DNA of 64,000 nt from Umezawaea endophytica. Its GTDB lineage: Bacteria > Actinomycetota > Actinomycetes > Mycobacteriales > Pseudonocardiaceae. Where the stretch lies: positions 62,001 through 126,000 of the forward strand of contig NZ_JANYMP010000017.1 of assembly GCF_025061645.1 (NCBI RefSeq), in the 5' to 3' direction. Below the pieces are notes generated by a model that worked only from the letters and a program-made list of their open reading frames with translations, had not been told where the DNA came from and did no database searches. Shown in pieces: positions 1-64,000 of the stretch. Position numbers and translations under genes: made by a program. The first letter of the stretch is position 1. Each line of letters starts with the position of its first letter.

Positions 1-449
1 GCAGCGCGGAGACCACCGTGGCCGCCCCGGACGGGCTCGCGGTCACGGTGCCCACGACGTGGGCGAGGCAGGTCAGGGCGGGTGGCTGGACGCCGGGCGC
101 GGACGACGGCAGGCAGCCCGCGCTGGAGGCGGCCCCGGACCTCGGGCGCTTCCACGACCTCGCGGCGGACGCTCCGGGGGTGTTCATCGGGCGCGTCGGT
201 CCGCAGGACGCGTCGACGTGGTCCGGGGAGCGGGCGCACGCCGGGTGCGGCGCGGTGGTGGAGTCCCGGTTCGAGTCGCCGCGCTGGTCGGGTGTGGTGC
301 GCCGGTGGGAGCGGTGCCCCGGCCGCAGCGTCGACGAGGTCGTGCTGACGGACGTGGCGGACGAACGGCTGGTGCTCGTCGTGCAGGTCCGCGGCGGCGG
401 CAGCGGTGTGGCCGTGCGGCGGCTGCTCGACACCGTCCGGGCGCGCTGA
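1..449 (+). CDS. C-terminal part of a probable Ser/Thr protein kinase or similar membrane protein (5' end outside window)
   Basis: The reading frame is open from the first base of the window to the TGA at 447-449, so the gene starts upstream; the GTG at 18 has no ribosome binding site and need not be a start. The visible 148 or so residues contain a 'VTVPTTWARQV' segment, a paired-Cys region and a 'VVLTDVADERLVLVVQV' strand. I associate this pattern with the extracytoplasmic C-terminal domain of many actinomycete Ser/Thr kinases, where it follows the transmembrane helix. The kinase domain itself is not in the window, so the assignment rests on the tail only. A secreted protein of unknown role is the alternative. 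Confidence 0.55.
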   Translation, partial: SAETTVAAPDGLAVTVPTTWARQVRAGGWTPGADDGRQPALEAAPDLGRFHDLAADAPGVFIGRVGPQDASTWSGERAHAGCGAVVESRFESPRWSGVVRRWERCPGRSVDEVVLTDVADERLVLVVQVRGGGSGVAVRRLLDTVRAR

Positions 450-467
450 GCGGTTCCGACCGCTTTT
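449..467 (+). terminator. Rho-independent terminator after the kinase-like gene
   Basis: Arms AGCGGT (449-454) and ACCGCT (459-464) with a TCCG loop are followed directly by a short T run. The left arm begins inside the stop codon of the preceding gene. Confidence 0.7.
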
Positions 468-603
468 CCGGCCCGGAGTTGGTCGGTTGTGACGAGGTTC
501 AAGAAAGGTGTGCTGACGAGGGCGCGAGGGCATATCCCTGGAGAACGCGTTGCCCGGCGAAAAGGGGATCGGGGAACGCGAACAAAGCGAGAGGGGAAAT
601 GTC

Positions 604-1101
604 ATGCGCAGGTCCATCAGCACGGGTGTCGTCCTCGCCGCCGCGTCCACCGCGGTGCTCGCCGGGGTCGCGAGCGCCGGGCCCGGCGCCGTCCCGGCGT
701 GCGGCGCGAACGACGTCGACGTGGCGATCAGCAGGAGCCCCGAGCACGCGGCAGGGCACTCCGCCTTCCTCGTCCGCTACACGGCCGCCGCGGACACGAC
801 GAACTGCGCGCTCGCGGGCGTGCCGTCGAACGTCGTGTTCTACGGTCCGGACGGCGACACCGCGCCGGGCATCTCCGCCACGCCCCAGCCGGGCTCCGTC
901 GCGACGCCGGTGACCATCACCCCTGGCCACGCGGGCATCTCCTACCTGGTCGAGCGCACCGGGGAGCAGCCGAACCCGGTGTCCGCCGTCACGTTCTCGC
1001 TGCCGTCGACCGCCGGGGACACCTCGGTCCGGGCGCCGTGGCCGTCGGTGCCCGTCAGCGGCGCGGACGTCCAACTGAGCGCTGTCGTCGCCGAGAGCTG
1101 A
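604..1101 (+). CDS. Secreted DUF4232-type protein
   Basis: A 165-residue exported protein of unknown function. The ATG at 604 follows GAGAGGGGA (590-598) and opens a classical signal peptide: basic 'MRRS', a hydrophobic stretch, then an Ala-rich 'VASAGPG' cleavage region. The mature part begins 'ACGANDVDVAISRS' and has the paired cysteines and beta-rich 'FLVRYTAAADTTNCAL' pattern of DUF4232, a family of actinomycete envelope proteins. The next gene encodes a second DUF4232 protein 21 nt downstream, so the two are probably co-transcribed and paralogous. No catalytic residues are apparent. A more upstream in-frame start (550) would spoil the signal peptide and is rejected. Confidence 0.8.
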   Translation: MRRSISTGVVLAAASTAVLAGVASAGPGAVPACGANDVDVAISRSPEHAAGHSAFLVRYTAAADTTNCALAGVPSNVVFYGPDGDTAPGISATPQPGSVATPVTITPGHAGISYLVERTGEQPNPVSAVTFSLPSTAGDTSVRAPWPSVPVSGADVQLSAVVAES

Positions 1102-1122
1102 TCCACCACCAGGAGGTTCGCC

Positions 1123-1725
1123 GTGAGCACCACCAGCAAGATCACCTTCGCCGCCGTGGCGGTCGCCCTGCTCAGCGCCTGCACGAGCCAGGGCCAGGGC
1201 GGTGGCACGCCGTCCGGTTCGGCGCCGTCCGTTCCCGCCCGCTCGCAGACCCCGTCACCGGTCGCGTCCGCCGCGCCGGAGTCCCCCGCCGCCGCCTCCG
1301 GGCCCGCGGCCTGCGCGTCCGCCGACCTGGCGGTGGCGCTCACCCCCGACCAGGGCGGGGGCGGCATGAACCAGACCCGGCTGGTGCTGGCGTTCACGAA
1401 CCGGGGCGCGGTCGAGTGCGCGCTCCAGGGCTCGCCGGGCGTGTCCTTCGTGACCGGCGACGGCGGCACGCAGGTCGGCGCGCCCGCGACCAGGGAGGCC
1501 GACGGCGGACCGGCGGTGACCCTGCTCCCCGGCGCGTCGGCGACGAGCACCCTGGCGATCACCAACGCCGACGTGTTCGACCCGGCGGAGTGCGCTCCCG
1601 CCGACGTCCGGGGCCTGCGCGTCTACCCGCCGGGCGAGACCGCGGCGGTGTTCGTCGAGCAGCAGCGGAAGGCGTGCTCCGCGCCGGAGAAGTCCACGAT
1701 GGTCGTCGGTCCGGTACAGGGCTGA
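1123..1725 (+). CDS. DUF4232-type lipoprotein
   Basis: A 200-residue putative lipoprotein. GTG at 1123 lies 6 nt after AGGAGG (1111-1116). The N-terminus 'ITFAAVAVALLSACTS' is a lipobox with Cys19 as the lipidated residue. A low-complexity Ser/Pro/Ala linker follows (about residues 25-60) and then a DUF4232 domain with paired cysteines ('PAACASADLAVAL', 'VECALQGSPGVSF', 'PAECAPADV'). The linker would hold the domain away from the membrane. It is the downstream member of a two-gene DUF4232 pair, one secreted and one membrane-anchored. Function is unknown; the family is often found near cell-envelope genes. Confidence 0.8.
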   Translation: MSTTSKITFAAVAVALLSACTSQGQGGGTPSGSAPSVPARSQTPSPVASAAPESPAAASGPAACASADLAVALTPDQGGGGMNQTRLVLAFTNRGAVECALQGSPGVSFVTGDGGTQVGAPATREADGGPAVTLLPGASATSTLAITNADVFDPAECAPADVRGLRVYPPGETAAVFVEQQRKACSAPEKSTMVVGPVQG

Positions 1726-1731
1726 GCCTGC

Positions 1732-1769
1732 CGGGAAGCGCCTTTCCCTTGCGGGAGAAGCGCTTCCCG
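1732..1769. terminator. Bidirectional terminator hairpin between convergent genes
   Basis: Perfect 10-bp arms CGGGAAGCGC (1732-1741) and GCGCTTCCCG (1760-1769) enclose an 18-nt loop that can itself pair partly (TTCCC/GGGA). It lies between the + strand lipoprotein gene and the - strand phytase-like gene, where it can serve both transcripts. Confidence 0.75.
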
Positions 1770-1774
1770 CTCCC

Positions 1775-2959
1775 TCAGCGCAGCACCCGCGGGTCTGCGT
1801 GCAGCCGCTCGGCGAGCTTGATGGTGATGAACTCGTTGTTGTCCGCCTTGCCGGGCGTGCGGCCGGACGAGAACGGGAAGTTGTTGTCGTTCAACACTCC
1901 CAGCGTCGAGTCGTCCAGGATCACCACGTCCTCGATCGTGGTGAACGGGAACCGGAACGTCCCCTCGAACCCGCCGACCCGACGCGGGTTGGCGATGTCC
2001 AGCAGGTCGGCGACGAGGGTCTTGTCCAGGAACCCGTCCCGGTCGCGGTCGCGCTTGTCCGCCAGGTAGATCCGCTTCACCTTCGCGTCCGCGCCCTGCC
2101 CGCCGTCGCGCTCGATGACCAGGAAGCGATTGCGGTCCACCGAGATCATGTCGCCGATGGCCAGGTCCGGCGAGCCGAGCCGGTAGGAGTACCGCTGCCC
2201 GGTGTACTTCCCGCGGGCGAGGTCGAACTCGTTGACCCGCAACGTTCCCGGCGCGTCACCGGTGACGGTCCCTTCGAGCAGCGGGTAGAGGAACTTGCCG
2301 TCCGGCGACTGCGCCATCCCCTCGAAACCCTTGCTGCTGCCCAGGTTCGGCGTGCCCGCCGGGTTCTCCGGCGCGAACACGCCGGGCAGCGGCACCGGAG
2401 CGGCCAGCAGTCGACCGGCGCGGTCGAAGTGCAGCAGGTACGGGCCGAACTCGTCACCGAGCCAGTAGCTGCCGTCGGCCACGCGCGTGATCGACTCGAC
2501 GTCGAAGTCCGCTCCGGTCAGCACCCGGTCCGGCCGCGTCAGCGCGAAAGGCACCAGGCCGCGCGGGTCGGTCAGCGTCACGCCGCCCAGCACGTCGACG
2601 CCGCCGGAGGCGAAGTCCGGCGCGATGCGGTGGATGCGCAGCAGGAAGTCGGCGCTGTTGGCCTTGTTGCCATACCCGTTGTCGGACAGCACCTCGAACG
2701 TGCCGTCGCCGTTGCGGACGACGCCGCTGAAGCCCTGCACGGGCTGGTCGGCGAACGGCGGCACGATCCCGTTGGACGGCGTCCCGCCGAGCGCGGCGCC
2801 GGAGGGCTCGCTGCCGGGCACGAACGTCTCGGCGGGCAGCGACGCGAACTTCAGCAGGGTGGCGCGACCGAAGTCCCGCGTGCCGGTCGCGGCGGCGCCG
2901 GGGGCGACGCCCGCCACCGCCACGAGCAGGGCGACGCCGAGCGCGAGTGGTCTCCGCAT
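1775..2959 (-). CDS. Secreted esterase-like phytase-family (PF13449-type) beta-propeller protein
   Basis: A 394-residue exported protein. Residues 1-24 form a signal peptide ('LALGVALLVAVAGVAPGAAA'). The mature protein carries phytase-like family features: 'PVQGFSGVV', 'FEVLSDNGYGNKANS', 'DVESITRVADGSYWLGDEFGPYLLHFD', 'SKGFEGMAQSPDGKFLYPLLEG' and 'TIEDVVILDDSTLGVLNDNNFP'. The family is named for esterase-like activity, but substrates are mostly undefined, so hydrolysis of phytate is not implied. It is convergent with the DUF4232 pair and followed on the same strand by nothing closer than the terminator. The gene ahead of it (terpene synthase homologue, 3045-4004) is 85 nt upstream on the same strand, so co-transcription is possible. 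Confidence 0.85.
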   Translation of the reverse strand: MRRPLALGVALLVAVAGVAPGAAATGTRDFGRATLLKFASLPAETFVPGSEPSGAALGGTPSNGIVPPFADQPVQGFSGVVRNGDGTFEVLSDNGYGNKANSADFLLRIHRIAPDFASGGVDVLGGVTLTDPRGLVPFALTRPDRVLTGADFDVESITRVADGSYWLGDEFGPYLLHFDRAGRLLAAPVPLPGVFAPENPAGTPNLGSSKGFEGMAQSPDGKFLYPLLEGTVTGDAPGTLRVNEFDLARGKYTGQRYSYRLGSPDLAIGDMISVDRNRFLVIERDGGQGADAKVKRIYLADKRDRDRDGFLDKTLVADLLDIANPRRVGGFEGTFRFPFTTIEDVVILDDSTLGVLNDNNFPFSSGRTPGKADNNEFITIKLAERLHADPRVLR

Positions 2960-3044
2960 GGGTGTTCCGTTCTGTCCGGCGCGCCCACCTGCGGTCGCGC
3001 GGTGCGCGCACCGTAGGCGGGCGAGGTGAACGGATCCCCAACGC

Positions 3045-4004
3045 TCAACCGGGCTTGCGGTACCTGCCGGTGTACTCCGCCCACTTCCGGTGGCCGCCGA
3101 CCCAGCGGCGCAGCAGTCCCACGTACCCGCGGACCTGGTCGTCGACCGGACCGCCGAACGAGGGCAGGTCGGCGGCCTTGCGGACGAAGTCGCGGACCTC
3201 GTCGTCGTGGATCTCCACGGCCCGGTCCACGGCCTGGTCGAGCACGACGGACTGGGACCGCATGGTCACCAGCACCAGGTTGTGCACGCCGCCGCGGGCG
3301 ATCTCGGCGCGGTGGGTGTAGAGGTCCCGCGCGTAGCCGACGATCCGGCAGGCGGTGGAGGCGAGTTCGCGGAGCGCGGAGTGCTCGCGGACCTTCGGCG
3401 GCAGGTCGAGCCCGTCGACGGGCTCGCCGAAGCGGAACATCGGGTGCAGGCCGACGGTGAACTCCCGCAGCGCGGCGTGCGCCTCGGGGGTGGGGACGTG
3501 GCCGTGGTGGTCGTCGAGCGCTTCGCGGGCGAACCCGTCGAACATCCGGCCCACCTCGTCGGCGAACGACGCCAGCCAGTCCGGCCCGCCGAGCGCCAGC
3601 AGCCGGACCCGCAGGTCCGCCATCGCTTCCGCCCTGGGGTCTCCGGGGGGCACCGGCTCGGCGCGCAGGACGGCGAGCAGGAGTTCCAGGTCCTCCGGGG
3701 CGGGCCGCTCGTCCTGGAGGACGGCCTGGAGCACGGCCCAGTCCCCGACGAGCCTCAGCCGCTCGTAGTCGGCGTTCGGGAACCCGTAGCCGACGAGGTA
3801 CCCAAGGTCCATGCCCGCGACCTCCGCCATCTCGTGCGGCGGGAGCAGCCCCAGCGACACCGCCCAGCCGACCGAGTGGTCCGACACCAGGTGGTCCGCG
3901 GCGTTCGACTCGGCGTCGAACGCGCACATCACGAACGGTGGGGCGATCCCCGCACGTGGTTCGGGCACATCGAGTCCGCTGAGTGTGAATGCGCCTGCGC
4001 TCAT
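3045..4004 (-). CDS. Class I terpene synthase homologue with degenerate metal-binding motifs
   Basis: A 319-residue protein with the all-helical fold pattern of bacterial sesquiterpene cyclases: a 'DAESNAADHLVSDHSVGWAV' entry helix and a C-terminal 'WAEYTGRYRKPG' with the conserved Arg-Tyr pair. ATG at 4004 follows GGAGGTGGG. The first metal motif (DDxxD) is not intact: at the expected place after Trp89 there is 'AVLQDERPAPED' (residues 94-105). The second (NSE, N-D-x-x-S/T-x-x-K-E) reads Arg226-Asp227-Thr230-Glu234 with Ala233 in place of Lys, so the Asn is replaced by Arg. The stretch after it ('HNLVLVTMR', 'AVDRAVEIHDDEVRDFV') is typical of the family. The protein may use altered metal ligation, do something other than cyclise diphosphates, or be inactive. 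Its substrate could come from the polyprenyl synthase at 7400-9331. Confidence 0.75.
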   Translation of the reverse strand: MSAGAFTLSGLDVPEPRAGIAPPFVMCAFDAESNAADHLVSDHSVGWAVSLGLLPPHEMAEVAGMDLGYLVGYGFPNADYERLRLVGDWAVLQAVLQDERPAPEDLELLLAVLRAEPVPPGDPRAEAMADLRVRLLALGGPDWLASFADEVGRMFDGFAREALDDHHGHVPTPEAHAALREFTVGLHPMFRFGEPVDGLDLPPKVREHSALRELASTACRIVGYARDLYTHRAEIARGGVHNLVLVTMRSQSVVLDQAVDRAVEIHDDEVRDFVRKAADLPSFGGPVDDQVRGYVGLLRRWVGGHRKWAEYTGRYRKPG

Positions 4005-4028
4005 GGCTCAACCCACCTCCGTTTAGCT

Positions 4029-4167
4029 GTTGTCCAGGACCGGGCGACAGCGACCGGCCACATCGGAAAAATAACGGCGTTTCGCAACCGTGGACAACCC
4101 CTACCGGCCCCTAGCCCCGGTTGTCCGGGATCAGCCACTGGACGTCGTACACCCAGCTCAGGACAAT
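4029..4167. promoter_or_regulatory. Four TTGTCC/GGACAA half-sites in the divergent terpene synthase/STAND promoter region
   Basis: The 189-bp divergent intergenic region holds GTTGTCC (4029-4035), GGACAACC (4092-4099), GGTTGTCC (4119-4126) and GGACAAT (4161-4167). The middle two form a perfect 8-bp inverted repeat with a 19-bp spacer; the outer two flank it in opposite orientation. Such an array suggests cooperative binding by one regulator, possibly the HTH of the STAND protein encoded next door. The link to that protein is inference. Confidence 0.5.
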
Positions 4168-4193
4168 CGGGGCCGGGACGAGGAGGTGGCGAG

Positions 4194-6938
4194 GTGCCGC
4201 GTGGGGAACGCCCGCTCGACGAAGGTGACACCCCTCTGCTGCGGTTCGCGGCCGATCTGCGGACCCTCCGGGACCAAGCGGGCGGGCGCACGTACCGCCA
4301 GCTAGGCACCCGCGCGCACTACTCGGCCACGACCCTCTCCGACGCCGCGGGCGGCCGGAAGCTGCCCAGCCTCGCCGTGACACTGGCGTACGTGCAGGCG
4401 TGCGACGGTGACCCAGGGGTCTGGGAGAGCCGGTGGCGCGAGGTCGCCGCCGAGGTCGCGCCACCCGAGGACACCGCGTCCGACCAGGGCTCCCCGCCCT
4501 ACGCCGGGCTGGCGGCGTTCCAGCCGGAGGACGCGGACCGCTTCTTCGGCCGCGAGCGGATCCTGGACGACCTGGTGGGCCGGATGGCCGACCGGCGGCT
4601 GGTGGGCGTCTTCGGCGCGTCCGGGGCGGGCAAGTCGTCGCTGCTGCGGGCCGGGCTGATGCCGCGCATCGCCGAGGGCGCGTTCGAGTGCACCTCCTCC
4701 ATCGTGGTCACCCCGGCCGAGCTGGACCTGAGCCCGGAGGTGCTGGACCGGGTCATCGGCACCGAGGTCGACGCGCTGGTGCTGGTGGTCGACCAGTTCG
4801 AGGAGGTCTTCACCCTCTGCCCGGACCTGGCCGCGCGGACCGCGTTCGTCGAGGCGCTGCTGACCGCGTCGCGGACCCGCTGCCGGGTCGTCATCGGCGT
4901 CCGGGCCGACTTCTACGGACACTGCGCCCAGCACCCCGGCCTGGTCGAGGCCCTGCGCGACGCGCAACTACTGCTGGGCCCGATGTCCGCGGAGGAGCTG
5001 CGCCAGGCGATCATGCGCCCGGCCGCCAAGGTCGGCTGCACCGTCGAGACGGCGCTGGTCACCCGCCTGGTCGCGGACGCCACCGGCCAGCCAGGCGTGC
5101 TGCCGCTGGTGTCGCACGCGCTGCTGGAGACGTGGCGGCGAAGACGCGGGACCACCCTCACCCCGGCCGGGTACGAGGCGGCAGGCGGCATCCAGCACGC
5201 GCTCGCGCAGACCGCCGAACGCACCTACACGGCGCTGGAGACCGACCAGCGGGCCGTGGCGCGGCAGATATTCCTGCGGCTCACCGCGCTGGGCGACCGC
5301 ACCGAGGACACCAAGCGCAGGCTCGCCCGCGGCGAACTGGACAACGACGACGTCGACACGCAGGTCGTGCTGGACCGGCTGGCCCACGCGCGGCTGCTGA
5401 CGTTGGACCGAGACGCCGTGGAGATCGCCCACGAGGTGCTGATCCGCTCGTGGCCGCGGCTGCGCGGCTGGCTGAACGAGAACCGCGAAGGCCTGCGCAC
5501 CGGGCGGCAGCTCACCGAGGCCGCGGCCACGTGGGACGTGCTGGCCCGCGAACCCGACTCGCTGTACCGGGGCACCCGGCTGGACGCGGCGGCCGAGTGG
5601 GCCGCCCGCGACGAGGTGCGGCTCAGCTCGCGCGAACGGGAGTTCCTCACCGCCAGCCTGACCGCCCGGAACCGCGAGCAAACGCTCGCGCTGCGCCGAA
5701 CGCGCAGGCTGCGGCAGCTCGTCGCGCTGCTGGCCGTGCTGCTCGTCCTCGCGAGCGGCGCGATCGTGCAGACGATCCGGGCGCAGGCCGTGGCGGACAA
5801 GCAGCGCAACATCGCCGTGGCCCAGCAGATCGCCATCGCGGCCGTGCGGATGGGCGACAGCAACCCCACGCTCGCCAAGAAGCTGAGCGTCGCCGCGTAC
5901 CGGCTGGAGCCGACGCGGGACGTCGTGGACGGCCTGCTCACGACCGCGACGGCCACCTGGAGCGACCACCTCGTCCGCCGGGTCGTGCCGCGGGACGAGT
6001 CGTCGATGGGGCCGGACGGGAACCCCGTCCGGGGCCGGGGGCAGGCCGCGGGCCTGGACGGGACGAGCGAGCCGGACGCGGTGAGGTCGCTCGGGTTCAC
6101 CTCGGGCGACCGGGTGCTCGCCGCCACGCTCGACGAGGTCTGGGACCTCACCGACCCGACCAAACCCGTGTTCCTGCACCGGTTCCCGGCCAGGGTCGGC
6201 TCCGTGGCGCTCGCCCCCGACGGCAGCCGGATGGCCACGATCGACGCCGACGGCAGCACCACCGTGCGCCTGTGGGAGATGGCGGACCCGAAGGCGCCGA
6301 CGCTGGTCTCGACCGTCGCGCGGCCGGGTATCCGAGGCCGGGAGGTGCGGTTCGACCAGAGCGGGCAGGTGCTCGTGACGATCGACGCCGACAGCACCAC
6401 CAGCCTGTGGCGCCTGGACTCCCCGTCCGGGCCGATGGTGTTCGGCGAGCTGCGGAGCATCCCGCACGTCGCCACGATGGCGCTCTCGGCGGACCGGCGG
6501 CTGCTCGCCACCGGCGGCGTGGACGGCACCATCCGGCTCTGGGACCTCACGGACCCGAAGCGCCCGACGACGCTGTCCGAGCTGTCGGTGCAGGCCGACG
6601 GGATCAAGGCGCTGGCCATCTCCGCGGACGGGCGGCACCTCGCGAGCGCCGCGGGCTCGGACACCGTGCGGCTGTGGGACATCACCGACCCGCGGCGCCC
6701 GTCCGAACCCGCGACCATCACCGGCCCCACGGCCTCGGTGCACACCATCGAGTTCCTGCCGCGCGGGGCCGCGGGCCCGAACACGACGGTGATGACGTCG
6801 AGCGGCGACGGCTCGTCCCGGCGCTGGGACTTCGACGAGGCGAGCGCCGCGGCCCGGCTGTGCGAGGGGGCCTCGCTGAGCCGGGAGGAGTGGCAGCGCT
6901 TCTTCCCCGGCCTGGAGTTCGTTCCACCGTGCGGATGA
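4194..6938 (+). CDS. HTH - nSTAND NTPase - WD40 repeat protein
   Basis: A 914-residue STAND-type signalling ATPase. GTG at 4194 sits 7 nt after AGGAGG (4181-4186). Order of parts: an Xre-like HTH region (about 10-80, 'TYRQLGTRAHYSATTLSDAAGG'), a short linker, then the conflict-type STAND NTPase with Walker A 'GASGAGKSS' (residues 141-149) and Walker B-like 'DALVLVVDQFEEVF' (about 191-204). A helical arm follows ('GVLPLVSHALLETW'), one transmembrane helix (about 505-528) and a C-terminal WD40 propeller with 'LATGGVDGTIRLWDLTDPKR'-type repeats (about 640-905). Such proteins are common in actinomycetes and are thought to be ligand-triggered oligomerising switches. The membrane helix puts the propeller outside or against the membrane. 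It is divergent from the terpene synthase homologue and shares its control region. Confidence 0.9.
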   Translation: MPRGERPLDEGDTPLLRFAADLRTLRDQAGGRTYRQLGTRAHYSATTLSDAAGGRKLPSLAVTLAYVQACDGDPGVWESRWREVAAEVAPPEDTASDQGSPPYAGLAAFQPEDADRFFGRERILDDLVGRMADRRLVGVFGASGAGKSSLLRAGLMPRIAEGAFECTSSIVVTPAELDLSPEVLDRVIGTEVDALVLVVDQFEEVFTLCPDLAARTAFVEALLTASRTRCRVVIGVRADFYGHCAQHPGLVEALRDAQLLLGPMSAEELRQAIMRPAAKVGCTVETALVTRLVADATGQPGVLPLVSHALLETWRRRRGTTLTPAGYEAAGGIQHALAQTAERTYTALETDQRAVARQIFLRLTALGDRTEDTKRRLARGELDNDDVDTQVVLDRLAHARLLTLDRDAVEIAHEVLIRSWPRLRGWLNENREGLRTGRQLTEAAATWDVLAREPDSLYRGTRLDAAAEWAARDEVRLSSREREFLTASLTARNREQTLALRRTRRLRQLVALLAVLLVLASGAIVQTIRAQAVADKQRNIAVAQQIAIAAVRMGDSNPTLAKKLSVAAYRLEPTRDVVDGLLTTATATWSDHLVRRVVPRDESSMGPDGNPVRGRGQAAGLDGTSEPDAVRSLGFTSGDRVLAATLDEVWDLTDPTKPVFLHRFPARVGSVALAPDGSRMATIDADGSTTVRLWEMADPKAPTLVSTVARPGIRGREVRFDQSGQVLVTIDADSTTSLWRLDSPSGPMVFGELRSIPHVATMALSADRRLLATGGVDGTIRLWDLTDPKRPTTLSELSVQADGIKALAISADGRHLASAAGSDTVRLWDITDPRRPSEPATITGPTASVHTIEFLPRGAAGPNTTVMTSSGDGSSRRWDFDEASAAARLCEGASLSREEWQRFFPGLEFVPPCG

Positions 6939-6980
6939 CCTGTGCTGCGGGAACACCCGGATGGGCTGATACTCACTCAG

Positions 6981-7403
6981 GTGAGCACTCCCCGTGATGA
7001 CCGCGTGACCGAAGTCCACCCGACGGTCGTCGGCGTGCCCGCGGACCCGTCGACCCCCGCGGACGAGTCGATCACGAACCCGCCCGTCGTGACCGACCCG
7101 AGCGCGCCCGTCGTGGACCCGACGACCCCGCAGGCACCGACGTCGCACGCCAGGATCAAACCGACCCGCATCAGCGGGACGTGGATCGCCGTCATCATCG
7201 CGATCTTCGTGCTGATCTTCCTGCTGGTGTTCATCCTCCAGAACCTGACGGACGTGACGATCCACTTCCTCGGCGGCGCGTTCACCCTGCCGCTGGGCGT
7301 CGCCCTGCTGTTCGCCGCGATCGGCGGGGCGCTGCTGGTCGCGCTGGTCGGCGCGGCCCGGATCATGCAGTTGCGCCGCCAGACGAAACGGGCGCTGCGC
7401 TAA
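6981..7403 (+). CDS. LapA-domain (DUF1049) small membrane protein
   Basis: About 140 residues: a Pro/Thr/Asp-rich N-terminal tail, then two transmembrane helices ('WIAVIIAIFVLIFLLVFILQ' and 'LPLGVALLFAAIGGALLVAL') joined by 'NLTDVTIHFLGGAFT', and a basic 'RIMQLRRQTKRALR' end. This is the lipopolysaccharide-assembly-protein-A-like fold, common in bacteria without LPS and of unknown role there. GTG at 6981 is preferred; GATACT (6968-6973) lies 7 nt before it, which would suit a leaderless transcript. An in-frame GTG at 6942 without a ribosome binding site is the alternative. The stop codon overlaps by 4 nt the convergent gene's stop. Confidence 0.8.
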   Translation: MSTPRDDRVTEVHPTVVGVPADPSTPADESITNPPVVTDPSAPVVDPTTPQAPTSHARIKPTRISGTWIAVIIAIFVLIFLLVFILQNLTDVTIHFLGGAFTLPLGVALLFAAIGGALLVALVGAARIMQLRRQTKRALR

Positions 7404-9331
7404 CCGGGCACCGATTGCCGTTCGCGCAGCGCCGCGTAGTGGCCGAGCGCGCGGACGACGACCTTGGTGAACGTGTTGGGCAGCAACGGTTCCAGCACAG
7501 CCCACGCGGTGTCCACGTGCGACCTGGCTTCCTCGTGGCAGGCGCGCGCGGCACCGCACCCGACCAGTTCCTCCGCGATCTCGCGGACGGCGGCGTGGTC
7601 CGCGCGCCCGTCCCGCACCACCGCCCAGACGGCGGCCAGCCGTTCGGGCGGCAGGAGGCCGACGGCGTGGGCCAGCGGCATGGTCACCTTGCCCGCGCGC
7701 AGGTCCTCGCCGACGTGCTTGGTCGCGCGAACCCCGCCGGAGGCCGTCGGACCGGTGACCCCGCCGAGGTCCATCAGGTCGTCGGTGATCTGGTAGGCCA
7801 GCCCGACCGCCTCGAAGTAGTCGCCCACCGCCGCCACCCGCTCGTCGTCCGCCCCCGCGATCAGCGCGCCGATCTCGGCGAACGCCCTGGCGGGCATCCC
7901 GGTCTTGAACCGCAGCACCCCGCGCACACCGTCGAGCAGCACCCGACCGTCGCCGGTCGCCACCGCGTGGTCCATCGCGGCCCGGTGCCCGGCGATGTCG
8001 ACGCCCTGACCGACGTGACCGGCCCGGATCGCCCGCAGGAACGTCTGGTAGACCCGCAGCCGCAGCCGGTCGTCGTCGGGCAGGATGCGCGGCACCACCC
8101 GGTCCAGCGCGAAGTACGCGGCCGTGCCCGCGTTCACCGCCGCCGCCACACCGTGCACCACGTGCGCGGCGGGGACACCCCGGCGCAGCGGTGACCCGTC
8201 CTCGACGTCGTCCACCACCAGGTTGCCGCTGTGCACCAGCTCCACCACGCCCAGCAGCGGCGTGTACGGATCGCTGGACACGCCGAACATCTCGGTGGCG
8301 GCACAGGTCGCGAACGTCCGCCACCCCCGCCCGCCCGCGTCCACGACGTGCCGCACCGGGCGGACCAGTGCGTCGTGCACCACCGCGTGCGGCAACCCGG
8401 CCGCGTCGGCACCCGCCAGGTCCGCCGTCGACTCGGCGCTGGGCGAGTCCGGGTACAGCGCCCGCACCTCCGCGTGCGTGATCGCCCGGAGCCTGCCGAG
8501 GAAGTCCTCGAACCGACCGACCCTGTTGTCCGGCACGACGTCCAGGAACGCCTTGCCGGTGACGGGTCTACCCGCCATCGTGCCGCTCACGCGCGCCCAC
8601 CCGTGCAGGTGCGGACCGCGCCCGACCATCGTGCGGAACTCGTGCCGCGGAAAGTCCCCGGACAGCACCAGTTCCAGCTCGGACGAGACCATCCGCCACC
8701 GCGTCGGGTAGGTGTGCAAAGTGGACAACGACGTCCACGGCTCAGACCCGACCAGACCCACCCGACACGGAACCGGTTCACCCTCCGGCGAACAGGCGAG
8801 ATCCACCGCGACGTCCCACCCGTTGTCGAGATGGACCTTCAACGGCCCGTCGTCGTGCGCCAGCCACCCCGTGCCGTCAACGTCCCGACCATCAACCGTG
8901 CCTCGAACGACCAACCGCGAACACCCGTCAGGCCCAACGGGTTTGACCGGCACGCCCACCAGTTCACCCCGCGCGGTCGTGAGCCGGACCAACCCATCCG
9001 ACTCCACTTCCAGCACCGCGACCCCGAAATCGAGACCCCGTACCACCCCCGGCAGCACCCGATCCGGCTCCACAGGCCGACCACCGGCGAGCAACTCCCG
9101 AAAAGCCTCGCGAATCCAGGGGTCCAGGTCGACATCCCGCTCGACGGCCTCCCGGACCGACCGCATGGCCCCGCCGTCCAACCAGGCCACCCCGTCGACC
9201 AGAACGGCATGCCCGGCCCCACTGCCCTGCCGGAGGAACCGAACAGACAACCCGAGCTCGTCACCCCCACCGGTCACCAGGTGGAGGTGCACGGTCCACC
9301 ACTCGACGTCCCCGGCCGCGGAACTCCACAT
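7400..9331 (-). CDS. Fusion of a CrtC/AttH-like lipocalin domain to a polyprenyl diphosphate synthase
   Basis: A 643-residue two-part protein. Residues 1 to about 270 look like the CrtC/AttH lipocalin-like family, starting with the hallmark 'VEWW' and continuing with strands such as 'GTGWLAHDDGPLKVHLDNG' and 'HLHGWARVSGTMAGRPVTG'. Residues about 290-640 are a trans-isoprenyl diphosphate synthase with both Asp-rich motifs intact: DDVED at 374-378 followed by 'GSPLRRG', and DDLMD at 517-521 ('AYQITDDLMDL'), plus 'FKTGMPA' and 'GKVTMPL' lysines. The enzyme half should chain-elongate allylic diphosphates with IPP. The lipocalin half may bind or hydrate an isoprenoid, as CrtC hydrates carotenoid precursors. 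ATG at 9331 is preceded by AGAGG. The neighbouring terpene synthase homologue suggests one terpenoid pathway. Confidence 0.8.
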   Translation of the reverse strand: MWSSAAGDVEWWTVHLHLVTGGGDELGLSVRFLRQGSGAGHAVLVDGVAWLDGGAMRSVREAVERDVDLDPWIREAFRELLAGGRPVEPDRVLPGVVRGLDFGVAVLEVESDGLVRLTTARGELVGVPVKPVGPDGCSRLVVRGTVDGRDVDGTGWLAHDDGPLKVHLDNGWDVAVDLACSPEGEPVPCRVGLVGSEPWTSLSTLHTYPTRWRMVSSELELVLSGDFPRHEFRTMVGRGPHLHGWARVSGTMAGRPVTGKAFLDVVPDNRVGRFEDFLGRLRAITHAEVRALYPDSPSAESTADLAGADAAGLPHAVVHDALVRPVRHVVDAGGRGWRTFATCAATEMFGVSSDPYTPLLGVVELVHSGNLVVDDVEDGSPLRRGVPAAHVVHGVAAAVNAGTAAYFALDRVVPRILPDDDRLRLRVYQTFLRAIRAGHVGQGVDIAGHRAAMDHAVATGDGRVLLDGVRGVLRFKTGMPARAFAEIGALIAGADDERVAAVGDYFEAVGLAYQITDDLMDLGGVTGPTASGGVRATKHVGEDLRAGKVTMPLAHAVGLLPPERLAAVWAVVRDGRADHAAVREIAEELVGCGAARACHEEARSHVDTAWAVLEPLLPNTFTKVVVRALGHYAALRERQSVPG

Positions 9332-9381
9332 GAGCCAACCTCTGACTTTCAGTAGTCAACCGGTCGCTCAGTGTAGGAGGA

Positions 9382-10404
9382 TCAGGCGCTGGCCCTTACC
9401 ACCAAAGAGGTGGGAAGCAACAACGACGGCGGCAACCCCTCCTCCCCGGCGAGTTCGGCCAGCAACCGCCAGGTCATCGTGCGCCCCAACTGCTCCACGT
9501 CCTGCTTGACCGTGGTCAACGGCGGCACGGCGGTGGACGCCAGCGCCAAGTCGTCGAACCCCACCACGGCAACGTCCTCGGGCACCCGCTTGCCGTTGGC
9601 GTGCAACGTCTGCAACGCCCCCAACGCCATGATGTCCGCCGCCACGAACACACCGTCGATGGCGGGATCGCGCTTCAACAACTCGGCCATAGCCTGAGCC
9701 CCGCTCTCCGGCGTGAAGTCACCGTAAGCGACCAGGTCCGACTCCACCCCGCACTCCCCAAGCCCCCGACGCCACCCGCTCAACCGATCCATGCCGACAG
9801 CCATGTCCTTCGGCCCAGCGATCGTCGCGATCCGCCGCCGACCAGTGGTGGCCAGGTGCCGAGCAGCCTCCAACGCCCCGTTGAAGTTGTCCGCGTCAAC
9901 GTAGGGAACCCCAGAGGCCCCCAACGGACGCCCACCGACCACGATCGGCAACCCGGCATCCGCCAACGTCCGCGGCAACGGATCCTGCCCGTGCAGGCTC
10001 AACACCAGCGCACCGTCGACGTGCCCACCGCACAGGTAACCGACAAGATCCTTCTCATCGTCCTGCTGACTCATCATCAGGACCAGCTGAACCCGATGCC
10101 CGATCAACTCACCGTGCACCCCTCGCAACACCCCGGCGAAGAACGGGTCGGAAAGCACCCGACTCCCCTGCTCGGACACCACGAGCGCAATGCAGTTGGT
10201 CCGACTACCGGCAAGCGTCCGCGCAGCCTGGTTAGGGCTGTACCCCAGACTCAGGATCGCGGCGTGCACAGCCTCACGAGCCTTCGAACTGACGTACTGC
10301 TCCCCGTTGATCACCCGAGAAACAGTCGACTTGGAAACGCCCGCCTCACGAGCAACTTCCTCAATACGCGCGCCCAATCGACGCCCACGGGCCGCGTCAG
10401 TCAC
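9382..10404 (-). CDS. LacI-family transcriptional regulator
   Basis: A 340-residue LacI/PurR-type repressor. The N-terminal HTH ('IEEVAREAGVSKSTVSRVIN', about 14-33) and hinge helix ('NQAARTLAGSRTN', about 58-70) are standard, followed by a periplasmic-binding-protein-like sugar-sensing domain ('VDGALVLSLHGQDPLP', 'GVPYVDADNFNGALEAARHL', 'DGVFVAADIMALGALQTL', 'VAVVGFDDLALASTAVPPLT'). The start is GTG at 10404. The gene is 50 nt upstream of the lipocalin-prenyl synthase gene on the same strand, so it may be co-transcribed with it and control the locus, though LacI proteins usually govern sugar use. Its coding strand is rich in G and T at third positions, unlike most of the window. Confidence 0.9.
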   Translation of the reverse strand: MTDAARGRRLGARIEEVAREAGVSKSTVSRVINGEQYVSSKAREAVHAAILSLGYSPNQAARTLAGSRTNCIALVVSEQGSRVLSDPFFAGVLRGVHGELIGHRVQLVLMMSQQDDEKDLVGYLCGGHVDGALVLSLHGQDPLPRTLADAGLPIVVGGRPLGASGVPYVDADNFNGALEAARHLATTGRRRIATIAGPKDMAVGMDRLSGWRRGLGECGVESDLVAYGDFTPESGAQAMAELLKRDPAIDGVFVAADIMALGALQTLHANGKRVPEDVAVVGFDDLALASTAVPPLTTVKQDVEQLGRTMTWRLLAELAGEEGLPPSLLLPTSLVVRASA

Positions 10405-10436
10405 GCAAACCCCTCGACCCCACAGCCCAGAGCGTC

Positions 10437-10655
10437 ATGCCGGCCATCTTAGGTCTTCAACCACACACCACCAACAACCCGACACGCCCCCATTCAGGCC
10501 ACAACACCCCCACAACCAGGCCACCGGCGCCCCACCCACCCACCAGCGCCACTACCGACCCACCACGCAGCCGCCACCGCCACCGCCACTACGGGCCCAC
10601 CACGCACCCAACGCGCCACCACGACCCGCCCACCACGCACCCATCGTGACGCCGC
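10437..10655. repeat. C/A-rich, G-poor low-complexity stretch upstream of the LacI gene
   Basis: The + strand is almost all C and A with short imperfect iterations (ACCGCCACC, CCACCAC). A 15-nt unit CCCACCACGCACCCA occurs twice at 10597-10611 and 10629-10643, with a shortened copy near 10559. No convincing open reading frame or promoter hexamers are visible. With the fold-back element next to it, this makes the 429-bp gene-free interval 10405-10833. Confidence 0.5.
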
Positions 10656-10665
10656 CTACCCAACC

Positions 10666-10783
10666 GTGGCCGATTTTACTTGGGGGATTTGCCCCTTAAA
10701 CTTGCGTCGGACGGCAGCTTCACCTCTGCCCTTTATTGTCCGACGAAGGGGCAAATCTAGGGGCCCCAAGTCAAATCGGCCAC
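10666..10783. repeat. 118-bp nested fold-back (inverted repeat) element
   Basis: The outer arms 10666-10697 and 10746-10783 are near-perfect complements, beginning GTGGCCGATTTT on the left and ending CAAATCGGCCAC on the right. The right arm carries a 6-nt insertion and there is one mismatch. Inside are a 7-nt left bulge, a perfect 8-bp stem CGTCGGAC (10705-10712)/GTCCGACG (10738-10745), and a further 5-bp GGCAG/CTGCC stem (10713-10717, 10726-10730). It lies 51 nt beyond the cobN stop and upstream of lacI, so it could terminate cobN transcription. Its size and nesting look more like a MITE-like or REP-like element or a structured RNA. Confidence 0.7.
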
Positions 10784-10833
10784 CCCACCAACGCAACCCC
10801 GGCACCCAACCCAGCCCCGCCGGAACCCTCCCC

Positions 10834-13800
10834 CTACCGATCCTCAAGATCCCCTTCAGTCCTCAAATACACAGCCTGCAACGCCTCCACGGTCTCCGGA
10901 TTCGGGTGCTCCCACATCCCCCGCTCCGCAGCCTCCAACAACCTCTCCGAAATCCCATGCAAAGCCCACGGATTCGACTCCGTCATGAACTTCTGGTTCT
11001 CCGGGTCCATCACATACGTCTCAGCCAACTTCTCGTACATCCAGTCAGCCACCACCCCGGTAGTAGCGTCATACCCGAACAGGTAGTCCACAGTGGCCGC
11101 CAGTTCGAACGCCCCCTTGTACCCATGCTTCCGCATAGCCGACAACCACCGAGGATTAACCACCCTCGCCCGAAAAATCCGAGTCGTCTCCTCGTTCAAC
11201 GTCCGAGTCCGCACAGCATCCGGCCGCGTGCTGTCCCCCACGTACGCGGCAGGCGCCTTCCCAGTCAACGCCCGAACGGTCGCCACCATCCCACCGTGGT
11301 ACTGGAAGTAGTCATCAGAATCCGCGATGTCGTGCTCCCGCGTATCGATGTTCTTCGCCGCCACAGCGATCCGCCGATAAGCCGACTCCATATCAGGCCG
11401 AGCCTGAACCCCGTCCAACTCCCGACCATAGGCATACCCACCCCACACGGCGTACACCTCAGCCAGATCAGCGTCATCCCGCCAGTTCCGACTGTCGATC
11501 AACGGCAACAACCCGGCCCCATACGCCCCCGGCTTGCTCCCGAAGATCCGCATCGTCGCCCGCCGAACATCCCCGTGCGAAGCCAGATCCGCCTGCGCAT
11601 GCGCCCGAACGAAGTTCACCTCATCAGGCTCGTCCAACCCGGCCACCAACTGCACCGCGTCATCGAGCATCACCACCACGTGCGGAAACGCGTCCCGGAA
11701 GAACCCACTGATCCGAACCGTCACATCGATCCGAGGACGCCCCAGCTCCTCCACCGGAACGGCTTCCAACCCCGTGACCCGCCGGGACTGGTCATCCCAC
11801 ACCGGCCGAACCCCCATCAACGCGAACACCTCGGCGATGTCATCCCCAGAGGTCCGCATAGCGCTGGTCCCCCACACCGACAACCCCACCGACGGAGGCC
11901 ACTCACCCGTCTCCGACCGATACCGCGCCAACAAGGAATCAGCCATCGCCTGCCCGGTCTCCCAGGCCAACCTCGACGGAATCGCCTTCGGGTCCACCGA
12001 GTAGAAGTTCCGCCCGGTGGGCAGCACGTTCACCAGCCCACGCAACGGCGACCCAGACGGCCCCGCCGGCACATACCCACCATCCAACGCGTGCAACACG
12101 TTGGTCATCTCATCCGTGGTCCGAGCCAACCGGGGCACGATCTCATCAGCGGCGAACTCCAGGATCCGAGCCACCTGCTCGGACTCCGTCAACCCCCGAG
12201 CAGCCTCCCGCGCCCACCCGGCGTCCTCCATACCCTGGACCAGCCCACGAGCGACGGCCTCAACATCATCAGTAGCCGTCCGGGACTCCGAACCATCCTC
12301 CACCAGCCCCAACGCCTCACGAAGCCCAGGCAACGCCGCCACCTGCCCGGCCCACATCTGCTTCGCCTGGAGCATCGCCAACACCAGCCCCACCCGAGCA
12401 TCACCCGTCGGCGCCTCACCAAGCACGTGCAACCCATCCCGGATCTGCACGTCCTTGATCTCGCACAACCACCCATCGACGTGCAGGATGAACTCGTCGA
12501 ACTCGGCGTCGTGCGGACGGTCCTCCAACCCGAGGTCGTGATCGAGCTTCGCGGCCTGGATCAAGGTCCAGATCTGGGCCCGGACAGCGGGCAACTTCGC
12601 CGGGTCCATCGCCGCGATGTTCCCGTGCTCGTCCAACAACTGCTCCAGCCGAGCGATGTCGCCGTAGCTGTCGGCACGCGCCATCGGCGGCACCATGTGG
12701 TCCACCAGGGTCGCGTGCGCACGGCGCTTCGCCTGCGTCCCCTCACCGGGGTCGTTGACCAGGAACGGGTAGATCAGCGGCAGGTCACCCAGCGCCGCGT
12801 CCGTCCCGCATCCGGCCGACATCCCGACCGTCTTGCCGGGCAACCACTCCAGGTTCCCGTGCTTGCCGACGTGCACCACGGCGTGGGCGCCGAAGTCGTC
12901 GGCCAGCCAGCGGTACGCGGCCAGGTAGTGGTGGCTCGGCGGCAGGTCGGGGTCGTGGTAGATCGCGATCGGGTTCTCCCCGAAGCCGCGCGGCGGCTGG
13001 ACCATCACCACGACGTTCCCGGCCCGCAGCGCCGCCAGCACGATCTCGCCGTCGGCGTCGTGCGACCGGTCGACGAACAGCTCACCGGGAGCCTGCCCCC
13101 AGTGCCGCTCCATCTCCTCGCGCGTGTCGTCCGGCAGCGTGGCGAAGAACTCCCGGTACCGGGCCGCGGTCATCCGCACCGGGTTGCCGGTGAACTGCTC
13201 CTCGGTCAACCAGTCCGGGTCCTGCCCACCCGCCGCGATCAGCGCGTGGATCAGCGCGTCCCCGTCCAACTGCTCCACACCGGGCAGCTCACCGGGCGCG
13301 CCGATGTCGTACCCCTGCTCCCGCAACGCGGTCAGCAGCCGCACGACGCTCGCCGGGGTGTCCAACCCGACCGCGTTGCCGATGCGCGAGTGCTTCGTCG
13401 GGTACGCCGACAGCATGACCGCGATCTTGCGCTCGGCGGGCGGCGTGTGGCGCAGCCGGGCGTGCCCCAGCGCGATACCGGCGACCCGCGCCGCGCGCTC
13501 CGGGTCCGCGACGTAGACCGTCAACCCGTCCTCGTCGATCTCCTTGAAGGAGAAGGGAACCGTGATGATCCGGCCGTCGAACTCCGGGATCGCGACCTGG
13601 GTGGCCGTGTCCAGCGGCGACAGGCCGTCGTCGTTCTCGTCCCACGCCGCACGACTGCTGGTCAGGCACAACCCCTGGAGGATCGGCACGTCCAGCGCGG
13701 CCAGCGCGCCGACGTCCCATGCCTCGTCCTCGCCACCCGCGCCGACGGTCGCGGGCTTGCTGCCGCCCGCCGCCAGCACCGTGACGATCAACGTGTCCGC

Positions 13801-14409
13801 GGTGCCCAGCACGGCCAGCAACTCGGCCTCGGCCGTGCGCAGCGACGAGCAGTACACCGGCAGCGCCCGGCCACCCTTGGCTTCGATCTGGTCGCACAGC
13901 GCGTGCACGAACGCCACGTTCCCGGCCACGTGGTGGGCCCGGTAGTAGAGGACCGCGACGGTCGGCCCGTCGGTCGTCGGCTCCGGGCGGTCGAGCAGAC
14001 CCCAGTTCGGCGCCGGAACCGGCGGCGCGAACCCGTTGCCGGTCAGCAGGATCGTGTCGGACAAGAAGTTGTGCAGCTCCGCAAGGTTCGCCGCGCCGCC
14101 GTGCGCGAGGTACGCGTGGGCTTCCGCGCACACCCCGCCGGGCACCGTGGACAGCTCCATCAGCGGCGCGTCGGGGTTCTGCTCACCACCGAGCACGACC
14201 ACCGGGCGCGGCCCCGCGAGCAGCGCGTCCAGGCCTTCTTCCCACATCCGGCGACCGCCGAGGATGCGCACGACGACCACGTCCGCGCCCTCGACCAGCT
14301 CGGGCAGGTCGTCAACACCCAGGCGGGACGGGTTGGCGAGCCGGTAGTCGGCACCGCTGGCCCGTGCGGACAGCAGGTCGGTGTCGGAGGTCGACAGCAG
14401 CAGGATCAC
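10834..14409 (-). CDS. cobN: Aerobic cobaltochelatase subunit CobN
   Basis: A 1191-residue large chelatase subunit that, with CobS and CobT (not in this window), inserts cobalt into hydrogenobyrinate a,c-diamide in an ATP-driven reaction in the cytoplasm. The sequence shows typical CobN/BchH features: 'VILLLSTSDTDLLSARASG' at the start, 'ERKIAVMLSAYPTKHSRIGN', 'VVVMVQPPRGFGENPIAIYH', 'HLAAYRW'-like 'PPSHHYLAAYRWLADDFGAH', 'VHVGKHGNLEWLPGK', and near the C-terminus 'PWALHGISERLLEAAERGMW'. GTG at 14409 has GGAG 8 nt ahead; the longer ORF start at 14454 would run into the riboswitch aptamer. A cobalamin riboswitch precedes it. Roughly the C-terminal half (10834 to about 12550) uses many T- and G-ending codons, unlike the C-ending N-terminal half. 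Confidence 0.95.
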   Translation of the reverse strand: MILLLSTSDTDLLSARASGADYRLANPSRLGVDDLPELVEGADVVVVRILGGRRMWEEGLDALLAGPRPVVVLGGEQNPDAPLMELSTVPGGVCAEAHAYLAHGGAANLAELHNFLSDTILLTGNGFAPPVPAPNWGLLDRPEPTTDGPTVAVLYYRAHHVAGNVAFVHALCDQIEAKGGRALPVYCSSLRTAEAELLAVLGTADTLIVTVLAAGGSKPATVGAGGEDEAWDVGALAALDVPILQGLCLTSSRAAWDENDDGLSPLDTATQVAIPEFDGRIITVPFSFKEIDEDGLTVYVADPERAARVAGIALGHARLRHTPPAERKIAVMLSAYPTKHSRIGNAVGLDTPASVVRLLTALREQGYDIGAPGELPGVEQLDGDALIHALIAAGGQDPDWLTEEQFTGNPVRMTAARYREFFATLPDDTREEMERHWGQAPGELFVDRSHDADGEIVLAALRAGNVVVMVQPPRGFGENPIAIYHDPDLPPSHHYLAAYRWLADDFGAHAVVHVGKHGNLEWLPGKTVGMSAGCGTDAALGDLPLIYPFLVNDPGEGTQAKRRAHATLVDHMVPPMARADSYGDIARLEQLLDEHGNIAAMDPAKLPAVRAQIWTLIQAAKLDHDLGLEDRPHDAEFDEFILHVDGWLCEIKDVQIRDGLHVLGEAPTGDARVGLVLAMLQAKQMWAGQVAALPGLREALGLVEDGSESRTATDDVEAVARGLVQGMEDAGWAREAARGLTESEQVARILEFAADEIVPRLARTTDEMTNVLHALDGGYVPAGPSGSPLRGLVNVLPTGRNFYSVDPKAIPSRLAWETGQAMADSLLARYRSETGEWPPSVGLSVWGTSAMRTSGDDIAEVFALMGVRPVWDDQSRRVTGLEAVPVEELGRPRIDVTVRISGFFRDAFPHVVVMLDDAVQLVAGLDEPDEVNFVRAHAQADLASHGDVRRATMRIFGSKPGAYGAGLLPLIDSRNWRDDADLAEVYAVWGGYAYGRELDGVQARPDMESAYRRIAVAAKNIDTREHDIADSDDYFQYHGGMVATVRALTGKAPAAYVGDSTRPDAVRTRTLNEETTRIFRARVVNPRWLSAMRKHGYKGAFELAATVDYLFGYDATTGVVADWMYEKLAETYVMDPENQKFMTESNPWALHGISERLLEAAERGMWEHPNPETVEALQAVYLRTEGDLEDR

Positions 14410-14452
14410 GCGAAAGCTCCACTCCGGGGTCCTCGCCCCAAGTCGTCGGCAC

Positions 14453-14544
14453 ACGGCGGAGCGGAGTTCCTGGCTCCCGGATCACTCCGGTGACAGTGGC
14501 GGGACCGCGTCGGATTCGCACCGACTTCCTCGCTGCTTCGCCGT
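14453..14544 (-). promoter_or_regulatory. Cobalamin (B12) riboswitch in the cobN leader
   Basis: Read on the minus strand, the segment has the conserved core of the AdoCbl riboswitch: GGAAGTCGGTGCGAATCC, then GCGGTCCCGCCACTGT, then a B12-box-like GAGCCAGGAACTCC. The closing P1 helix pairs ACGGCG (5' arm, + strand complement 14539-14544) with CGCCGT (3' arm, 14453-14458). It ends 44 nt before the cobN start. It should repress cobN when cobalamin is plentiful, probably at translation. It does not lie in the transcript of the divergent cobGHIJ operon. Confidence 0.88.
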
Positions 14545-14582
14545 TCGGCCTGACAGTACAGCCGTCACGTAGCATCCGGCGC

Positions 14583-15611
14583 GTGCCAATGGAGCGAACT
14601 CGAGCCGACGCCTGTCCAGGCGCTATCGACGTGCACCCAGCGGCCGACGGCGGCCTTGCACGCATCCGCGTCCCTGGCGGCACACTGACGAAACTCCAGT
14701 TCAGAGCCATCGTGACCGCTTCAGCAGACCTGGGCGACGGACAGCTCGAACTGACCTCCAGGGCCAACTTCCAGATCCGCGGATTGACCGACGGAGCCCA
14801 GTTCGACCTAGGCGACCGCATGGCCGCGGCAGGCCTACTGCCCTCCCTCACCCACGAACGTGTGCGCAACATCATTGCCGCACCGCTCTCGGACGACACC
14901 CAGACGACCGTCGACCAGCTCGACCACGCGATCTGCGCCACTCCCGAACTAGCCGACCTCCCCGGCCGCTTCCTCATCACGGTCGGCGCCTCCGTCGCAG
15001 GCCTGGGCGGTGACATCGGCCTGATCGACAACGCACTCCTCCTGGCAGGCCGCGACACCGGCCTACGCCCCACCGACCCGGTAGCCGCCGTCGTCAAAGC
15101 CGCCCGGATCTTCGCAGCCGAACGCGACCAGGCATGGCGACTCGCCGAAGTACCCGACCTCGTGGCCAGGATCACCACAGCCCTCGGCGGCACCCCGACC
15201 ACCGACCGCCTCACCGCCACCACCACTCCCCCTCCCCCCGGCCCGGCAGGCGACCGGTTCGTCGTCGGCGCCCCCCTGGGCCGCCTCGACGCCCACCAGG
15301 CCGCAGCCCTGGCCGACTTCCCCGTCCGCCTCACCCCGTGGCGCAGCCTGGTCCTCCCCGGCACCCCCGACCTCACCGGGCTGGGGCTGATCACCGACCC
15401 CGACTCCCCCTGGCACGGGGTCACGGCCTGCACCGGACGGCCGGGCTGCGCGAAGTCCCTGGCCGACGTGCGCGCCGACGCGCGCGCCTGGCTCGGCACG
15501 CCCCACACCCGACCGGTGCACTGGGCGGGCTGCGCACGACGCTGCGGACGACCGTCCGGAGACGTGATCGAGTTCGTCGCGACCGGCGACGGCTACGAGG
15601 AGACGAGTTGA
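14583..15611 (+). CDS. cobG: Precorrin-3B synthase CobG
   Basis: A 342-residue oxygen-dependent monooxygenase of the nitrite/sulfite reductase fold. It converts precorrin-3A to precorrin-3B, the step that defines the aerobic cobalamin route. Visible are the ferredoxin-like half-domain '[20 protein letters not shown]' and '[14 protein letters not shown]' near the N-terminus and the [4Fe-4S] cysteines in '[14 protein letters not shown]' and '[14 protein letters not shown]' near the C-terminus. The first start in the frame is GTG 14583, with ATG 14589 as alternative; neither has a ribosome binding site. TAGCAT (14570-14575) lies 7 nt before the GTG, so a leaderless transcript is likely. It is the first gene of a tightly overlapping cobG-cobH-cobIJ operon. 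Confidence 0.92.
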
Positions 15612-16234
15612 CGAGCTACATCCAGGACGGCGCCGAGATCTACCGCCGGTCGTTCGCCACCATCCGCGCCGAGGCGGACCTCGGCGGGTTACCGGCGGAC
15701 GTCTCGCGGGTGGCGGTCCGGATGATCCACGCCTGCGGCATGGTCGACCTCGTCCAGGACATCGGCTACTCGCCGAACGTCGTCGCGGACGCCCGCGCCG
15801 CACTGCTGGCGGGCGCGCCGATCCTGTGCGACGCCACGATGGTCGCGTCGGGCATCACCCGGCGACGGCTGCCCGCCGACAACGAGGTGCTGTGCACGTT
15901 GGGGGACAAGCGGGTGGCGCACCTGGCCGCCCGGTTGGAGACCACCCGCAGCGCCGCGGCGATGGAGCTGTGGCGGGACCACCTCGAGGGCTCGGTCGTC
16001 GCCATCGGCAACGCGCCCACGTCGTTGTTCCGGCTGCTGGAGATGATCGACGCGGGGGCGCCGAAACCGGCCGCCGTGCTCGGCATCCCGGTGGGCTTCA
16101 TCGGGGCCGTCGAGTCGAAGGAAGCCCTGGCGGCCAACGAGTTGGGCCTGGAGTACCTGGTCGTGCGCGGACGGCGGGGCGGCAGCGCCATCACCGCGGC
16201 GGCCGTCAACGCCATCGCGAGCGAGGAAGAGTGA
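15608..16234 (+). CDS. cobH: Precorrin-8X methylmutase CobH
   Basis: A 208-residue enzyme that moves the C-11 methyl to C-12, turning precorrin-8X into hydrogenobyrinate. Family features are '[20 protein letters not shown]', '[15 protein letters not shown]' with the catalytic His, '[20 protein letters not shown]', '[10 protein letters not shown]' and '[19 protein letters not shown]'. The start is TTG at 15608, overlapping the cobG stop (TTGA), with GGAG just upstream; no ATG or GTG gives a complete N-terminus. Overlap with both neighbours implies translational coupling. Confidence 0.93.
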
Positions 16235-17688
16235 TGACGGGTACGCTGTACGGCGTCGGGGTCGGCCCCGGCGACCCCGAACTGGTCACGGTCAAGGCGG
16301 CCAGGCTGATCGGCGCGGCCGACGTGGTCGTGTTCCACAGCGCGCGGCACGGCCGCAGCATCGCCCGCTCGACCGCCGCGCCGTACTTGCGCGAAGGGCA
16401 GGTCGAGGAGCAACTGGTGTACCCGGTCACCACCGAGGACACCGACGACTACCAGGGCCAGATCGACGAGTTCTACGTGGAGTGCGCCGGCCGGCTGGCG
16501 GCGCACCTGGACGCCGGTCGGGACGTCGTCGTGCTGGCGGCGGGCGACCCGTTCTTCTACGGCTCGTACATGCACCTGCACAAGCGGTTGGCCCACCGGT
16601 ACCCGACGGAGGTCGTGCCCGGTGTGACGTCGGTGAGCGCCGGTTCGGCGGTGCTCGGCAGGCCGCTGGTGGAGCGCGACGAGGTGCTGACCATCCTGCC
16701 CGGCACGCTGCCGCCGGACGTGCTCGCCGAGCACTTGGCGCACACCGATTCCGCCGCGGTGATGAAGCTGGGGCGGACGTTCAAGGGCGTGCGGACGGCG
16801 CTGGAGTCGGCCGGTCGGCTGGACGACGCGTGGTACGTGGAACGGGCCACCACGGGCAAGCAGCGGACCGCTCCGCTGTCCGAAGTGGACCCGGACACCG
16901 TGCCGTACTTCTCGCTGGCCGTCCTGCCCTCCAAGGCCCGCGAGCGCACGGCGTTCGGCGAGGTCGTCGTGGTCGGGCTCGGCCCGGCCGGACGGGAGTG
17001 GTTGACGCCAGAGGCCCGCGAAGCGCTGGCGTCGGCGGACGACCTGATCGGCTACGGCCCGTACCTGGACCGCGTGCCGCCGAACCCGCACCAGCGCAAG
17101 CACCCGTCGGACAACCGGGTGGAGGCCGAGCGGGCCGCGTTCGCGCTGGACCTGGCCAAGTCCGGGTCGCGGGTGGTCGTGGTGTCGTCCGGCGACCCCG
17201 GTGTGTTCGCGATGGCCAGCGCGGTCCTCGAGGTCGGCGACGAGGAGCAGTTCGCCTCGGTGCCGGTGCGCGTGCTGCCCGGATTGACCGCCGCGCACGC
17301 CGTGGCCAGCAGGGTCGGTGCGCCACTGGGCCACGACTACTGCGTGGTCTCGCTGTCGGACCGGTTGAAGCCTTGGGAGGTCATCGCGGGCAGGGTCGAG
17401 GCCGCTGCGAAGGCGGACCTCGTGCTGGCGATCTACAACCCCGCGTCGCGCACCCGCACGTGGCAGGTCGAGGCGGCCCGTGACCTCCTGCTGGCGCACC
17501 GCTCCCCCGACACCCCCGTGGTGATCGGCCGGGACGTGGGCGGCCCGCAGGAGGACGTCCGCGTCGTGCGGCTGGCCGACCTGGACCCGTCGGTGGTGGA
17601 CATGCGCTGCCTGCTGCTCATCGGTTCCACCACGACGCGGATCACCGGCAGGGGCCAGGTCTTCACGCCCCGCCGCTACCCCGCCTGA
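16234..17688 (+). CDS. cobIJ: Fused precorrin-2 C20- and precorrin-3B C17-methyltransferase CobIJ
   Basis: A 484-residue fusion of two SAM-dependent tetrapyrrole methylases. The N-terminal half (1 to about 235) is CobI: 'LYGVGVGPGDPELVTVKAAR', 'VVLAAGDPFFYGSYMHLHKR' and 'VVPGVTSVSAGSA'. The C-terminal half (about 240-484) is CobJ: 'VVVVGLGPAGREWLTPEARE', 'YGPYLDRVPPNPHQRKHPSD', 'VVVVSSGDPGVFAMASAV' and 'LAIYNPASRTRTWQ'. The ATG at 16234 shares its A with the cobH stop codon. The two activities flank the CobG step, so the fusion and CobG could form a channel. The 3' end overlaps the convergent cobK by 26 bp. Such cobI-cobJ fusions are known in actinomycetes. Confidence 0.95.
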   Translation: MTGTLYGVGVGPGDPELVTVKAARLIGAADVVVFHSARHGRSIARSTAAPYLREGQVEEQLVYPVTTEDTDDYQGQIDEFYVECAGRLAAHLDAGRDVVVLAAGDPFFYGSYMHLHKRLAHRYPTEVVPGVTSVSAGSAVLGRPLVERDEVLTILPGTLPPDVLAEHLAHTDSAAVMKLGRTFKGVRTALESAGRLDDAWYVERATTGKQRTAPLSEVDPDTVPYFSLAVLPSKARERTAFGEVVVVGLGPAGREWLTPEAREALASADDLIGYGPYLDRVPPNPHQRKHPSDNRVEAERAAFALDLAKSGSRVVVVSSGDPGVFAMASAVLEVGDEEQFASVPVRVLPGLTAAHAVASRVGAPLGHDYCVVSLSDRLKPWEVIAGRVEAAAKADLVLAIYNPASRTRTWQVEAARDLLLAHRSPDTPVVIGRDVGGPQEDVRVVRLADLDPSVVDMRCLLLIGSTTTRITGRGQVFTPRRYPA

Positions 17689-18382
17689 CCCACTCGACCG
17701 CCGCGTCGACCGAGTCCACGGTCGGCGCGGCGGGCGGCGGTGGGCGGCGCACGACCACCACGGGGACGCCGAGCAGCCGGGCCGCGGCCAGTTTCGCCGA
17801 CGTCTGCCCGCCACCGCTGTCCTTGGTGACCAGCACGTCGATCGCGTGCTCCCGCATCAGCGCCACCTCACCGTCCACGGTGAACGGTCCCCGGTCCAGC
17901 AGCACGTGGATCCGTTGGGGCATCGGCGGTTCCGGCGGATCGACCGACCTCGCCAGGAAGAACTGGCCGCACCCGGCGAACACGCCGACGTCCTGCCGCC
18001 CGGTCGTCAGGAACACCCGCTCGCCGGGCAGGTCCGCGGCGGCCTCTTCCAGCGACCCGACCCACCGCCAGTCGTCGCCGGGCCCCGCCGTCCAGCCGGG
18101 GCGGCGCAGCACCAGCAGCGGCACCCCCGCACGCGCGGTGGCCTCGACGGCGTGCGCGGTCATGGTCGCGGCGAACGGGTGGGTCGCGTCGACGACGGCC
18201 GTAATCCCGTTGGCGCGCAACCACTCCACCAGCCCGTCGACCCCGCCGAACCCGCCGACCCGCACCTCGCCCTCCGGCAACCGCGGAGCGGCCACCCGGC
18301 CCGCGAGCGAGGAGACCACCTCACCGGGCAACCGCGCCGCCAACCGTCGCGCCTCACCGGTGCCACCGAGGATCAGGATCAC
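17663..18382 (-). CDS. cobK: Precorrin-6A reductase CobK
   Basis: A 239-residue NADPH-dependent reductase that reduces precorrin-6A at the C18-C19 bond. Family features are the N-terminal Rossmann motif 'ILILGGTGEARRLAARL', 'AVVDATHPFAATMTAHAVEA', 'RVFLTTGRQDVGVFA' and 'DVLVTKDSGGGQTSAKLAAA'. GTG at 18382 has no ribosome binding site; a TAACAT hexamer 6 nt ahead suggests leaderless transcription. It faces the cobGHIJ operon and overlaps it at the 3' end, so its expression is separate from that operon. Confidence 0.93.
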   Translation of the reverse strand: MILILGGTGEARRLAARLPGEVVSSLAGRVAAPRLPEGEVRVGGFGGVDGLVEWLRANGITAVVDATHPFAATMTAHAVEATARAGVPLLVLRRPGWTAGPGDDWRWVGSLEEAAADLPGERVFLTTGRQDVGVFAGCGQFFLARSVDPPEPPMPQRIHVLLDRGPFTVDGEVALMREHAIDVLVTKDSGGGQTSAKLAAARLLGVPVVVVRRPPPPAAPTVDSVDAAVEWVRRGSGGA

Positions 18383-18427
18383 CGGGCCATGTTATTCGCC
18401 GTTCTTCAACGCCGCACTATCGAGTGA

Positions 18428-18455
18428 TTGACGCCGTTTCATCCCAGCGGATACG
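18428..18455 (+). promoter_or_regulatory. Possible promoter of the secreted SH3-like gene
   Basis: TTGACG (18428-18433) and GATACG (18450-18455) are separated by 16 bp. The -35 is good and the -10 weak. A GCGAATC/GATTCGC stem-loop (18476-18482, 18487-18493) lies in the resulting leader before the ribosome binding site GGGGAGG (18534-18540). Confidence 0.4.
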
Positions 18456-18545
18456 GTCATTTCACCTGGGGAGGTGCGAATCGGGGGATTCGCCGGAAAA
18501 AGATCACGAAAAAACCCTCTCCAGGAACTGACAGGGGAGGAATTC

Positions 18546-18923
18546 ATGCGTACCACCATCAAGTCACTGGCGGCCGTCGCCGCCATCGCGGTGAGCGCGC
18601 TCGTGTCGCTGGCGCCTTCGGCCGTCGCCGAGCCGGACAAGCCGGGGGCAGGCGTGTCGGTCCAGGCGGTGTGCCCGAACACCAACTGGAGGGACGCCGA
18701 CTCGCGCACCGACCACTCCACCGGCGCGGCGAACATCCGCACCGGCACCGGCACGAACTGCACGGCAGTGGGCCAGGCGCAGCGCGGTCACCTGCTCGAC
18801 ATGCACTGCTACACCGAGGGCGACGGCGGCACGTGGTCCCACGTGCGCGACACCGTGACGGGCAAGCAGGGCTGGATCAAGGACAGCCTGCTCCAGAACG
18901 CGGGCTCGTTCGTCCACTGCTGA
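18546..18923 (+). CDS. Small secreted SH3-like protein
   Basis: A 125-residue exported protein with a signal peptide ('TIKSLAAVAAIAVSALVSLA', cleavage near 'AVAEPD'). The mature part of about 95 residues has four cysteines and an SH3b-like pattern: 'ANIRTGTGTNCTAVGQAQRG' (the 'hNhRtGPs' type strand), 'DMHCYTEGDGGTWSHVRDTV' and 'GKQGWIKDSLLQ'. Bacterial SH3 domains of this sort usually bind cell-wall peptides, so it is probably a wall-associated protein. It is an outsider within the cobalamin genes. The 3' end, including the stop codon, is duplicated just downstream (see repeat 18909-18956). Confidence 0.8.
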   Translation: MRTTIKSLAAVAAIAVSALVSLAPSAVAEPDKPGAGVSVQAVCPNTNWRDADSRTDHSTGAANIRTGTGTNCTAVGQAQRGHLLDMHCYTEGDGGTWSHVRDTVTGKQGWIKDSLLQNAGSFVHC

Positions 18924-18956
18924 TCACCGCCTTTCGTCCACTGCTGATTACCGCCT
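18909..18956 (+). repeat. 24-bp tandem duplication covering the stop codon of the SH3-like gene
   Basis: Copy one (18909-18932) and copy two (18933-18956) differ at one base. Copy one contains the last four codons and the TGA of the gene; copy two repeats the same codons and TGA after it. The duplicated piece has no coding role. Confidence 0.85.
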
Positions 18957-18987
18957 GAGGGGCTCGCGGACGCGCGAGCCCCTCAGG
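18954..18987. terminator. Strong bidirectional terminator between the SH3-like gene and cobM
   Basis: Perfect 15-bp arms (18954-18968 and 18973-18987, starting CCTGAGGGGCTCGCG) enclose a GACG loop. The right arm contains the stop codon of the minus-strand cobM (18983-18985), and the left arm follows the SH3-like gene directly. Confidence 0.85.
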
Positions 18988-19726
18988 GGCGGCAGCGTTC
19001 GGCGGAATAGAGGTGGCTGTCCAGGAATTGGGTCGCGCCGAGGACTCGGCCCACCATGATTACGGCGGTGCGTTTGACATCGGCCGCTTTCACCTTTTCC
19101 GCGATGTCGGACAAAGTGCCGCGGATGACGATTTCGTCTTCCCGACTGGCGCGGGCCACCACGGCGACCGGGCATTCCGCGCCGTAATTCGGCAGCAGTT
19201 CCGCGACCACCTCGTCGATCCGCTGCACGGCCAGGTGCAGCACCATCGTCGCCCCGGAAGCGCCCAGCGTCGCCAGGTCCTCGCCCGGCGGCATCGGGGT
19301 GGCGCGGGCCGCCGTGCGGGTCAGGACGACGGTCTGCCCGACGCCCGGCACGGTCAGCTCCCGCTTCAGCGAGGCCGCGGCGGCGGCGAACGCGGGCACG
19401 CCCGGTGTCACGTCGTACGGCACGCCCGCGGCGTCCAGCCTGCGCATCTGCTCGGCCATGGCGCTGAACACCGACGGGTCGCCGGAGTGCAGGCGGGCCA
19501 CGTCGTGGCCCGCCTCGTGCGCCGCGACCAGTTCCGCCACGATCTCGTCCAGCGTCAGGTTCGCCGTGTCGACGAGCCGCGCGCCGGGCGGGCAGTGGTC
19601 GAGCAGTTCGACGGGCACGAGCGCGCCCGCGTACAGGCAGACCGGCGAAGAACCGATCAACTTGGCTCCACGCAAGGTGATCAGGTCTGCGGCGCCGGGT
19701 CCGGCGCCGATGAAGTGGACGGTCAC
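18983..19726 (-). CDS. cobM: Precorrin-4 C11-methyltransferase CobM
   Basis: A 247-residue SAM-dependent methylase that converts precorrin-4 to precorrin-5. Family features are 'VHFIGAGPGAADLITLRGAK', 'SPVCLYAGALVPVELL', 'VARLHSGDPSVFSAMAEQM', 'VTPGVPAFAAAAASLKREL', 'VVLTRTAARATPMPPGE' and 'ATMVLHLAVQRIDEVV'. GTG at 19726 overlaps the cobL stop (GTGA), so the gene is translationally coupled as the third member of the PPOX-cobL-cobM operon. Confidence 0.95.
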   Translation of the reverse strand: MTVHFIGAGPGAADLITLRGAKLIGSSPVCLYAGALVPVELLDHCPPGARLVDTANLTLDEIVAELVAAHEAGHDVARLHSGDPSVFSAMAEQMRRLDAAGVPYDVTPGVPAFAAAAASLKRELTVPGVGQTVVLTRTAARATPMPPGEDLATLGASGATMVLHLAVQRIDEVVAELLPNYGAECPVAVVARASREDEIVIRGTLSDIAEKVKAADVKRTAVIMVGRVLGATQFLDSHLYSAERCRP

Positions 19727-20889
19727 TCGGTCTCCTTCGTCACGGCCCACGTGGTGACCGGCATGTGCGGGCGCCAGCCGGTGAACCCACCGACCGGTGA
19801 GCCGCGGTTGATCGCGATCCTGGTCAGGTCGCCGCCCAGCCGCGGGTGCCACGCGGCGATGACGGCCTCGGACTCCAGCGTCACGGCGTTGACGACGAGC
19901 CTGCCGCCGGGCAGCAGCGCTTCCCAGCAGGCTTCCACCACGCCGGGCACGGTGAGGCCACCGCCGATGAACACGGCTGACGGCCGTTCCAGGCCCTCCA
20001 GCGCCTCCGGGGCCTTGCCGACGACCACGTGCACGCCCGGCACCCCCAGGGCGCGCGCGTTGCGACCGATCCGCTCGGCCCGCTCGGGGTGGTGCTCGAT
20101 CCCGAACGCCCGGCAGGCGGGGTGCACGCGGGCCCACTCGATGGCGATGCTGCCCGCGCCCGCGCCGACGTCCCACAGGAGTTGGCCGGGCACCGGCGCG
20201 AGCTGCGCGAGCGTCACGGCCCGCACCTCGCGCTTGGTGATCTGGCCGTCGTGCTCGTAGTCGGACTCGGGCAGTCCGGGCACCCGCGACCGCACGGCGG
20301 TGCCGACGACCTCGATCGCCAGCACGTGCAACGGGTCCACGTAGGACAGGTCGTCGTGCACGCGTTCTCCCGGCCCGCCAAGGCGTTCCAGCACCGTGAC
20401 GACGCTGTCGCCGTACCCGCGAGCCGCGAGCAGGTCCGCGACCGCCAACGGCGTGGACCCCAGCACGAGCACCCGACGGCCGGGGTGCAGCACGGGGTGC
20501 AGCAGCTCGACCGGCTTGCCCACCGTGCTGACCACCTCCACGTCGTCGACGGGCCACCCGAGCCGCGCGCACGCCAGCGAGACGGACGACGGGTGCGGCA
20601 CGATCCGCACGCGGTCGGCTCCCAGCAACCGGATCAGCGTGGACCCGATCCCGTGGAACAGCGGATCACCGCTGGCCAGCACGCACACCCGCCGGTGCCG
20701 GTTCGCCTCGAACAGCCCCGGCAGCGCGGGCAGCATCGGCGACGGCCACGTGACCCGCTCGTGGTCTCCCGGCACCATCTCCAGTTGCCGCGCGTCGCCC
20801 ATCAGCACCTGTGCGGCCTCGACCTCGTCACGGGCGGCGGGCGACAGCCCGTCCCACCCGTCGACGCCGATGCCGACGACCGCGATCAC
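19723..20889 (-). CDS. cobL: Precorrin-6Y C5,15-methyltransferase (decarboxylating) CobL
   Basis: A 388-residue two-domain enzyme equal to CbiE plus CbiT. The N-terminal half has tetrapyrrole methylase motifs ('IAVVGIGVDGWDGLSPAARD', 'RVCVLASGDPLFHGIGSTLI', 'SSVSLACARLGWP'). The C-terminal half has a Rossmann methyltransferase ('KREVRAVTLAQLAPVPGQLL', 'WDVGAGAGSIAIEWARVHP', 'AVFIGGGLTVPGVVEACW'). It methylates C5 and C15 and decarboxylates the C12 acetate. GTG at 20889 overlaps the stop of the upstream flavoprotein gene by 4 nt, and its own stop overlaps cobM. Confidence 0.95.
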   Translation of the reverse strand: MIAVVGIGVDGWDGLSPAARDEVEAAQVLMGDARQLEMVPGDHERVTWPSPMLPALPGLFEANRHRRVCVLASGDPLFHGIGSTLIRLLGADRVRIVPHPSSVSLACARLGWPVDDVEVVSTVGKPVELLHPVLHPGRRVLVLGSTPLAVADLLAARGYGDSVVTVLERLGGPGERVHDDLSYVDPLHVLAIEVVGTAVRSRVPGLPESDYEHDGQITKREVRAVTLAQLAPVPGQLLWDVGAGAGSIAIEWARVHPACRAFGIEHHPERAERIGRNARALGVPGVHVVVGKAPEALEGLERPSAVFIGGGLTVPGVVEACWEALLPGGRLVVNAVTLESEAVIAAWHPRLGGDLTRIAINRGSPVGGFTGWRPHMPVTTWAVTKETE

Positions 20890-21284
20890 ACGGTCCCCAG
20901 CGCTCGGGCGACCTTGATCTCGATCACCACGCGCTGCGGGTTCACCCGCGGCGTCCGGTACCGGGCCGCGTAGCGGCGCTCGGCGTCGGCCACCACCTCG
21001 GGTTCGCGCCGCACCACGGCGCGCCCCTCCAACGTCGACCACCGACGACCGTCCACCTGGCACACGGCGGCGGGGACGCCGTCCTCGCCACCGGCGAGGA
21101 CGTGCCGGACCTTGTGCGAGGTGCCGGACGTGATCACCCGCGCGACTCCGGCCTCCACGTCCACCGTCACCCCGACGGGCACCACGTGCGGCGTCCCGTC
21201 GGCGCGCACGGTGGTCAACGTGCACAGGTGGCGCTCGGCCCAGAACCCCTCGAAGTCGGCGCCCTTGTTCGTCAGCATGCGCAC
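20886..21284 (-). CDS. PPOX-class flavin/F420-binding protein
   Basis: A 132-residue pyridoxamine-5'-phosphate-oxidase-like split-barrel protein. It shows 'HLCTLTTVRADGTPHVVPVG', 'ARVITSGTSHKVRHVLAG' and 'WSTLEGRAVVRREPEVVADA', the pattern of actinomycete PPOX-class F420-dependent enzymes. It heads the operon with cobL and cobM through GTGA coupling, so a link to corrinoid chemistry or to cofactor redox state is plausible but not shown by the sequence. ATG at 21284 has no evident ribosome binding site; ATG at 21278 is the alternative. Confidence 0.82.
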   Translation of the reverse strand: MRMLTNKGADFEGFWAERHLCTLTTVRADGTPHVVPVGVTVDVEAGVARVITSGTSHKVRHVLAGGEDGVPAAVCQVDGRRWSTLEGRAVVRREPEVVADAERRYAARYRTPRVNPQRVVIEIKVARALGTV

Positions 21285-21345
21285 ATCATGCTTGACCCCC
21301 GCTGCTAGGGTTTGGGACGTGCACGTGACGCGCCGATTTACCCAC

Positions 21346-21373
21346 CCCCGGCCGGTAGTACCGGTCGCCGGGG
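21346..21373 (+). promoter_or_regulatory. Leader stem-loop before the PheRS-like gene
   Basis: CCCCGGC (21346-21352) pairs with GCCGGGG (21367-21373), with an inner CGGT/ACCG stem (21353-21356, 21360-21363) and an AGT loop. It lies about 80 nt before the ATG at 21456. The T-box consensus is not present, so amino-acid control through a T-box is not supported. Confidence 0.4.
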
Positions 21374-21455
21374 TTCGCAGCGCGCGCTGACACGACCCGG
21401 TGACGGACCGGCCGAGGGGATCCCCCGCCCGTCCACCTCACCGACAGGACCCACC

Positions 21456-22553
21456 ATGCTCCCGCGCGACCTCAGCGACCCCGCACAGGGGCCCCACGCC
21501 ATCCAGTTGATCCTGAACGACATCCTCACCGCGACGACGGACACCGCCGACCTGCGCGTGGTCCGCGAAGACCCGGTCACCACCATCGCCGACAACTACA
21601 CCAACCTCGGCTACCCGCCGGACGCCATCACCAGGGACGCGAGGTACACCAGGTACCTCGACGACGAACGGGTGCTCCGCAGCCACGCCAGCGCCATGAT
21701 CCCCTTGTCGCTCAGGAGACTGGCGGCCGAGGGCGACACCTGGGACGACGTCCTGCTGGCCTGCGTGGGCGCGGTCTACCGCCGCGACACCGTGGACCGC
21801 GTGCACACCGGCACCCCGCACCAACTAGACCTGTGGCGCATCAGCCGCACACCGCGCGACCTGGACACCTTGGTGGTCAACGCCATCCGCGGCGCACTGC
21901 CAGACAGGACCCTGCGCCTGATCCCGGCCACCCACCCGTACACCGAGAACGGCAGCCAGGTGGACGTCTGGGTGGACGGCACCTGGCTGGAGGTGGCCGA
22001 ATGCGGCCTAACGGCAAGGCACGTCCTGGACAGGGCAGCCCTACCGACCACCGTCACCGGCATCGCACTTGGCCTCGGCCTGGACCGACTACTCATGCTC
22101 CGCAAGGGCATCACCGACATCAGACTGCTCAAGGCAACAGACCCGAGAATCGCCAACCAGATGCAAGACCTGACCCCCTACCGCCCAGTCTCCAAACACC
22201 CACCGGTGTCACGAGACCTCTCCATAGCAGTAGACGAGAACGCAGACGACGAAACCCTGGGCGACCAGGTACGCACAGCGATCGGCGACCTCGCAGAGGA
22301 GATCAAGGTCCTCTCCCAAACCCCCGTAGAAGACCTCCCGAACGCAGCCGCCACCAGACTAGGCGCCAAACCAGGCCAAAAGAACGTCCTGCTCAGAATC
22401 GTCCTACGCGACCTGAGCCGCACCCTCACCGACGACGAGGCCAACCAAGCACGCGACACCGTCTACACCGCCCTGCACCAGGGCACCACCAGCCAAAGCC
22501 CCACCAGCCTGAGCACCACCAGCCCATGGACTGACCCACCCACGACGGACTGA
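21456..22553 (+). CDS. Single-chain PheRS-like class II aminoacyl-tRNA-synthetase homologue
   Basis: A 365-residue protein joining a PheS-like class II catalytic core to a ferredoxin-fold anticodon-binding (FDX-ACB) domain normally found at the end of PheT. Core features are motif 2 'VLRSHASAMIPLSLRRL', 'CVGAVYRRDTVDRVHTGTPH' and motif 3 'GIALGLGLDRLLMLRKGITD'. The tail (about 265-355) reads 'HPPVSRDLSIAVDEN' to 'RDLSRTLTDDEANQARDTVY'. This is the layout of mitochondrial PheRS; the N-terminal coiled coil of bacterial PheS is absent. Housekeeping PheRS in actinomycetes is the two-gene pheST, so this is probably a paralogue: a tRNA ligase for a special purpose, a resistance copy, or a ligase acting on another carrier. 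ATG at 21456 has a modest AGGA ahead; the ORF extends to 21312 without a better start. Confidence 0.8.
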   Translation: MLPRDLSDPAQGPHAIQLILNDILTATTDTADLRVVREDPVTTIADNYTNLGYPPDAITRDARYTRYLDDERVLRSHASAMIPLSLRRLAAEGDTWDDVLLACVGAVYRRDTVDRVHTGTPHQLDLWRISRTPRDLDTLVVNAIRGALPDRTLRLIPATHPYTENGSQVDVWVDGTWLEVAECGLTARHVLDRAALPTTVTGIALGLGLDRLLMLRKGITDIRLLKATDPRIANQMQDLTPYRPVSKHPPVSRDLSIAVDENADDETLGDQVRTAIGDLAEEIKVLSQTPVEDLPNAAATRLGAKPGQKNVLLRIVLRDLSRTLTDDEANQARDTVYTALHQGTTSQSPTSLSTTSPWTDPPTTD

Positions 22554-22616
22554 CACGAAAGCACCCAACTGGAAGGAGCCCACACCTCCCCCGCCGCCCC
22601 GATCCCCAGCGCCCTC

Positions 22617-22675
22617 AGCTTCGCACCCGTTTTGTCAAGGCATCTTTCCCGCCTTGACAAAACGGGTGCGAAGCT
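22617..22675. terminator. Perfect 25-bp inverted repeat (bidirectional terminator or REP-like element)
   Basis: Arms 22617-22641 and 22651-22675 are perfectly complementary over 25 bp, with a 9-nt loop ATCTTTCCC. The sequence runs AGCTTCGCACCCGTTTTGTC and onwards. It sits between convergent genes ending at 22553 (+) and 22731 (-), as a terminator would. However, the arms are longer than needed and the base composition (TTTTGTCAAGG) differs from the flanks, so a mobile or interspersed element is possible. Confidence 0.8.
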
Positions 22676-22730
22676 CGAGACACTTGAGCGACCGGGGCAC
22701 CTCTCCCACCCACCCCCCAACCCCCAACCC

Positions 22731-24473
22731 TCACCCCCCAGCCTTAGCCGTCCCCCGAATCTCATTCAGGTAGTTGTAAATCGTGTACCGCGTAACGTCC
22801 AACGCCCCAGCCAGGTGATCCACCGAATCCTTGATCAAGAAATACCCGGCGTCATCCAACACCCGCACCACAGTCGACTTGTGCACCTTCTTCATCAACG
22901 CCACCGGCACGTCCACATCGGCGACGGCCCGCTCGACCAGCAACCTCTGCAACGTATCCACATCACCGGGAAACGCCTCCACCACCCGTTCAACCCGCCC
23001 GACCACGGCCTGATCGCTGTTCACGCACAGGCACCCCACGGCCACCCCACCCGAATCCCGCAGGAACACCGTCGACGACCGGATCACCCGCCCGTCAGGC
23101 GCGTACGTCTCGTAGTTGGTCAGGTCGTGGGTGGTCCCCCGCCGGACCAATCCCAGCAGCAGGTCCGTCATCGGCCCGCCCACTTCACGCCCGGTCAGAT
23201 CCCCGGCGATCGCCACGATCGAGTTCGGCAGCGCCCCGAGGTCGTGCAGCACGACCTCCGTCCCGGCCCCCAACGCGGCGGCGAGGCTGTTCACCGTGGG
23301 CACCAGCGCGGCCAGCACGTCCGCCCCGCCGGACACCTGCTCGATCTCCCGCCGCACCGGCGCCACCGGCCGCCGAACCCCGCGCAGCGCGGCGGCGAAC
23401 CGGGCCACGGTCTCCGGCGTCGTGGAGGCGTGCGGGGTCAACCGGACGTGGTCGGGCCGCACGGTCGCCGTCACCCCGGCGTCGACCAGCGCCGCCCCCA
23501 CCACGGAAGCGGGGTGGTCCGGCAGCGTGAACGCCAGGATCCCGGCCCTGCGGTCCTCGGCCGACGCCGAGACCACCTCCCCGCCCACCGAAGCGATGAT
23601 CTCGCCCAACTCGTCCAGCCGGGTCCCGATCCGGTCCCCGATCGCCGCCACCCCGCCGAGTTCCACCAGTTCCAGCGCCTGTCCCAGCGCACCGGCGGCG
23701 ATCGGGCTCAGGTTCGTGATCGACCACCCGGCCGCGCCTTCGGCCACCGGGTGCACGTCGTCGTCGAACAAGCCGGCGTCCAACGCCCCGGTCCACCCGG
23801 ACATCATCGGGTCCAAACGCTCCAGGGCCCGGTCCGACAGCACCATGAACCCCGTGGACCACCCCGCGCGCAACCACTTCTGCCCGCCGACGACGAGCAC
23901 GTCCGCGACCTCCCATGGTTCGTCGACGACCCCGAACCCCTGGATCCCGTCCACGATCAGCAGCCGGTCCCCGACCACCTCGCGCAGCGCGGCGAGGTCG
24001 GCCCGGTACCCCGTCCGGAAGTCGACGGCGGACACCGACACGGCCGTCGTCCCCGGCGTCAGCGCCGAGGCCACCGCCGACGGCGTGACCCACCCGCGGT
24101 CGGGCCGCATCCACCGCACGTCGGCGCGTCCGGCCCGCTGCCACGGGTACGTGTTCGACGGGAACTCGGCGGCCGACACCACGACCTGCCCGGTCACGCC
24201 GAGCGCGACCTGGAACAGCCCGGTGCTCGTGTTGGGCAGCAGGGTCACGTGGTCGGTGTCGCTGCGGCACAACCGGGCCGCGGCGGCCTTCGCCCGCAAC
24301 TCCTGCCGCATCAGGTCGTCCACAGTGGACGGGCCTGCCGAGGCCGAGGCCTCAAGCAGCCTCGTCGACGTGTCGACCACGGCGTGCGAGGGCGGCCCGA
24401 ACCGCCCGAAGTCCAGGTACCCCTCCGGCTCGTGGAACTGGACCAGGTACGAGGCGGGGAGCCGAGTAGTCAC
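22731..24473 (-). CDS. PLP-dependent aminotransferase class V fused to a YheO/DauR-type PAS-HTH regulator
   Basis: A 580-residue fusion. Residues 1 to about 370 are a fold-type I PLP enzyme of the cysteine desulfurase/kynureninase/isopenicillin-epimerase group: 'LLPNTSTGLFQVALGVTGQV', 'LLIVDGIQGFGVVDEPWEVAD' and the Schiff-base lysine Lys199 in 'VVGGQKWLRAGWSTG'. Residues about 376-490 resemble the YheO-like PAS domain ('GTEVVLHDLGALPNSIVAIA', 'VIRSSTVFLRDSGGVAVGCL'). Residues about 510-575 are the paired HTH ('VVRVLDDAGYFLIKDSVDHL', 'VTRYTIYNYLNEIRG'). DauR is a D-arginine-responsive repressor of this type. The gene starts with GTG directly after the ABC ATPase stop, last in an amino-acid transport operon. 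It may both metabolise the imported amino acid and control the operon. That dual role is inference. Confidence 0.85.
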   Translation of the reverse strand: MTTRLPASYLVQFHEPEGYLDFGRFGPPSHAVVDTSTRLLEASASAGPSTVDDLMRQELRAKAAAARLCRSDTDHVTLLPNTSTGLFQVALGVTGQVVVSAAEFPSNTYPWQRAGRADVRWMRPDRGWVTPSAVASALTPGTTAVSVSAVDFRTGYRADLAALREVVGDRLLIVDGIQGFGVVDEPWEVADVLVVGGQKWLRAGWSTGFMVLSDRALERLDPMMSGWTGALDAGLFDDDVHPVAEGAAGWSITNLSPIAAGALGQALELVELGGVAAIGDRIGTRLDELGEIIASVGGEVVSASAEDRRAGILAFTLPDHPASVVGAALVDAGVTATVRPDHVRLTPHASTTPETVARFAAALRGVRRPVAPVRREIEQVSGGADVLAALVPTVNSLAAALGAGTEVVLHDLGALPNSIVAIAGDLTGREVGGPMTDLLLGLVRRGTTHDLTNYETYAPDGRVIRSSTVFLRDSGGVAVGCLCVNSDQAVVGRVERVVEAFPGDVDTLQRLLVERAVADVDVPVALMKKVHKSTVVRVLDDAGYFLIKDSVDHLAGALDVTRYTIYNYLNEIRGTAKAGG

Positions 24474-25232
24474 CTAGAGCACCTTCGCGAGGAACTGCCG
24501 CGTGCGTTGATGTTGTGGATTGTCCAACACCTCCCGAGCCGTCCCGGACTCGACGATCGCCCCGTCCACCATGAAGGCCACGTGGTCCGCGACCTCCCTG
24601 GCGAACCCGACCTCGTGCGTCACCACGATCATCGTCATCCCGTCGCGGGCCAGCGCCACCATGACGTCGAGCACCTCCCCCACCAGTTCGGGGTCCAGCG
24701 CCGACGTCGGCTCGTCGAACAGCATGACCTTCGGCTTCATCGCCAGCGCGCGGGCGATGGCGACCCGCTGCTGCTGCCCGCCGGACAGCTCCCGCGGGTA
24801 CGCGCCGCCGCGGTCGCCGAGCCCGACGCGGGTCAGCAGTTCCAACGCCTCCCGCTCGGCCTCCTTGCGCGGGCGGCCCAGCACCTGGATCGGCCCCTCG
24901 GTCACGTTCTCCAGTGCCGTGCGGTGCGGGAACAGGTTGAACCGCTGGAACACCATCCCGATGTCCCGCCGCTGCGTCGCGACCTCGCGCTCCGGCAGTT
25001 CGTGCAACTTCCCGCCCTTCAGCACGAACCCCACGGGGTGGCCCGCGACCCAGATCCGACCGGCGTCGATCGTCTCCAGGTGGTTCACGCACCTCAGGAA
25101 CGTGCTCTTCCCGGCTCCGGACGGCCCGAGCAGGCACACGACCTGCCCCTCGTCGACCGTCAGGTCGACACCGCGCAGGACCTCGGTCGACCCGTACGAC
25201 TTCCGCACCCCGTGCGCACGAACGAGAGTCAT
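24474..25232 (-). CDS. Polar amino-acid ABC transporter ATP-binding protein
   Basis: A 252-residue ATPase of the GlnQ/HisP type. Walker A '[20 protein letters not shown]', the Q-loop '[17 protein letters not shown]', signature '[19 protein letters not shown]', Walker B '[20 protein letters not shown]' and the switch His in '[18 protein letters not shown]' are all intact. ATG at 25232 overlaps the permease stop (ATGA). It energises uptake by the permease and binding protein encoded upstream, and is followed without a gap by the fusion gene. Confidence 0.95.
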
Positions 25233-26059
25233 CGGACACCCTTCCCGTAGGCGCGTTCCAGGTAGTACTGCCCGACGTTGGCCACGCTGACCACGATCAG
25301 GTACCACAGCGCGGCGGCGATCAGCGTCTCCATGATCTCCAGGTTGCCCGACGAGATCCGGTTGGCCGCGTGGATCAGCTCCAGGAACCCGATCACCGAC
25401 GCCATCGACGTGCCCTTGAGCATGTTGATGAAGTTGTTGCCGGTGGGCGGGATGATCACCCGCATCGCCTGCGGGAGCACCACTCGCCGGAACGTCTTGC
25501 CGGGGGTCATCCCGATGGCCTTCGCGGCCTCGATCTGACCGGGGTCGACGCTGTTCAGCCCGGCCCGGACGATCTCCGCCATGTACGCGCTCTCGTTGAG
25601 CCCCAGCCCCAGCAGGGCCGCCACGAACGCCGTGATCAGCACGTTCGTCGGCTCGTGGAGCAGGAACGCGTCGGTGAACGGCACCGGGATGGAGATGAAC
25701 TTGAACACCAGCGCGAGGTTGAACCACAGCAGGATCTGGAGCAGCACGGGCAGGCCGCGGAACAGCCAGATGTAGCCCCACGCGAACCAGCGGGCCACCG
25801 GGTTGGGCGACCGGCGCAGCAGCGCGAGCAGCACGCCGAGCACGATCGCCCCGGCCTGGGCGCACACCGCGAGGACCACGGTGTTGACCAGGCCGTTGAT
25901 CATGATCTCGTGGGTGAAGAAACCCGGCACGTCCTCGTAGAGGATCTGGGCGTCGGCCAGCGCGAACCCGAGCGCCGCGAGCAGCCCCAGGATCAGCGCC
26001 CCGACGACCCAGCGGCCCCAGTGCCGGATCGGGACGACCTGGAGGTCCTCACTTGCCAT
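25229..26059 (-). CDS. Polar amino-acid ABC transporter permease
   Basis: A 276-residue inner-membrane protein of the HisM/GlnP family. It has an extended cytoplasmic N-terminus, about five to six transmembrane helices ('[19 protein letters not shown]', '[20 protein letters not shown]', '[20 protein letters not shown]') and the EAA loop '[20 protein letters not shown]'. It overlaps the binding-protein gene by 11 nt at its start and the ATPase gene by 4 nt at its end. Only one permease is encoded, so it presumably works as a homodimer. Confidence 0.95.
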
Positions 26060-26969
26060 TGACGGTCACCTTCGTGATCGCGCCCTGGGCGACGTCCCAC
26101 TCGGCCAGGATCTTGCCGTACGTGCCGTCGTCGACCAGCGCTTGGAGCGCGGCCTGGACCGACTTGGTGAGCTGCGGGTTCGCCTTGTTCACGCCGATGC
26201 CGTACTGGCCGCCGTTGATCGGGTCGGCCTTCACGACCTCGAAGTACTCGCCCTTGCCCGCGGTCTGCGCCACGTACACGGCGGTCGGCAGGTCGTTGAG
26301 GATCGCGGCGACGCGGCCGGTGCGGAGCTGGTTCTGGTTCTGCGTGTCGCTGTCGGTCGAGGTCACGGTCACCTCGCCCTTGCCTGCGGCGACGCACTTG
26401 GTGCTTTGCTCCTTGGCGTAGGCCTCCTGGCTGGTGCCCAGGTTGACCGCGACGCCCTTGCCGCAGAGGTCGTCCGGCCCCTTGACCGAGCTGGGGTTGC
26501 CCTTCTGCACCATGATCGTGATGCCGGAGGTGAAGTAGTCGACGAAGTCGATCGCGTTCTGGCGCTCGGCGGTGTCGTTCATCGCGGCCATCGTGAGGTC
26601 GATCCGGCCGGACTGGAGGCTGGTGATCAGCGAGCTGAACGCCATGTCGCTGTACTCAACCTTGAGCCCCAGCTTCGCGGCGATGGCGTTGGCGAGGTCG
26701 ACCTCGGAGCCCTTCGCCGTCTTGCCGTCCTCCGCGTAGAAGTTGTTCGGCGGGTTCTGGATGTTCGATCCGATCTTCACCACGCCTGCGGACGCGATCG
26801 CGGGCGGCAGGCCGGCGGCGAGCGCGTCGTCCTTCTTCACGGACGAGACGATCGACTCGGTGGACGGCTGCGGCCCCCCGGACGCGGCCGGTGCGGCCCC
26901 GTCGTCGTTTCCGCAGGCCACCAACGTGGACAGGACTAGGGCGGTAACGGCAAGCCTTCGGATCAGCAC
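26049..26969 (-). CDS. Polar amino-acid ABC transporter substrate-binding lipoprotein
   Basis: A 306-residue solute-binding protein of family 3. The lipobox 'LSTLVACGN' puts the lipidated Cys at residue 19. A short Ser/Gly/Pro linker leads to the binding domain: 'GVVKIGSNIQNPPNNFYAED', 'GSEVDLANAIAAKLGLKVEY', 'FSSLITSLQSGRIDLTMAAM' and 'QNAIDFVDYFTSGITIMVQK'. It is the first gene of a four-gene minus-strand operon. The ligand cannot be read from sequence; the downstream fusion hints at a D- or basic amino acid. Confidence 0.93.
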   Translation of the reverse strand: MLIRRLAVTALVLSTLVACGNDDGAAPAASGGPQPSTESIVSSVKKDDALAAGLPPAIASAGVVKIGSNIQNPPNNFYAEDGKTAKGSEVDLANAIAAKLGLKVEYSDMAFSSLITSLQSGRIDLTMAAMNDTAERQNAIDFVDYFTSGITIMVQKGNPSSVKGPDDLCGKGVAVNLGTSQEAYAKEQSTKCVAAGKGEVTVTSTDSDTQNQNQLRTGRVAAILNDLPTAVYVAQTAGKGEYFEVVKADPINGGQYGIGVNKANPQLTKSVQAALQALVDDGTYGKILAEWDVAQGAITKVTVNGK

Positions 26970-26999
26970 GGCGCCTCCAGGTGTGGTGGCGAAAAGCTA

Positions 27000-27032
27000 C
27001 AACTCGTTGTTGAAGATGTCCACAGCGAGTTG
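27000..27032. promoter_or_regulatory. Inverted repeat upstream of the amino-acid transporter operon
   Basis: CAACTCG (27000-27006) and CGAGTTG (27026-27032) are perfect inverted 7-mers with a 19-bp spacer, 31-63 nt before the binding-protein start. This is a candidate operator, perhaps for the YheO/DauR-type HTH encoded at the end of the operon. The position between divergent genes means thioredoxin could also be affected. Confidence 0.45.
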
Positions 27033-27108
27033 AAATCGCCTCGGGAATCCCTGGGGCCGCCCGTCCGTTGAACAGGGCGTTAGGACTGCTGTCGAGCTAG
27101 GAGGACGC

Positions 27109-27480
27109 ATGGCCACGGTGGAGCTGACCACGAAGAACTTCGACGAGGTCGTCGGCGGTTCGGACATGGTCCTGGTCGACTTCTGGGCCTCGTGGTGCGG
27201 TCCGTGCCGCCAGTTCGGCCCGGTCTACGACAAGTCGTCCGAGAAGCACGGGGACATCGTCTTCGGCAAGGTCGACACGGAGGCCCAGCAGGAGCTGGCC
27301 GCGACGTTCCAGGTCCGGTCCATCCCGACGCTGATGATCGTCCGCGACGGGATCGTGCTCTACGCGCAGCCGGGCGCGCTGCCCGAGTCGGCGCTGGAGG
27401 ACCTGATCGAGCAGGCCCGCAAGGTCGACATGGACGAGGTGCGCAAGGAAGCCGAGGCGCAGCAGGCCGCGGCCGAGTAG
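27109..27480 (+). CDS. trxA: Thioredoxin
   Basis: A 123-residue cytoplasmic thioredoxin with the active-site 'WCGPC' at Trp29-Cys33, the preceding 'VLVDFWAS' strand and the cis-Pro motif 'VRSIPTLMIV'. The ATG at 27109 follows AGGAGG (27100-27105). The C-terminus is extended by a charged helix ('VDMDEVRKEAEAQQAAAE') beyond the usual length of about 108 residues. It reduces protein disulfides using thioredoxin reductase, which is not in the window. It is divergent from the transporter operon. Confidence 0.93.
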   Translation: MATVELTTKNFDEVVGGSDMVLVDFWASWCGPCRQFGPVYDKSSEKHGDIVFGKVDTEAQQELAATFQVRSIPTLMIVRDGIVLYAQPGALPESALEDLIEQARKVDMDEVRKEAEAQQAAAE

Positions 27481-27496
27481 CCGCGGGGCGGCCGGG

Positions 27497-28459
27497 TCAC
27501 TCCCGGTCGCCGTCCATCGCCTTGGTGTCACGGGGCGGGGCCACCGGATCGTGTTCCGGTGACTGCCCCGCCTCGATCCGCCGACCCCGCTCCAGCTCGG
27601 CGTCGAGTTCCGCGCCCAGCAGCAGGGCCAGGTTCGAGATCCACAGCCACACCAGGAAGACGATCACGCCCGCCAGCGCGCCGTAGGTCTTGTTGTACGA
27701 GCCGAAGTTGGCGACGTAGAAGCCGAAGCCCAGCGAGGCGACGATCCAGACCACGACCGTGAGCAGGCCGCCCGGCGTGATCCACAGGAAGCTGGGCTGG
27801 CGCACGTTCGGCGAAGCCCAGAACAGCAGGCCGATGGCGAGGCTCGCGAGCAGCAGGAGCACCGGCCACTTCGCGATGTCCCAGACCGTGACGGCGGTGG
27901 GTCCGAGGCCGAAGAAGCCTCCCACCTCCTCCGCCACGCCACCGCTCACGCCGATGCCCGCCGCGGTGAGCACCAGCAGCACCACCACTCCCAGCGTCAA
28001 CCCGAGGCGCAGCGGGATCACCTTCCAGAACGGCCGCCCCTCCTCGACGTCGTAGATCGAGTTCGACGCGCGCATGAACGCGCCGACGTAACCGGACGCG
28101 GACCAGAGCGCGGCGAGCAGGCCGACGACCGCCAGCGGCCCCGCGAACGACTTCGTCTTCCGCAGCTCCTCGATGCCGCCGATGATGATGTCCCGCGCCT
28201 GCCCCGGTCCCATGCTGTTCACGCTGTCCACAAGGGACTGCGTCGCGGACGGGCCCAGCAGACCGAGGATCGCGGTGAGCACCAGCAGACCGGGGAACAG
28301 CGACAGCACCCCGTAGTAGGTGAGAGCGGCGGCCCAGTCGGTGAGGTTGTCCCGGTTGAACTCCTTGACCGTCCTCTTGAGCACTCCCCACCACGAGCGC
28401 TTCGACAGATCCGTTGGCGCGTCAGGTGTCTGGGCGAGTTCTCCGGCCGTGTCCGTCAT
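27497..28459 (-). CDS. YihY/BrkB-family inner-membrane protein
   Basis: About 320 residues with six hydrophobic segments, including 'ALTYYGVLSLFPGLLVLTAI', 'FAGPLAVVGLLAALWSASGY', 'LGLTLGVVVLLVLTAAGIG' and 'LAGVIVFLVWLWISNLALLL'. The 'WAAALTYYGVLSLFPGL' start and 'YNKTYGALAGVIVFL' are family signatures. The family was once called ribonuclease BN by mistake and has no firm function; transport or envelope roles are proposed. ATG at 28459 is chosen because the longer frame adds only a Pro/Arg-rich tail. It is convergent with thioredoxin. Confidence 0.88.
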   Translation of the reverse strand: MTDTAGELAQTPDAPTDLSKRSWWGVLKRTVKEFNRDNLTDWAAALTYYGVLSLFPGLLVLTAILGLLGPSATQSLVDSVNSMGPGQARDIIIGGIEELRKTKSFAGPLAVVGLLAALWSASGYVGAFMRASNSIYDVEEGRPFWKVIPLRLGLTLGVVVLLVLTAAGIGVSGGVAEEVGGFFGLGPTAVTVWDIAKWPVLLLLASLAIGLLFWASPNVRQPSFLWITPGGLLTVVVWIVASLGFGFYVANFGSYNKTYGALAGVIVFLVWLWISNLALLLGAELDAELERGRRIEAGQSPEHDPVAPPRDTKAMDGDRE

Positions 28460-28551
28460 GCGCGCGGGGTGCCCACGATCGGGTGTCACCACACCGGGTG
28501 GTTGACGTCGGGAGATAGAGGGTAACCGCCGTCCAGAGAGAGGAGGCGGTC

Positions 28552-28950
28552 ATGGACAGCACAGTGCGTGAGGCGTCGACGGCGCAGCTCGTCGGCCAAC
28601 TGTCGGAACAGGTCAGCAGGCTTGCCAGGGAAGAGATCAAGCTCGCGGTCGCGGAGGTGCAGGCCAAGGGCAAGAAGGTCGGCGTCGGAGCCGGGCTGTT
28701 CGGCGGCGCGGGCGTCCTCGCGTGGTTCGGCGTGATGTCGCTCATCGCGGGACTCGTGCTGCTGCTGGCCACGGTGATGGCCCCGTGGCTCGCCGCCTTC
28801 GTCGTCGCGGTCGGCGTGTTCGCCATCGCCGGGATCGTGGCGCTGCTCGGCAAGAAGCAGATCGACAGGGGCACCCCGCCCGTTCCGGAGCAGGCGATCC
28901 AGGGCGTGAAGCAGGACATCGCCACGTTCAGCGAGAGGGCACACCGATGA
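28552..28950 (+). CDS. Holin-superfamily (DUF1469-type) membrane protein
   Basis: A 132-residue protein: an amphipathic N-terminal helix ('AQLVGQLSEQVSRLAREEIK', 'LAVAEVQAKGKKVGVG') followed by two transmembrane helices ('VLAWFGVMSLIAGLVLLLAT' and 'WLAAFVVAVGVFAIAGIVAL'). It matches the putative actinobacterial holin-X/phage_holin_3_6 group, which in chromosomal context is not phage-derived. AGGAGG lies ahead of the ATG at 28552. Its stop overlaps the next start (ATGA), beginning a three-gene envelope operon with the DUF3618 and DUF4235 proteins. Confidence 0.85.
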   Translation: MDSTVREASTAQLVGQLSEQVSRLAREEIKLAVAEVQAKGKKVGVGAGLFGGAGVLAWFGVMSLIAGLVLLLATVMAPWLAAFVVAVGVFAIAGIVALLGKKQIDRGTPPVPEQAIQGVKQDIATFSERAHR

Positions 28951-29588
28951 GCGGCCAGAAGGAAGTCCCCACCGACCCGGCTGAGTTGCGCGCCGACATC
29001 GAGAAGACGCGGCGGGAACTCGGCGACACCGTGGAAGCGTTGGCGCACAAGGCCGACGTGCCCGCGCGGGTGAAGGCGAAGGGCCAGGAGGCCGCCGCGC
29101 AGGCCGGTGACAAGGTCGCCGAGACCGCGGAGCAGGTGAAGGTCAAGAGCCGCGAGGCCACCGCGAAGACCGCCGAGACCGCAGCCCAGGTGGGCGAGAA
29201 GGCCGCCGAGACGGCGCAGCAGGTGAAGGTCAAGGGCAAGGAAGCCACCGCGAAGGCCGCCGAAACGGCCGCGCACGTGGGTGACAAGGCGGCCGAGACC
29301 GCCCAGCAGGTGAAGGCGAAGGCCGCGACGGTCACCGCGCAGGCCGTGGACGCGATCCCGCCGCAAGTCCGCGTCAAGGCGGACGAGGCGCGGGCGAAGG
29401 CGTCCGAGGCCGCGGCGCACGTGGTCGACGCGATCCCGCCGCAGGTGAAGGCGAAGGCCGACCAGGCCGTGGGCGCGCTGCCCGAACCCGTCGCGAACCA
29501 GGCCCGCAGGCACCCGGCCGTCACGGCGGGAATCGTCGGCGCGGTGCTGTTCGTGCTGTGGAAGCTCATCCGCGGGAGGGCGTCGTGA
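28947..29588 (+). CDS. DUF3618 protein with LEA-like helical repeats
   Basis: A 213-residue protein. The N-terminus 'DPAELRADIEKTRRELGDTV' is the DUF3618 motif. The middle is a long Ala/Lys/Glu-rich amphipathic helix of repeated units with an 11-residue rhythm typical of LEA/apolipoprotein-like coils, and the C-terminus has one transmembrane helix ('PAVTAGIVGAVLFVLWKLIR'). Such proteins probably lie along the membrane surface. It overlaps both neighbours by 4 nt (ATGA, GTGA), so the three small envelope proteins are made together. Confidence 0.85.
   Translation: MSGQKEVPTDPAELRADIEKTRRELGDTVEALAHKADVPARVKAKGQEAAAQAGDKVAETAEQVKVKSREATAKTAETAAQVGEKAAETAQQVKVKGKEATAKAAETAAHVGDKAAETAQQVKAKAATVTAQAVDAIPPQVRVKADEARAKASEAAAHVVDAIPPQVKAKADQAVGALPEPVANQARRHPAVTAGIVGAVLFVLWKLIRGRAS
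29106..29324 (+). repeat. 87-bp tandem repeats within the DUF3618 gene
   Basis: Two full 29-residue units begin at 29106 and 29193 ('GDKVAETAEQVKVK...' and 'GEKAAETAQQVKVK...') and a partial third begins at 29280. A second repeated phrase 'VDAIPPQV' occurs twice further on. In-frame expansion of such units would alter coil length. Confidence 0.85.
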
Positions 29589-29866
29589 ACAAGCTCCTCT
29601 ACCGGCCGCTCGGCATGGCGGTGAGCGTGCTCGGCGGTGTGCTGGCGGGCAAGGCCTTCGGCCAGGTCTGGAAGCTCATCAGCGGTGACAAGGAAGCGCC
29701 GACCCCGACGCAGCAGGACCGCACGTGGTCCGAGGTGCTGCTCGCCGCGACCGTGCAGGGAGCGATCTTCGGCCTGGTCAAGGCCGCGATCGACCGCGGT
29801 GGCGCCACCGGCTACGACAAGCTCACCGGCGAGTGGCCCGGCGACAAGCGCGACATGGACAACTGA
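29585..29866 (+). CDS. DUF4235 membrane protein
   Basis: A 93-residue protein with 'LLYRPLGMAVSVLGGVLAGK' at the start, a charged middle ('LISGDKEAPTPTQQDRTW') and a second hydrophobic helix 'VLLAATVQGAIFGLVKAAID', as in the DUF4235 family. GTG at 29585 overlaps the DUF3618 stop (GTGA). It is last in the three-gene operon and followed by a hairpin terminator. Function unknown. Confidence 0.85.
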   Translation: MNKLLYRPLGMAVSVLGGVLAGKAFGQVWKLISGDKEAPTPTQQDRTWSEVLLAATVQGAIFGLVKAAIDRGGATGYDKLTGEWPGDKRDMDN

Positions 29867-29882
29867 CACCTCCCACCACACC

Positions 29883-29919
29883 AGGAGCGCCCGTTCCGCA
29901 TCGCGGAGCGGGCGCTCCT
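29883..29919 (+). terminator. Hairpin terminator after the DUF4235 gene
   Basis: A 17-bp stem (29883-29899 with 29903-29919, one G-T pair) closes on an ATC loop, 16 nt beyond the stop codon. No clear T tract follows, as is usual in high-GC actinomycetes. Confidence 0.8.
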
Positions 29920-30092
29920 CGTCGTGCGGGACTACCCGGTTGGAGGTCTTGACAGGAGCCTCGACTGGGCGCAGTTTGTTGCGTTTGACGGAACGCTGTG
30001 CGTGCTGCGCAACGAATGACGGCTGGGCAAGAATTTGAACACGCAACTACCATGGCCGTTGGCAGCACCACCAGTGACCCGAGGAGCACCCC

Positions 30093-30611
30093 ATGCCACA
30101 GCCAGAGGGCGCCGAACTCGACGCCGTCCGCGCCCGTCGTGACGACCTGCGGTCCAGGTACCTCAAGCCCCTCGCCGACCGCGGCCAGTCGCCGACGCGG
30201 GGCGTGCACCACATCGCGCTGATCTGCCGGGACGTCGAGACGACGATCAAGTTCTACCAGGGGTTCCTCGGGTTCCCGCTGGTGGAACTGGTGGAGAACC
30301 GCGACTACGCGGGCTCCAGCCACTTCTTCTTCGACATCGGCCACCGCAACCTGCTGGGGTTCTTCGACTTCCCCGGCCACGACCACCCCGACTTCAGCGA
30401 GACCATCGGCGCCGTGCAGCACCTGGCGCTGTCGGTGTCCGCGGAGCAGTTCGCGTCGGCGAAGGCCACTTTGGACGCCGAGGGCGTGGAGTACCTCGGC
30501 CCGGACCGCGGGGTGGACGACAGCCTGTACTTCCGCGACCCGAACGGCGTGGGCATCGAGTTCTACCGCGAGGACCTGGGTGTCTTCGACGGTGAACGCC
30601 TGGTTGACTGA
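30093..30611 (+). CDS. VOC-family (glyoxalase-like) metalloenzyme
   Basis: A 172-residue vicinal-oxygen-chelate protein. Two beta-alpha-beta-beta-beta modules are visible: '[20 protein letters not shown]' with '[20 protein letters not shown]', and '[20 protein letters not shown]' with '[15 protein letters not shown]'. The likely metal ligands are the His of 'VHHIAL', the His of 'VQHLAL' and the Glu of 'GIEFY'. ATG at 30093 follows GAGGAG. It lies 43 nt upstream of the mycothiol-dependent dehydrogenase, so it may act on a thiol-aldehyde adduct in the same detoxification path. The reaction cannot be fixed from sequence. Confidence 0.85.
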
Positions 30612-30654
30612 TCGACTTCAAGTACGACGACGTGCGGCGAAAACGGAGGACGAC

Positions 30655-31740
30655 GTGGCGCAGGAAGTCAGCGGCGTGATCGCTCGGGGCAAGGGACTGC
30701 CGGTCGAGTTGACGACCATCGTGATCCCGGACCCCGGCCCCGGCGAGGCGGTGGTGCGCGTGCAGGCCTGCGGGGTCTGCCACACCGACCTGCACTACCG
30801 CGAGGGCGGCATCAACGACGAGTTCCCGTTCCTGCTGGGCCACGAGGCCGCCGGGATCGTGGAGCAGGTCGGCGAGGGCGTCACGGACCTCGAACCCGGC
30901 GACTTCGTCGTGCTGAACTGGCGCGCGGTCTGCGGTTCGTGCCGGGCGTGCAAGCGCGGCAAGCCGTGGTACTGCTTCAACACGCACAACGCGGCCCAGC
31001 CGATGACGCTGAAGGACGGCACCGCGCTGTCCCCCGCGCTCGGCGTCGGCGCGTTCGCGGAGAAGACGCTCGTGCACTCGGGCCAGTGCACCAAGGTCGA
31101 CCCGACCGCCCGTCCCGCCGCCGTCGGCCTGCTCGGCTGTGGCGTGATGGCGGGCCTCGGCGCGGCCATGAACACCGGCAACGTCGGTCGCGGCGACTCG
31201 GTGGCGATCATCGGCTGCGGCGGCGTGGGTGACGGCGCGGTGGCGGGCGCCCGGCTGGCGGGCGCGGCGAAGATCATCGCCGTGGACACCGACCCGCGGA
31301 AGCTGGAGTGGGCCAAGGGCTTCGGCGCCACGCACTTCGTCAACGCCCGCGAGGTGGACGCGGTCGAGGCCATCAAGGAGCTGACCGACGGCTTCGGCGC
31401 GGACGTCGTGATCGACGCCGTCGGCAGGCCGGAGACGTGGAAGCAGGCGTTCCACGCGCGCGACCTGGCGGGCACCGTCGTGCTCGTCGGCGTGCCGACG
31501 CCGGACATGAAGATCGAGATGCCGCTGATCGACTTCTTCGGCCACGGCGGCTCGCTCAAGTCGAGCTGGTACGGCGACTGCCTGCCCAGCCGCGACTTCC
31601 CGATGCTCGTCGACCTCTACCAGCAGGGCAGGCTCGACCTCGACGCGTTCGTCAGCGAGGAGATCCCGCTCGACGGCGTCGAGGCCGCGTTCGAGAAGAT
31701 GCACAAGGGCGAGGTCCTGCGCTCGGTGGTGGTCTTCTGA
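30655..31740 (+). CDS. mscR: Mycothiol-dependent formaldehyde dehydrogenase / nitrosomycothiol reductase
   Basis: A 361-residue zinc-dependent medium-chain dehydrogenase that oxidises S-hydroxymethyl-mycothiol and can reduce S-nitrosomycothiol. Catalytic zinc ligands lie in '[10 protein letters not shown]' and '[11 protein letters not shown]'. The structural zinc cysteines are in '[17 protein letters not shown]'. The NAD site is '[20 protein letters not shown]' and Asp in '[19 protein letters not shown]'. 'MSCR/S-hydroxymethyl' family features such as '[18 protein letters not shown]' and '[20 protein letters not shown]' support the specific name. GTG at 30655 follows GGAGGA (30645-30650). The stop overlaps the next gene, which encodes the usual metallo-hydrolase partner. 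Confidence 0.92.
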
Positions 31741-32339
31741 TGCGGGTCGACCACGGCGTCACCTCGGGCACGTTCTCGCTCGACGGCCAGACCTTCGACG
31801 TGGACAACAACGTCTGGGTGCTGGGCGACGACGCGGAGTGCGCGGTGATCGACGCGCCGCACGACGTGGACGCGATCCTCGAGGTGGTGAACGGCCGCAA
31901 GGTGGTCGCCATCCTCGCCACGCACGCGCACGACGACCACGTGCGGGTCGCCCCGGCGCTGGCCGAGGCGACCGGCGCCCCGGTGCTGCTGCACCCGGCG
32001 GACCGGGTCGTGTGGGACCTGACCCACCCGGACCGCGCGCCGGACGGCGACCTGGCCGACGGCCAGGTGATCACCGTCGGCGGCGGCGAGGTCCACGTGC
32101 TGCACACACCGGGCCACGCGCCGGGGGCCGTGTGCTTCCACGTGCCGTCGCTGGGGGTCGTCTTCACCGGCGACACCCTGTTCAACGGCGGCCCCGGCGC
32201 GACCGGTCGGTCCTATTCGGACTTCGACACGATCGTCGCCTCGATCAAGGCCAGGCTGCTGTCCCTGCCGCCGGAGACGGTCGTCCACACCGGACACGGG
32301 GACAGCACCACGATCGCCGCGGAGACCGCGAACGTCTAG
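31740..32339 (+). CDS. MBL-fold hydrolase, partner of the mycothiol-dependent dehydrogenase
   Basis: A 199-residue metallo-beta-lactamase-fold protein. The metal motif 'ATHAHDDH' and later His/Asp residues in 'VHVLHTPGHAPGAV', 'VVFTGDTLFNGG' and 'VVHTGHGDST' give a glyoxalase II-like binuclear site. ATG at 31740 shares a base with the mscR stop, indicating coupling. In actinomycetes this pair is regular, and the hydrolase is thought to cleave S-formylmycothiol to formate and mycothiol. The 3' end overlaps the convergent enoyl-CoA hydratase gene by 4 nt. Confidence 0.9.
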   Translation: MRVDHGVTSGTFSLDGQTFDVDNNVWVLGDDAECAVIDAPHDVDAILEVVNGRKVVAILATHAHDDHVRVAPALAEATGAPVLLHPADRVVWDLTHPDRAPDGDLADGQVITVGGGEVHVLHTPGHAPGAVCFHVPSLGVVFTGDTLFNGGPGATGRSYSDFDTIVASIKARLLSLPPETVVHTGHGDSTTIAAETANV

Positions 32340-33103
32340 AAGTTCGGCGCCCGCTTCTCCAGGAACGCGGCGACACCTTCGGTGTACTCGGCGCTGTGCA
32401 CGGCCTCGTCGTAGAGGGCGTGCACGGCGTCGTCCTCCTCGTGCCGCCCGTCGGTGATCATGGTGACGATCGTCTTCGCCCCGCGCAGGCTCACCTGGGC
32501 CCGCGACGCGATGGTGGCGGCCAGGTCCCCGACCCGCGCGTGCACGGCCTCCGGCCCGTGGACCTCGTTCACCAGCCCGATCCGCAGCGCCGTGGACGCG
32601 TCGACGATCTCGCCGCTGAACAGGATCTGCTTCGCCCACGCCGGGCCGACCACGTCCACCAGCCGCTTGGTGGACGTGAAGTTGTAGACGATCCCCAGCT
32701 TCGCGGGCGTGATGCCGAAGCGCGCGCCCGACTCGGCGATCCGGAGGTCGCACGCCAGCGCGATCTCGCAGCCGCCGCCGACGCAGAACCCGGTGATCGC
32801 CGCGATCGTCGGCTTGCCGAGCCCGGCGATGGCCCGCTCCCCGGCGTGCACCGCCGCGCCGTACTTCGCCGCCCCGTCCGCACCCTTGCGCAGCGTCGAG
32901 AACTCGCTGATGTCCGCGCCCGCCGAGAAGTGCTCGCCGCCCCGGACGACCAGCACCCTGATCTCGTCGTCGTGCCGCACGAGGTCGAGCAGGCCGGGCA
33001 GCGCGGACCACATGTCGTAGCTCATCGCGTTGCGCTTGGCGGGCCGGTCGATCGTCAGGGTGGCGACGTGGCCGTCCGTGTCGAGGATCAGGTGCTCACT
33101 CAC
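32336..33103 (-). CDS. Enoyl-CoA hydratase/isomerase family protein
   Basis: A 255-residue crotonase. Oxyanion-hole segments are 'HFSAGADISEF' and 'ITGFCVGGGCEIALACDLRI', followed by 'GARFGITPAKLGIVYNFTST'. The usual catalytic glutamates are not both obvious, so the reaction (hydration, isomerisation or another acyl-CoA step) is open. GTG at 33103 is the start. It stands alone between convergent and divergent neighbours. Confidence 0.9.
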   Translation of the reverse strand: MSEHLILDTDGHVATLTIDRPAKRNAMSYDMWSALPGLLDLVRHDDEIRVLVVRGGEHFSAGADISEFSTLRKGADGAAKYGAAVHAGERAIAGLGKPTIAAITGFCVGGGCEIALACDLRIAESGARFGITPAKLGIVYNFTSTKRLVDVVGPAWAKQILFSGEIVDASTALRIGLVNEVHGPEAVHARVGDLAATIASRAQVSLRGAKTIVTMITDGRHEEDDAVHALYDEAVHSAEYTEGVAAFLEKRAPNF

Positions 33104-33233
33104 CAGCCGAGCCTACGCGGACGGAGTGCGTACTCCACTTGGTGCCGGATCGGTGAAACGTTCGGCGGCCTGCGTGCGTCCAACCGGTCGTGCAGAATCG
33201 CATCACCCGCCGATGTGGTCCCTGGGGAGTGGC

Positions 33234-33536
33234 ATGACCTGGCTGATCTGGTTGGTCGCCGCCGCCGTGCTGCTGGCCGCGGGCTTCGGGGTGGCGTTCC
33301 TGCCCTGGTGGCGCGCGCACGACCTGCGGAAGCGGACGACGTGGTCACGGGCGCGGGCGGCCGTCGACAGCGCTTCAGTGAGCCGGGACGCCTGTCGGGG
33401 CGCGGTGCCGGAGGCCGAGCGGCTGTTCGCGCGGGCCGAGTCGATCGCGGGTGAGCGGGGCGGGGTGAAGGCGGCCGGGATGGTGGCCGACCTCGCCGAA
33501 CGGGCTGATCGGCTGTGGCGGGAGGCGCGGAGGTGA
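33234..33536 (+). CDS. Small single-pass membrane protein of unknown function (three-gene module, part 1)
   Basis: A 100-residue protein: one N-terminal transmembrane helix ('WLIWLVAAAVLLAAGFGVAF') then a helical cytoplasmic tail rich in Arg/Ala ('LRKRTTWSRARAAVDSASVS', 'LFARAESIAGERGG', 'MVADLAERADRLWREARR'). The ATG at 33234 follows GGGGAG. The stop overlaps the next gene's start (GTGA). I do not recognise the family. The tail resembles the helical ends of the two following proteins in composition and spacing. Confidence 0.7.
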   Translation: MTWLIWLVAAAVLLAAGFGVAFLPWWRAHDLRKRTTWSRARAAVDSASVSRDACRGAVPEAERLFARAESIAGERGGVKAAGMVADLAERADRLWREARR

Positions 33537-34855
33537 CCGGGGTGCCGAGGTCCGGGCTGGTGCGGTGGGGGTCGCTCGGCGCGGCCGTGCTCGTGCTGGT
33601 CGTGTTCCTGGTCGCGCAGCGGCAGAGCGTCGACGTGAGCTACGGGCGGTCGCCGACGTCGTCCGACCCGGTCAAGGAGGGGTCGGCCGGTGAGCTGGCC
33701 GACGTGACCGTGCCGTCGGTGGAGGAGATGACCGCCATGGTGCGGGCCGACGCCGTGGTGCGGCTGCCCGGTTCGGTCGCCCGGTGGGACGAGGCCGCGG
33801 TGCGCGAGGTGATCGGCGACGCGCGGATCCTGGTCGCGCCGCCGGGGCTGGACGAGGCCGAGCGCAAGCGCGTGCGGGACGTGGAGGCGGCCGAGATCCG
33901 GGTCATCGGCACCGACGTGACCGGTGGCGGGCTCCAGGCCACGTCGACCGGGCTGGCCGACTGGCGGATCCGGTTCGCGCAGGGCGACGTGACGAGCCTG
34001 CTGGTCACGCTGGCCGCGAAGCTGAACGACAAGCCCGCCGCCGAGGACGTCGACCGGTTCCGCTGGCGTGAGCCGACCGCCGCGGAACTCGACCCGGTGG
34101 TGGCCGACCTGCGGGCCGCTGGGGTGCACACCGGCGCCGGTGCCACGCTGGCGCGCGTGCCGAAGTCGGCGGAGGCGGCGTTCCCGGACGGCGCGCTGTA
34201 CGTCGCGCTCCCCCGGCAGCCGTTCGGGGAACCCGTGCCGCAGTACGGCCCGGCGCTGACCGCGCTGTTCCCCGACCGACCGGTCGTGGTGATGTACGGC
34301 GACTGGATCGAGTACCACGGGCCGCGCGCGGAGGAGTTCGCCGACGTGGTCGGCACGAGCTTCTACGCCCAGGCCGCCGACCGGATCGCCACCTACGCCT
34401 ACCCGCAGGCCAACGTGCTGCACGCGTACCTCAACCGGGTCACCGACGTGCGGTACGCGGGCCTGTTCGACCGGCCGCTGCCGTACCTGCCGCTCGACCC
34501 GCTGCGGGTGGCGCTGCCCGCGCTGCCGTGGCTGTTCGCGGCGTGCGCCGTGGTGTTCCTGGTGCTGTCCGCGAACTCGGTGCGGCGCGGGGGCACCGCG
34601 CGCGCCGGGACTCCCGCGCGGCTGGCCGGGCTGACCGCGTTGGCCATCGAGGTGTCCGCGCTGTCGAGCGACCCCTCGCTGGTGCGGGGCATGAGCAAGC
34701 TGCGCGCGGCGGGTGACGCCCTCGCCGAGGACCTGCCGGACGCGCACGTCCGCACCCTGCTCGACGACGCCGCGGCGGAGCTGGACACCACCGCGAAGGC
34801 GTTGGGGCGCCAGGACTACCGGTCCGATGTCTACCTCCGGGGGAGGGTGGCGTGA
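33533..34855 (+). CDS. Membrane protein of unknown function with large external domain (three-gene module, part 2)
   Basis: A 440-residue protein: an N-terminal transmembrane helix ('GSLGAAVLVLVVFLVAQRQS'), an external region of about 280 residues, a second helix ('VALPALPWLFAACAVVFLVL'), and a cytoplasmic helical tail ('LAIEVSALSSDPSLVRGMSK', 'LDDAAAELDTTAKALGRQDY'). The external region contains 'AAVREVIGDARILVAPPGLD', which resembles a stretch in the next protein. I do not recognise a named family or catalytic motif. GTG at 33533 and the stop at 34855 both overlap neighbours by 4 nt. Confidence 0.7.
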   Translation: MTGVPRSGLVRWGSLGAAVLVLVVFLVAQRQSVDVSYGRSPTSSDPVKEGSAGELADVTVPSVEEMTAMVRADAVVRLPGSVARWDEAAVREVIGDARILVAPPGLDEAERKRVRDVEAAEIRVIGTDVTGGGLQATSTGLADWRIRFAQGDVTSLLVTLAAKLNDKPAAEDVDRFRWREPTAAELDPVVADLRAAGVHTGAGATLARVPKSAEAAFPDGALYVALPRQPFGEPVPQYGPALTALFPDRPVVVMYGDWIEYHGPRAEEFADVVGTSFYAQAADRIATYAYPQANVLHAYLNRVTDVRYAGLFDRPLPYLPLDPLRVALPALPWLFAACAVVFLVLSANSVRRGGTARAGTPARLAGLTALAIEVSALSSDPSLVRGMSKLRAAGDALAEDLPDAHVRTLLDDAAAELDTTAKALGRQDYRSDVYLRGRVA

Positions 34856-35730
34856 AGCGGGTCAGGAGCTTCTTCGGCACCGGGTTCGGCGCGGCGGTGC
34901 TGGCGTGCCTGGTCCTCGCGGGCTGGGCGCTGTGGTCGGGCGGCGTGCTGGACGGGCCGATCGCCCGGCAGGTGCGGTCGTCGTCGGTGTACGCCGCGCC
35001 GGGCGTGGAACTCGACCAGGCGGCCGCCGAGCGGATCCTCGGCAACCGCAGGCTCGTCGTCGCGTTCCTCGCGCCCGACGCGGACCTGCGCGCGTCCTGC
35101 AAGAGCGTGCACGGCGCGGCCGACGGCACCCTGGCGCTGATGCTCAAGCGCGAGGGCGACGAGTACGACCACTACGGCTGCGCCCTGCTGCCGGGCGTCG
35201 ACAACGAGAACTTCGGCAAGGCGTTCGTCGCCGAGACGATGATCGCCAGCGGTGTGGACCAGTTCCACGACCAGCCGCTGGACGCGTTGAAGGTCATCGC
35301 GGTCAACTACGACAAGCTCGTCCGGACGGGTGCCGTGCCCGACGGGGCCCGGACGATCAGCCCGTCGCTCCCCCGCTACCTGGTCGCCGCCGCCTCGGTC
35401 GCCGCCGTGCTCGTCGGCGCCGCCGGGATCTACCTGGGCGCGCGCCGCGCGGGCAGGCTGACCGCGCGCCGCCGGGAAGGCCTGGAAGCGGCGACGGACG
35501 ACCGCAGCGCGCTCAGCGCGAGCGCGGGGGTGCTGGCGCAGCAGATCATCGATCTGGACCGGCGGTACGCGACCGCGAGCCCGTCGTTCGCGGGGAAGTA
35601 CCGGCGGCTGACGAGGGACTACACCGGCCTGCTGGCGACGATCGCCGCGGGCGGGGGCAGCACCGGGGCGCTGACCGCTCAGGTCGAGGCGCTGAGCCGG
35701 AGGTGCCGCGAACTGGCGCTCACACCGTAA
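34852..35730 (+). CDS. Membrane protein of unknown function (three-gene module, part 3)
   Basis: A 292-residue protein built like the preceding one: an N-terminal helix ('GFGAAVLACLVLAGWALWSG'), an external domain of about 140 residues with two cysteines ('LRASCKSVHG', 'HYGCALLPGV'), a second helix ('YLVAAASVAAVLVGAAGIYL') and a cytoplasmic helical tail ('SAGVLAQQIIDLDRRYATAS', 'LTAQVEALSRRCRELALTP'). 'AAAERILGNRRLVVAFLAPD' matches the pattern of the related stretch in part 2, suggesting duplication and divergence. GTG at 34852 overlaps the previous stop. The 3' end overlaps the convergent reductase gene by 11 nt. Function unknown. Confidence 0.7.
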   Translation: MKRVRSFFGTGFGAAVLACLVLAGWALWSGGVLDGPIARQVRSSSVYAAPGVELDQAAAERILGNRRLVVAFLAPDADLRASCKSVHGAADGTLALMLKREGDEYDHYGCALLPGVDNENFGKAFVAETMIASGVDQFHDQPLDALKVIAVNYDKLVRTGAVPDGARTISPSLPRYLVAAASVAAVLVGAAGIYLGARRAGRLTARRREGLEAATDDRSALSASAGVLAQQIIDLDRRYATASPSFAGKYRRLTRDYTGLLATIAAGGGSTGALTAQVEALSRRCRELALTP

Positions 35731-36679
35731 GGACGGACTTCCCGGTGGAGTGCCCGAGTTCCAGGTGGCGGATGGCGTCCGCGGCCGCGCTGAGCGGGAA
35801 GGTGCGGCCGATCACGGGCTGCACGGTGCCCGCTTCCAGCAGTGCGGCCAGGAACTCCAGGTCCCCCACCGGTTGCGACGCGAGCAGGCTGCGCAGCCGC
35901 TGGCCGACGAACGGCGACAGTGCGAGCGCCCGGAGCTGGCGATCGGTGCCCTGCAACAGCTTCCCGCCGCCTTCGCCGCCCACGATCACCAGCGTCCCCT
36001 TCGGCGTGAGCGCCCGCCGCAGCCGCAGCAGCGGCCGGTTGCCCGCGATGTCGAGGACGAGGTCGAAGCCGCCCGCGAAGTCCTCCCGCGTGTAGTCGAC
36101 GACGTGGTCCGCGCCGAGCGAGCGGACCAGGTCGACCTTGCCGGTCGAGCACACGCCGGTGACCTCGGCGCCGAACACCTTCGCGAGCTGCACCGCGTAC
36201 ACCCCGATGCCACCGCCCGCGCCGATGACCAGCACCCGCTGCCCGGCGGCGACCTTCCCCGCGTCGCGCAACGACTGGAGCGCCGTGCACGCCGACACCG
36301 GCACCACCGCGGCCTGCTCGAACGACAGGCCCGGCGGTTTCACCGCGAACCGGTCCTCACGGCCCACGGCGTACTCGGCGAACGCCCCGTCGCACGACCC
36401 GAACACCTCATCGCCGACCCGCAGGCGCGTCACGCCCGCCCCGACGGCCTCCACGTGCCCGGCCACGTCGAGCCCCGGCACCTTCGCCTTCGGCTTCCGC
36501 AGCCCGGACACCAGCCGCAGCGGGTACGGCAGCCCTCTGGTCATGTGCCACACGCTGGGGTCGACCCCGGCGGCCCGCACCCGCACGAGCACCTCGCCGT
36601 CCCCCACCGCCGGTCTGTCGACGTCGCGGAACCCGAGCACGTCCGCCGAGCCGTACACGTCCTGCACGATCGCCTTCAC
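35720..36679 (-). CDS. NAD(P)-dependent quinone oxidoreductase-like zinc-free MDR protein
   Basis: A 319-residue medium-chain reductase without zinc ligands. It shows 'EVLVRVRAAGVDPSVWHMTR' at the front, the substrate-binding 'PGLDVAGHVEAVGAGVTRLR', and the nucleotide site 'VLVIGAGGGIGVYAVQLAKV' with 'VDYTREDFAGGFDLVLDIAG'. GTG at 36679 has AGGAGG ahead. Its start overlaps the stop of an HTH regulator gene (GTGA), placing it third in an operon of membrane protein, regulator and reductase. It probably reduces quinones or reactive carbonyls. Confidence 0.9.
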   Translation of the reverse strand: MKAIVQDVYGSADVLGFRDVDRPAVGDGEVLVRVRAAGVDPSVWHMTRGLPYPLRLVSGLRKPKAKVPGLDVAGHVEAVGAGVTRLRVGDEVFGSCDGAFAEYAVGREDRFAVKPPGLSFEQAAVVPVSACTALQSLRDAGKVAAGQRVLVIGAGGGIGVYAVQLAKVFGAEVTGVCSTGKVDLVRSLGADHVVDYTREDFAGGFDLVLDIAGNRPLLRLRRALTPKGTLVIVGGEGGGKLLQGTDRQLRALALSPFVGQRLRSLLASQPVGDLEFLAALLEAGTVQPVIGRTFPLSAAADAIRHLELGHSTGKSVLTV

Positions 36680-36900
36680 GGTTTCTCCTCCTTGGTGTAC
36701 TGGAAAACGTCGTCGAGCGAGACCCCGAACGCCTCCGCGATCTGGAACGCCATCTCCAGCGAGGGCGAGTACCGCCCCTGTTCGATGGCGATCACCGTCT
36801 GCCTGCTGACCCCGACGGCGGCGGCCAGTTCGGCCTGCGTCATCTCCCCGTGCGAGAACCTCAGCGCCCTGATCGAGTTCGTGACCCGAGTCGCCTTCAC
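36676..36900 (-). CDS. Small Xre-family HTH regulator
   Basis: A 74-residue stand-alone HTH protein: 'MTQAELAAAVGVSRQTVIAI' with recognition helix 'SRQTVIAIEQGRYSPSLEMA', and an ending 'AFGVSLDDVFQYTKEEKP'. This is the YozG/SinR-like group that often pairs with a small multi-pass membrane protein. GTG at 36900 overlaps the upstream stop (GTGA), and its stop overlaps the reductase gene. It is the natural candidate to bind the dyads over the operon promoter (37333-37374). Confidence 0.88.
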   Translation of the reverse strand: MKATRVTNSIRALRFSHGEMTQAELAAAVGVSRQTVIAIEQGRYSPSLEMAFQIAEAFGVSLDDVFQYTKEEKP

Positions 36901-37325
36901 CACGGCCAGAAACCCTTGCGGTAGGCCGCGACCTTCGCCACGCACTCCGCCACGGCGGACAGCGCGAAGGCCAGGTAGAGCGCGTTCGCGATCCAGAACT
37001 GGTCGACGTCGAGCAGCGCCATCGCGAACGCGCCCATCCCGCCCACGACGACCAGCGACCGTCCGGAGTGCTCACCGAAGCGGGAGATCTCCCGGTCCCG
37101 CTGGTCCTTCATGTCGGCGTCGTCGGGCGAGAAGGTCGCGATAGCGGTGTGCAGCACGACGGTCGCCAGGATCGCGCCGCCGATCGTCCACAGGACAGGT
37201 GCCACGTAGGGGACGTCGACGATCGGACCGCCATCCCACCGCCCCAGGATGACGACGACGTAGACCGCGTACGCGATCACCGTCACCAACCCCATCATCC
37301 AAGCGCGCTTCTCTTCGAATGCCAT
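36897..37325 (-). CDS. Four-helix membrane protein coupled to an HTH regulator
   Basis: A 142-residue integral membrane protein with helices 'MMGLVTVIAYAVYVVVILG', 'APVLWTIGGAILATVVLHTA', 'LVVVGGMGAFAMALLDVD' and 'NALYLAFALSAVAECVAKVA', and a charged loop 'SPDDADMKDQRDREISRFGE' between helices two and three. This loop is typical of the DUF2178-like partner proteins of small Xre regulators. ATG at 37325 is used. It is first in the operon, so its role may be to tether or modulate the regulator. Confidence 0.8.
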   Translation of the reverse strand: MAFEEKRAWMMGLVTVIAYAVYVVVILGRWDGGPIVDVPYVAPVLWTIGGAILATVVLHTAIATFSPDDADMKDQRDREISRFGEHSGRSLVVVGGMGAFAMALLDVDQFWIANALYLAFALSAVAECVAKVAAYRKGFWPW

Positions 37326-37332
37326 GCGACCG

Positions 37333-37374
37333 AATGTAAAGCAGCCCTGACATGGTGTCAAGATTGCTTTACAT
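37333..37374 (-). promoter_or_regulatory. Promoter with overlapping operator dyads for the membrane protein/HTH/reductase operon
   Basis: On the minus strand, -35 TTGACA (37356-37361) and -10 TACATT (37333-37338) have the ideal 17-bp spacer. The same stretch carries a perfect 10-bp inverted repeat ATGTAAAGCA (37334-37343)/TGCTTTACAT (37365-37374) and an inner TGACA/TGTCA dyad (37348-37352, 37356-37360). A dimer bound at these sites would cover both hexamers, so autorepression by the small Xre protein is likely. Confidence 0.8.
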
Positions 37375-37388
37375 CGCGACGGGTGGCG

Positions 37389-37835
37389 CTAGGCGTGGCC
37401 GATCGCGCCGATGTCCACCACGTCCTTGGGCCTGAGCAGGAGTCGCTTGTACGCCAGGACATCCGTCAACCGGGCGAAGCGCAGCCCGTCGACGACGTCG
37501 GCGGTGTCGATCAACTCGTCCGCGCTCCTGGCGGGCGGGATCCACCGGCGGGAGAACTGGATGCGGCCACCCCAGAACTGCGCGACCTCGTCGCCGCTGA
37601 TGCCGCCGACCCCCTGGACCCCGTGCTGCCACGCGTACCGCCAGGCGTCGCCGCGCGCCACCACGTCGAGGTCGCGGATCTCGGCGCGCAACCCGTGCGC
37701 CAGCAGGGGCGCGCTGCCGAACAGGACGAAGTCGTCGCGGTCGAGGCCGAGTTCGACGAGACGGGCGATGAGGGGGTGGGCGAGGAGGTCGCCGGGCGGC
37801 GGCAAGGGTCTACTCCCCGCCCGGATCGGTCCCAC
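37389..37835 (-). CDS. Nucleotidyltransferase-fold protein of unknown function
   Basis: A 148-residue protein with 'DDFVLFGSAPLLAHGLRAEI' followed by 'RDLDVVARGDAWR', the G-S...D-x-D arrangement of minimal nucleotidyltransferases such as AbiEii-like proteins. A second motif 'LTDVLAYKRLLLRPKDVVDI' is common in this group. No antitoxin-like gene is adjacent, so a toxin role is not indicated. GTG at 37835 overlaps the upstream gene by 26 nt, and it may be the last gene of the crp operon. Function is open. Confidence 0.7.
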   Translation of the reverse strand: MGPIRAGSRPLPPPGDLLAHPLIARLVELGLDRDDFVLFGSAPLLAHGLRAEIRDLDVVARGDAWRYAWQHGVQGVGGISGDEVAQFWGGRIQFSRRWIPPARSADELIDTADVVDGLRFARLTDVLAYKRLLLRPKDVVDIGAIGHA

Positions 37836-38112
37836 GCCTGAGCACGCGCCTGATCCACGCGGGCCGCTCCGCCTCTGGCGCCTCGGCGACGACCTCGGCG
37901 GGCCGCCCCGATTCCCACTGCCCCCAGGCGCGCATGATCTCGCTCCGCTCCGCGGGCGCGCTGTCCTTGAGCACGGCGGTGAGGCGGGCCGTGCGCGACC
38001 GCTCCTGCACCACCGTCTTGCCGAAGGACACCAGCGCCCACGCGGTGGACGGGATCGCCACGACCGCGGCGGCGATCAGGGATCCGGCCTCGGTCAGCAG
38101 GCTCGCGCTCAT
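37810..38112 (-). CDS. Small membrane protein of unknown function
   Basis: A 100-residue protein with one N-terminal transmembrane helix ('GSLIAAAVVAIPSTAWALVS') and a charged helical tail ('QERSRTARLTAVLKDSAPAE', 'EIMRAWGQWESGRPAEVVAE'). ATG at 38112 lies 17 nt after the Crp/Fnr gene, so the two are probably co-transcribed. I do not recognise the family. Confidence 0.65.
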   Translation of the reverse strand: MSASLLTEAGSLIAAAVVAIPSTAWALVSFGKTVVQERSRTARLTAVLKDSAPAERSEIMRAWGQWESGRPAEVVAEAPEAERPAWIRRVLRRGTDPGGE

Positions 38113-38129
38113 CGACGACCTCCCCGCGG

Positions 38130-38807
38130 TCACAGCAGAGCGGTGCGGTTGCCGTCGGCGATCTGCGCCAGGTCGGCCATCTCGCGGATCAGCAGGGTCT
38201 GCCGCCCGGTGTCGACCAGGCGCTCGTCCTTGAAGGTCCGGATGATCTTCTTGACCGAGTCGAGCGACGCCCCGGTCAGCGTCGCCAGGTCCTGCTGACT
38301 GAAGCGCAGGAGCGTGCCGCCGTCGCCGGGGGTGCCGACACCGCTGTCGACCAGTTCGACGATGGCCTTGGCCAGGCGCTGCTCGACCGCGAGGTCCGAC
38401 TCCACGATCTTGCGGGTCGCCTGCTCCAGCCGCTCGTCGGCGGCGAACAACTGGGCGCGCATCGCGCGCGGGTGGTCGTAGAGGAACTTCAGCCATTCGG
38501 CCGCGGGCAGGTAGAGCATCTCCACCTCGTCGAGCGCGACGACGCTGGCGGAGCGCGGCCTCTGCCGGATGGCGGCCATCTCGCCGACGATCTCACCGGG
38601 CTTGCGGATGGCCACGATCCTCGGCGGCGTGCCGACGACGATCTTGACGTGCCCCTTCTGGATGAGCAGCGCGAAGTCCGTCTCCTCGCCCTGGCTGATG
38701 AAGACGTGCCCCTCCTGCCGGTGGATGACCCTGCCGACCGACCGGAGCGCCAGCAGTTCCTCCTCGGTGAGGAGGGGATCACCCGGAGAAGAGGATAATT
38801 CAGCCAT
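38130..38807 (-). CDS. Crp/Fnr-family transcriptional regulator
   Basis: A 225-residue regulator. The cyclic-nucleotide-binding-like barrel spans about 10-125 ('RVIHRQEGHVFISQGEETDF', 'GEIVGEMAAIRQRPRSASVV'), with 'GEMAAIRQRPRSAS' matching the phosphate-binding cassette of cAMP receptors. A dimerisation helix and a C-terminal winged HTH follow ('FSQQDLATLTGASLDSVKKI', 'IRTFKDERLVDTGRQTLLI'). The N-terminal Fe-S cysteines of Fnr are missing, so it is more like Crp/GlxR. ATG at 38807 has AGGA close by. A perfect palindrome upstream (38814-38829) suggests autoregulation. Confidence 0.92.
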   Translation of the reverse strand: MAELSSSPGDPLLTEEELLALRSVGRVIHRQEGHVFISQGEETDFALLIQKGHVKIVVGTPPRIVAIRKPGEIVGEMAAIRQRPRSASVVALDEVEMLYLPAAEWLKFLYDHPRAMRAQLFAADERLEQATRKIVESDLAVEQRLAKAIVELVDSGVGTPGDGGTLLRFSQQDLATLTGASLDSVKKIIRTFKDERLVDTGRQTLLIREMADLAQIADGNRTALL

Positions 38808-38813
38808 GTCCTG

Positions 38814-38829
38814 AGTGTAAAGATACACT
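38814..38829. promoter_or_regulatory. Crp-type palindrome upstream of the Crp/Fnr gene
   Basis: AGTGTA (38814-38819) and TACACT (38824-38829) are a perfect inverted repeat with a 4-bp spacer, 7-22 nt before the ATG. The GTG-N8-CAC core matches the spacing of Crp sites and of a second site at 53513-53528. Confidence 0.55.
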
Positions 38830-38897
38830 TAGCTGCGAGCAAGGCCCACGACGAAGAAGCCCGCCCCGACGGATCAGGGCGGGCTTCGACGGAGGGA

Positions 38898-39710
38898 CTA
38901 CGCGGCCTTCGGGTACATGTTCGCCATCCCCGGCGGGGGCGCGAACGGACGCCAGTAGCCGTACGGCTGGGAGAGCCGGTCGGCCACCACCCACATGACC
39001 GACGGGTTGTAGCCGAAACCCAGGTGGCTGCACGAGACCGCCACGTTCTCCGCCCGCGGGCCGGGGTCCGACACGCAGCCCTGCCACGGGACGATGCCGT
39101 CGGTCTTGGAGTAGACCGAGGTCGCGGGCACCGGGAACGCCGGACGGCTGTGCTCGGGCGGCGGGTGGGCGGCGCCCGCGGTGTAGAAGCGGGACAGCAA
39201 CTGGTAGGCCGGGTTCGCCCTGGTGTGCTTCATGTCGGTCATCGCGTAGGGGCTACCCAGCGTGATGACCTGGCGGACCAGCTCCGGGTGTTCCCTGGCG
39301 ATCTCGCGGGCGAAGATGCCGCCCAGGCTCCAGCCGATGATGCTGACCTTGTCTGCCCTGCCGAGTTCGCGGAGCTGGGCGCGGATGCCCTGGACCGCGG
39401 GAACGGTCGGACCGATGTTGCGGCCCAGGCCCCAGCCGTGGACGTCGTAGCCGAGCTTCGCCAGGAAGCGGCGCAGCACGGAGGTCGAGCCGTCGGAGGC
39501 GCCGAGGCCGGGCAGGACCATCACCTGGTGGCCGTCACCGCTCGGCGCGGCGCGCAGGAGCTGCCTGGTGGCGGCGAACTGGCCGATGTCGACGGCGGCT
39601 CTCGTCGGTTCCGTCAGGTACCACAGGAGACTGGGGGCTTGACCCTCGACGAGCGGGAGAGGAGGCTCGTCCGGCAGCGGGAAGTAGGCGTCTGAAGGTA
39701 CGGCTGTCAT
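38898..39710 (-). CDS. Alpha/beta-hydrolase (lipase/esterase-like)
   Basis: A 270-residue hydrolase. The nucleophile elbow 'VSIIGWSLGGIFAREIAREH' carries the Ser, preceded by the oxyanion 'VMVLPGLGASDGSTSVLRRF'. Later segments 'SVYSKTDGIVPWQGC' and 'VSCSHLGFGYNPSVMWVV' supply the acid and His. There is no signal peptide. ATG at 39710 has GGGGG 7 nt ahead; ATG at 39716 is too close to that site. It is divergent from the wax-ester synthase gene, so turnover of neutral lipid or another acyl ester is a reasonable guess. Confidence 0.85.
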   Translation of the reverse strand: MTAVPSDAYFPLPDEPPLPLVEGQAPSLLWYLTEPTRAAVDIGQFAATRQLLRAAPSGDGHQVMVLPGLGASDGSTSVLRRFLAKLGYDVHGWGLGRNIGPTVPAVQGIRAQLRELGRADKVSIIGWSLGGIFAREIAREHPELVRQVITLGSPYAMTDMKHTRANPAYQLLSRFYTAGAAHPPPEHSRPAFPVPATSVYSKTDGIVPWQGCVSDPGPRAENVAVSCSHLGFGYNPSVMWVVADRLSQPYGYWRPFAPPPGMANMYPKAA

Positions 39711-39864
39711 CGCCATCCCCCGTTCCGTCGGCAAATCCGCTACTGCATGTGTCCATGATGTTTCCTGAAAGTGAATTGCGCCACCCCTAGAACGTCTCGG
39801 TTGGGCGCGCTCTCACCCCAGTGGTCCTGGACTGCGGCAGACCGGGAGTCCTACGGTCTCCACT

Positions 39865-41262
39865 GTGGACCGGATGAGCGCGATGGACGCAAGCTTCTAC
39901 TTCGTCGAGGACGAGAACGTGCCGATGCACGTCGGATCGGTGCTGGTGTTCGAGGGACCAGCCCCCTCCTACGGCGACGTGATCAGGCTCTTCCTCTCGA
40001 AAATGGACAGCGTGCCGCGCTACCGGCAGCGCGTGAAGAGCCTCCCGCTGCACGTCGGACGCCCCGTCTGGGTCGACGACGACCACTTCCAGATCCTCTA
40101 CCACGTGCGCCACACCGCCGTGCCCTCACCGGGTGGCGACGACCAGCTCCGCAACCTGGCGGGCCGGTTGTTCGCGCAGCGGCTCGACCTGAGCAAGCCG
40201 CTGTGGGAGGTCTGGCTCGTCGAGGGCCTGGAGAACGGGCGCTGGGCGATCATCTCCAAGGTCCACCACTGCATGATCGACGGCGTGGCGGGCACGGACC
40301 TGATGCAGCTCCTGCTCGACTGGCGGGAGGAGGCGGAACTGCCGGAGCCCAAGGAGTGGAAGCCGCAGCCCAGCCCGTCGCAGCTCGACCTCGTGGTCGA
40401 CGGCGTGCGCGACGCCGTGTGGACGCCGGTCAAGCACCTGGCCGCCATCCCGGCGTTCGCCAGGAGCCTGCGCAGCGGGTCGGAGCTGCTGGACATCGGC
40501 CGCGCCGTCCTCGGCAGCCTGCCCGGCACGGCGAAGCGCCTGACCTCCTCGACCGCGGGCTCGTTGAACGGCCCGATCGGGCCGCACCGCCGCTGGGTGT
40601 GGGCGAAGGCGGACCTCGCGGAGGTCAAGAAGATCCGCAAGTCGGTCGGCGGCACGGTCAACGACGTCATCCTGACCGCGATCACGCACGGGTTCCGCGA
40701 GCTGCTGGCCAAGCGCGGGGAACTGGTCGACGGCCAGGTCGTGCGGACCATGGTGCCGGTGTCGATGCGCGCCGCGGACGAGCACGACCGGTTGGACAAC
40801 CGGGTCAGCGCGGTGCTGGTGAACCTGCCGGTCAGCACGCTGGAGCCGCTGGAGCGGCTGGCCTCGATCCGCGAGCAGATGGACGACCTGAAGGGCAGCA
40901 GGCAGGCGGCGGGCGCGGACGTGCTGACGAAGGCGGGCAACTTCGCCGCGCCGACGCTGCTCGCGCTGGGGTCGCGCACGGCGATGCGGTTCCCGCAGCA
41001 GCTCCTGCAGACCGTGACGACGAACGTGCCCGGCCCGCGCGTGCCGCTGTTCATGCTCGGCCGGGCGTTGAAGGAGATCTACCCCTACGTGCCGATCGCC
41101 AGCACGATGCGGATCTCCATCGGCATCTTCTCCTACCTCGACCAGATCACCTTCGGCATCAACGCGGACTTCGACGGCGTGCCGGACGTTCAGGTGCTGG
41201 CCGACGGCATCCGCGCGGGCTTCGACGAACTGCTGGCCGTCGCCGCGACCCCGGCAGGGTGA
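39865..41262 (+). CDS. Wax ester synthase/diacylglycerol acyltransferase (WS/DGAT)
   Basis: A 465-residue acyl-CoA-dependent acyltransferase making triacylglycerol or wax ester. The catalytic 'HHCMIDG' lies at residues 134-140. Other family blocks are 'SAMDASFYFVEDENVPMHVG' near the start, 'LWEVWLVEGLENGRWAIISK', 'VNDVILTAITHGFRELL', 'MVPVSMRAADEHDRLDNRVS' and 'VTTNVPGPRVPLFMLGR'. GTG at 39865 is the first start; ATG at 39874 is possible. The stop overlaps the next gene's start (GTGA). Confidence 0.95.
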   Translation: MDRMSAMDASFYFVEDENVPMHVGSVLVFEGPAPSYGDVIRLFLSKMDSVPRYRQRVKSLPLHVGRPVWVDDDHFQILYHVRHTAVPSPGGDDQLRNLAGRLFAQRLDLSKPLWEVWLVEGLENGRWAIISKVHHCMIDGVAGTDLMQLLLDWREEAELPEPKEWKPQPSPSQLDLVVDGVRDAVWTPVKHLAAIPAFARSLRSGSELLDIGRAVLGSLPGTAKRLTSSTAGSLNGPIGPHRRWVWAKADLAEVKKIRKSVGGTVNDVILTAITHGFRELLAKRGELVDGQVVRTMVPVSMRAADEHDRLDNRVSAVLVNLPVSTLEPLERLASIREQMDDLKGSRQAAGADVLTKAGNFAAPTLLALGSRTAMRFPQQLLQTVTTNVPGPRVPLFMLGRALKEIYPYVPIASTMRISIGIFSYLDQITFGINADFDGVPDVQVLADGIRAGFDELLAVAATPAG

Positions 41263-41828
41263 TCCCCGGTCTCGTCCACTCCGTCCTCCAGCTCGCCACC
41301 CGGCCGCTGACGGACCGGCGGGTGACCGTGCGCGTCGGGGAGGCCGACGCGACGATGACGGTCGCCGACGTCGACTGCACGCTGGGCGCGCTCGGGTTGG
41401 CGCTCGGCCAGTTCGACGACGTGCGGATCGTCGTCGAGGACGTCGAGTGGTCCGGGCGGACGGCCAGGAGGCTCGCGGTGAGCTGCGTGAACGTCCACGT
41501 CAACCCCGGTCCGACGCTGGTGGCCGCGCCGGTCGAGGTCGAACTGGTGCTGGGCGCCCAGGACGTCGGCAAGCTCGACATCGGCGCGGACGGCGTGCTG
41601 CGGTGGGGGGTCGTGCCGCTGGTGCCGTCCGTGCGGGACGGCGAGCTGTGGGTCCGCACCGGGTTCCTGCCGCTGCGCAGGCAGGTCCCGGTGCCCGCGC
41701 TGCCCGGCGGTCTGCGGCTGACCGGGGTCGAGACGGCACCGGGCGAGGTGGTCGTCACGGCCCGCTCCGAGCAGTGGCGGGAACGGGTGCCGCTCACCAA
41801 GCTGGTGCGGCTGCTGCGGTCAGCGTGA
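41259..41828 (+). CDS. DUF2993/LmeA-like lipid-binding protein
   Basis: A 189-residue beta-rich protein with 'VADVDCTLGALGLALGQFDD', 'VRIVVEDVEWSGRTARRLAV', 'NVHVNPGPTLVAAPVEVELV' and 'LPLRRQVPVPALPGGLRLTG', resembling the DUF2993/LmeA phospholipid-binding family. There is no signal peptide, so it is probably cytoplasmic. GTG at 41259 couples it to the WS/DGAT gene, which suggests a role at the lipid droplet or in acyl-chain handling. The 3' end overlaps the convergent hydrolase by 9 nt. Confidence 0.7.
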   Translation: MIPGLVHSVLQLATRPLTDRRVTVRVGEADATMTVADVDCTLGALGLALGQFDDVRIVVEDVEWSGRTARRLAVSCVNVHVNPGPTLVAAPVEVELVLGAQDVGKLDIGADGVLRWGVVPLVPSVRDGELWVRTGFLPLRRQVPVPALPGGLRLTGVETAPGEVVVTARSEQWRERVPLTKLVRLLRSA

Positions 41829-42728
41829 TCCGAGCCAGTCGAGCAGCCGGTCCGCGACGACGTCCGGGACCTCGATCTGCGGCACGTGGCCGATGCCCTC
41901 GAACACGTCGAACCGCCAGCCGGGGTTGCGCGCCGCGGTCGCCTTGGCCGATCCGACGGGGACCAGCCGGTCCTTGTCGCCGGTCATCAGGAACACCGGC
42001 ACCCTGATGTTCTTCATCGCCCGCCAGTAGGCGCCGCGGCGGGCGTTGACCAGGACGATCGACTTGGCCGCCGCGAGGAACGCCGTGTCCAGTCCGGGCA
42101 CCTCGGCGCGCTGCTCGATGAGGCTCATGGAGGCGAGGATCAACTCCTCCGGCACGACCTTCGAGTCGGCGCACACCAGGTTCATCACCTGCTTCACCTG
42201 CTGGCGCGGCGTCTGCCCGGACCGCGCCTTCGCGAGCACCCGCTCCCCCAGCCCCGGCAGGGCGTAGAGGAAGAACGTCGACATGACCAGCGGGTCCGGC
42301 CGCACGCCGAAGACCAGCGGCAGGGCCGGGTCGACCAGCGCAAGCGCGGTCACCGTGTCCGGGTTCGCGGCGGTGTGCAGGATCGAGATCATCCCGCCCA
42401 TCGAGTTGCCGACCAGCACGACCGGCTTGCCGACGACCTCGCGCAGGAACCGGTCCAGCAGCCGCGCGTTCGCCGCGACCGTCGTCCGCCGCCCCTCGGG
42501 GTGCGTCAGCCCGAACCCGGCCAGGTCGACGGCCACGACGTGCGCGTGCCCGACCAGCCGGGGCGCGAGCAGGCACCAGTTGAGGTGCGACCCGCCGAGC
42601 CCGTGCACCAGTACGACGGTCGGCGCGTCCGGATCGTCCGGCCCGCCGAAGTCGACGTAGTGCACCTGGCCGTCCAGGTCGGCATAACGGCTGGTCCCAC
42701 CCCAGTTCGCCACGCTCATCGCAGTCAT
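41820..42728 (-). CDS. Alpha/beta-hydrolase
   Basis: A 302-residue hydrolase with a complete triad pattern: oxyanion 'TVVLVHGLGGSHLNWCLLAP', nucleophile 'VVLVGNSMGGMISILHTAAN', acid in 'VPVFLMTGDKDRLVPVGSAK' and His in 'VFEGIGHVPQIEVPDVVADR'. A lid region lies at about 135-230. The group includes lipases and epoxide hydrolases. ATG at 42728 is the first start, with ATG at 42719 as alternative. It lies on the same strand as, and 53 nt after, the patatin gene. Confidence 0.88.
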   Translation of the reverse strand: MTAMSVANWGGTSRYADLDGQVHYVDFGGPDDPDAPTVVLVHGLGGSHLNWCLLAPRLVGHAHVVAVDLAGFGLTHPEGRRTTVAANARLLDRFLREVVGKPVVLVGNSMGGMISILHTAANPDTVTALALVDPALPLVFGVRPDPLVMSTFFLYALPGLGERVLAKARSGQTPRQQVKQVMNLVCADSKVVPEELILASMSLIEQRAEVPGLDTAFLAAAKSIVLVNARRGAYWRAMKNIRVPVFLMTGDKDRLVPVGSAKATAARNPGWRFDVFEGIGHVPQIEVPDVVADRLLDWLGSR

Positions 42729-42781
42729 ACCGACCAGTATGTCGCTTGAAGCTACCTACCGGTAGTGGAGCTGTGACACAC

Positions 42782-43654
42782 CTAGATCGTCTCCACCGGC
42801 GGCCCGCCAGGAGCGCCGTACAGGCCCGGTCCGTCGACCCGCACGGTGTCCAGGAACGCGGTCGACGCCGTGTACGAGCTGGCGATCAGCTCGGCCGTGT
42901 GGCTGAAGTCCAGCGGTGTCACGGGCTGGACCGGCGGGCCGGGCAGGTAGAGCACCGGGACGTCCGCGGAGGCCAGTTCGACCTCCAGGACGGCCTGGTT
43001 GCGCATGCTCAGGGTGGCCCAGAACAGCAGCGTCTCGGCCAGGGTCTCCGGGACGGTCGGCAGGTGGCCGGGGAACGCGCAGTCCAGCACCACCAACGAC
43101 TTCGCGCCCATCGCGAGCGCCTGGCGGATCGGCACGTTGGCCAGGACGCCGCCGTCGTAGAGGACGCGGCCGTCCAGGTGCACGGGCGGGTAGACGCCGG
43201 GGATGGCGCTGCTGGCCAGGATGGCCGGGACGAGCGGGCCGGTGCGGATGAGCACCGCCTGGCCGGTCGTGGAGTCCACCGCGACCGCGCCGAACGGGAG
43301 GCGCAGGTCGGCGAAGTCGTCGGCACCACCCAAGCCCTGCTCGATCACCGTGGCAAGACCGGTGTTGGGGAACAGGAACTTCTTGTGGGCGCGCAACGTC
43401 CGCAACTGGGCGAGCGGACCGCCGGGGAACACGCGCGGGCGGGTCATGTGCTCCCAGATCAGCGCGAGCCGTTCGGGGGCCTTGTCCGGGTCGAGGGCGA
43501 GCAGCGAGCCGTTGACCGAGCCGACGGACGTGCCGACGACCAGGTCGGGGGTGATGTCGTGCTCCGCCAACGCCTTCAGCATGCCGACCTGGCCAGCGCC
43601 GAGGCTGCCGCCGCCTCCGAGGACGAACCCGACGGGACCGGGCAGCGCGATCAC
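42782..43654 (-). CDS. Patatin-like phospholipase
   Basis: A 290-residue serine hydrolase. The glycine-rich oxyanion loop is 'VLGGGGSLGAGQVGML' (11-26), the nucleophile Ser43 is in 'VVGTSVGSVNGSLLAL', and the dyad Asp167 is in 'RVLYDGGVLANVP'. 'SSAIPGVYPPVHLDG' is also typical. GTG at 43654 overlaps the stop of the luciferase-like oxidoreductase gene (GTGA). It probably cleaves phospholipid or acylglycerol at the membrane. Confidence 0.92.
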   Translation of the reverse strand: MIALPGPVGFVLGGGGSLGAGQVGMLKALAEHDITPDLVVGTSVGSVNGSLLALDPDKAPERLALIWEHMTRPRVFPGGPLAQLRTLRAHKKFLFPNTGLATVIEQGLGGADDFADLRLPFGAVAVDSTTGQAVLIRTGPLVPAILASSAIPGVYPPVHLDGRVLYDGGVLANVPIRQALAMGAKSLVVLDCAFPGHLPTVPETLAETLLFWATLSMRNQAVLEVELASADVPVLYLPGPPVQPVTPLDFSHTAELIASSYTASTAFLDTVRVDGPGLYGAPGGPPVETI

Positions 43655-44457
43655 GACGGCGGCCCGGCGGTGACGCGCCTGCGCACGGCCTCGGGCGTGG
43701 TGTCCCAGTTGGACTCGACCCACCAGGTCGCGCCCGCGTCCTCCCACTCCCGCACGGAGTCGCCGGGCGAGGTCACGCCTTCGGCGACGACGTCGTACCC
43801 CTCCCACGGCAGGCCGAGGTCCGAGCGGAGCTCCCGCGCCGCGCCGACGACCTCGGCCAGTTCCGCGGGCGATTCGGGACCGCGCGCACCCTCCGGGCCG
43901 AACACGTTCGGCACCAGGCCGTCCCAGCGCACGGCGCGGCCCAGCGACTTCCGGGAGGGGTGCGCGCCGACGACCCACACCGGCACCCGCGGGCGCTGCA
44001 CGGTGGGCGGCGGTGGGAAGAAGTCGGTCTCCCGCACGGTGTGGCGCCGCCCGTCGAAGGAGAACGGCCTGCCGCGCATCAGCCCGTCGTAGACGGCCAG
44101 CCCCTCGTCGAGCAGCAGCGCCCGTTCGGCGCGACCGGTGTCCGGCTCGAACGCCGTCCAGCCGGGGTGCAACGCGCCGAGGCCGACGGAGAGCTGCACC
44201 CGACCGCCGGACAAGCGGTCGAGCGTGCCGACCTTGGACGCCACGTCCCACGGTTTGAAGCGCGCCAACGGGGTGAGCATCGTGCCGAGCCGGATCCGCT
44301 GGGTGCACATGGCCGCCGCGGTCAGCGAGACCCACGCGTCCACACCCCACACGGCCTCGGCGAGGAACACCCCGTCCCACCCGTGCGCCTCGGCCAGCAC
44401 GGCGGTTTCGGCGACGTCCGGCGCGTCGAAGAACGGCAGCACAACCCCAGCTCGCAT
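43651..44457 (-). CDS. Luciferase-like (LLM-class) F420-dependent oxidoreductase
   Basis: A 268-residue TIM-barrel flavin/F420 enzyme. Features are 'AVLAEAHGWDGVFLAEAVWG', 'RIRLGTMLTPLARFKPWDVA', 'LDRLSGGRVQLSVGLG' and 'VPVWVVGAHPSRKSLGRAVR'. F420 rather than FMN is likely in this lineage but cannot be proved from sequence. It is translationally coupled to the patatin gene, so its substrate may be a lipid-derived or hydrophobic molecule. Confidence 0.88.
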   Translation of the reverse strand: MRAGVVLPFFDAPDVAETAVLAEAHGWDGVFLAEAVWGVDAWVSLTAAAMCTQRIRLGTMLTPLARFKPWDVASKVGTLDRLSGGRVQLSVGLGALHPGWTAFEPDTGRAERALLLDEGLAVYDGLMRGRPFSFDGRRHTVRETDFFPPPPTVQRPRVPVWVVGAHPSRKSLGRAVRWDGLVPNVFGPEGARGPESPAELAEVVGAARELRSDLGLPWEGYDVVAEGVTSPGDSVREWEDAGATWWVESNWDTTPEAVRRRVTAGPPS

Positions 44458-44514
44458 CGTTGACCTCCGGCGAGCACGGTAACCCGGCGGGCCGCGCCCC
44501 GCCCCGGAGCCGTG

Positions 44515-45357
44515 CTACCGGGTGGCGAACTCGTCCCGTGCCACGGACAGCGCGGTCTCGCGGTGGGCGTCGTGCTCCTCCAGGCGGGCCACCAGGGACG
44601 CGCGGACGTCCTGGTAGGTGTCCGGGCCCAGCGGCAGGCGCAGCGGGACCTCGCCGCTGTCGACCAGGTCGACGATCGCGCCCGCGATCTTCTCCGGGTC
44701 GTTGGCCAACGGGAAGTCGCCGTTGGCGATGGCGCGCCGGACGTCGCCCGCGGGCCCGGCGTCGTACTCGGGCATGATCGGCGCGGTGGCCAGCGCGGCC
44801 CCGAACCCGGTCGGTGACGCCCCCGGCTCGACGATCGTCAGGCCGATGCCGAACGGGGCGATCTCCTGGGCGGCGGTCTGGCAGAAGCCCTCGATCCCCC
44901 ACTTCGACGCGTGGTAGTAGCCGAAGTTCGGGTACGTGGTCTGCCCGCCCGCCGTGGAGATCTGGAGGACGCGGCCGTGCCCCTGCGCCCGCAGGTGCGG
45001 CAGTGCGGCGCGGATGACCGAGATGGACCCGATCAGGTTGGTGTCGACCACCTGCCGGACCTGCTCGTCCGTCGCCTCCTCAACCGCGGCGAACACCGCG
45101 TAACCGGCGTTGTTGACGACCACGTCGACCGTGCCGAGTTCCGCGAACGCCGCGTCCACGACCGCGCGGACCTCCGTGGTGTCGGTCACGTCCAGGCGCC
45201 GCACCCAGAGCCGGTCGCCGTGCTCGGCGCGCAGCCCGTCGAGCACCTCGGGGCGCCGCAGGGTCGCCGCCACCCGGTCGCCGCGTTCCAGCAGCCGCCT
45301 GGTGAGCAGCAGGCCGAAGCCCGACGACGTGCCGGTGATGAACCAGGTCTTGCTCAT
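44515..45357 (-). CDS. Short-chain dehydrogenase/reductase controlled by a divergent MerR protein
   Basis: A 280-residue classical SDR: the NAD(P) site 'WFITGTSSGFGLLLTRRLLE' at the N-terminus, 'VVVNNAGYAVFAAVEEAT', the catalytic Ser in 'GRVLQISTAGGQTTYPNFG' and Tyr-x3-Lys in 'YYHASKWGIEGFCQ'. The Thr-Arg region after the first strand suggests NADPH. ATG at 45357 follows GGGAAGA. Its promoter has the overlong spacer characteristic of MerR activation. Confidence 0.93.
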   Translation of the reverse strand: MSKTWFITGTSSGFGLLLTRRLLERGDRVAATLRRPEVLDGLRAEHGDRLWVRRLDVTDTTEVRAVVDAAFAELGTVDVVVNNAGYAVFAAVEEATDEQVRQVVDTNLIGSISVIRAALPHLRAQGHGRVLQISTAGGQTTYPNFGYYHASKWGIEGFCQTAAQEIAPFGIGLTIVEPGASPTGFGAALATAPIMPEYDAGPAGDVRRAIANGDFPLANDPEKIAGAIVDLVDSGEVPLRLPLGPDTYQDVRASLVARLEEHDAHRETALSVARDEFATR

Positions 45358-45386
45358 GGGTCTTCCCTTCCTCGTGGCTGCCACCG

Positions 45387-45417
45387 ACGCTAGGAGTTAG
45401 AGGCGACTCGAAGTCAA
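45387..45417 (-). promoter_or_regulatory. MerR-type promoter with 19-bp spacer for the SDR gene
   Basis: On the minus strand -35 TTGACT (45412-45417) and -10 TAGCGT (45387-45392) are 19 bp apart, the hallmark of promoters that need DNA distortion by a MerR dimer. A GAGT-N8-ACTC dyad lies in the spacer. The divergent gene encodes a MerR protein starting 20 nt beyond the -35. Confidence 0.85.
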
Positions 45418-45436
45418 CCTCCCTACAGTGGGGGGT

Positions 45437-45868
45437 ATGACCACAGCCTCCAGCACCACGCTGACGATCGGCGAAGTCAGCGCACTGACCGGCTTGTCGA
45501 CGCACACCCTCCGGTTCTACGAGCAGGAGCACCTGTTCGTGGAGCCGGTGCGGCGCACCAGCGCGGGCCGCCGCGTCTTCACCGACTCCGAGGTCGGCTG
45601 GCTGCGCGTCTGCACGAAGCTCCGGTCCTCCGGCATGCCGCTGGCCGACATCCGCCGCTACGCCGACCTGGTCCGCCAGGGCCCCGGTACCGAGGCCGCG
45701 CGCCTCGACCTGCTGCGCGGCCACGAGGCCAGGGTGACCAGGCAGGTGGAGGAGCTGAACGAGGCGCTGGACGTCATCAAGGCCAAGGTGTCCCTCTACG
45801 AGGAGCACCTGGCCGCGGGGACGGCCGACGCGCTCTGGCGCGACGGCCCCGCGTGCTCAAGCGCCTGA
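45437..45868 (+). CDS. MerR-family transcriptional regulator
   Basis: A 143-residue regulator: the winged HTH 'LTIGEVSALTGLSTHTLRFY', 'EQEHLFVEPVRRTSAGRRVF', then 'IRRYADLVRQGPGT' and a dimerisation coiled coil ending 'VIKAKVSLYEEHLAAG'. There is no metal-binding cysteine loop, so it senses an organic or redox signal. ATG at 45437 is preferred over an in-frame start 9 nt earlier. It faces the SDR gene across the MerR-type promoter and overlaps the convergent oxidoreductase by 12 nt. Confidence 0.92.
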   Translation: MTTASSTTLTIGEVSALTGLSTHTLRFYEQEHLFVEPVRRTSAGRRVFTDSEVGWLRVCTKLRSSGMPLADIRRYADLVRQGPGTEAARLDLLRGHEARVTRQVEELNEALDVIKAKVSLYEEHLAAGTADALWRDGPACSSA

Positions 45869-47278
45869 TCGCCGGGCCGACACCTTCCGGCGCAGCCCGA
45901 CCACGATCGCCCGCAGCAGGGTGCTCGGCCTGGCCAGGACGGCCGGTGGCGCGAGCATCGCGGTGACGTCGTTCATCCGCTCGGCGACCACCGGGTCGGT
46001 CGAGGACGCCTTGAACACCAGCCCGCCGATCCACTTGATGACCGGGTAGCCGCGCGGGTACGGGCCGTCCACGTGCGGCAGCGACAGGTCGGCGAGGGTG
46101 GAGACCTGCCAGGCCGCGTCGACCACGACCCGCACGTCGTCGAAGTACGTCTTCGCGGGCGCGCCGAGGTCCGGGTTGGACCGCAGGTAGGCCGAGAGGC
46201 AGGAGGCGTGCAGCGCCGCGGACGTCATGCCCTGGCCGTAGACCGGGTTGAACGACGCGACGGCGTCGCCGGTGGCCACGACACCGCCCGGCAGGCGGTC
46301 GACCAGGTGGTAGTCGCGGCGCCTGCTGTCGGCCTGGTGGTAGGTGATGACGTCGCCGATCATCTCGCAGCGCTCGGCGATGTCGCCGTAGACCGGGGGG
46401 AAGTCGCGGCGGCAGCGGGTCCGGTAGTCCTCGACGTCGCGGGTCGGGCGGTCGTCGTCGTAGCCGGAGATCAGCATGGTCCACCGGTCGCCCTCGACCC
46501 GGTTGATGCCCGCGATCCGCGCGACCCTCCCCTCCTCCGGCACGGAGTCCGCGGTGGACACGGAGACCCAGGTGTCGCTGACGGCGTCGTCGCGCTTGAA
46601 CACCGCCGTGGCGTAGTTGAGCTTGATGGGCATCCGCCGCATCGGCGGGCGCTGCCAGCCGTTGTCCCCGAGCCAGTCGCCGAGCCTGCTGGACCGGCCC
46701 ATCCCGTCGACCACGAGGTCGGCGGGCGCCACCACCTCCTCGGTCGCGCCCTCCGGGACGTAGCGGGCGCCGACGACCCGGTCGTCGTCGAACACCAGGC
46801 CCTGCGCGCGGCCCGTGACGAACTTGACGTTGGGCACGGCACCGGTCCTGGCGCGCACCAGGCCCTCCAGGAACGGGCGGGTGCTGAGCAGCGCCGGGTC
46901 GTGCTTGGACGGCGGTCCGATGCGGAGTTCGCCGTTGCTGTGGAACTTCACGCCGCCGCGCGGCGGGAGCACCGCGCCCTCGGCGACGGCGGCCTCGGTG
47001 AAGCCGGGGAACCAGCGGTCGAGCTGCACGTTGCCCGCGGCGAGCAGTGCGTGCACGTGGCCGCCCTGCGGCACGCCGGAGCGCGGGCCGCCGTCGGCCG
47101 CGCCACCGTCCCGCTCGATGACCAGCACCTCGTCGGCGTGGTCGCTGAGCACCCGCGCCGCCAGCAGCCCCGCCATGCTCCCGCCGAGCACGACGGCCCT
47201 CCGCATGATCACGTCGGTGCGGGTGGGCGGGGTCGGTGTGCTGATCTCGGCGAACTTGCGGGTGGGTGACGACGGCAC
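45857..47278 (-). CDS. FAD-dependent monooxygenase/oxidoreductase
   Basis: A 473-residue flavoprotein of the PHBH/geranylgeranyl reductase-like type. The dinucleotide site is 'RAVVLGGSMAGLLAARVLSD' (about 27-46) with 'VLVIERDGG'. 'VVDGMGRSSRLGDWLGD' and the second FAD motif 'VVATGDAVASFNPVYGQGMT' are clear. The C-terminal part ('SVSTADSVPEEGR' to the end) resembles 2-polyprenyl-6-methoxyphenol hydroxylase-like proteins. GTG at 47278 is 6 nt after AGGAG; the alternative ATG lies at residue 24. Substrate unknown. Confidence 0.88.
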   Translation of the reverse strand: MPSSPTRKFAEISTPTPPTRTDVIMRRAVVLGGSMAGLLAARVLSDHADEVLVIERDGGAADGGPRSGVPQGGHVHALLAAGNVQLDRWFPGFTEAAVAEGAVLPPRGGVKFHSNGELRIGPPSKHDPALLSTRPFLEGLVRARTGAVPNVKFVTGRAQGLVFDDDRVVGARYVPEGATEEVVAPADLVVDGMGRSSRLGDWLGDNGWQRPPMRRMPIKLNYATAVFKRDDAVSDTWVSVSTADSVPEEGRVARIAGINRVEGDRWTMLISGYDDDRPTRDVEDYRTRCRRDFPPVYGDIAERCEMIGDVITYHQADSRRRDYHLVDRLPGGVVATGDAVASFNPVYGQGMTSAALHASCLSAYLRSNPDLGAPAKTYFDDVRVVVDAAWQVSTLADLSLPHVDGPYPRGYPVIKWIGGLVFKASSTDPVVAERMNDVTAMLAPPAVLARPSTLLRAIVVGLRRKVSARRSGA

Positions 47279-47313
47279 GCGCTGCTCCTAGGAAAGGTGA
47301 GAATTACTCCGGT

Positions 47314-47341
47314 TATCTAGCGTCGGGTGGTGATCCGTCAA
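47314..47341 (-). promoter_or_regulatory. Promoter of the FAD oxidoreductase gene
   Basis: Minus-strand TTGACG (47336-47341) and TAGATA (47314-47319) with a 16-bp spacer, ending 36 nt before the GTG. Both hexamers are close to the housekeeping consensus. Confidence 0.65.
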
Positions 47342-47463
47342 CTCCCCACGGCCGGAGTCGCTCGACAGCGACGCCGATTACGCCCAACGGCCCAGTGGAA
47401 CCGGCGGGGGGTCGCGGCACCCGACCGACCGCGGGGGCGTGAGGGCGGGCACAATGCCTGACC

Positions 47464-49776
<2,313 letters not shown>

Positions 49777-49797
49777 GTCCCCGACGCAGGAGGCAGC

Positions 49798-51405
49798 ATG
49801 GACCGGCCCGCCTTGGGTGGGGACGACGTCGACGCGGTGGTCATCGGATCCGGCCCGAACGGATTGGTGGCGGCCAACGTCCTCGCCGACGCGGGCTGGT
49901 CCGTGCTCGTCCTGGAGGGCGCGGCGACGCCCGGTGGCGCGGTGCGCACCGAGGAGATCACCGCGCCCGGCTTCCGCAACGACGTGTTCAGCGCGTTCTA
50001 CCCGATGGGCGCCGGGTCGCCGGTGATCCGGGGGCTGGGGCTGGAGGAGCACGGGCTGCGGTGGGTGCACGCGCCGGAGGTGCTGGCGCACGTGCTGCCC
50101 GACGACCGGTCCGTGCTGCTGTCGCGGGACCTCGACCGCACGGCGGAGTCGGTGAGCGCGTTCGCGCCGGGCGACGGGGACGCGTGGCGCGCGGAGTTCG
50201 CGCTGTGGCAGCGGATCCGCGACGACGTGCTGGACGCGGTGCTGCGGCCGTTCCCGCCGATCAGGGCGGGGCGCGGGCTGCTGCGGTCGCTCGGTCCGGC
50301 GGAAGCGCTGCGGCTGACCAGGATGCTGACCCAGCCGGTGCGCGCGGTCGGCGCGGAGAAGTTCGCGGGTGAGGGCGCGCGGCTGCTGTTCGCGGGCAAC
50401 ACGATGCACACCGACCTCGGTCCGGACCAGTCCGGCGGCGGGGTGTTCGCGTGGCTGCTCACCATGCTGGGCCAGGAGATCGGCTTCCCGGTGCCGGAGG
50501 GCGGCGCGGGTGAGCTGACGAGCGCGCTGGTGCGCAGGCTGACCAGCCGCGGCGGGCGGGTCGAGTGCGGCAGGCGCGTCACGGGGGTGCTGCACGCGCG
50601 GGGCCGGGCGGTGGGGGTGCGCGACGTGTCGGGCACCGCCGTGCGGGCGAGGCGGGCCGTGCTGGCCGACGTGCCCGCGCCGAACCTCTACCTCGACCTG
50701 GTGGGCCGGGACTCGTTGCCGCCCAGGCTGATCGACGACCTGCGCCGGTTCGAGTGGGACGACGCGACCATGAAGGTCGACTGGGCGCTGTCCGGTCCGA
50801 TCCCGTGGACGTCCCCGGACGCCCGGCTGGCCGGGACCGTTCACATCGGACCGGACGTGAACGGGCTCGCGGGCATCGCGAACGACCTGGCGTGCGGCCG
50901 GACGCCGCGCACGCCGTTCCTGCTGCTGGGCCAGATGACCACCACCGACCCGACCCGGTCCCCGGCGGGCACCGAGGCCGCGTGGGTCTACACGCACGTG
51001 CCGCGCGGCGAGCACTGGTCCGCGGACCGGCTGCGGCGCCGGGTGGACCGCATCGAGCAGGTCGTGGAGCAGCACGCGCCCGGCTTCCGCGACCTGGTCG
51101 TGAGCCGGTCCGTGCAGGGTCCCGCCGACCTGGAGCAGCGCAACGCCAGCCTGGTCGGCGGCGCGATCAACGCGGGCACGTCGGGCATCCACCAGCAGCT
51201 CGTGTTCCGCCCGGTGCCCGGCCTGGCGCGGGCGGACACACCGATCGACCGGCTGTTCCTGGCGGGCTCGTCGGCGCATCCGGGCGGCGGCGTGCACGGC
51301 GCGCCGGGCGCGAACGCGGCCCGCGCCGCACTGGCCCGCGACGGCTGGGCGGGCGGCGGCTACGGCGCGCTCATCCGGACGTTGAACCGAGCCGTCTACA
51401 ACTAG
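49798..51405 (+). CDS. Phytoene-desaturase-like NAD(P)/FAD oxidoreductase
   Basis: A 535-residue CrtI-like flavoprotein. FAD motif 'AVVIGSGPNGLVAANVLADA' with 'VLVLEGAATPGGAVRTEEIT', 'GELTSALVRRLTSRGGRVEC' in the middle, and the C-terminal 'LFLAGSSAHPGGGVHGAPGA' motif. These proteins include carotenoid desaturases and many of unknown substrate. No phytoene synthase is in the window, so a carotenoid role is not supported here. ATG at 49798 lies 21 nt after tex with GGAGG ahead, so co-transcription with tex is possible. Confidence 0.9.
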   Translation: MDRPALGGDDVDAVVIGSGPNGLVAANVLADAGWSVLVLEGAATPGGAVRTEEITAPGFRNDVFSAFYPMGAGSPVIRGLGLEEHGLRWVHAPEVLAHVLPDDRSVLLSRDLDRTAESVSAFAPGDGDAWRAEFALWQRIRDDVLDAVLRPFPPIRAGRGLLRSLGPAEALRLTRMLTQPVRAVGAEKFAGEGARLLFAGNTMHTDLGPDQSGGGVFAWLLTMLGQEIGFPVPEGGAGELTSALVRRLTSRGGRVECGRRVTGVLHARGRAVGVRDVSGTAVRARRAVLADVPAPNLYLDLVGRDSLPPRLIDDLRRFEWDDATMKVDWALSGPIPWTSPDARLAGTVHIGPDVNGLAGIANDLACGRTPRTPFLLLGQMTTTDPTRSPAGTEAAWVYTHVPRGEHWSADRLRRRVDRIEQVVEQHAPGFRDLVVSRSVQGPADLEQRNASLVGGAINAGTSGIHQQLVFRPVPGLARADTPIDRLFLAGSSAHPGGGVHGAPGANAARAALARDGWAGGGYGALIRTLNRAVYN

Positions 51406-51443
51406 CTGCCTCGCGGACCCGGTACCGGACGGTCTGTGTTGAT

Positions 51444-51492
51444 GGCCGGGCGGAACCGATGCCGACCAGCCGCCCCGCAGTTCCGTCCGGCC
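51444..51492. terminator. Hairpin between convergent genes
   Basis: Thirteen-bp arms (51444-51456 and 51480-51492, one G-T pair, GGCCGGGCGGAAC) enclose a 23-nt loop, between the CrtI-like gene end and the binding-protein gene end. Confidence 0.65.
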
Positions 51493-51499
51493 CCACCGG

Positions 51500-52726
51500 C
51501 TACTTGGCCCGCGTGCCCTTGGCCTTCACGAGTTCGGACTCGAACAGCTTCTCGGTCACCACGAGGCCGCCCTTGACCTTGTCGTCCGGCCTGGCCATGT
51601 ACGACTGGGTCGCCGACGGCCTGCCCGCCAGCGAGAAGCGCAGTTGGCCGGTGAGCCCGCTGGTCTCGACGCCGTTGGTGTCCTGGAACGCGCGCAGCAC
51701 GCCGTCGCGGGTCAGGTCCTTCTCGGCGCAGGCCTTCTCCAGCACGGCGGCGAAGGCCATGGCGACCGCGTAGCCGTGGTTCACGGCCCCGTTGGCCTCC
51801 AGGTCGGGGTAGCGGGCCTCGAACGCCTTGGCCACGGCCTGGGGGCCCGCCGCGTCGGCGCCGTAGGGCGCGATGGGCGACACGACCTGCACCTGCTTCA
51901 TCACGGCCGGGGCGGCCAGCGACTTGAGGATCGCCGGGTCGAAGCCCGCGACGTTGACCAGGAACGGGACGTCCCAGCCGAGTGCCGCCGCGGCGGCGAC
52001 GGCCAGCGCGGTCTGCGCGGGGCTCGTGCTGAGCACGACCGCCCTCGCGTTCTGCGCCTTCAGCGCGGCGATCTGGGCGCCCAGGTCGTCGGCGGACTCC
52101 GCGACGGGCTTCTCGACCAGCGTCATGCCCCACTGCTGGGCGGCGAACGTGCTGCCCTCCAGCGCGTTGGTGCCGAAGTCGCCCTCGACGTGGACGTGCC
52201 CGATGGTGTCGCCGTCGGCGATGACCCCGTCGCGCTTGAGGTGGTCGAGGCCGTTCATCACGTCGATGTCGTAGGTGCCGCCGACGATCATCATGTGCGG
52301 GTTGCCCAGCAGCGCCGCCGACCAGGAGACCGGCGCGGCGAGCGCGCGGGTCTGGATCAGGTCGGGGGCGATGGCGGCGGTCATCGCGGCGCCGGTGATG
52401 TCGAGGAAGCCGAGGACCTTCGGTTCGAGGTCGAAGTACCCGTCGAGGGCTCGCTGGACGGTGAAGCCGTGGTCCTTGGTGGTCAGCTCGACCTTGCGGC
52501 CGCAGATCCCGCCGCGGGCGTTGAGTTCGCCGATGAACAGTTCGTAGCCCTTGATCCGGACGAGCGCGGTCGGTGCGAACGGCCCGCTCATGTCGGTCAG
52601 GACACCGAGGGAGATGGTGCTCTCGGTGACGCCGGGACCGGACTTGACGGTGGGCGCGGCGGAGGAGGCGCAGGCAGACGTGGCCACGACAGCCGTGAGG
52701 ACCGCGGCCAGGGCACGACGACGCAA
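51500..52726 (-). CDS. Leu/Ile/Val-type ABC substrate-binding lipoprotein
   Basis: A 408-residue periplasmic-binding protein of the branched-chain amino-acid/urea/amide class. A lipobox 'VVATSACASS' follows a basic start. 'ISLGVLTDMSGPFAPTALVR', 'GGICGRKVELTTKDHGFTVQ', 'RDGVIADGDTIGHVHVEGDF' and 'FLVNVAGFDPAILKSLAAP' fit the family. TTG at 52726 is chosen because GGGAG lies 6 nt ahead and the next upstream start (52753) would lengthen the signal sequence without a ribosome binding site. No permease or ATPase genes are adjacent, so it is an orphan receptor. Confidence 0.85.
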   Translation of the reverse strand: MRRRALAAVLTAVVATSACASSAAPTVKSGPGVTESTISLGVLTDMSGPFAPTALVRIKGYELFIGELNARGGICGRKVELTTKDHGFTVQRALDGYFDLEPKVLGFLDITGAAMTAAIAPDLIQTRALAAPVSWSAALLGNPHMMIVGGTYDIDVMNGLDHLKRDGVIADGDTIGHVHVEGDFGTNALEGSTFAAQQWGMTLVEKPVAESADDLGAQIAALKAQNARAVVLSTSPAQTALAVAAAAALGWDVPFLVNVAGFDPAILKSLAAPAVMKQVQVVSPIAPYGADAAGPQAVAKAFEARYPDLEANGAVNHGYAVAMAFAAVLEKACAEKDLTRDGVLRAFQDTNGVETSGLTGQLRFSLAGRPSATQSYMARPDDKVKGGLVVTEKLFESELVKAKGTRAK

Positions 52727-52747
52727 GACAGACTCCCACCAGTAAGT

Positions 52748-52796
52748 TACCAACTGGTAGCAGTGTATTCATCTCATATGGTGTTAGTGGGTGTTA
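52748..52796. promoter_or_regulatory. AT-rich control region upstream of the orphan binding protein
   Basis: A palindrome TACCA-AC-TGGTA (52748-52759) lies 22 nt before the TTG start. Two direct repeats GGTGTTA occur at 52780-52786 and 52790-52796 with a 10-bp period, one helix turn. The stretch is much richer in A+T than the flanks. Confidence 0.45.
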
Positions 52797-52863
52797 ATGT
52801 GATGTGACCCACCGGGATGAACTATTGACGCCCACTCACCGTACCCCGCGTGGAATATGACCA

Positions 52864-52893
52864 ACGGCGCCCCCCAAGATCGGAGAGCGCCGT
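52864..52893 (-). terminator. Terminator of the YciI-LuxR gene
   Basis: ACGGCGC (52864-52870) pairs with GCGCCGT (52887-52893) across a 16-nt loop, 6 nt beyond the stop codon at 52899. Confidence 0.6.
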
Positions 52894-52898
52894 CGCGC

Positions 52899-53441
52899 CT
52901 ACAGGTAGGACCGTTGACCCTGCCCCCAGGACATCGCCGCGGCGAGCTGCGCGCGGCGACCGATCTCCAGTTTGCGGTAGATGCGGGTGATGTGGAGTTC
53001 GACCGCGCGGGTGGATACCGAGAAGTGCTCGGCTATCTGCCGGTTGGTCTTGCCCTCCAACATCATCAGCGCGATCCGCCGTTCGTGCGGCGTGAGCGGG
53101 TCGTGGTCGATCGCGTCGACCGCCTGCCCGTCACGCGGCCGCACCAGCGCGGGCTCCGGTCGTTCCACCTGCGGCACACCCATGAGGACGTGCCACTGGC
53201 GAACGCGGAGTTCCGCGATCACGTGCGACCTGATGTACGGGTCGGCGCGGATGAGCTCGCGGACCGCCTGCTCGTCCGAGGCCTGGCACAGCAGCATCGC
53301 CGCCGAGCCGTCACCCACCAACCCGCCGCCGATCAGGACTCCCTGATCGGCAAGACGCTTCCAGTAATCACGATGTGCCACATGAATCGATCTGCGCACG
53401 TCGCCAGCGTCTCGGAAAATCATCTCAATGATGAAAGCCAC
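52899..53441 (-). CDS. YciI-like domain fused to a LuxR-type HTH
   Basis: A 180-residue fusion. Residues 1-90 match the YCII-related ferredoxin-like fold: 'HRDYWKRLADQGVLIGGGLV', 'GDGSAAMLLCQASDEQAVRE' and 'ADPYIRSHVIAELRVRQWHV', with the conserved His-Asp pair of that family (His23-Arg-Asp25). Residues about 115-172 are a GerE/LuxR HTH: 'LTPHERRIALMMLEGKTNRQ' and 'SVSTRAVELHITRIYRKLEI'. There is no receiver or autoinducer domain; the YciI part probably binds a small ligand and sets HTH activity. GTG at 53441 has a weak GGGGA ahead. An AT-rich upstream region carries a Crp-like site. Confidence 0.85.
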   Translation of the reverse strand: MAFIIEMIFRDAGDVRRSIHVAHRDYWKRLADQGVLIGGGLVGDGSAAMLLCQASDEQAVRELIRADPYIRSHVIAELRVRQWHVLMGVPQVERPEPALVRPRDGQAVDAIDHDPLTPHERRIALMMLEGKTNRQIAEHFSVSTRAVELHITRIYRKLEIGRRAQLAAAMSWGQGQRSYL

Positions 53442-53512
53442 TGGTTGATCCCCATTTCATTCAGCGGCCGATAACTACCTCCCTACTTAACTGGGATGAT
53501 TTTGTCTAGTCA

Positions 53513-53528
53513 AGTGATGCAGATCACA
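53513..53528. promoter_or_regulatory. Crp-like site upstream of the YciI-LuxR gene
   Basis: AGTGA-N6-TCACA (53513-53528) matches nine of ten positions of the classical TGTGA-N6-TCACA Crp site, 72-87 nt before the GTG. It shares the GTG-N8-CAC core with the palindrome before the Crp/Fnr gene. A further CATAT-N9-ATATG dyad lies at 53532-53550. Confidence 0.6.
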
Positions 53529-53573
53529 TGACATATACCAAACCCATATGACTCTTATAACGAGCGCGTCGGT

Positions 53574-53613
53574 AGAGGTCCGGAAGAACTAATCATCGGT
53601 GACCGGACCCTCT
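53574..53613 (-). terminator. Terminator of the fructose PTS operon
   Basis: AGAGGTCCGG (53574-53583) pairs with CCGGACCCTCT (53603-53613) with one bulged base and a 19-nt loop, 14 nt beyond the EIIBC stop. Confidence 0.6.
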
Positions 53614-53627
53614 TCCCGATCAGGTAA

Positions 53628-55070
53628 TCACGCGCTCACGGCGGCGGTGTTCGCCGTCGTCCCGGCGCTCTCCGGAACACCTGCCTTCAGTTGTTTCAGC
53701 AGGATCACGGCGACCGTGGAGATCACCGTCCCGATCGCCAGCGCGAGCACGAACAGCAACGGTTTCCCGATCAGGGGTAGCACGAAGATACCTCCGTGAG
53801 GAGCACGCAGCGTCACCCCGAACACCATCGACAACGCGCCCGTGGTGGCCGAGCCGAGCATGATGCTCGGGATGACCCGCAGCGGATCGGCGGCAGCGAA
53901 CGGAATCGCGCCCTCGGTGATGAACGACGCCCCGAGCAACCACGCGGCCCGACCGTTCTCCCGTTCCACCTCCGTGAACAACGCCTTGCGGACGGTCGAC
54001 GCCAGCGCGAGCGCGAGCGGCGGCACCATGCCCGCCGCCATCACCGCGGCCATGATCTGCAACGAGGTCCCGGTGCCGGTGGTGAGGCCGCCGACGGCGA
54101 ACGCGTACGCCGCCTTGTTCACCGGGCCGCCCATGTCGAACGCCATCATCAGCCCGAGCAGCGCGCCCAGCAGCAGTGCGCTCGTGCCGCTCAGCCCGGT
54201 GAGCCAGTTCGTCAGGCCGGTCGTGGCCGCGGCGATCGGCTTGCCGACCACGACGTACATCAGGACGCCGACCACGATCGACCCGAGCAGCGGGTAGACC
54301 ACCACCGGCATGATGCCCGCGACCGGGCGCGGCACCCTGATCCGCTTCAGCGCGCTGACGACCCCGCCCGCCAGCAGGCCCGCGACCAGGCCGCCGAGGA
54401 AGCCCGCGCCGACCGTGACGGCGATGGCGCCGCCCACGAACCCCGGCGCGATGGCGGGCCGGTCCGCGATGGCGAACGCGATGAAGCCCGCCAGCACCGG
54501 CACCAGGAACCCGAACGCGGCCGACCCGATCTGGAACATCAGCGCGGCCCAGCCCTGGAGCGAGCCCGCGTCGAACTGGTCGGTCACCTTGGGGGCGTCG
54601 ACGATCTCGTAGCCGCCCAGCGCGAAGCTCAGCGCGATCAGCAGCCCGCCCGCGGCCACGAACGGGATCAGGTAGCTGACACCGGTCATCAGCCACTGCC
54701 GGACCTTGGTGCCCGTCCGGTCGTTCGCGCCGACCTTGGTGGTGAGCGCGGGCTTCGACGGGCCCGCCTTCGCCGCCTCCCTGGCCTGGTCGAACACCCC
54801 GGCCGCGCCGTTGATGGCCTGCTTGACGCCGACCTCGACGACCGGCTTGCCGTCGAACCGCTCCCGGCCCTGGACCGCCACGTCGACGGCGAAGATCACC
54901 GCGTCGGCGTCGGCGATGACCTGCGGGTCCAACGGAGCGGACCCGGCCGATCCCTGGGTCTCCACCTCGATGGTGTCCCCGTTCGCCTTCGCCGTCTGCT
55001 CCAGCGACTCGGCGGCCATGTACGTGTGCGCGATGCCCGTCGGGCACGCGGTGACGGCGACGAACTTCAC
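53628..55070 (-). CDS. fruA: Fructose-specific PTS EIIBC component
   Basis: A 480-residue sugar permease. The EIIB domain (1 to about 105) has the phospho-acceptor Cys9 in 'FVAVTACPTGIAHTYMAAES'. A charged linker precedes the EIIC membrane domain (about 125-460) with eight or more helices, 'LMTGVSYLIPFVAAGGLLIA' at its start and the substrate-loop motifs 'DMGGPVNKAAYAFA' and 'SFITEGAIPFAAADPLRVIP'. It takes up fructose as fructose-1-phosphate. GTG at 55070 overlaps the EIIA stop (GTGA). Confidence 0.95.
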   Translation of the reverse strand: MKFVAVTACPTGIAHTYMAAESLEQTAKANGDTIEVETQGSAGSAPLDPQVIADADAVIFAVDVAVQGRERFDGKPVVEVGVKQAINGAAGVFDQAREAAKAGPSKPALTTKVGANDRTGTKVRQWLMTGVSYLIPFVAAGGLLIALSFALGGYEIVDAPKVTDQFDAGSLQGWAALMFQIGSAAFGFLVPVLAGFIAFAIADRPAIAPGFVGGAIAVTVGAGFLGGLVAGLLAGGVVSALKRIRVPRPVAGIMPVVVYPLLGSIVVGVLMYVVVGKPIAAATTGLTNWLTGLSGTSALLLGALLGLMMAFDMGGPVNKAAYAFAVGGLTTGTGTSLQIMAAVMAAGMVPPLALALASTVRKALFTEVERENGRAAWLLGASFITEGAIPFAAADPLRVIPSIMLGSATTGALSMVFGVTLRAPHGGIFVLPLIGKPLLFVLALAIGTVISTVAVILLKQLKAGVPESAGTTANTAAVSA

Positions 55071-55519
55071 GGGGCCACCTCCTGGCGGACGTACGCGGCG
55101 ACCTCGGCGGGATCGGTCGCGGCGGTCAGGGTCTGCTTGAACTCGGCGCGCACGAGCCTGCGGGCCAGCGCGGCGAGGATCGTCATGTGCTCCGCCCCAC
55201 CGCCCTCCGGCGCGGCGATCAGGAAGATCAGCTTCGCGGGACCGTCGTCCGCGCCGAAGTCGACGCCCCCGGCGTTGCGGCCGAACGCCAGCGTCGGCGC
55301 CGTGACGGCGGCGGACCGGCAGTGCGGGATGCCGATCCCGCCCTCCAGGCCGGTCGCCATCTGCGCTTCGCGCTTCTCGACGTCGGCGAGGAACAGTTCC
55401 AGGTCGGTCACCCGCCCCGCGGCCACGAGCCGCTTCGCCAGCGAGCGCACGACGTCCCGGCGATCGTGCTCGGCCAGATCGAGGTCGACCAGTTCCGTGG
55501 TGATCAGTTCGGCGTCCAT
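55067..55519 (-). CDS. Fructose-type PTS EIIA component
   Basis: A 150-residue EIIA (fructose/mannitol family). The phospho-acceptor His66 is in 'GLEGGIGIPHCRSAAVTAPT', and 'LIFLIAAPEGGGAEHMTILA' and 'LARRLVRAEFKQTLTAATD' are typical. It passes phosphate from HPr to EIIB. HPr and EI are not in the window. ATG at 55519 overlaps the 1-phosphofructokinase gene by 16 nt and its stop overlaps EIIBC. Confidence 0.95.
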   Translation of the reverse strand: MDAELITTELVDLDLAEHDRRDVVRSLAKRLVAAGRVTDLELFLADVEKREAQMATGLEGGIGIPHCRSAAVTAPTLAFGRNAGGVDFGADDGPAKLIFLIAAPEGGGAEHMTILAALARRLVRAEFKQTLTAATDPAEVAAYVRQEVAP

Positions 55520-56454
55520 GCCGCGGCTCCACTGAGGTTGAGTGATTCGTCGACGTCGATGCGGCGCACCGCGTCGGTGTGCACGTCCTTGGGCATCCGG
55601 CTGCCCTCCAGCGCCACGGCCGCCGTGCCGAACGCGACGGCCGTCAGCAGCGCGCGTTCACCGCGGGCCCCGGCGTGCAGGAACCCGGCCAGCGCCGCGT
55701 CCCCCGCGCCGACGGTGCTGCGCACCTCCACCGGTTCCGCCCGCGCGTGCCACGCGTTCGCTTGGTCGACCAGCAGCGCCCCGTCCGCGCCCAGGCTGAC
55801 CAGCACCGCCCCCACCCCACCGCCGACCAGCACGCGGCAGTGGTCGAGCACGTCCCCCAGGCGCGGCAGCGGGTGCCCGGCCAGCTCGACCAGCTCGTCG
55901 AGGTTCGGCTTGACCAGGTCCGGTCCTGCCGCGCACGCCTCGGCGAGCGTCGCGCCGGACGAGTCGACGGCGACCTTCGCCCCTGCCCCGCGGGCGAGTC
56001 GGACCAGCCGCGCGTAGAAGTCCGACGGCACACCGAGCGGGAGGCTGCCGCAGCACACCAGCCAGTCCGCGCGCTCGGCCAGTTGCGCCGCCCGCGCCTC
56101 CAGCGCCGCCAGCTCGAACAGCGACAGCTCGGGACCGGGCTCGTTGATCTTGGTGGTCGTCCCGTCCGGCTCGACCAGCGCGATGTTGCTCCGCGTGCAC
56201 CCGGCGATCGGCACCGCGACCACCGGAACCCCTTCCGGGGCCAGGAGTTCCGCCAACCGATCCCCCTCGGGCCCACCCGCGGGCAGCAACGCCACGGTGG
56301 GCGTCCCCGCGGCGGCCAGAGCCCGCGCCACGTTGACCCCCTTGCCACCGGGGTCGAGCCGCGTGGAGGACGCCCGCAACACCCCACCCCGGCGGAAGTC
56401 CTCCAGGGTGGCGGTCCGGTCCACGCTCGGGTTGGGCGTCACGGTGACGATCAC
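55504..56454 (-). CDS. fruK: 1-phosphofructokinase
   Basis: A 316-residue PfkB-family kinase that phosphorylates fructose-1-phosphate to fructose-1,6-bisphosphate. Features are 'VTVTPNPSVDRTATLEDFRR' at the start, 'RLDPGGKGVNVARALAAAGT', 'LVKPNLDELVELAG' and the catalytic 'STVGAGDAALAGFLHAGARG'. GTG at 56454 gives the usual N-terminus; a GTG at 56466 is also in frame. It is first in the fruK-EIIA-EIIBC operon. Confidence 0.95.
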   Translation of the reverse strand: MIVTVTPNPSVDRTATLEDFRRGGVLRASSTRLDPGGKGVNVARALAAAGTPTVALLPAGGPEGDRLAELLAPEGVPVVAVPIAGCTRSNIALVEPDGTTTKINEPGPELSLFELAALEARAAQLAERADWLVCCGSLPLGVPSDFYARLVRLARGAGAKVAVDSSGATLAEACAAGPDLVKPNLDELVELAGHPLPRLGDVLDHCRVLVGGGVGAVLVSLGADGALLVDQANAWHARAEPVEVRSTVGAGDAALAGFLHAGARGERALLTAVAFGTAAVALEGSRMPKDVHTDAVRRIDVDESLNLSGAAAWTPN

Positions 56455-56480
56455 AACGCCACCCACGACTTCCGGACACG

Positions 56481-56765
56481 CCGACCAAGCCCATGGCCGT
56501 GGGATGGGCCCCCGGATTCGACAGTAGGACAGGGGTCCGACAGTTTCGGGAAACGGTCGCGGGCAGGGCTTTCCCGCAGGGCGCGGCCCACCGGACCGAA
56601 CGCACGGCCGAGCGCCACCCCGCAGGCCGGGTTCACCGGACCGAACCCACGCCGTCCAAGCCCAGCCCCACGGGCAAAGCCCACCGGACCGAACGCGCGC
56701 CGACCAAGCCCTACCCCGCAGGCTGGGCCCCCCGAATTCGACACTACGACAGGGGTCCGACAGTT
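56481..56765. repeat. Composite direct-repeat block between the DeoR gene and fruK
   Basis: Two direct copies of about 65 bp (56481-56545 and 56700-56765) begin CCGACCAAGCCC and end CGACAGGGGTCCGACAGTT. They flank about 150 bp that holds tandem imperfect units, each with CACCGGACCGAAC (56589-56601, 56634-56646, 56682-56694; periods 45 and 48 bp). The block fills nearly the whole 300-bp interval, so any fruK promoter lies within it or the genes are co-transcribed with deoR. Frames across it give Gly/Arg-rich repeats without a start signal, so it is not a gene. Confidence 0.75.
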
Positions 56766-56770
56766 CCTGG

Positions 56771-57532
56771 TCATGCCCGCACCACCCGTGCTCCGGCGTC
56801 TTCCAGTTCCGGGATCACGCCCGTGTCCAGGCCGGTGTCCGTGATCAGCAGGTCGATGTCCGCCCAGCGGGCGAAGCGGCTCAACTGGTCGGCGCCGTGC
56901 TTGCTCGAGTCGGCCAGCACGACGCGGCGGCGGGCGGCCTTGACCATGGCCGCCTTGACCGCCGCCTCGGCGATGTCGGGGGTGGTGCAGCCGTGTGCCA
57001 GGGAGAAGCCGTTGGCTCCCAGGAACGCCACGTCGACCAGCAGTCCTTCCAGCGCGGTCAGCGTCCACGACTCGACGGCCGCCAGGGTGATTCCCCGCAC
57101 CCGGCCGCCCAGCAGGTGCAGCGTGGTGGCGGCGCGGCCCGCGACGATCGCGGCCACGGGCACGGAGTTGGTGACGACCGTCAGTTCGCGGTCGGTCGGC
57201 AGCAGGGTCGCGAGCCTGGCGGTGGTGGTGCCCGCGTCGATGAGCACGGTGCCGCGTTCGGGGATCTCGTCGAGCGCCGCGCGGGCGATCCGGTCCTTCT
57301 CGGCGGCGTTGGTCTGGTCCCGTTGCGCCACACCGGGTTCGAAGTCGAGGCGTTCGACGGTGACGGCGCCGCCGTACACGCGGCGGACGAGGCCCTGGCG
57401 TTCCAGCACCCCGAGGTCGCGGCGGATCGTCTCGGGGGCGACGCCGAGTTCGGCCGCCATGTCGCCGACCTCGATGCGGCCGTCGCGGCGTGAGCGCTGT
57501 GCCAGCAGTTGGTGCCGTTCCGCCGCGTACAT
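56771..57532 (-). CDS. DeoR-family regulator, probably of the fructose operon
   Basis: A 253-residue sugar-phosphate-responsive repressor. The N-terminal HTH is 'IEVGDMAAELGVAPETIRRD' with 'LGVLERQGLVRRVYGGAVTV'. The effector domain has 'RGTVLIDAGTTTARLATLLP', 'LTVVTNSVPVAAIVAGRAAT' and 'VVLADSSKHG'. ATG at 57532 follows GAGGGAA. Position directly upstream of fruK on the same strand makes it the likely fructose-1-phosphate sensor for this operon. It is divergent from an enoyl-CoA hydratase gene. Confidence 0.92.
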   Translation of the reverse strand: MYAAERHQLLAQRSRRDGRIEVGDMAAELGVAPETIRRDLGVLERQGLVRRVYGGAVTVERLDFEPGVAQRDQTNAAEKDRIARAALDEIPERGTVLIDAGTTTARLATLLPTDRELTVVTNSVPVAAIVAGRAATTLHLLGGRVRGITLAAVESWTLTALEGLLVDVAFLGANGFSLAHGCTTPDIAEAAVKAAMVKAARRRVVLADSSKHGADQLSRFARWADIDLLITDTGLDTGVIPELEDAGARVVRA

Positions 57533-57568
57533 GCCCGGTTCCCTCCGGTTGACGCCCGTTCTCCTCCG

Positions 57569-57596
57569 ATTGTGACCATTGTTGCGACAGTGTCAA
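57569..57596 (-). promoter_or_regulatory. Promoter of the DeoR gene
   Basis: Minus-strand TTGACA (57591-57596) and CACAAT (57569-57574) with a 16-bp spacer, 37 nt before the ATG. The related TTGTGAC/TTGCGAC words in the same 35 bp could be operator half-sites. Confidence 0.5.
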
Positions 57597-57624
57597 GACC
57601 CGATTGCCGTGAGAAGGTGGCGAG

Positions 57625-58398
57625 GTGGTGAAACTCGAACGTGATGCCGCAGGTCTGGCCGTCCTGACCGTCGACGCTCCCCCGCTGAACCTCTACACCG
57701 CCGAGTTGCACGACCAGCTCATCTCGGCGATCACCGAGGTCGAGGAGGACGCGCCCCGCGCGCTGCTGATCCGCGCCGAGGGCAAGGTCGTGAGCGGCGG
57801 CGTCGACGTGTCGCTGTTCGCGGCGCAGACCGGGCCCGACGAGGCCAAGGTGCTGTTCGACCGGATGCTCGACCTGCCGGACCGGATCGCCGCGCTGCCG
57901 TTCCCGACCGTGTTCGCCGCCCACGGCCTCACGCTGACCTGGGCGTTCGAGGTCGCCGTGGCGTGCGACATCATCCTGGCCGCGGCCCGCGCGAAGTTCG
58001 GCCTGGTCGAGAAGGTGATCGGCCTGACGCCCACGATGGGCGGCACCCAGCGCCTCGCGGCGCGCGCGGGGGTCGGGCGCGCCAAGGAGTTCGTGATGAC
58101 CGGCGAGCGCTACGACGCCGCGACGCTGGAGCGGTGGAACGTCGTCAACCGCGTCCTGGCCGACGACGGCTTCGACGACACCGCCCGCCAGTTCGCCGCG
58201 ACCCTCGCGGCAGGCCCGACGCGGGCGCACGCGGCGACCAAGGAGGTGCTGGAGCACTTCCAGAGCGGCGGTGTGCCGGAGGCGAACGCCCACGTCACCA
58301 CGATCGCCGCCGCCCTCTTCGACACCGAGGACCTGCCGAACGCCGTCCGCTCGTTCCTGGCGGACGGACCCGGCAAGGCGACCTTCACCGGACGCTGA
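57625..58398 (+). CDS. Enoyl-CoA hydratase/isomerase family protein (second copy)
   Basis: A 257-residue crotonase. 'LLIRAEGKVVSGGVDVSLFA' and 'PTVFAAHGLTLTWAFEVAVA' are the oxyanion regions, followed by 'AKFGLVEKVIGLTPTMGGTQ'. The second region reads Gly-Leu-Thr-Leu-Thr-Trp instead of the usual Gly-rich turn, which is atypical. It is only distantly similar to the crotonase at 32336-33103. GTG at 57625 follows GAGAAGG. It overlaps no neighbour and is convergent with the kinase gene. Confidence 0.88.
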   Translation: MVKLERDAAGLAVLTVDAPPLNLYTAELHDQLISAITEVEEDAPRALLIRAEGKVVSGGVDVSLFAAQTGPDEAKVLFDRMLDLPDRIAALPFPTVFAAHGLTLTWAFEVAVACDIILAAARAKFGLVEKVIGLTPTMGGTQRLAARAGVGRAKEFVMTGERYDAATLERWNVVNRVLADDGFDDTARQFAATLAAGPTRAHAATKEVLEHFQSGGVPEANAHVTTIAAALFDTEDLPNAVRSFLADGPGKATFTGR

Positions 58399-58434
58399 AC
58401 CGGGCGCCCGACCGGGCACGACCGGGCAACGCGG

Positions 58435-60096
58435 TCAGCGCGGGTCGAACGTCGACGCGGCGTACCAGGCCAGGGCCGAGCGGAGTTCGCCCACGTCCTG
58501 ACCCTGCCGCGCCTTGGCCTTCTCGTGCGACACCGGGTACGCGCGGTAGCCGCCCTTGTACGGCTTGAACGTCCCGTGCCCCAGCGACTGCGGCTCACCC
58601 GCCGCGGCGACGAGCCACACCACCAGCCACGGCTTGCCGCGGCGGTACATGATCTTGCTCCTGGAGATGGCGTACCACGGCAGCTTCCGCTCACGGCTGC
58701 CGCACGAGACGGTGAGCCCGTCCGGCCCGATCTCCAGGCCCAGCCGGGGCCGCAGCGCCCCGACGAGCAGCCGGATCGACCACAGCGAGAACACCAGCGC
58801 GGTGATCAGCGCGACGTACTGGACGTCCCGGCCCGCGGTGTCCGTCCCCTGGAAGGCGAGCGCGACCAGAGTGATGAACCCGGTCACCAGCCCCCACCCG
58901 ATGTCCGACGCGCGCGACTCCTTGAACCGGACGCCGACGGGCTTCTTCGGCTGCGCGACCGACGCGGGCTTGGCCTTCTTCGGCGCCTTCTCGACCTTGT
59001 CGGCCTTGTCGGCCTTGTCGGCCTTGTCGACCTTCTCGATCGCCCTCGGCTCCATCGCCTTGGCCATCACGGCCTTCGCCTCGAGGGCCTTGGCCTTCTC
59101 CACGACGACCTGCATCGCGCGCTGCATCTGCTTCGCCGCGGCGGCGGCCACGACGGGCGCGGCCTCGGCCATCATCCGCGTCGCGGGCTTGCCGTTCGCG
59201 GCGGGCAGCGCGCTCAGCTCGGTGTGCCGCTGCTCCACGAGCGTCCGCACGGGCGCGGGCAGCCACGTGTCGTCGAGGTGCGGCACGTCGATCGTCGCGA
59301 GCAGCCTGGCGGGCGTCGGGCGGTGGTCCGGGTCGCGGACGAGGCACGGCACGATCAGCGGCACGAGCGCGGGCGGCACGTGGGTCAGGTCGGGCTCCTG
59401 GTGCACCACGCGGTAGACCAGCGAGGCCGTCGAGCCGTCGCCGAACGGGCCGCGCCCGGTGGCGGCGTAGACCAGCACGGCACCGAGCGCGAACACGTCG
59501 CTCTGCGGGCCGATCTTGGTCCCGATGACCTGTTCCGGCGACAGGAAGCCGGGCGTGCCGAACACGACACCGGCCTCGGTCAGCGCGGAGTGCTCCAGCG
59601 CTCTGGCGATGCCGAAGTCGATCACGCGGGGACCGTCGGTGGCCAGCAGCACGTTGGACGGCTTCAGGTCGCGGTGCACCAGACCCGCGCCGTGGATCGC
59701 GACCAGCGCCTCGGCCAGTCCGGCGGCCAGCCTGCGCACCGACTGCTCGGGCAGCGGCCCGTGCGTCTCGACGGCCTGCTGGAGGTTCGGGCCGACCACG
59801 TACTCGGTGGCCATCCACGGGCGGTCGGCGTCCGGGTCGGCGTCCACGACGGCGGCGGTCCAGAAGCCGCCGACCGAGCGCGCCATGTCCACCTCGCGGC
59901 GGAAGCGTTCGCGGAAGGCCGGGCTCTCGGCGAGTTCGGCGCGGGCCACCTTCACCGCGACCGGACGCCCGCCGCGGGAGCGACCGAGGTACACGGACCC
60001 CATCGCGCCCTTGCCCAACCCTCTGAGCAGCACGTAGTCCCCGATGCGCTGCGGCCCGTCCACGGGCAGTGGCTGCACCTGTACTTCCTCCCTCAT
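58435..60096 (-). CDS. Ser/Thr protein kinase with membrane hairpin and C-terminal PH-like domain
   Basis: A 553-residue kinase. The catalytic domain (about 15-275) has the P-loop 'LLRGLGKGAMGSVYLGRSRG', Lys in 'PVAVKVARAEL', 'GLVHRDLKPSNVLLATDG', 'VIDFGIARALEHS' and 'GTPGFLSPEQVIGT'. An Ala/Lys-rich linker (about 310-405) carries a 'KADKADKADK' run encoded by a 9-bp tandem repeat near 58995-59030. Two hydrophobic helices follow ('GLVTGFITLVALAFQG', 'YVALITALVFSLWSIRLLVG') and then a PH-like domain ('LEIGPDGLTVSCGSRERKLP'). The kinase and PH-like parts therefore both face the cytoplasm, unlike PASTA kinases. ATG at 60096 is used. Confidence 0.93.
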   Translation of the reverse strand: MREEVQVQPLPVDGPQRIGDYVLLRGLGKGAMGSVYLGRSRGGRPVAVKVARAELAESPAFRERFRREVDMARSVGGFWTAAVVDADPDADRPWMATEYVVGPNLQQAVETHGPLPEQSVRRLAAGLAEALVAIHGAGLVHRDLKPSNVLLATDGPRVIDFGIARALEHSALTEAGVVFGTPGFLSPEQVIGTKIGPQSDVFALGAVLVYAATGRGPFGDGSTASLVYRVVHQEPDLTHVPPALVPLIVPCLVRDPDHRPTPARLLATIDVPHLDDTWLPAPVRTLVEQRHTELSALPAANGKPATRMMAEAAPVVAAAAAKQMQRAMQVVVEKAKALEAKAVMAKAMEPRAIEKVDKADKADKADKVEKAPKKAKPASVAQPKKPVGVRFKESRASDIGWGLVTGFITLVALAFQGTDTAGRDVQYVALITALVFSLWSIRLLVGALRPRLGLEIGPDGLTVSCGSRERKLPWYAISRSKIMYRRGKPWLVVWLVAAAGEPQSLGHGTFKPYKGGYRAYPVSHEKAKARQGQDVGELRSALAWYAASTFDPR

Positions 60097-60193
60097 GCCG
60101 TCGGCACTTCCAGAGTAGAGGGATCGACCACCTGTTCGTGGTGACCTGCGATTTTCAGCCACTGTCCGGCGGGTGTTCATGCTGGTGAAACCC

Positions 60194-60232
60194 GTGATCA
60201 CCACTTATTTCGGTCTACACTGAAACTATAGT
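60194..60232. promoter_or_regulatory. Divergent control region between kinase and MFS genes
   Basis: GTGATCAC (60194-60201) is a perfect 8-bp palindrome, and TATAGT (60227-60232) is a good + strand -10 hexamer, in a 213-bp A+T-enriched interval. No strong -35 is seen at the right distance. Confidence 0.4.
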
Positions 60233-60309
60233 GATGGAGCACGAGAAATCGGTCACTTCCTGGGCTTAATCGATTCCACCGTCCTGGCACGCGCTGAGAG
60301 GATGATGGG

Positions 60310-61491
60310 GTGACTGTCACGGCTGAACTCCCTGTGCCCTTCCGCGTGCGGTCGTTGGTCCCCCTGTCGCTGGTCAGCGCGGCCGTCGGGCTCGGCGCCG
60401 CGCTCGCCTTCCCGTTCATGTCGCTGTTCCTCAGCGCGGAGGTCGGCGCGAGCCCCCTCGCGCTCGGCACGTTCCTGCTGATCACGCCGCTCGCGTCACT
60501 GGTCGCCAGCACGCTGCTCGGCAGGCTGTCGGACGCGCGGGCGGTGCGCCGCACCCTGCTGATCGTGGGCGCGGTGACGGGCGCGCTCGGCTACGGGCTG
60601 TTCGCGGTGCTGCGGAACTACTGGGTGCTGCTGCTGGTGTCGACGACACTGGTCGCGGTGGCGTCGTCGCTGCTGCCGCAGATGTTCGCCTACGCCCGCC
60701 AGGTGCTGGAGCGCGGCGGCTCGACCAGGGCCCCGCTGATCATCACGGGTCTGCGCACGCTGATCTCGCTGGCCTGGGTCGCGGGCCCGCCGCTGGCCGC
60801 GCTGCTCGTCGCGCAGACCGGGTTCACCGGCCTGTTCGCCGCGACCGGGCTCGTCTTCGGCGTGGTCGCGCTGCTCACCCTCCGCCTGCCCGAGGTCGCC
60901 GCCGCACCGCCCGTGGAGGAGGACGTCGAACCGGTGGCGCCCGGTCCCCGGCCCCGGTTCGCGCTGTCGGTGCTCGCGTTCGTGCTGCTCCAGGGCGCGA
61001 TCTCCCTCGGCGTGGTCACGCTGCCGCTGTTCGTCACCGAGCAGGTGGGCGGCACCACGACCGACGTCGGCCTGATCATGGGCCTGTGCGCCGGGCTGGA
61101 GATCCCGCTGATGATCGGCTTCGGCGTCCTGGCGTCGCGGGTGGACCAGCGCGTGCTGGTGCTCGTCGGCGCCGTCGTGGGCCTCGGCTACTTCGGCGCG
61201 ATGCTGCTGGTCTCGACCACGTGGCACATCGCGGCGGCGCAGGTCCTCAACGCCATCGTAATCTCGGCGGTGATGGGCATCGGCATCTCGTACTTCCAGA
61301 GCCTGTCACCGGACCGCCCCGGCTACGCCACGACGATGTTCACCAACTCGGCCACGGTCGCGTCCATGCTCGCCGGGCCGCTGCTCGCCCTCGCGCAGGT
61401 GCTGACGTACCGCACCGCCTACGGCATGTCGCTGGCCATGTCCCTGGCGGGCCTCGTGCTGCTCCTGCTGGCCCGCCCCCGCACGACGTAG
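60310..61491 (+). CDS. MFS sugar-efflux-type transporter
   Basis: A 393-residue transporter with twelve predicted helices, resembling the SetA/SotB sugar efflux group: 'LVSAAVGLGAALAFPFMSLF', 'LLITPLASLVASTLLGRLSD' with the loop 'GRLSDARAVRRTLL', 'GLRTLISLAWVAGPPLAALL' and, in the second half, 'GLIMGLCAGLEIPLMIGFGV'. GTG at 60310 has GAGAGG ahead. The substrate could be a sugar or a drug. It is followed by the hairpin array. Confidence 0.9.
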   Translation: MTVTAELPVPFRVRSLVPLSLVSAAVGLGAALAFPFMSLFLSAEVGASPLALGTFLLITPLASLVASTLLGRLSDARAVRRTLLIVGAVTGALGYGLFAVLRNYWVLLLVSTTLVAVASSLLPQMFAYARQVLERGGSTRAPLIITGLRTLISLAWVAGPPLAALLVAQTGFTGLFAATGLVFGVVALLTLRLPEVAAAPPVEEDVEPVAPGPRPRFALSVLAFVLLQGAISLGVVTLPLFVTEQVGGTTTDVGLIMGLCAGLEIPLMIGFGVLASRVDQRVLVLVGAVVGLGYFGAMLLVSTTWHIAAAQVLNAIVISAVMGIGISYFQSLSPDRPGYATTMFTNSATVASMLAGPLLALAQVLTYRTAYGMSLAMSLAGLVLLLLARPRTT

Positions 61492-61494
61492 GAC

Positions 61495-61635
61495 GGAGGG
61501 GGTTCCCGCCGCCGCCCCTGCCGCGGCGTGAACCCCCTCCGGGTTCGGTGGGACTCCCGCCGCCCCTGCCGCGGCGAGAACCCCTCCGGGTTTCGGGGTG
61601 TCCCCGCCACCCCTGCAGTGGCGTGGACTCCCCGA
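61495..61635. repeat. Tandem array of three hairpin-forming repeats
   Basis: Three units with a common CCCCTGC-core (61515, 61563, 61610; period 48 and 47 bp) each form a stem-loop. The first is strongest: GGAGGGGGTTC (61495-61505)/GAACCCCCTCC (61530-61540) plus an inner CGCCGC/GCGGCG stem. The units decay in sequence from first to third. The array separates convergent genes and can terminate both, but three tandem copies exceed what a terminator needs. Confidence 0.75.
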
Positions 61636-61646
61636 GCTTCGAGGAC

Positions 61647-62960
61647 CTAGCGGTGACCGCCCAGTCCGGTCCACTTCAGGCCCGCCCGGCTGAGCACGTC
61701 CGGGTCGAGCAGGTTCCGGGTGTCGACGACGACGGGCTGGCGGACCAGCCCGGCGACCTTCGCCCAGTCAAGCGTGCGGAACTCCGGCCACTCGGTCAGC
61801 ACGACCAGCGCCTCCACGTCCTTCGCGGCGAGGTACGGGTCGTCCACGACGTCCATGCCCACCGCGGCCGACGAGCCCACGCCCATCGCCGGGTCGTAGC
61901 CGACCAGGTCGGCGCCCGCCTGCTTGAGCAGCGCGGCCACCGCGAGCGCGGGCGAGTCGCGCAGGTCGTCCGTGCCCGCCTTGAACGTCAAGCCCAGCAC
62001 GCCGATCCGCACGTGCGACAGGGATCCGTTGCGCTTGCCCGTCACGGCGAGCCGGATCTTGTCGACCATCCGCTGGCGCTGCCGGTCGTTGGTGTCGATC
62101 GTCGCGCGCAGCAGCCGGAACTCGAAGTCCGCCGCGTCCGCCACCTGGAGCATCGCGTGCGTGTCCTTCGGCAGGCACGAACCGCCCCAGCCGGGACCGG
62201 GCGAGAGGAACGACTGGCCGATGCGGCGGTCGTAGCCCATGCCCTCGGTCACGTCGGAGATGTTGGCGCCCAACCGCTCGCACAGCTCGGCGACCGCGTT
62301 GACGTAGGACAGCTTCATCGCGAGGAAGCAGTTCGCCGCGTACTTCACCATCTCCGCGCTCGCCGCGTCGGTGAGCACGGTCGGCGCGCCGAGCCGCGAG
62401 TACAGCGCCGCCACCCGCTCGGCCGCGTCCTGGTCGTCGCAGCCGACCACGATCCGGTCGGGGTTCAGGAAGTCCTTCACCGCGGAGCCCTCGCGGAGGA
62501 ACTCGGGGTTCGAGACGACGGAGATGTCGGGCCGCCCCAGCAGCTCCGACGTGAGCACCGTGGTGCCGACCGGCACCGTCGACTTGTTGACGATCACGCA
62601 GCCCTCGGCGAACAGGGAGCGGCACTCGTCCACAACGGACTCGACAGCCTTCAGGTCGGCCAGCCCACCGACCCCCATCGGCGTCGGCACGCACAGGAAC
62701 ACGACCTCCGCACCACCGTCGTGCGCCCCGACCGCGGTGGCCGCACCCACGACGAACGAGAGCCGCCCGGACGCGATGCCCTCGGCCACCAGCTCGGGCA
62801 GCCCAGGCTCCAGGATGTCGACCTCACCGCGCGTGAGCCGCTCGACCTTCTCCACGTCCACGTCGGCGCACACGACGCGGTGACCGAGGGAAGCCAGGCA
62901 GGCACCCGTAGTCAGGCCGACATACCCGGTCCCGATCACTGCGATCCGTCGGATGAACAC
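61647..62960 (-). CDS. UDP-glucose/GDP-mannose-type nucleotide-sugar 6-dehydrogenase
   Basis: A 437-residue NAD-dependent dehydrogenase that oxidises a nucleotide sugar to the uronic acid. NAD site 'RIAVIGTGYVGLTTGACLAS', 'VVFLCVPTPMGVGGLADLKA', the nucleophile Cys262 in 'GWGGSCLPKDTHAML', and 'GVLGLTFKAGTDDLRDSPAL' are all intact. GTG at 62960 lies 8 nt after AGGGGAG. UDP-glucose is the likely substrate, feeding UDP-glucuronate to wall or exopolysaccharide synthesis. No glycosyltransferases are in view. Confidence 0.93.
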   Translation of the reverse strand: MFIRRIAVIGTGYVGLTTGACLASLGHRVVCADVDVEKVERLTRGEVDILEPGLPELVAEGIASGRLSFVVGAATAVGAHDGGAEVVFLCVPTPMGVGGLADLKAVESVVDECRSLFAEGCVIVNKSTVPVGTTVLTSELLGRPDISVVSNPEFLREGSAVKDFLNPDRIVVGCDDQDAAERVAALYSRLGAPTVLTDAASAEMVKYAANCFLAMKLSYVNAVAELCERLGANISDVTEGMGYDRRIGQSFLSPGPGWGGSCLPKDTHAMLQVADAADFEFRLLRATIDTNDRQRQRMVDKIRLAVTGKRNGSLSHVRIGVLGLTFKAGTDDLRDSPALAVAALLKQAGADLVGYDPAMGVGSSAAVGMDVVDDPYLAAKDVEALVVLTEWPEFRTLDWAKVAGLVRQPVVVDTRNLLDPDVLSRAGLKWTGLGGHR

Positions 62961-63079
62961 CTGCGTCACTCCCCTGTTCCCGGCTCGCGCCCATGTGCCG
63001 TGGCACCTTTCGCGGCCTACGTCCTCTTGTCGTCCGGGGGCGCCGTCCCCGTTACACCGACCGCGCCCCCGACCCCTCC

Positions 63080-64000
63080 CTAGAGCAGCCCGATCCCACC
63101 GTGGGACACCGACGACGTGTAGTCGTCGTTGCCCGCGAAGCTCGCCGTGTAGCCCTGGAGCAGTGCGCCGACGCCCACCAGCAGCGGCACGTTCGCGTCG
63201 CACTTCGCGACACCGGAGGCGTTGGTGGTCGCCGTGCACAACGGCCCGCCGTTGACCAACCGGAAGACGACCTGGCGGCCCTGGACCGGCGCGCCGTCGT
63301 GCGTCCGCGTGAGCTTGGCGTCGACGCTGCGCACGGTGAAGCCGAGCACGCGCACCTGCAAGCTCGCCGCCCCCGCCGTCAGCGTGGTCTCGGCGGGAGG
63401 CACGCGGTGGATCGCCACGCCCACCGGCTGCGACCCCACGTCCACCGTCGCGGTGACGGCGAGCGAGGCGGTGTCGACGACGGAAACGGTGTTGCTGTTG
63501 AAGTTGGTCACGTAGGCGCTCGCGCCGTCCGGCGTGAACGCCACCCCGATCGGCCGGGCGCCGACCGGAACGGTGCCGACCACGGAGATCGACGCGATGT
63601 CCACAACGGACACCGACGCCGACTGGCTGTTGGTGACGAACGCGCGGGCCCCGTCCGCCGAGATGGCCACGCCGTGCGGCGTCGACCCGACGGTCACGGT
63701 ACCGAGCACCGCGTTCGTCGAGGTGTCCAGCACGGCAACGTTGTGCGAAAGCTTGTTGACGACCACGGCACGCGCGCCCGACGGCGTCACGGCCACCGCG
63801 GTCGGGGTGTTGCCGGTCGTCACGTCCGCGACGACCGCGTTGGTCGCCGTGTCCACGACGGACACGGTTCCGGGGCCCGCGACGTCGTGGGTGACGTAGA
63901 GGGACCTGCCGTCGGGGGCGATGGCGACCCCGTCCGGGTTGGGGCCGACCTGGATCGTGGCCCCGACCGCGAGGGTCGCGACGTCGACGACCGACACGGT
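63080..64000 (-). CDS. YVTN beta-propeller repeat protein (5' end outside window)
   Basis: The frame is open through the right edge, so only the C-terminal 306 or so residues are seen. At least five 40-residue propeller repeats are visible, each with a version of 'NPDGVAIAPDGRSLYVTHDV' or 'TPHGVAISADGARAFVTNSQ' and 'VSVVDTAT'. These are followed by an immunoglobulin-like domain with two cysteines ('GGPLCTATTNASGVAKCDAN') that ends 'SFAGNDDYTSSVSHGGIGLL'. Such proteins are secreted or wall-attached in actinomycetes, but the signal peptide is not visible here. Function unknown. Confidence 0.88.
   Translation of the reverse strand, partial: TVSVVDVATLAVGATIQVGPNPDGVAIAPDGRSLYVTHDVAGPGTVSVVDTATNAVVADVTTGNTPTAVAVTPSGARAVVVNKLSHNVAVLDTSTNAVLGTVTVGSTPHGVAISADGARAFVTNSQSASVSVVDIASISVVGTVPVGARPIGVAFTPDGASAYVTNFNSNTVSVVDTASLAVTATVDVGSQPVGVAIHRVPPAETTLTAGAASLQVRVLGFTVRSVDAKLTRTHDGAPVQGRQVVFRLVNGGPLCTATTNASGVAKCDANVPLLVGVGALLQGYTASFAGNDDYTSSVSHGGIGLL

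Follow-up and report, generated by a model that had tools for sequence, protein, structure and literature searches.

The locus described here raises the question of whether a single protein may both process a compound imported by its own operon and control the expression of that operon. It lies in a stretch of 64,000 nt of Umezawaea endophytica (assembly GCF_025061645.1, contig NZ_JANYMP010000017.1, positions 62,001-126,000), hereafter called the window. An earlier note on this DNA had claimed that one chain of 580 residues with an intact PLP lysine, Lys199, has a C-terminal region of about 200 residues resembling the D-arginine repressor DauR (YheO/DauR-type PAS-HTH), that its gene is the last one of a binding protein-permease-ATPase operon with zero or negative spacing, and that it could sense an amino acid or its product through the PAS part and repress this operon through an inverted repeat at 27000-27032. 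The features on which the following analysis is based are listed in Table 1.

Table 1. Positions of the fusion gene, its domains, the importer genes and the predicted regulatory elements in the window.
Feature	Position	Strand	Remarks
Fusion gene, class-V PLP enzyme + YheO-type PAS + HTH	22731..24473	-	580 aa, GTG start
Aminotran_5 (PF00266), residues 65-335	23469..24281	-	Pfam E 1.1e-15
PLP lysine K199 codon	23877-23879	-	Inside the Aminotran_5 match
PAS_6 (PF08348, YheO-like PAS), residues 388-491	23001..23312	-	Pfam E 3.6e-27
HTH_22 (PF13309), residues 512-570	22764..22940	-	Pfam E 5.2e-18
ABC transporter ATPase, polar amino-acid type	24474..25232	-	Profile matches
ABC permease, HEQRo_perm_3TM above cut-off	25229..26059	-	Profile matches
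Substrate-binding protein (SBP), SBP_bac_3	26049..26969	-	Profile matches
Perfect inverted repeat, 25-bp arms, 9-nt loop	22617..22675	.	Separates the fusion gene from the convergent gene 21312-22553
Putative tandem operator TTCAAC-N5-GTGGAC-N3-TTCAAC-N5-GTTGTAG	26997..27034	-	Conserved in 84/84 fusion operons
Putative operator site 1, TTCAAC-N5-GTGGAC	27018..27034	-	Overlaps the predicted -35 box
Putative operator site 2, TTCAAC-N5-GTTGTA	26998..27014	-	Within the spacer, overlaps the -10 box
Predicted -35 box TGGACA	27017..27022	-	
Predicted -10 box TAGCTT	26994..26999	-	17 nt after the -35 box

The domain composition was examined with Pfam. The profiles PF00266, PF08348 and PF13309 each exceed their curated cut-offs, with scores of 94.9 bits for PAS_6 (cut-off 27) and 65.3 bits for HTH_22 (cut-off 29.6), as the earlier note had anticipated for the C-terminal part. 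The class-V PLP enzyme, the PAS domain and the HTH domain, present in one chain, are a real fusion. The YheO-type PAS-HTH module of the protein is a true one, and the cofactor site of its class-V domain is intact. Lys199 is located within the motif GGQKW and, like D175 and Q178 (the cofactor-site Asp and Gln), is invariant in the 84 full fusions that we identified; T82, F104, R339, R344 and H348 are likewise invariant in all 84. The sequence VTRYTIYNYLNE in HTH_22 is the probable recognition helix, which is nearly invariant across the 84 fusions and has the consensus V-T-R-[YH]-T-I-Y-N-Y-L-N.

The AlphaFold2 model of the fusion, built from 54 sequences, has a mean pLDDT of 84.9, and a model of the PAS-HTH part, built from 41 sequences, one of 86.2. 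Comparison of the latter with solved structures gave weak matches to PAS/LOV-type folds (best E 1.2e-4), and no solved relative of this part matched by sequence better than E 0.87. These weak structural matches say nothing against a known fold for the PAS-HTH part.

Two assignments of the protein were rejected. It does not belong to the cysteine desulfurases of the SufS kind because its catalytic region has no conserved cysteine: among alignment columns 1-375, column 69 is the only one with a Cys in more than half of the 84 sequences, and the NCBIfam sufS model scores 35.5 bits, with a cut-off of 475.1. The sole hint of a role in defence was a weak SspA match (E 0.003).

The operon is transcribed from the minus strand in the order SBP, permease, ATPase, fusion. 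The SBP and permease genes overlap by 11 bp, the permease and ATPase genes overlap by 4 bp, and the gap between the ATPase and fusion genes is 0, so that the position as last gene and the tight spacing claimed for it are correct. The presence of SBP_bac_3, BPD_transp_1/HEQRo_perm_3TM and an ABC ATPase places the transporter among the polar amino-acid ABC importers (PAAT). The models matched by the three importer proteins include those for lysine/arginine/ornithine, cystine and glutamine, which indicates an importer of the polar amino-acid kind. None of the substrate models among the matches listed is above its equivalog cut-off (for the ATPase, among the best 25 of 195), and for this reason reading the substrate off the three profiles was given up.

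A divergent thioredoxin gene starts upstream of the operon, at 27109 (+). The repeat with 25-bp arms that follows the operon is possibly a two-way terminator. The gene at 21312-22553 (+), convergent to the fusion gene, encodes a single-chain PheRS-like protein with tRNA-synt_2d and FDX-ACB domains, which has the look of a short PheRS paralogue of the mitochondrial type. Inspection by eye showed that similar ORFs are also present after the enzyme gene in loci L026 and L034.

We then determined how widespread the fusion is. A first contig scan yielded 23 loci, all labelled as Pseudonocardiaceae except one labelled Rhodococcus rhodnii. The exception (L017, strain NRRL B-16535) falls within Kibdelosporangium in the enzyme tree and is perhaps a mislabelled or contaminated assembly. 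Of 297 sampled genomes of the Pseudonocardiaceae, a family of soil bacteria, 137 had a match at E 1e-20, and 84 full enzyme+PAS+HTH fusions, window included, were present in the 297 genomes. In all 84, the module is in one frame with the class-V enzyme, a departure from the stand-alone PAS-HTH format, and the gene is preceded by SBP, permease and ATPase genes in identical order. The census does not count three distant enzyme matches (G095, G034 and G068; 44-46% identity), a fragment (G287, locus L064) or, among the matches listed, those below 40% identity, of which only G251 was fetched (as L069). In a sample of the phylum, 31 of 396 genomes matched, and at E 1e-20 none of the 396 contained the fusion besides the window; all other matches were enzyme-only or PAS-HTH-only. 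A plasmid collection gave 64 matching records, and among the 20 matches listed the sole record covered for at least 80% has separate genes. No paper on the fusion was found in open-access text. Taken as a sequence-based result, the fusion architecture is well supported.

The class-V enzyme also continues in frame in another way. In two loci of genus code g13 (L040, 5995-8232; L041, 6001-8223) it is extended by ~370 residues. The extension of L040, the one scanned with profiles, matches zinc alcohol dehydrogenase model TIGR03366 (363.7 bits, cut-off 328.1), and L041 is almost equal to it in length and ends identically. A second kind of fusion of this enzyme is thus seen, in L040 with an alcohol dehydrogenase, and may be a clue to the pathway.

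Next, the regions upstream of the SBP genes were analysed. All fusion operons contain TTCAAC-N5-GTKGAC-N3-TTCAAC-N5-GTTGTA or a near form of it, that is, two CAAC-N5-GTTG-type palindromes in tandem, 20 bp apart, over the -35 and -10 boxes. With the window pattern as the reference (23 fixed bases), the other 83 fusions have no mismatch in 14 cases, one in 55, two in 13 and three in 1. The CAAC-N5-GTTG core of site 2 is perfect in 81 of 84; that of site 1 is perfect in 35, and reads GTGG in 43 and ATGG in 1. The pattern is also rare. At up to 3 mismatches the tandem occurs once in the 11-Mb genome, as does the exact single site TTCAACN5GTTGTA, and a looser tandem pattern was matched exactly at one place, the window, in 394 genomes of the class, three of them Pseudonocardiaceae. 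An operator in front of the fusion operons is, as a prediction, well supported.

The inverted repeat at 27000-27032 does exist, with arms CAACTCG/CGAGTTG, and consists of the outer half-sites of the predicted operator plus three inner arm bases. As a simple operator it was rejected, since all 7 arm bases pair in only 6 of the 84 fusions; its outer half-sites do belong to the conserved stretch 26997-27034. The earlier proposal of self-repression is thus retained in part: autoregulation at that promoter is probable, with two tandem palindromes as the predicted operator in place of the repeat.

These features suggest an autoregulated uptake-and-processing operon whose last gene encodes a PLP-based "trigger enzyme" of the PutA kind, a reading that we consider likely. 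According to this model, the polar-amino-acid-type ABC importer would bring in an amino acid, which the class-V PLP domain would process. The PAS-HTH tail would bind the two tandem palindromes over the -35 and -10 boxes and block RNA polymerase; binding of the imported substrate, or of its product, to the PAS domain would release the block, and the operon would shut again once the enzyme has removed the inducer. Within this model, we infer from the sequence context that the fusion represses rather than activates, that its PAS domain is the ligand sensor, that it is catalytically active, that its HTH binds the operator and that an amino acid is its substrate.

Since promoter and predicted operator share bases, conservation of the element has two causes: the same bases double as -35 box, spacer and -10 box, with site 1 covering the -35 box and site 2 filling the spacer and overlapping the -10 box. 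A rival explanation is that the element is a strong promoter only and that the fused PAS-HTH part regulates something else or nothing, which we regard as very unlikely. The element does include full -35 and -10 boxes. Operator positions 13 and 15-17 (T-GAC, in the -35 box) are invariant in all 84, position 14 of the same box is G in 44, T in 35, A in 4 and C in 1, and the -10 box reads TANNNT in 84 of 84 after a spacer of 17 nt. Both TTCAAC half-sites, however, are nearly invariant although they lie outside the two boxes, which speaks against a promoter only. It is also conceivable that the bound fusion recruits or remodels the polymerase instead of blocking it. PAS-HTH proteins can activate, as is generally known, and the first TTCAAC adjoins the -35 box; nevertheless, activation seems highly improbable, because site 2, in the spacer and over the -10 box, is in the classical position of a repressor and because the YheO-type protein Cj1387c of Campylobacter represses its neighbouring gene, according to the available part of PMC4519771.

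Relatives that lack the PAS domain bear on the model of a PAS domain sensing the imported compound. There are 23 of these: four enzyme+HTH forms (in genomes G260, G273, G183 and G109) and 19 with the enzyme only, the latter at more than 50% identity. SBP and permease genes are absent from the flanks of all 23 (~6 kb screened; 4.5 kb upstream for L174-L176), and an ATPase match in L045 is unrelated (36%, opposite strand). No SBP orthologue was found elsewhere in these 23 genomes; 12 of them gave a match at E 1e-30, all of at most 43% identity, against 62-100% identity in each of six fusion genomes used as controls.

To place these relatives, a maximum-likelihood tree was made of 66 enzyme domains, in which six locus pairs from the same genome were counted once, L175 and L176 were left out and L048, which has one stop codon, was included only up to that stop. 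Nine of the 23 are nested between full fusions, at four or more distinct points of the tree: L026 (= L031) with L030; the group L032, L033, L034, L035 and L038; L025 (= L036) inside Kibdelosporangium; and L037 inside Amycolatopsis. For the remaining 14, of which two are missing from the tree and the others branch elsewhere, it may be that they never carried the fusion. Of independent contrasts there are four on well supported (starred) branches and seven on all branches; the four agree in direction, with p = 0.125 in a sign test, the lowest value possible with four pairs. PAS and transporter lie on either side of an intact enzyme part of ~1.1 kb and so cannot both be lost in a single simple deletion with the enzyme left in place.

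The four enzyme+HTH forms have kept the operator directly before the enzyme gene, with 2-3 mismatches, and therefore look like remnants, while the tree itself cannot tell gain from loss. Among the enzyme-only relatives, three of 19 (L025, L034 and L037) keep an operator remnant with 2-3 mismatches in the absence of an HTH, so part of the conservation could reflect promoter function, as the promoter-only explanation holds. The other 16 have at best 8-11 mismatches across the whole locus, which is background and speaks against that explanation, with the reservation that many of them may never have had the element. The overall pattern of absences is as expected if PAS senses the cargo of the transporter and HTH acts at the operator.

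The same relatives were used to weigh a different division of labour, in which the PLP domain would be mainly the sensor, as in MocR regulators, changing the HTH through an external aldimine, and PAS would be a dimeriser or a second input. The four genomes in which enzyme and HTH are joined without PAS, behind the operator, would fit this scheme, as does the pairing of an aminotransferase-like sensory domain with a GntR-type DNA-binding domain in MocR proteins, described in the part of PMC5320631 at hand. Against it, enzyme-only relatives, in the 19 family genomes and in other families, retain nearly all of the catalytic residues checked (in the outgroup, 3 of 10 rows have A in place of T82), which implies a function of the domain beyond regulation; PAS and transporter are, besides, either both present or both absent, an indication that it is PAS that senses what is imported. 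We therefore consider a MocR-like sensor unlikely.

Some other bacteria have the PAS-HTH and class-V parts as separate genes close to each other. Near unfused PAS-HTH genes, a class-V gene was found in 2 of 23 loci (L102, and L101 at a distance of ~5 kb), and 23 short loci (L192-L214) gave one weak class-V match (L212). In L102 (genome G170), a class-V gene and an amidohydrolase gene come after a PAS_6-HTH_22 gene, beside a peptide-type importer; the class-V enzyme of L102 is 29% identical to that of the window over 281 residues, and the fusion of the same genome groups with Amycolatopsis in the enzyme tree. Between the two unfused genes of L102, an inverted repeat, TAGTCGAA-CAT-TTCGACTA (6652-6670), was noticed by eye, which is possibly a candidate operator of that branch, where CAAC-N5-GTTG is lacking. 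L101 has two PAS-HTH copies in a 12-kb stretch of one genome (6034-6630 and 12502-12630), the second of which, partial at the end of the stretch, adjoins a class-V gene and an amidohydrolase gene. The genome of the window itself (G000:C4) encodes a second YheO-type PAS-HTH protein, in a cluster (L089, 4046-7781) with PALP (threonine-synthase-like), D-serine-dehydratase/alanine-racemase-type and ornithine-cyclodeaminase-type genes that weakly resembles the beta-hydroxyaspartate set.

In the plasmid collection, the PAS-HTH part matched 15 records. In five of the nine annotated neighbourhoods, at most one gene separates a class-V PLP gene from the PAS-HTH gene, namely in those of Rhodococcus erythropolis R138 (L215), Variovorax (L223 and L224), Rhizobium leguminosarum pRLN3 (L225) and Phyllobacterium (L226), and a RidA gene is present in the flanks of eight of the nine; PAS_6 and HTH_22 were confirmed with Pfam for L215, and the other plasmid loci rest on a tblastn match and annotation. 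L225 and L226 have the gene order amino-acid ABC permeases, class V, RidA, PAS-HTH, which would match the gene kinds of the window in unfused form. Identity of the window enzyme is 29% with that of L215 and 33% with a Rhizobium pRL8 enzyme, and it gave no match in Variovorax L223 at E 1e-4; the pairing is thus recurrent, its enzymes being distant in some cases. Around the predicted operator of the window, a scan of five genes showed no RidA. The reaction is possibly a beta-elimination, given the RidA genes that go with several of the unfused systems and the missing catalytic cysteine of desulfurases.

The regions upstream of 35 unfused PAS-HTH genes contain eight CAAC-N5-GTTG sites, while 0.17 are expected from dinucleotide shuffles over the 35 regions, a count to be read with the motif having been defined on the window and already seen by eye in L215/L216 and L223. 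The eight sites are in four of the 35 loci: L215 (three), L216 of Streptomyces (two), L223 (one) and L224 (two). L216 has the tandem layout with the same 20-bp spacing as the window, and L224 has the perfect form TTCAAC-AGTTT-GTTGAA. The motif is absent from the other 31 regions, including those of L101, L102 and L221, which nevertheless share the TIYNYLNE helix, and those of L225 and L226, which do have a class-V gene nearby. Its presence before some unfused PAS-HTH genes supports the view that the PAS-HTH module reads this site, and its recurrence in Streptomyces, Rhodococcus and the betaproteobacterial Variovorax argues against the element being a promoter only.

A broader reading, which we put forward tentatively and hold to be less than probable, is that these proteins form a new class of trigger enzymes, a PLP enzyme with its own YheO-type repressor, with an operator, TTCAAC-N5-GTTGAA, that some of the unfused relatives from other phyla would share. 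It would include an evolutionary series in which loss of the transporter along with PAS left enzyme-HTH proteins that have turned into sensors of the MocR kind, binding the ligand at the PLP site.

The autoregulated operon that we favour has several consequences. It comes with a precise predicted operator for a PAS-HTH module, two CAAC-N5-GTTG-type palindromes over a promoter, and domain absences that nature offers as a series link PAS with the transporter. Enzyme, sensor and repressor would be separately testable in a single protein, and the idea is easy to test since the predicted switch is nearly unchanged among relatives. If true, a PLP-based member joins the small set of enzymes controlling their own genes.

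By its Pfam domains, the fusion has the enzyme and the DNA-binding domain in one chain that characterize trigger enzymes. PutA of enteric bacteria degrades proline and acts as repressor of putA and of the transporter gene putP; it depends on FAD/NAD, contains a ribbon-helix-helix domain and relocates to the membrane. The logic of PutA, one chain serving as catabolic enzyme and as DNA-binding regulator of its own gene and a transporter gene, resembles that of the fusion, for which regulation is proposed. The parts are unrelated: the fusion consists of a PLP class-V enzyme and PAS_6-HTH_22, and is in one operon with an ABC importer. At the level of the enzyme, SufS, the C-DES cystine lyase and hercynylcysteine sulfoxide lyase share 16-21% identity with the fusion among the matches listed. 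In the unfused class-V, RidA and PAS-HTH sets (L215, L223-L226), corresponding modules are neighbours or have a single gene between them; the sets differ in that the genes are separate and RidA is present; they share CAAC-N5-GTTG in L215, L223 and L224, and the enzymes were compared for L215 and L223.

DauR is the D-arginine repressor, which responds to D-arginine and has dauBAR as its target. The C-terminal 200 residues of the fusion match both families of the YheO/DauR-type PAS_6-HTH_22 regulators; the YheO-type regulators examined outside the fusions are separate proteins, whereas here the module is joined to an enzyme. In the available portion of PMC4519771, only five Pfam architectures are counted for PAS_6, the signal sensed by the YheO-type protein is stated as unknown and no operator of such a regulator is described; PMC10717218, in its accessible part, deals with a different PAS family. 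MocR regulators, finally, also combine a PLP-enzyme fold with a DNA-binding domain and have operators with repeated half-sites (PMC5320631, available part). The fusion was ruled out as a MocR protein, as its HTH_22 is C-terminal and the domain that defines MocR gave no Pfam match up to E 1; it differs from MocR in having a class-V enzyme at one end, HTH_22 at the C-terminus and PAS in between.
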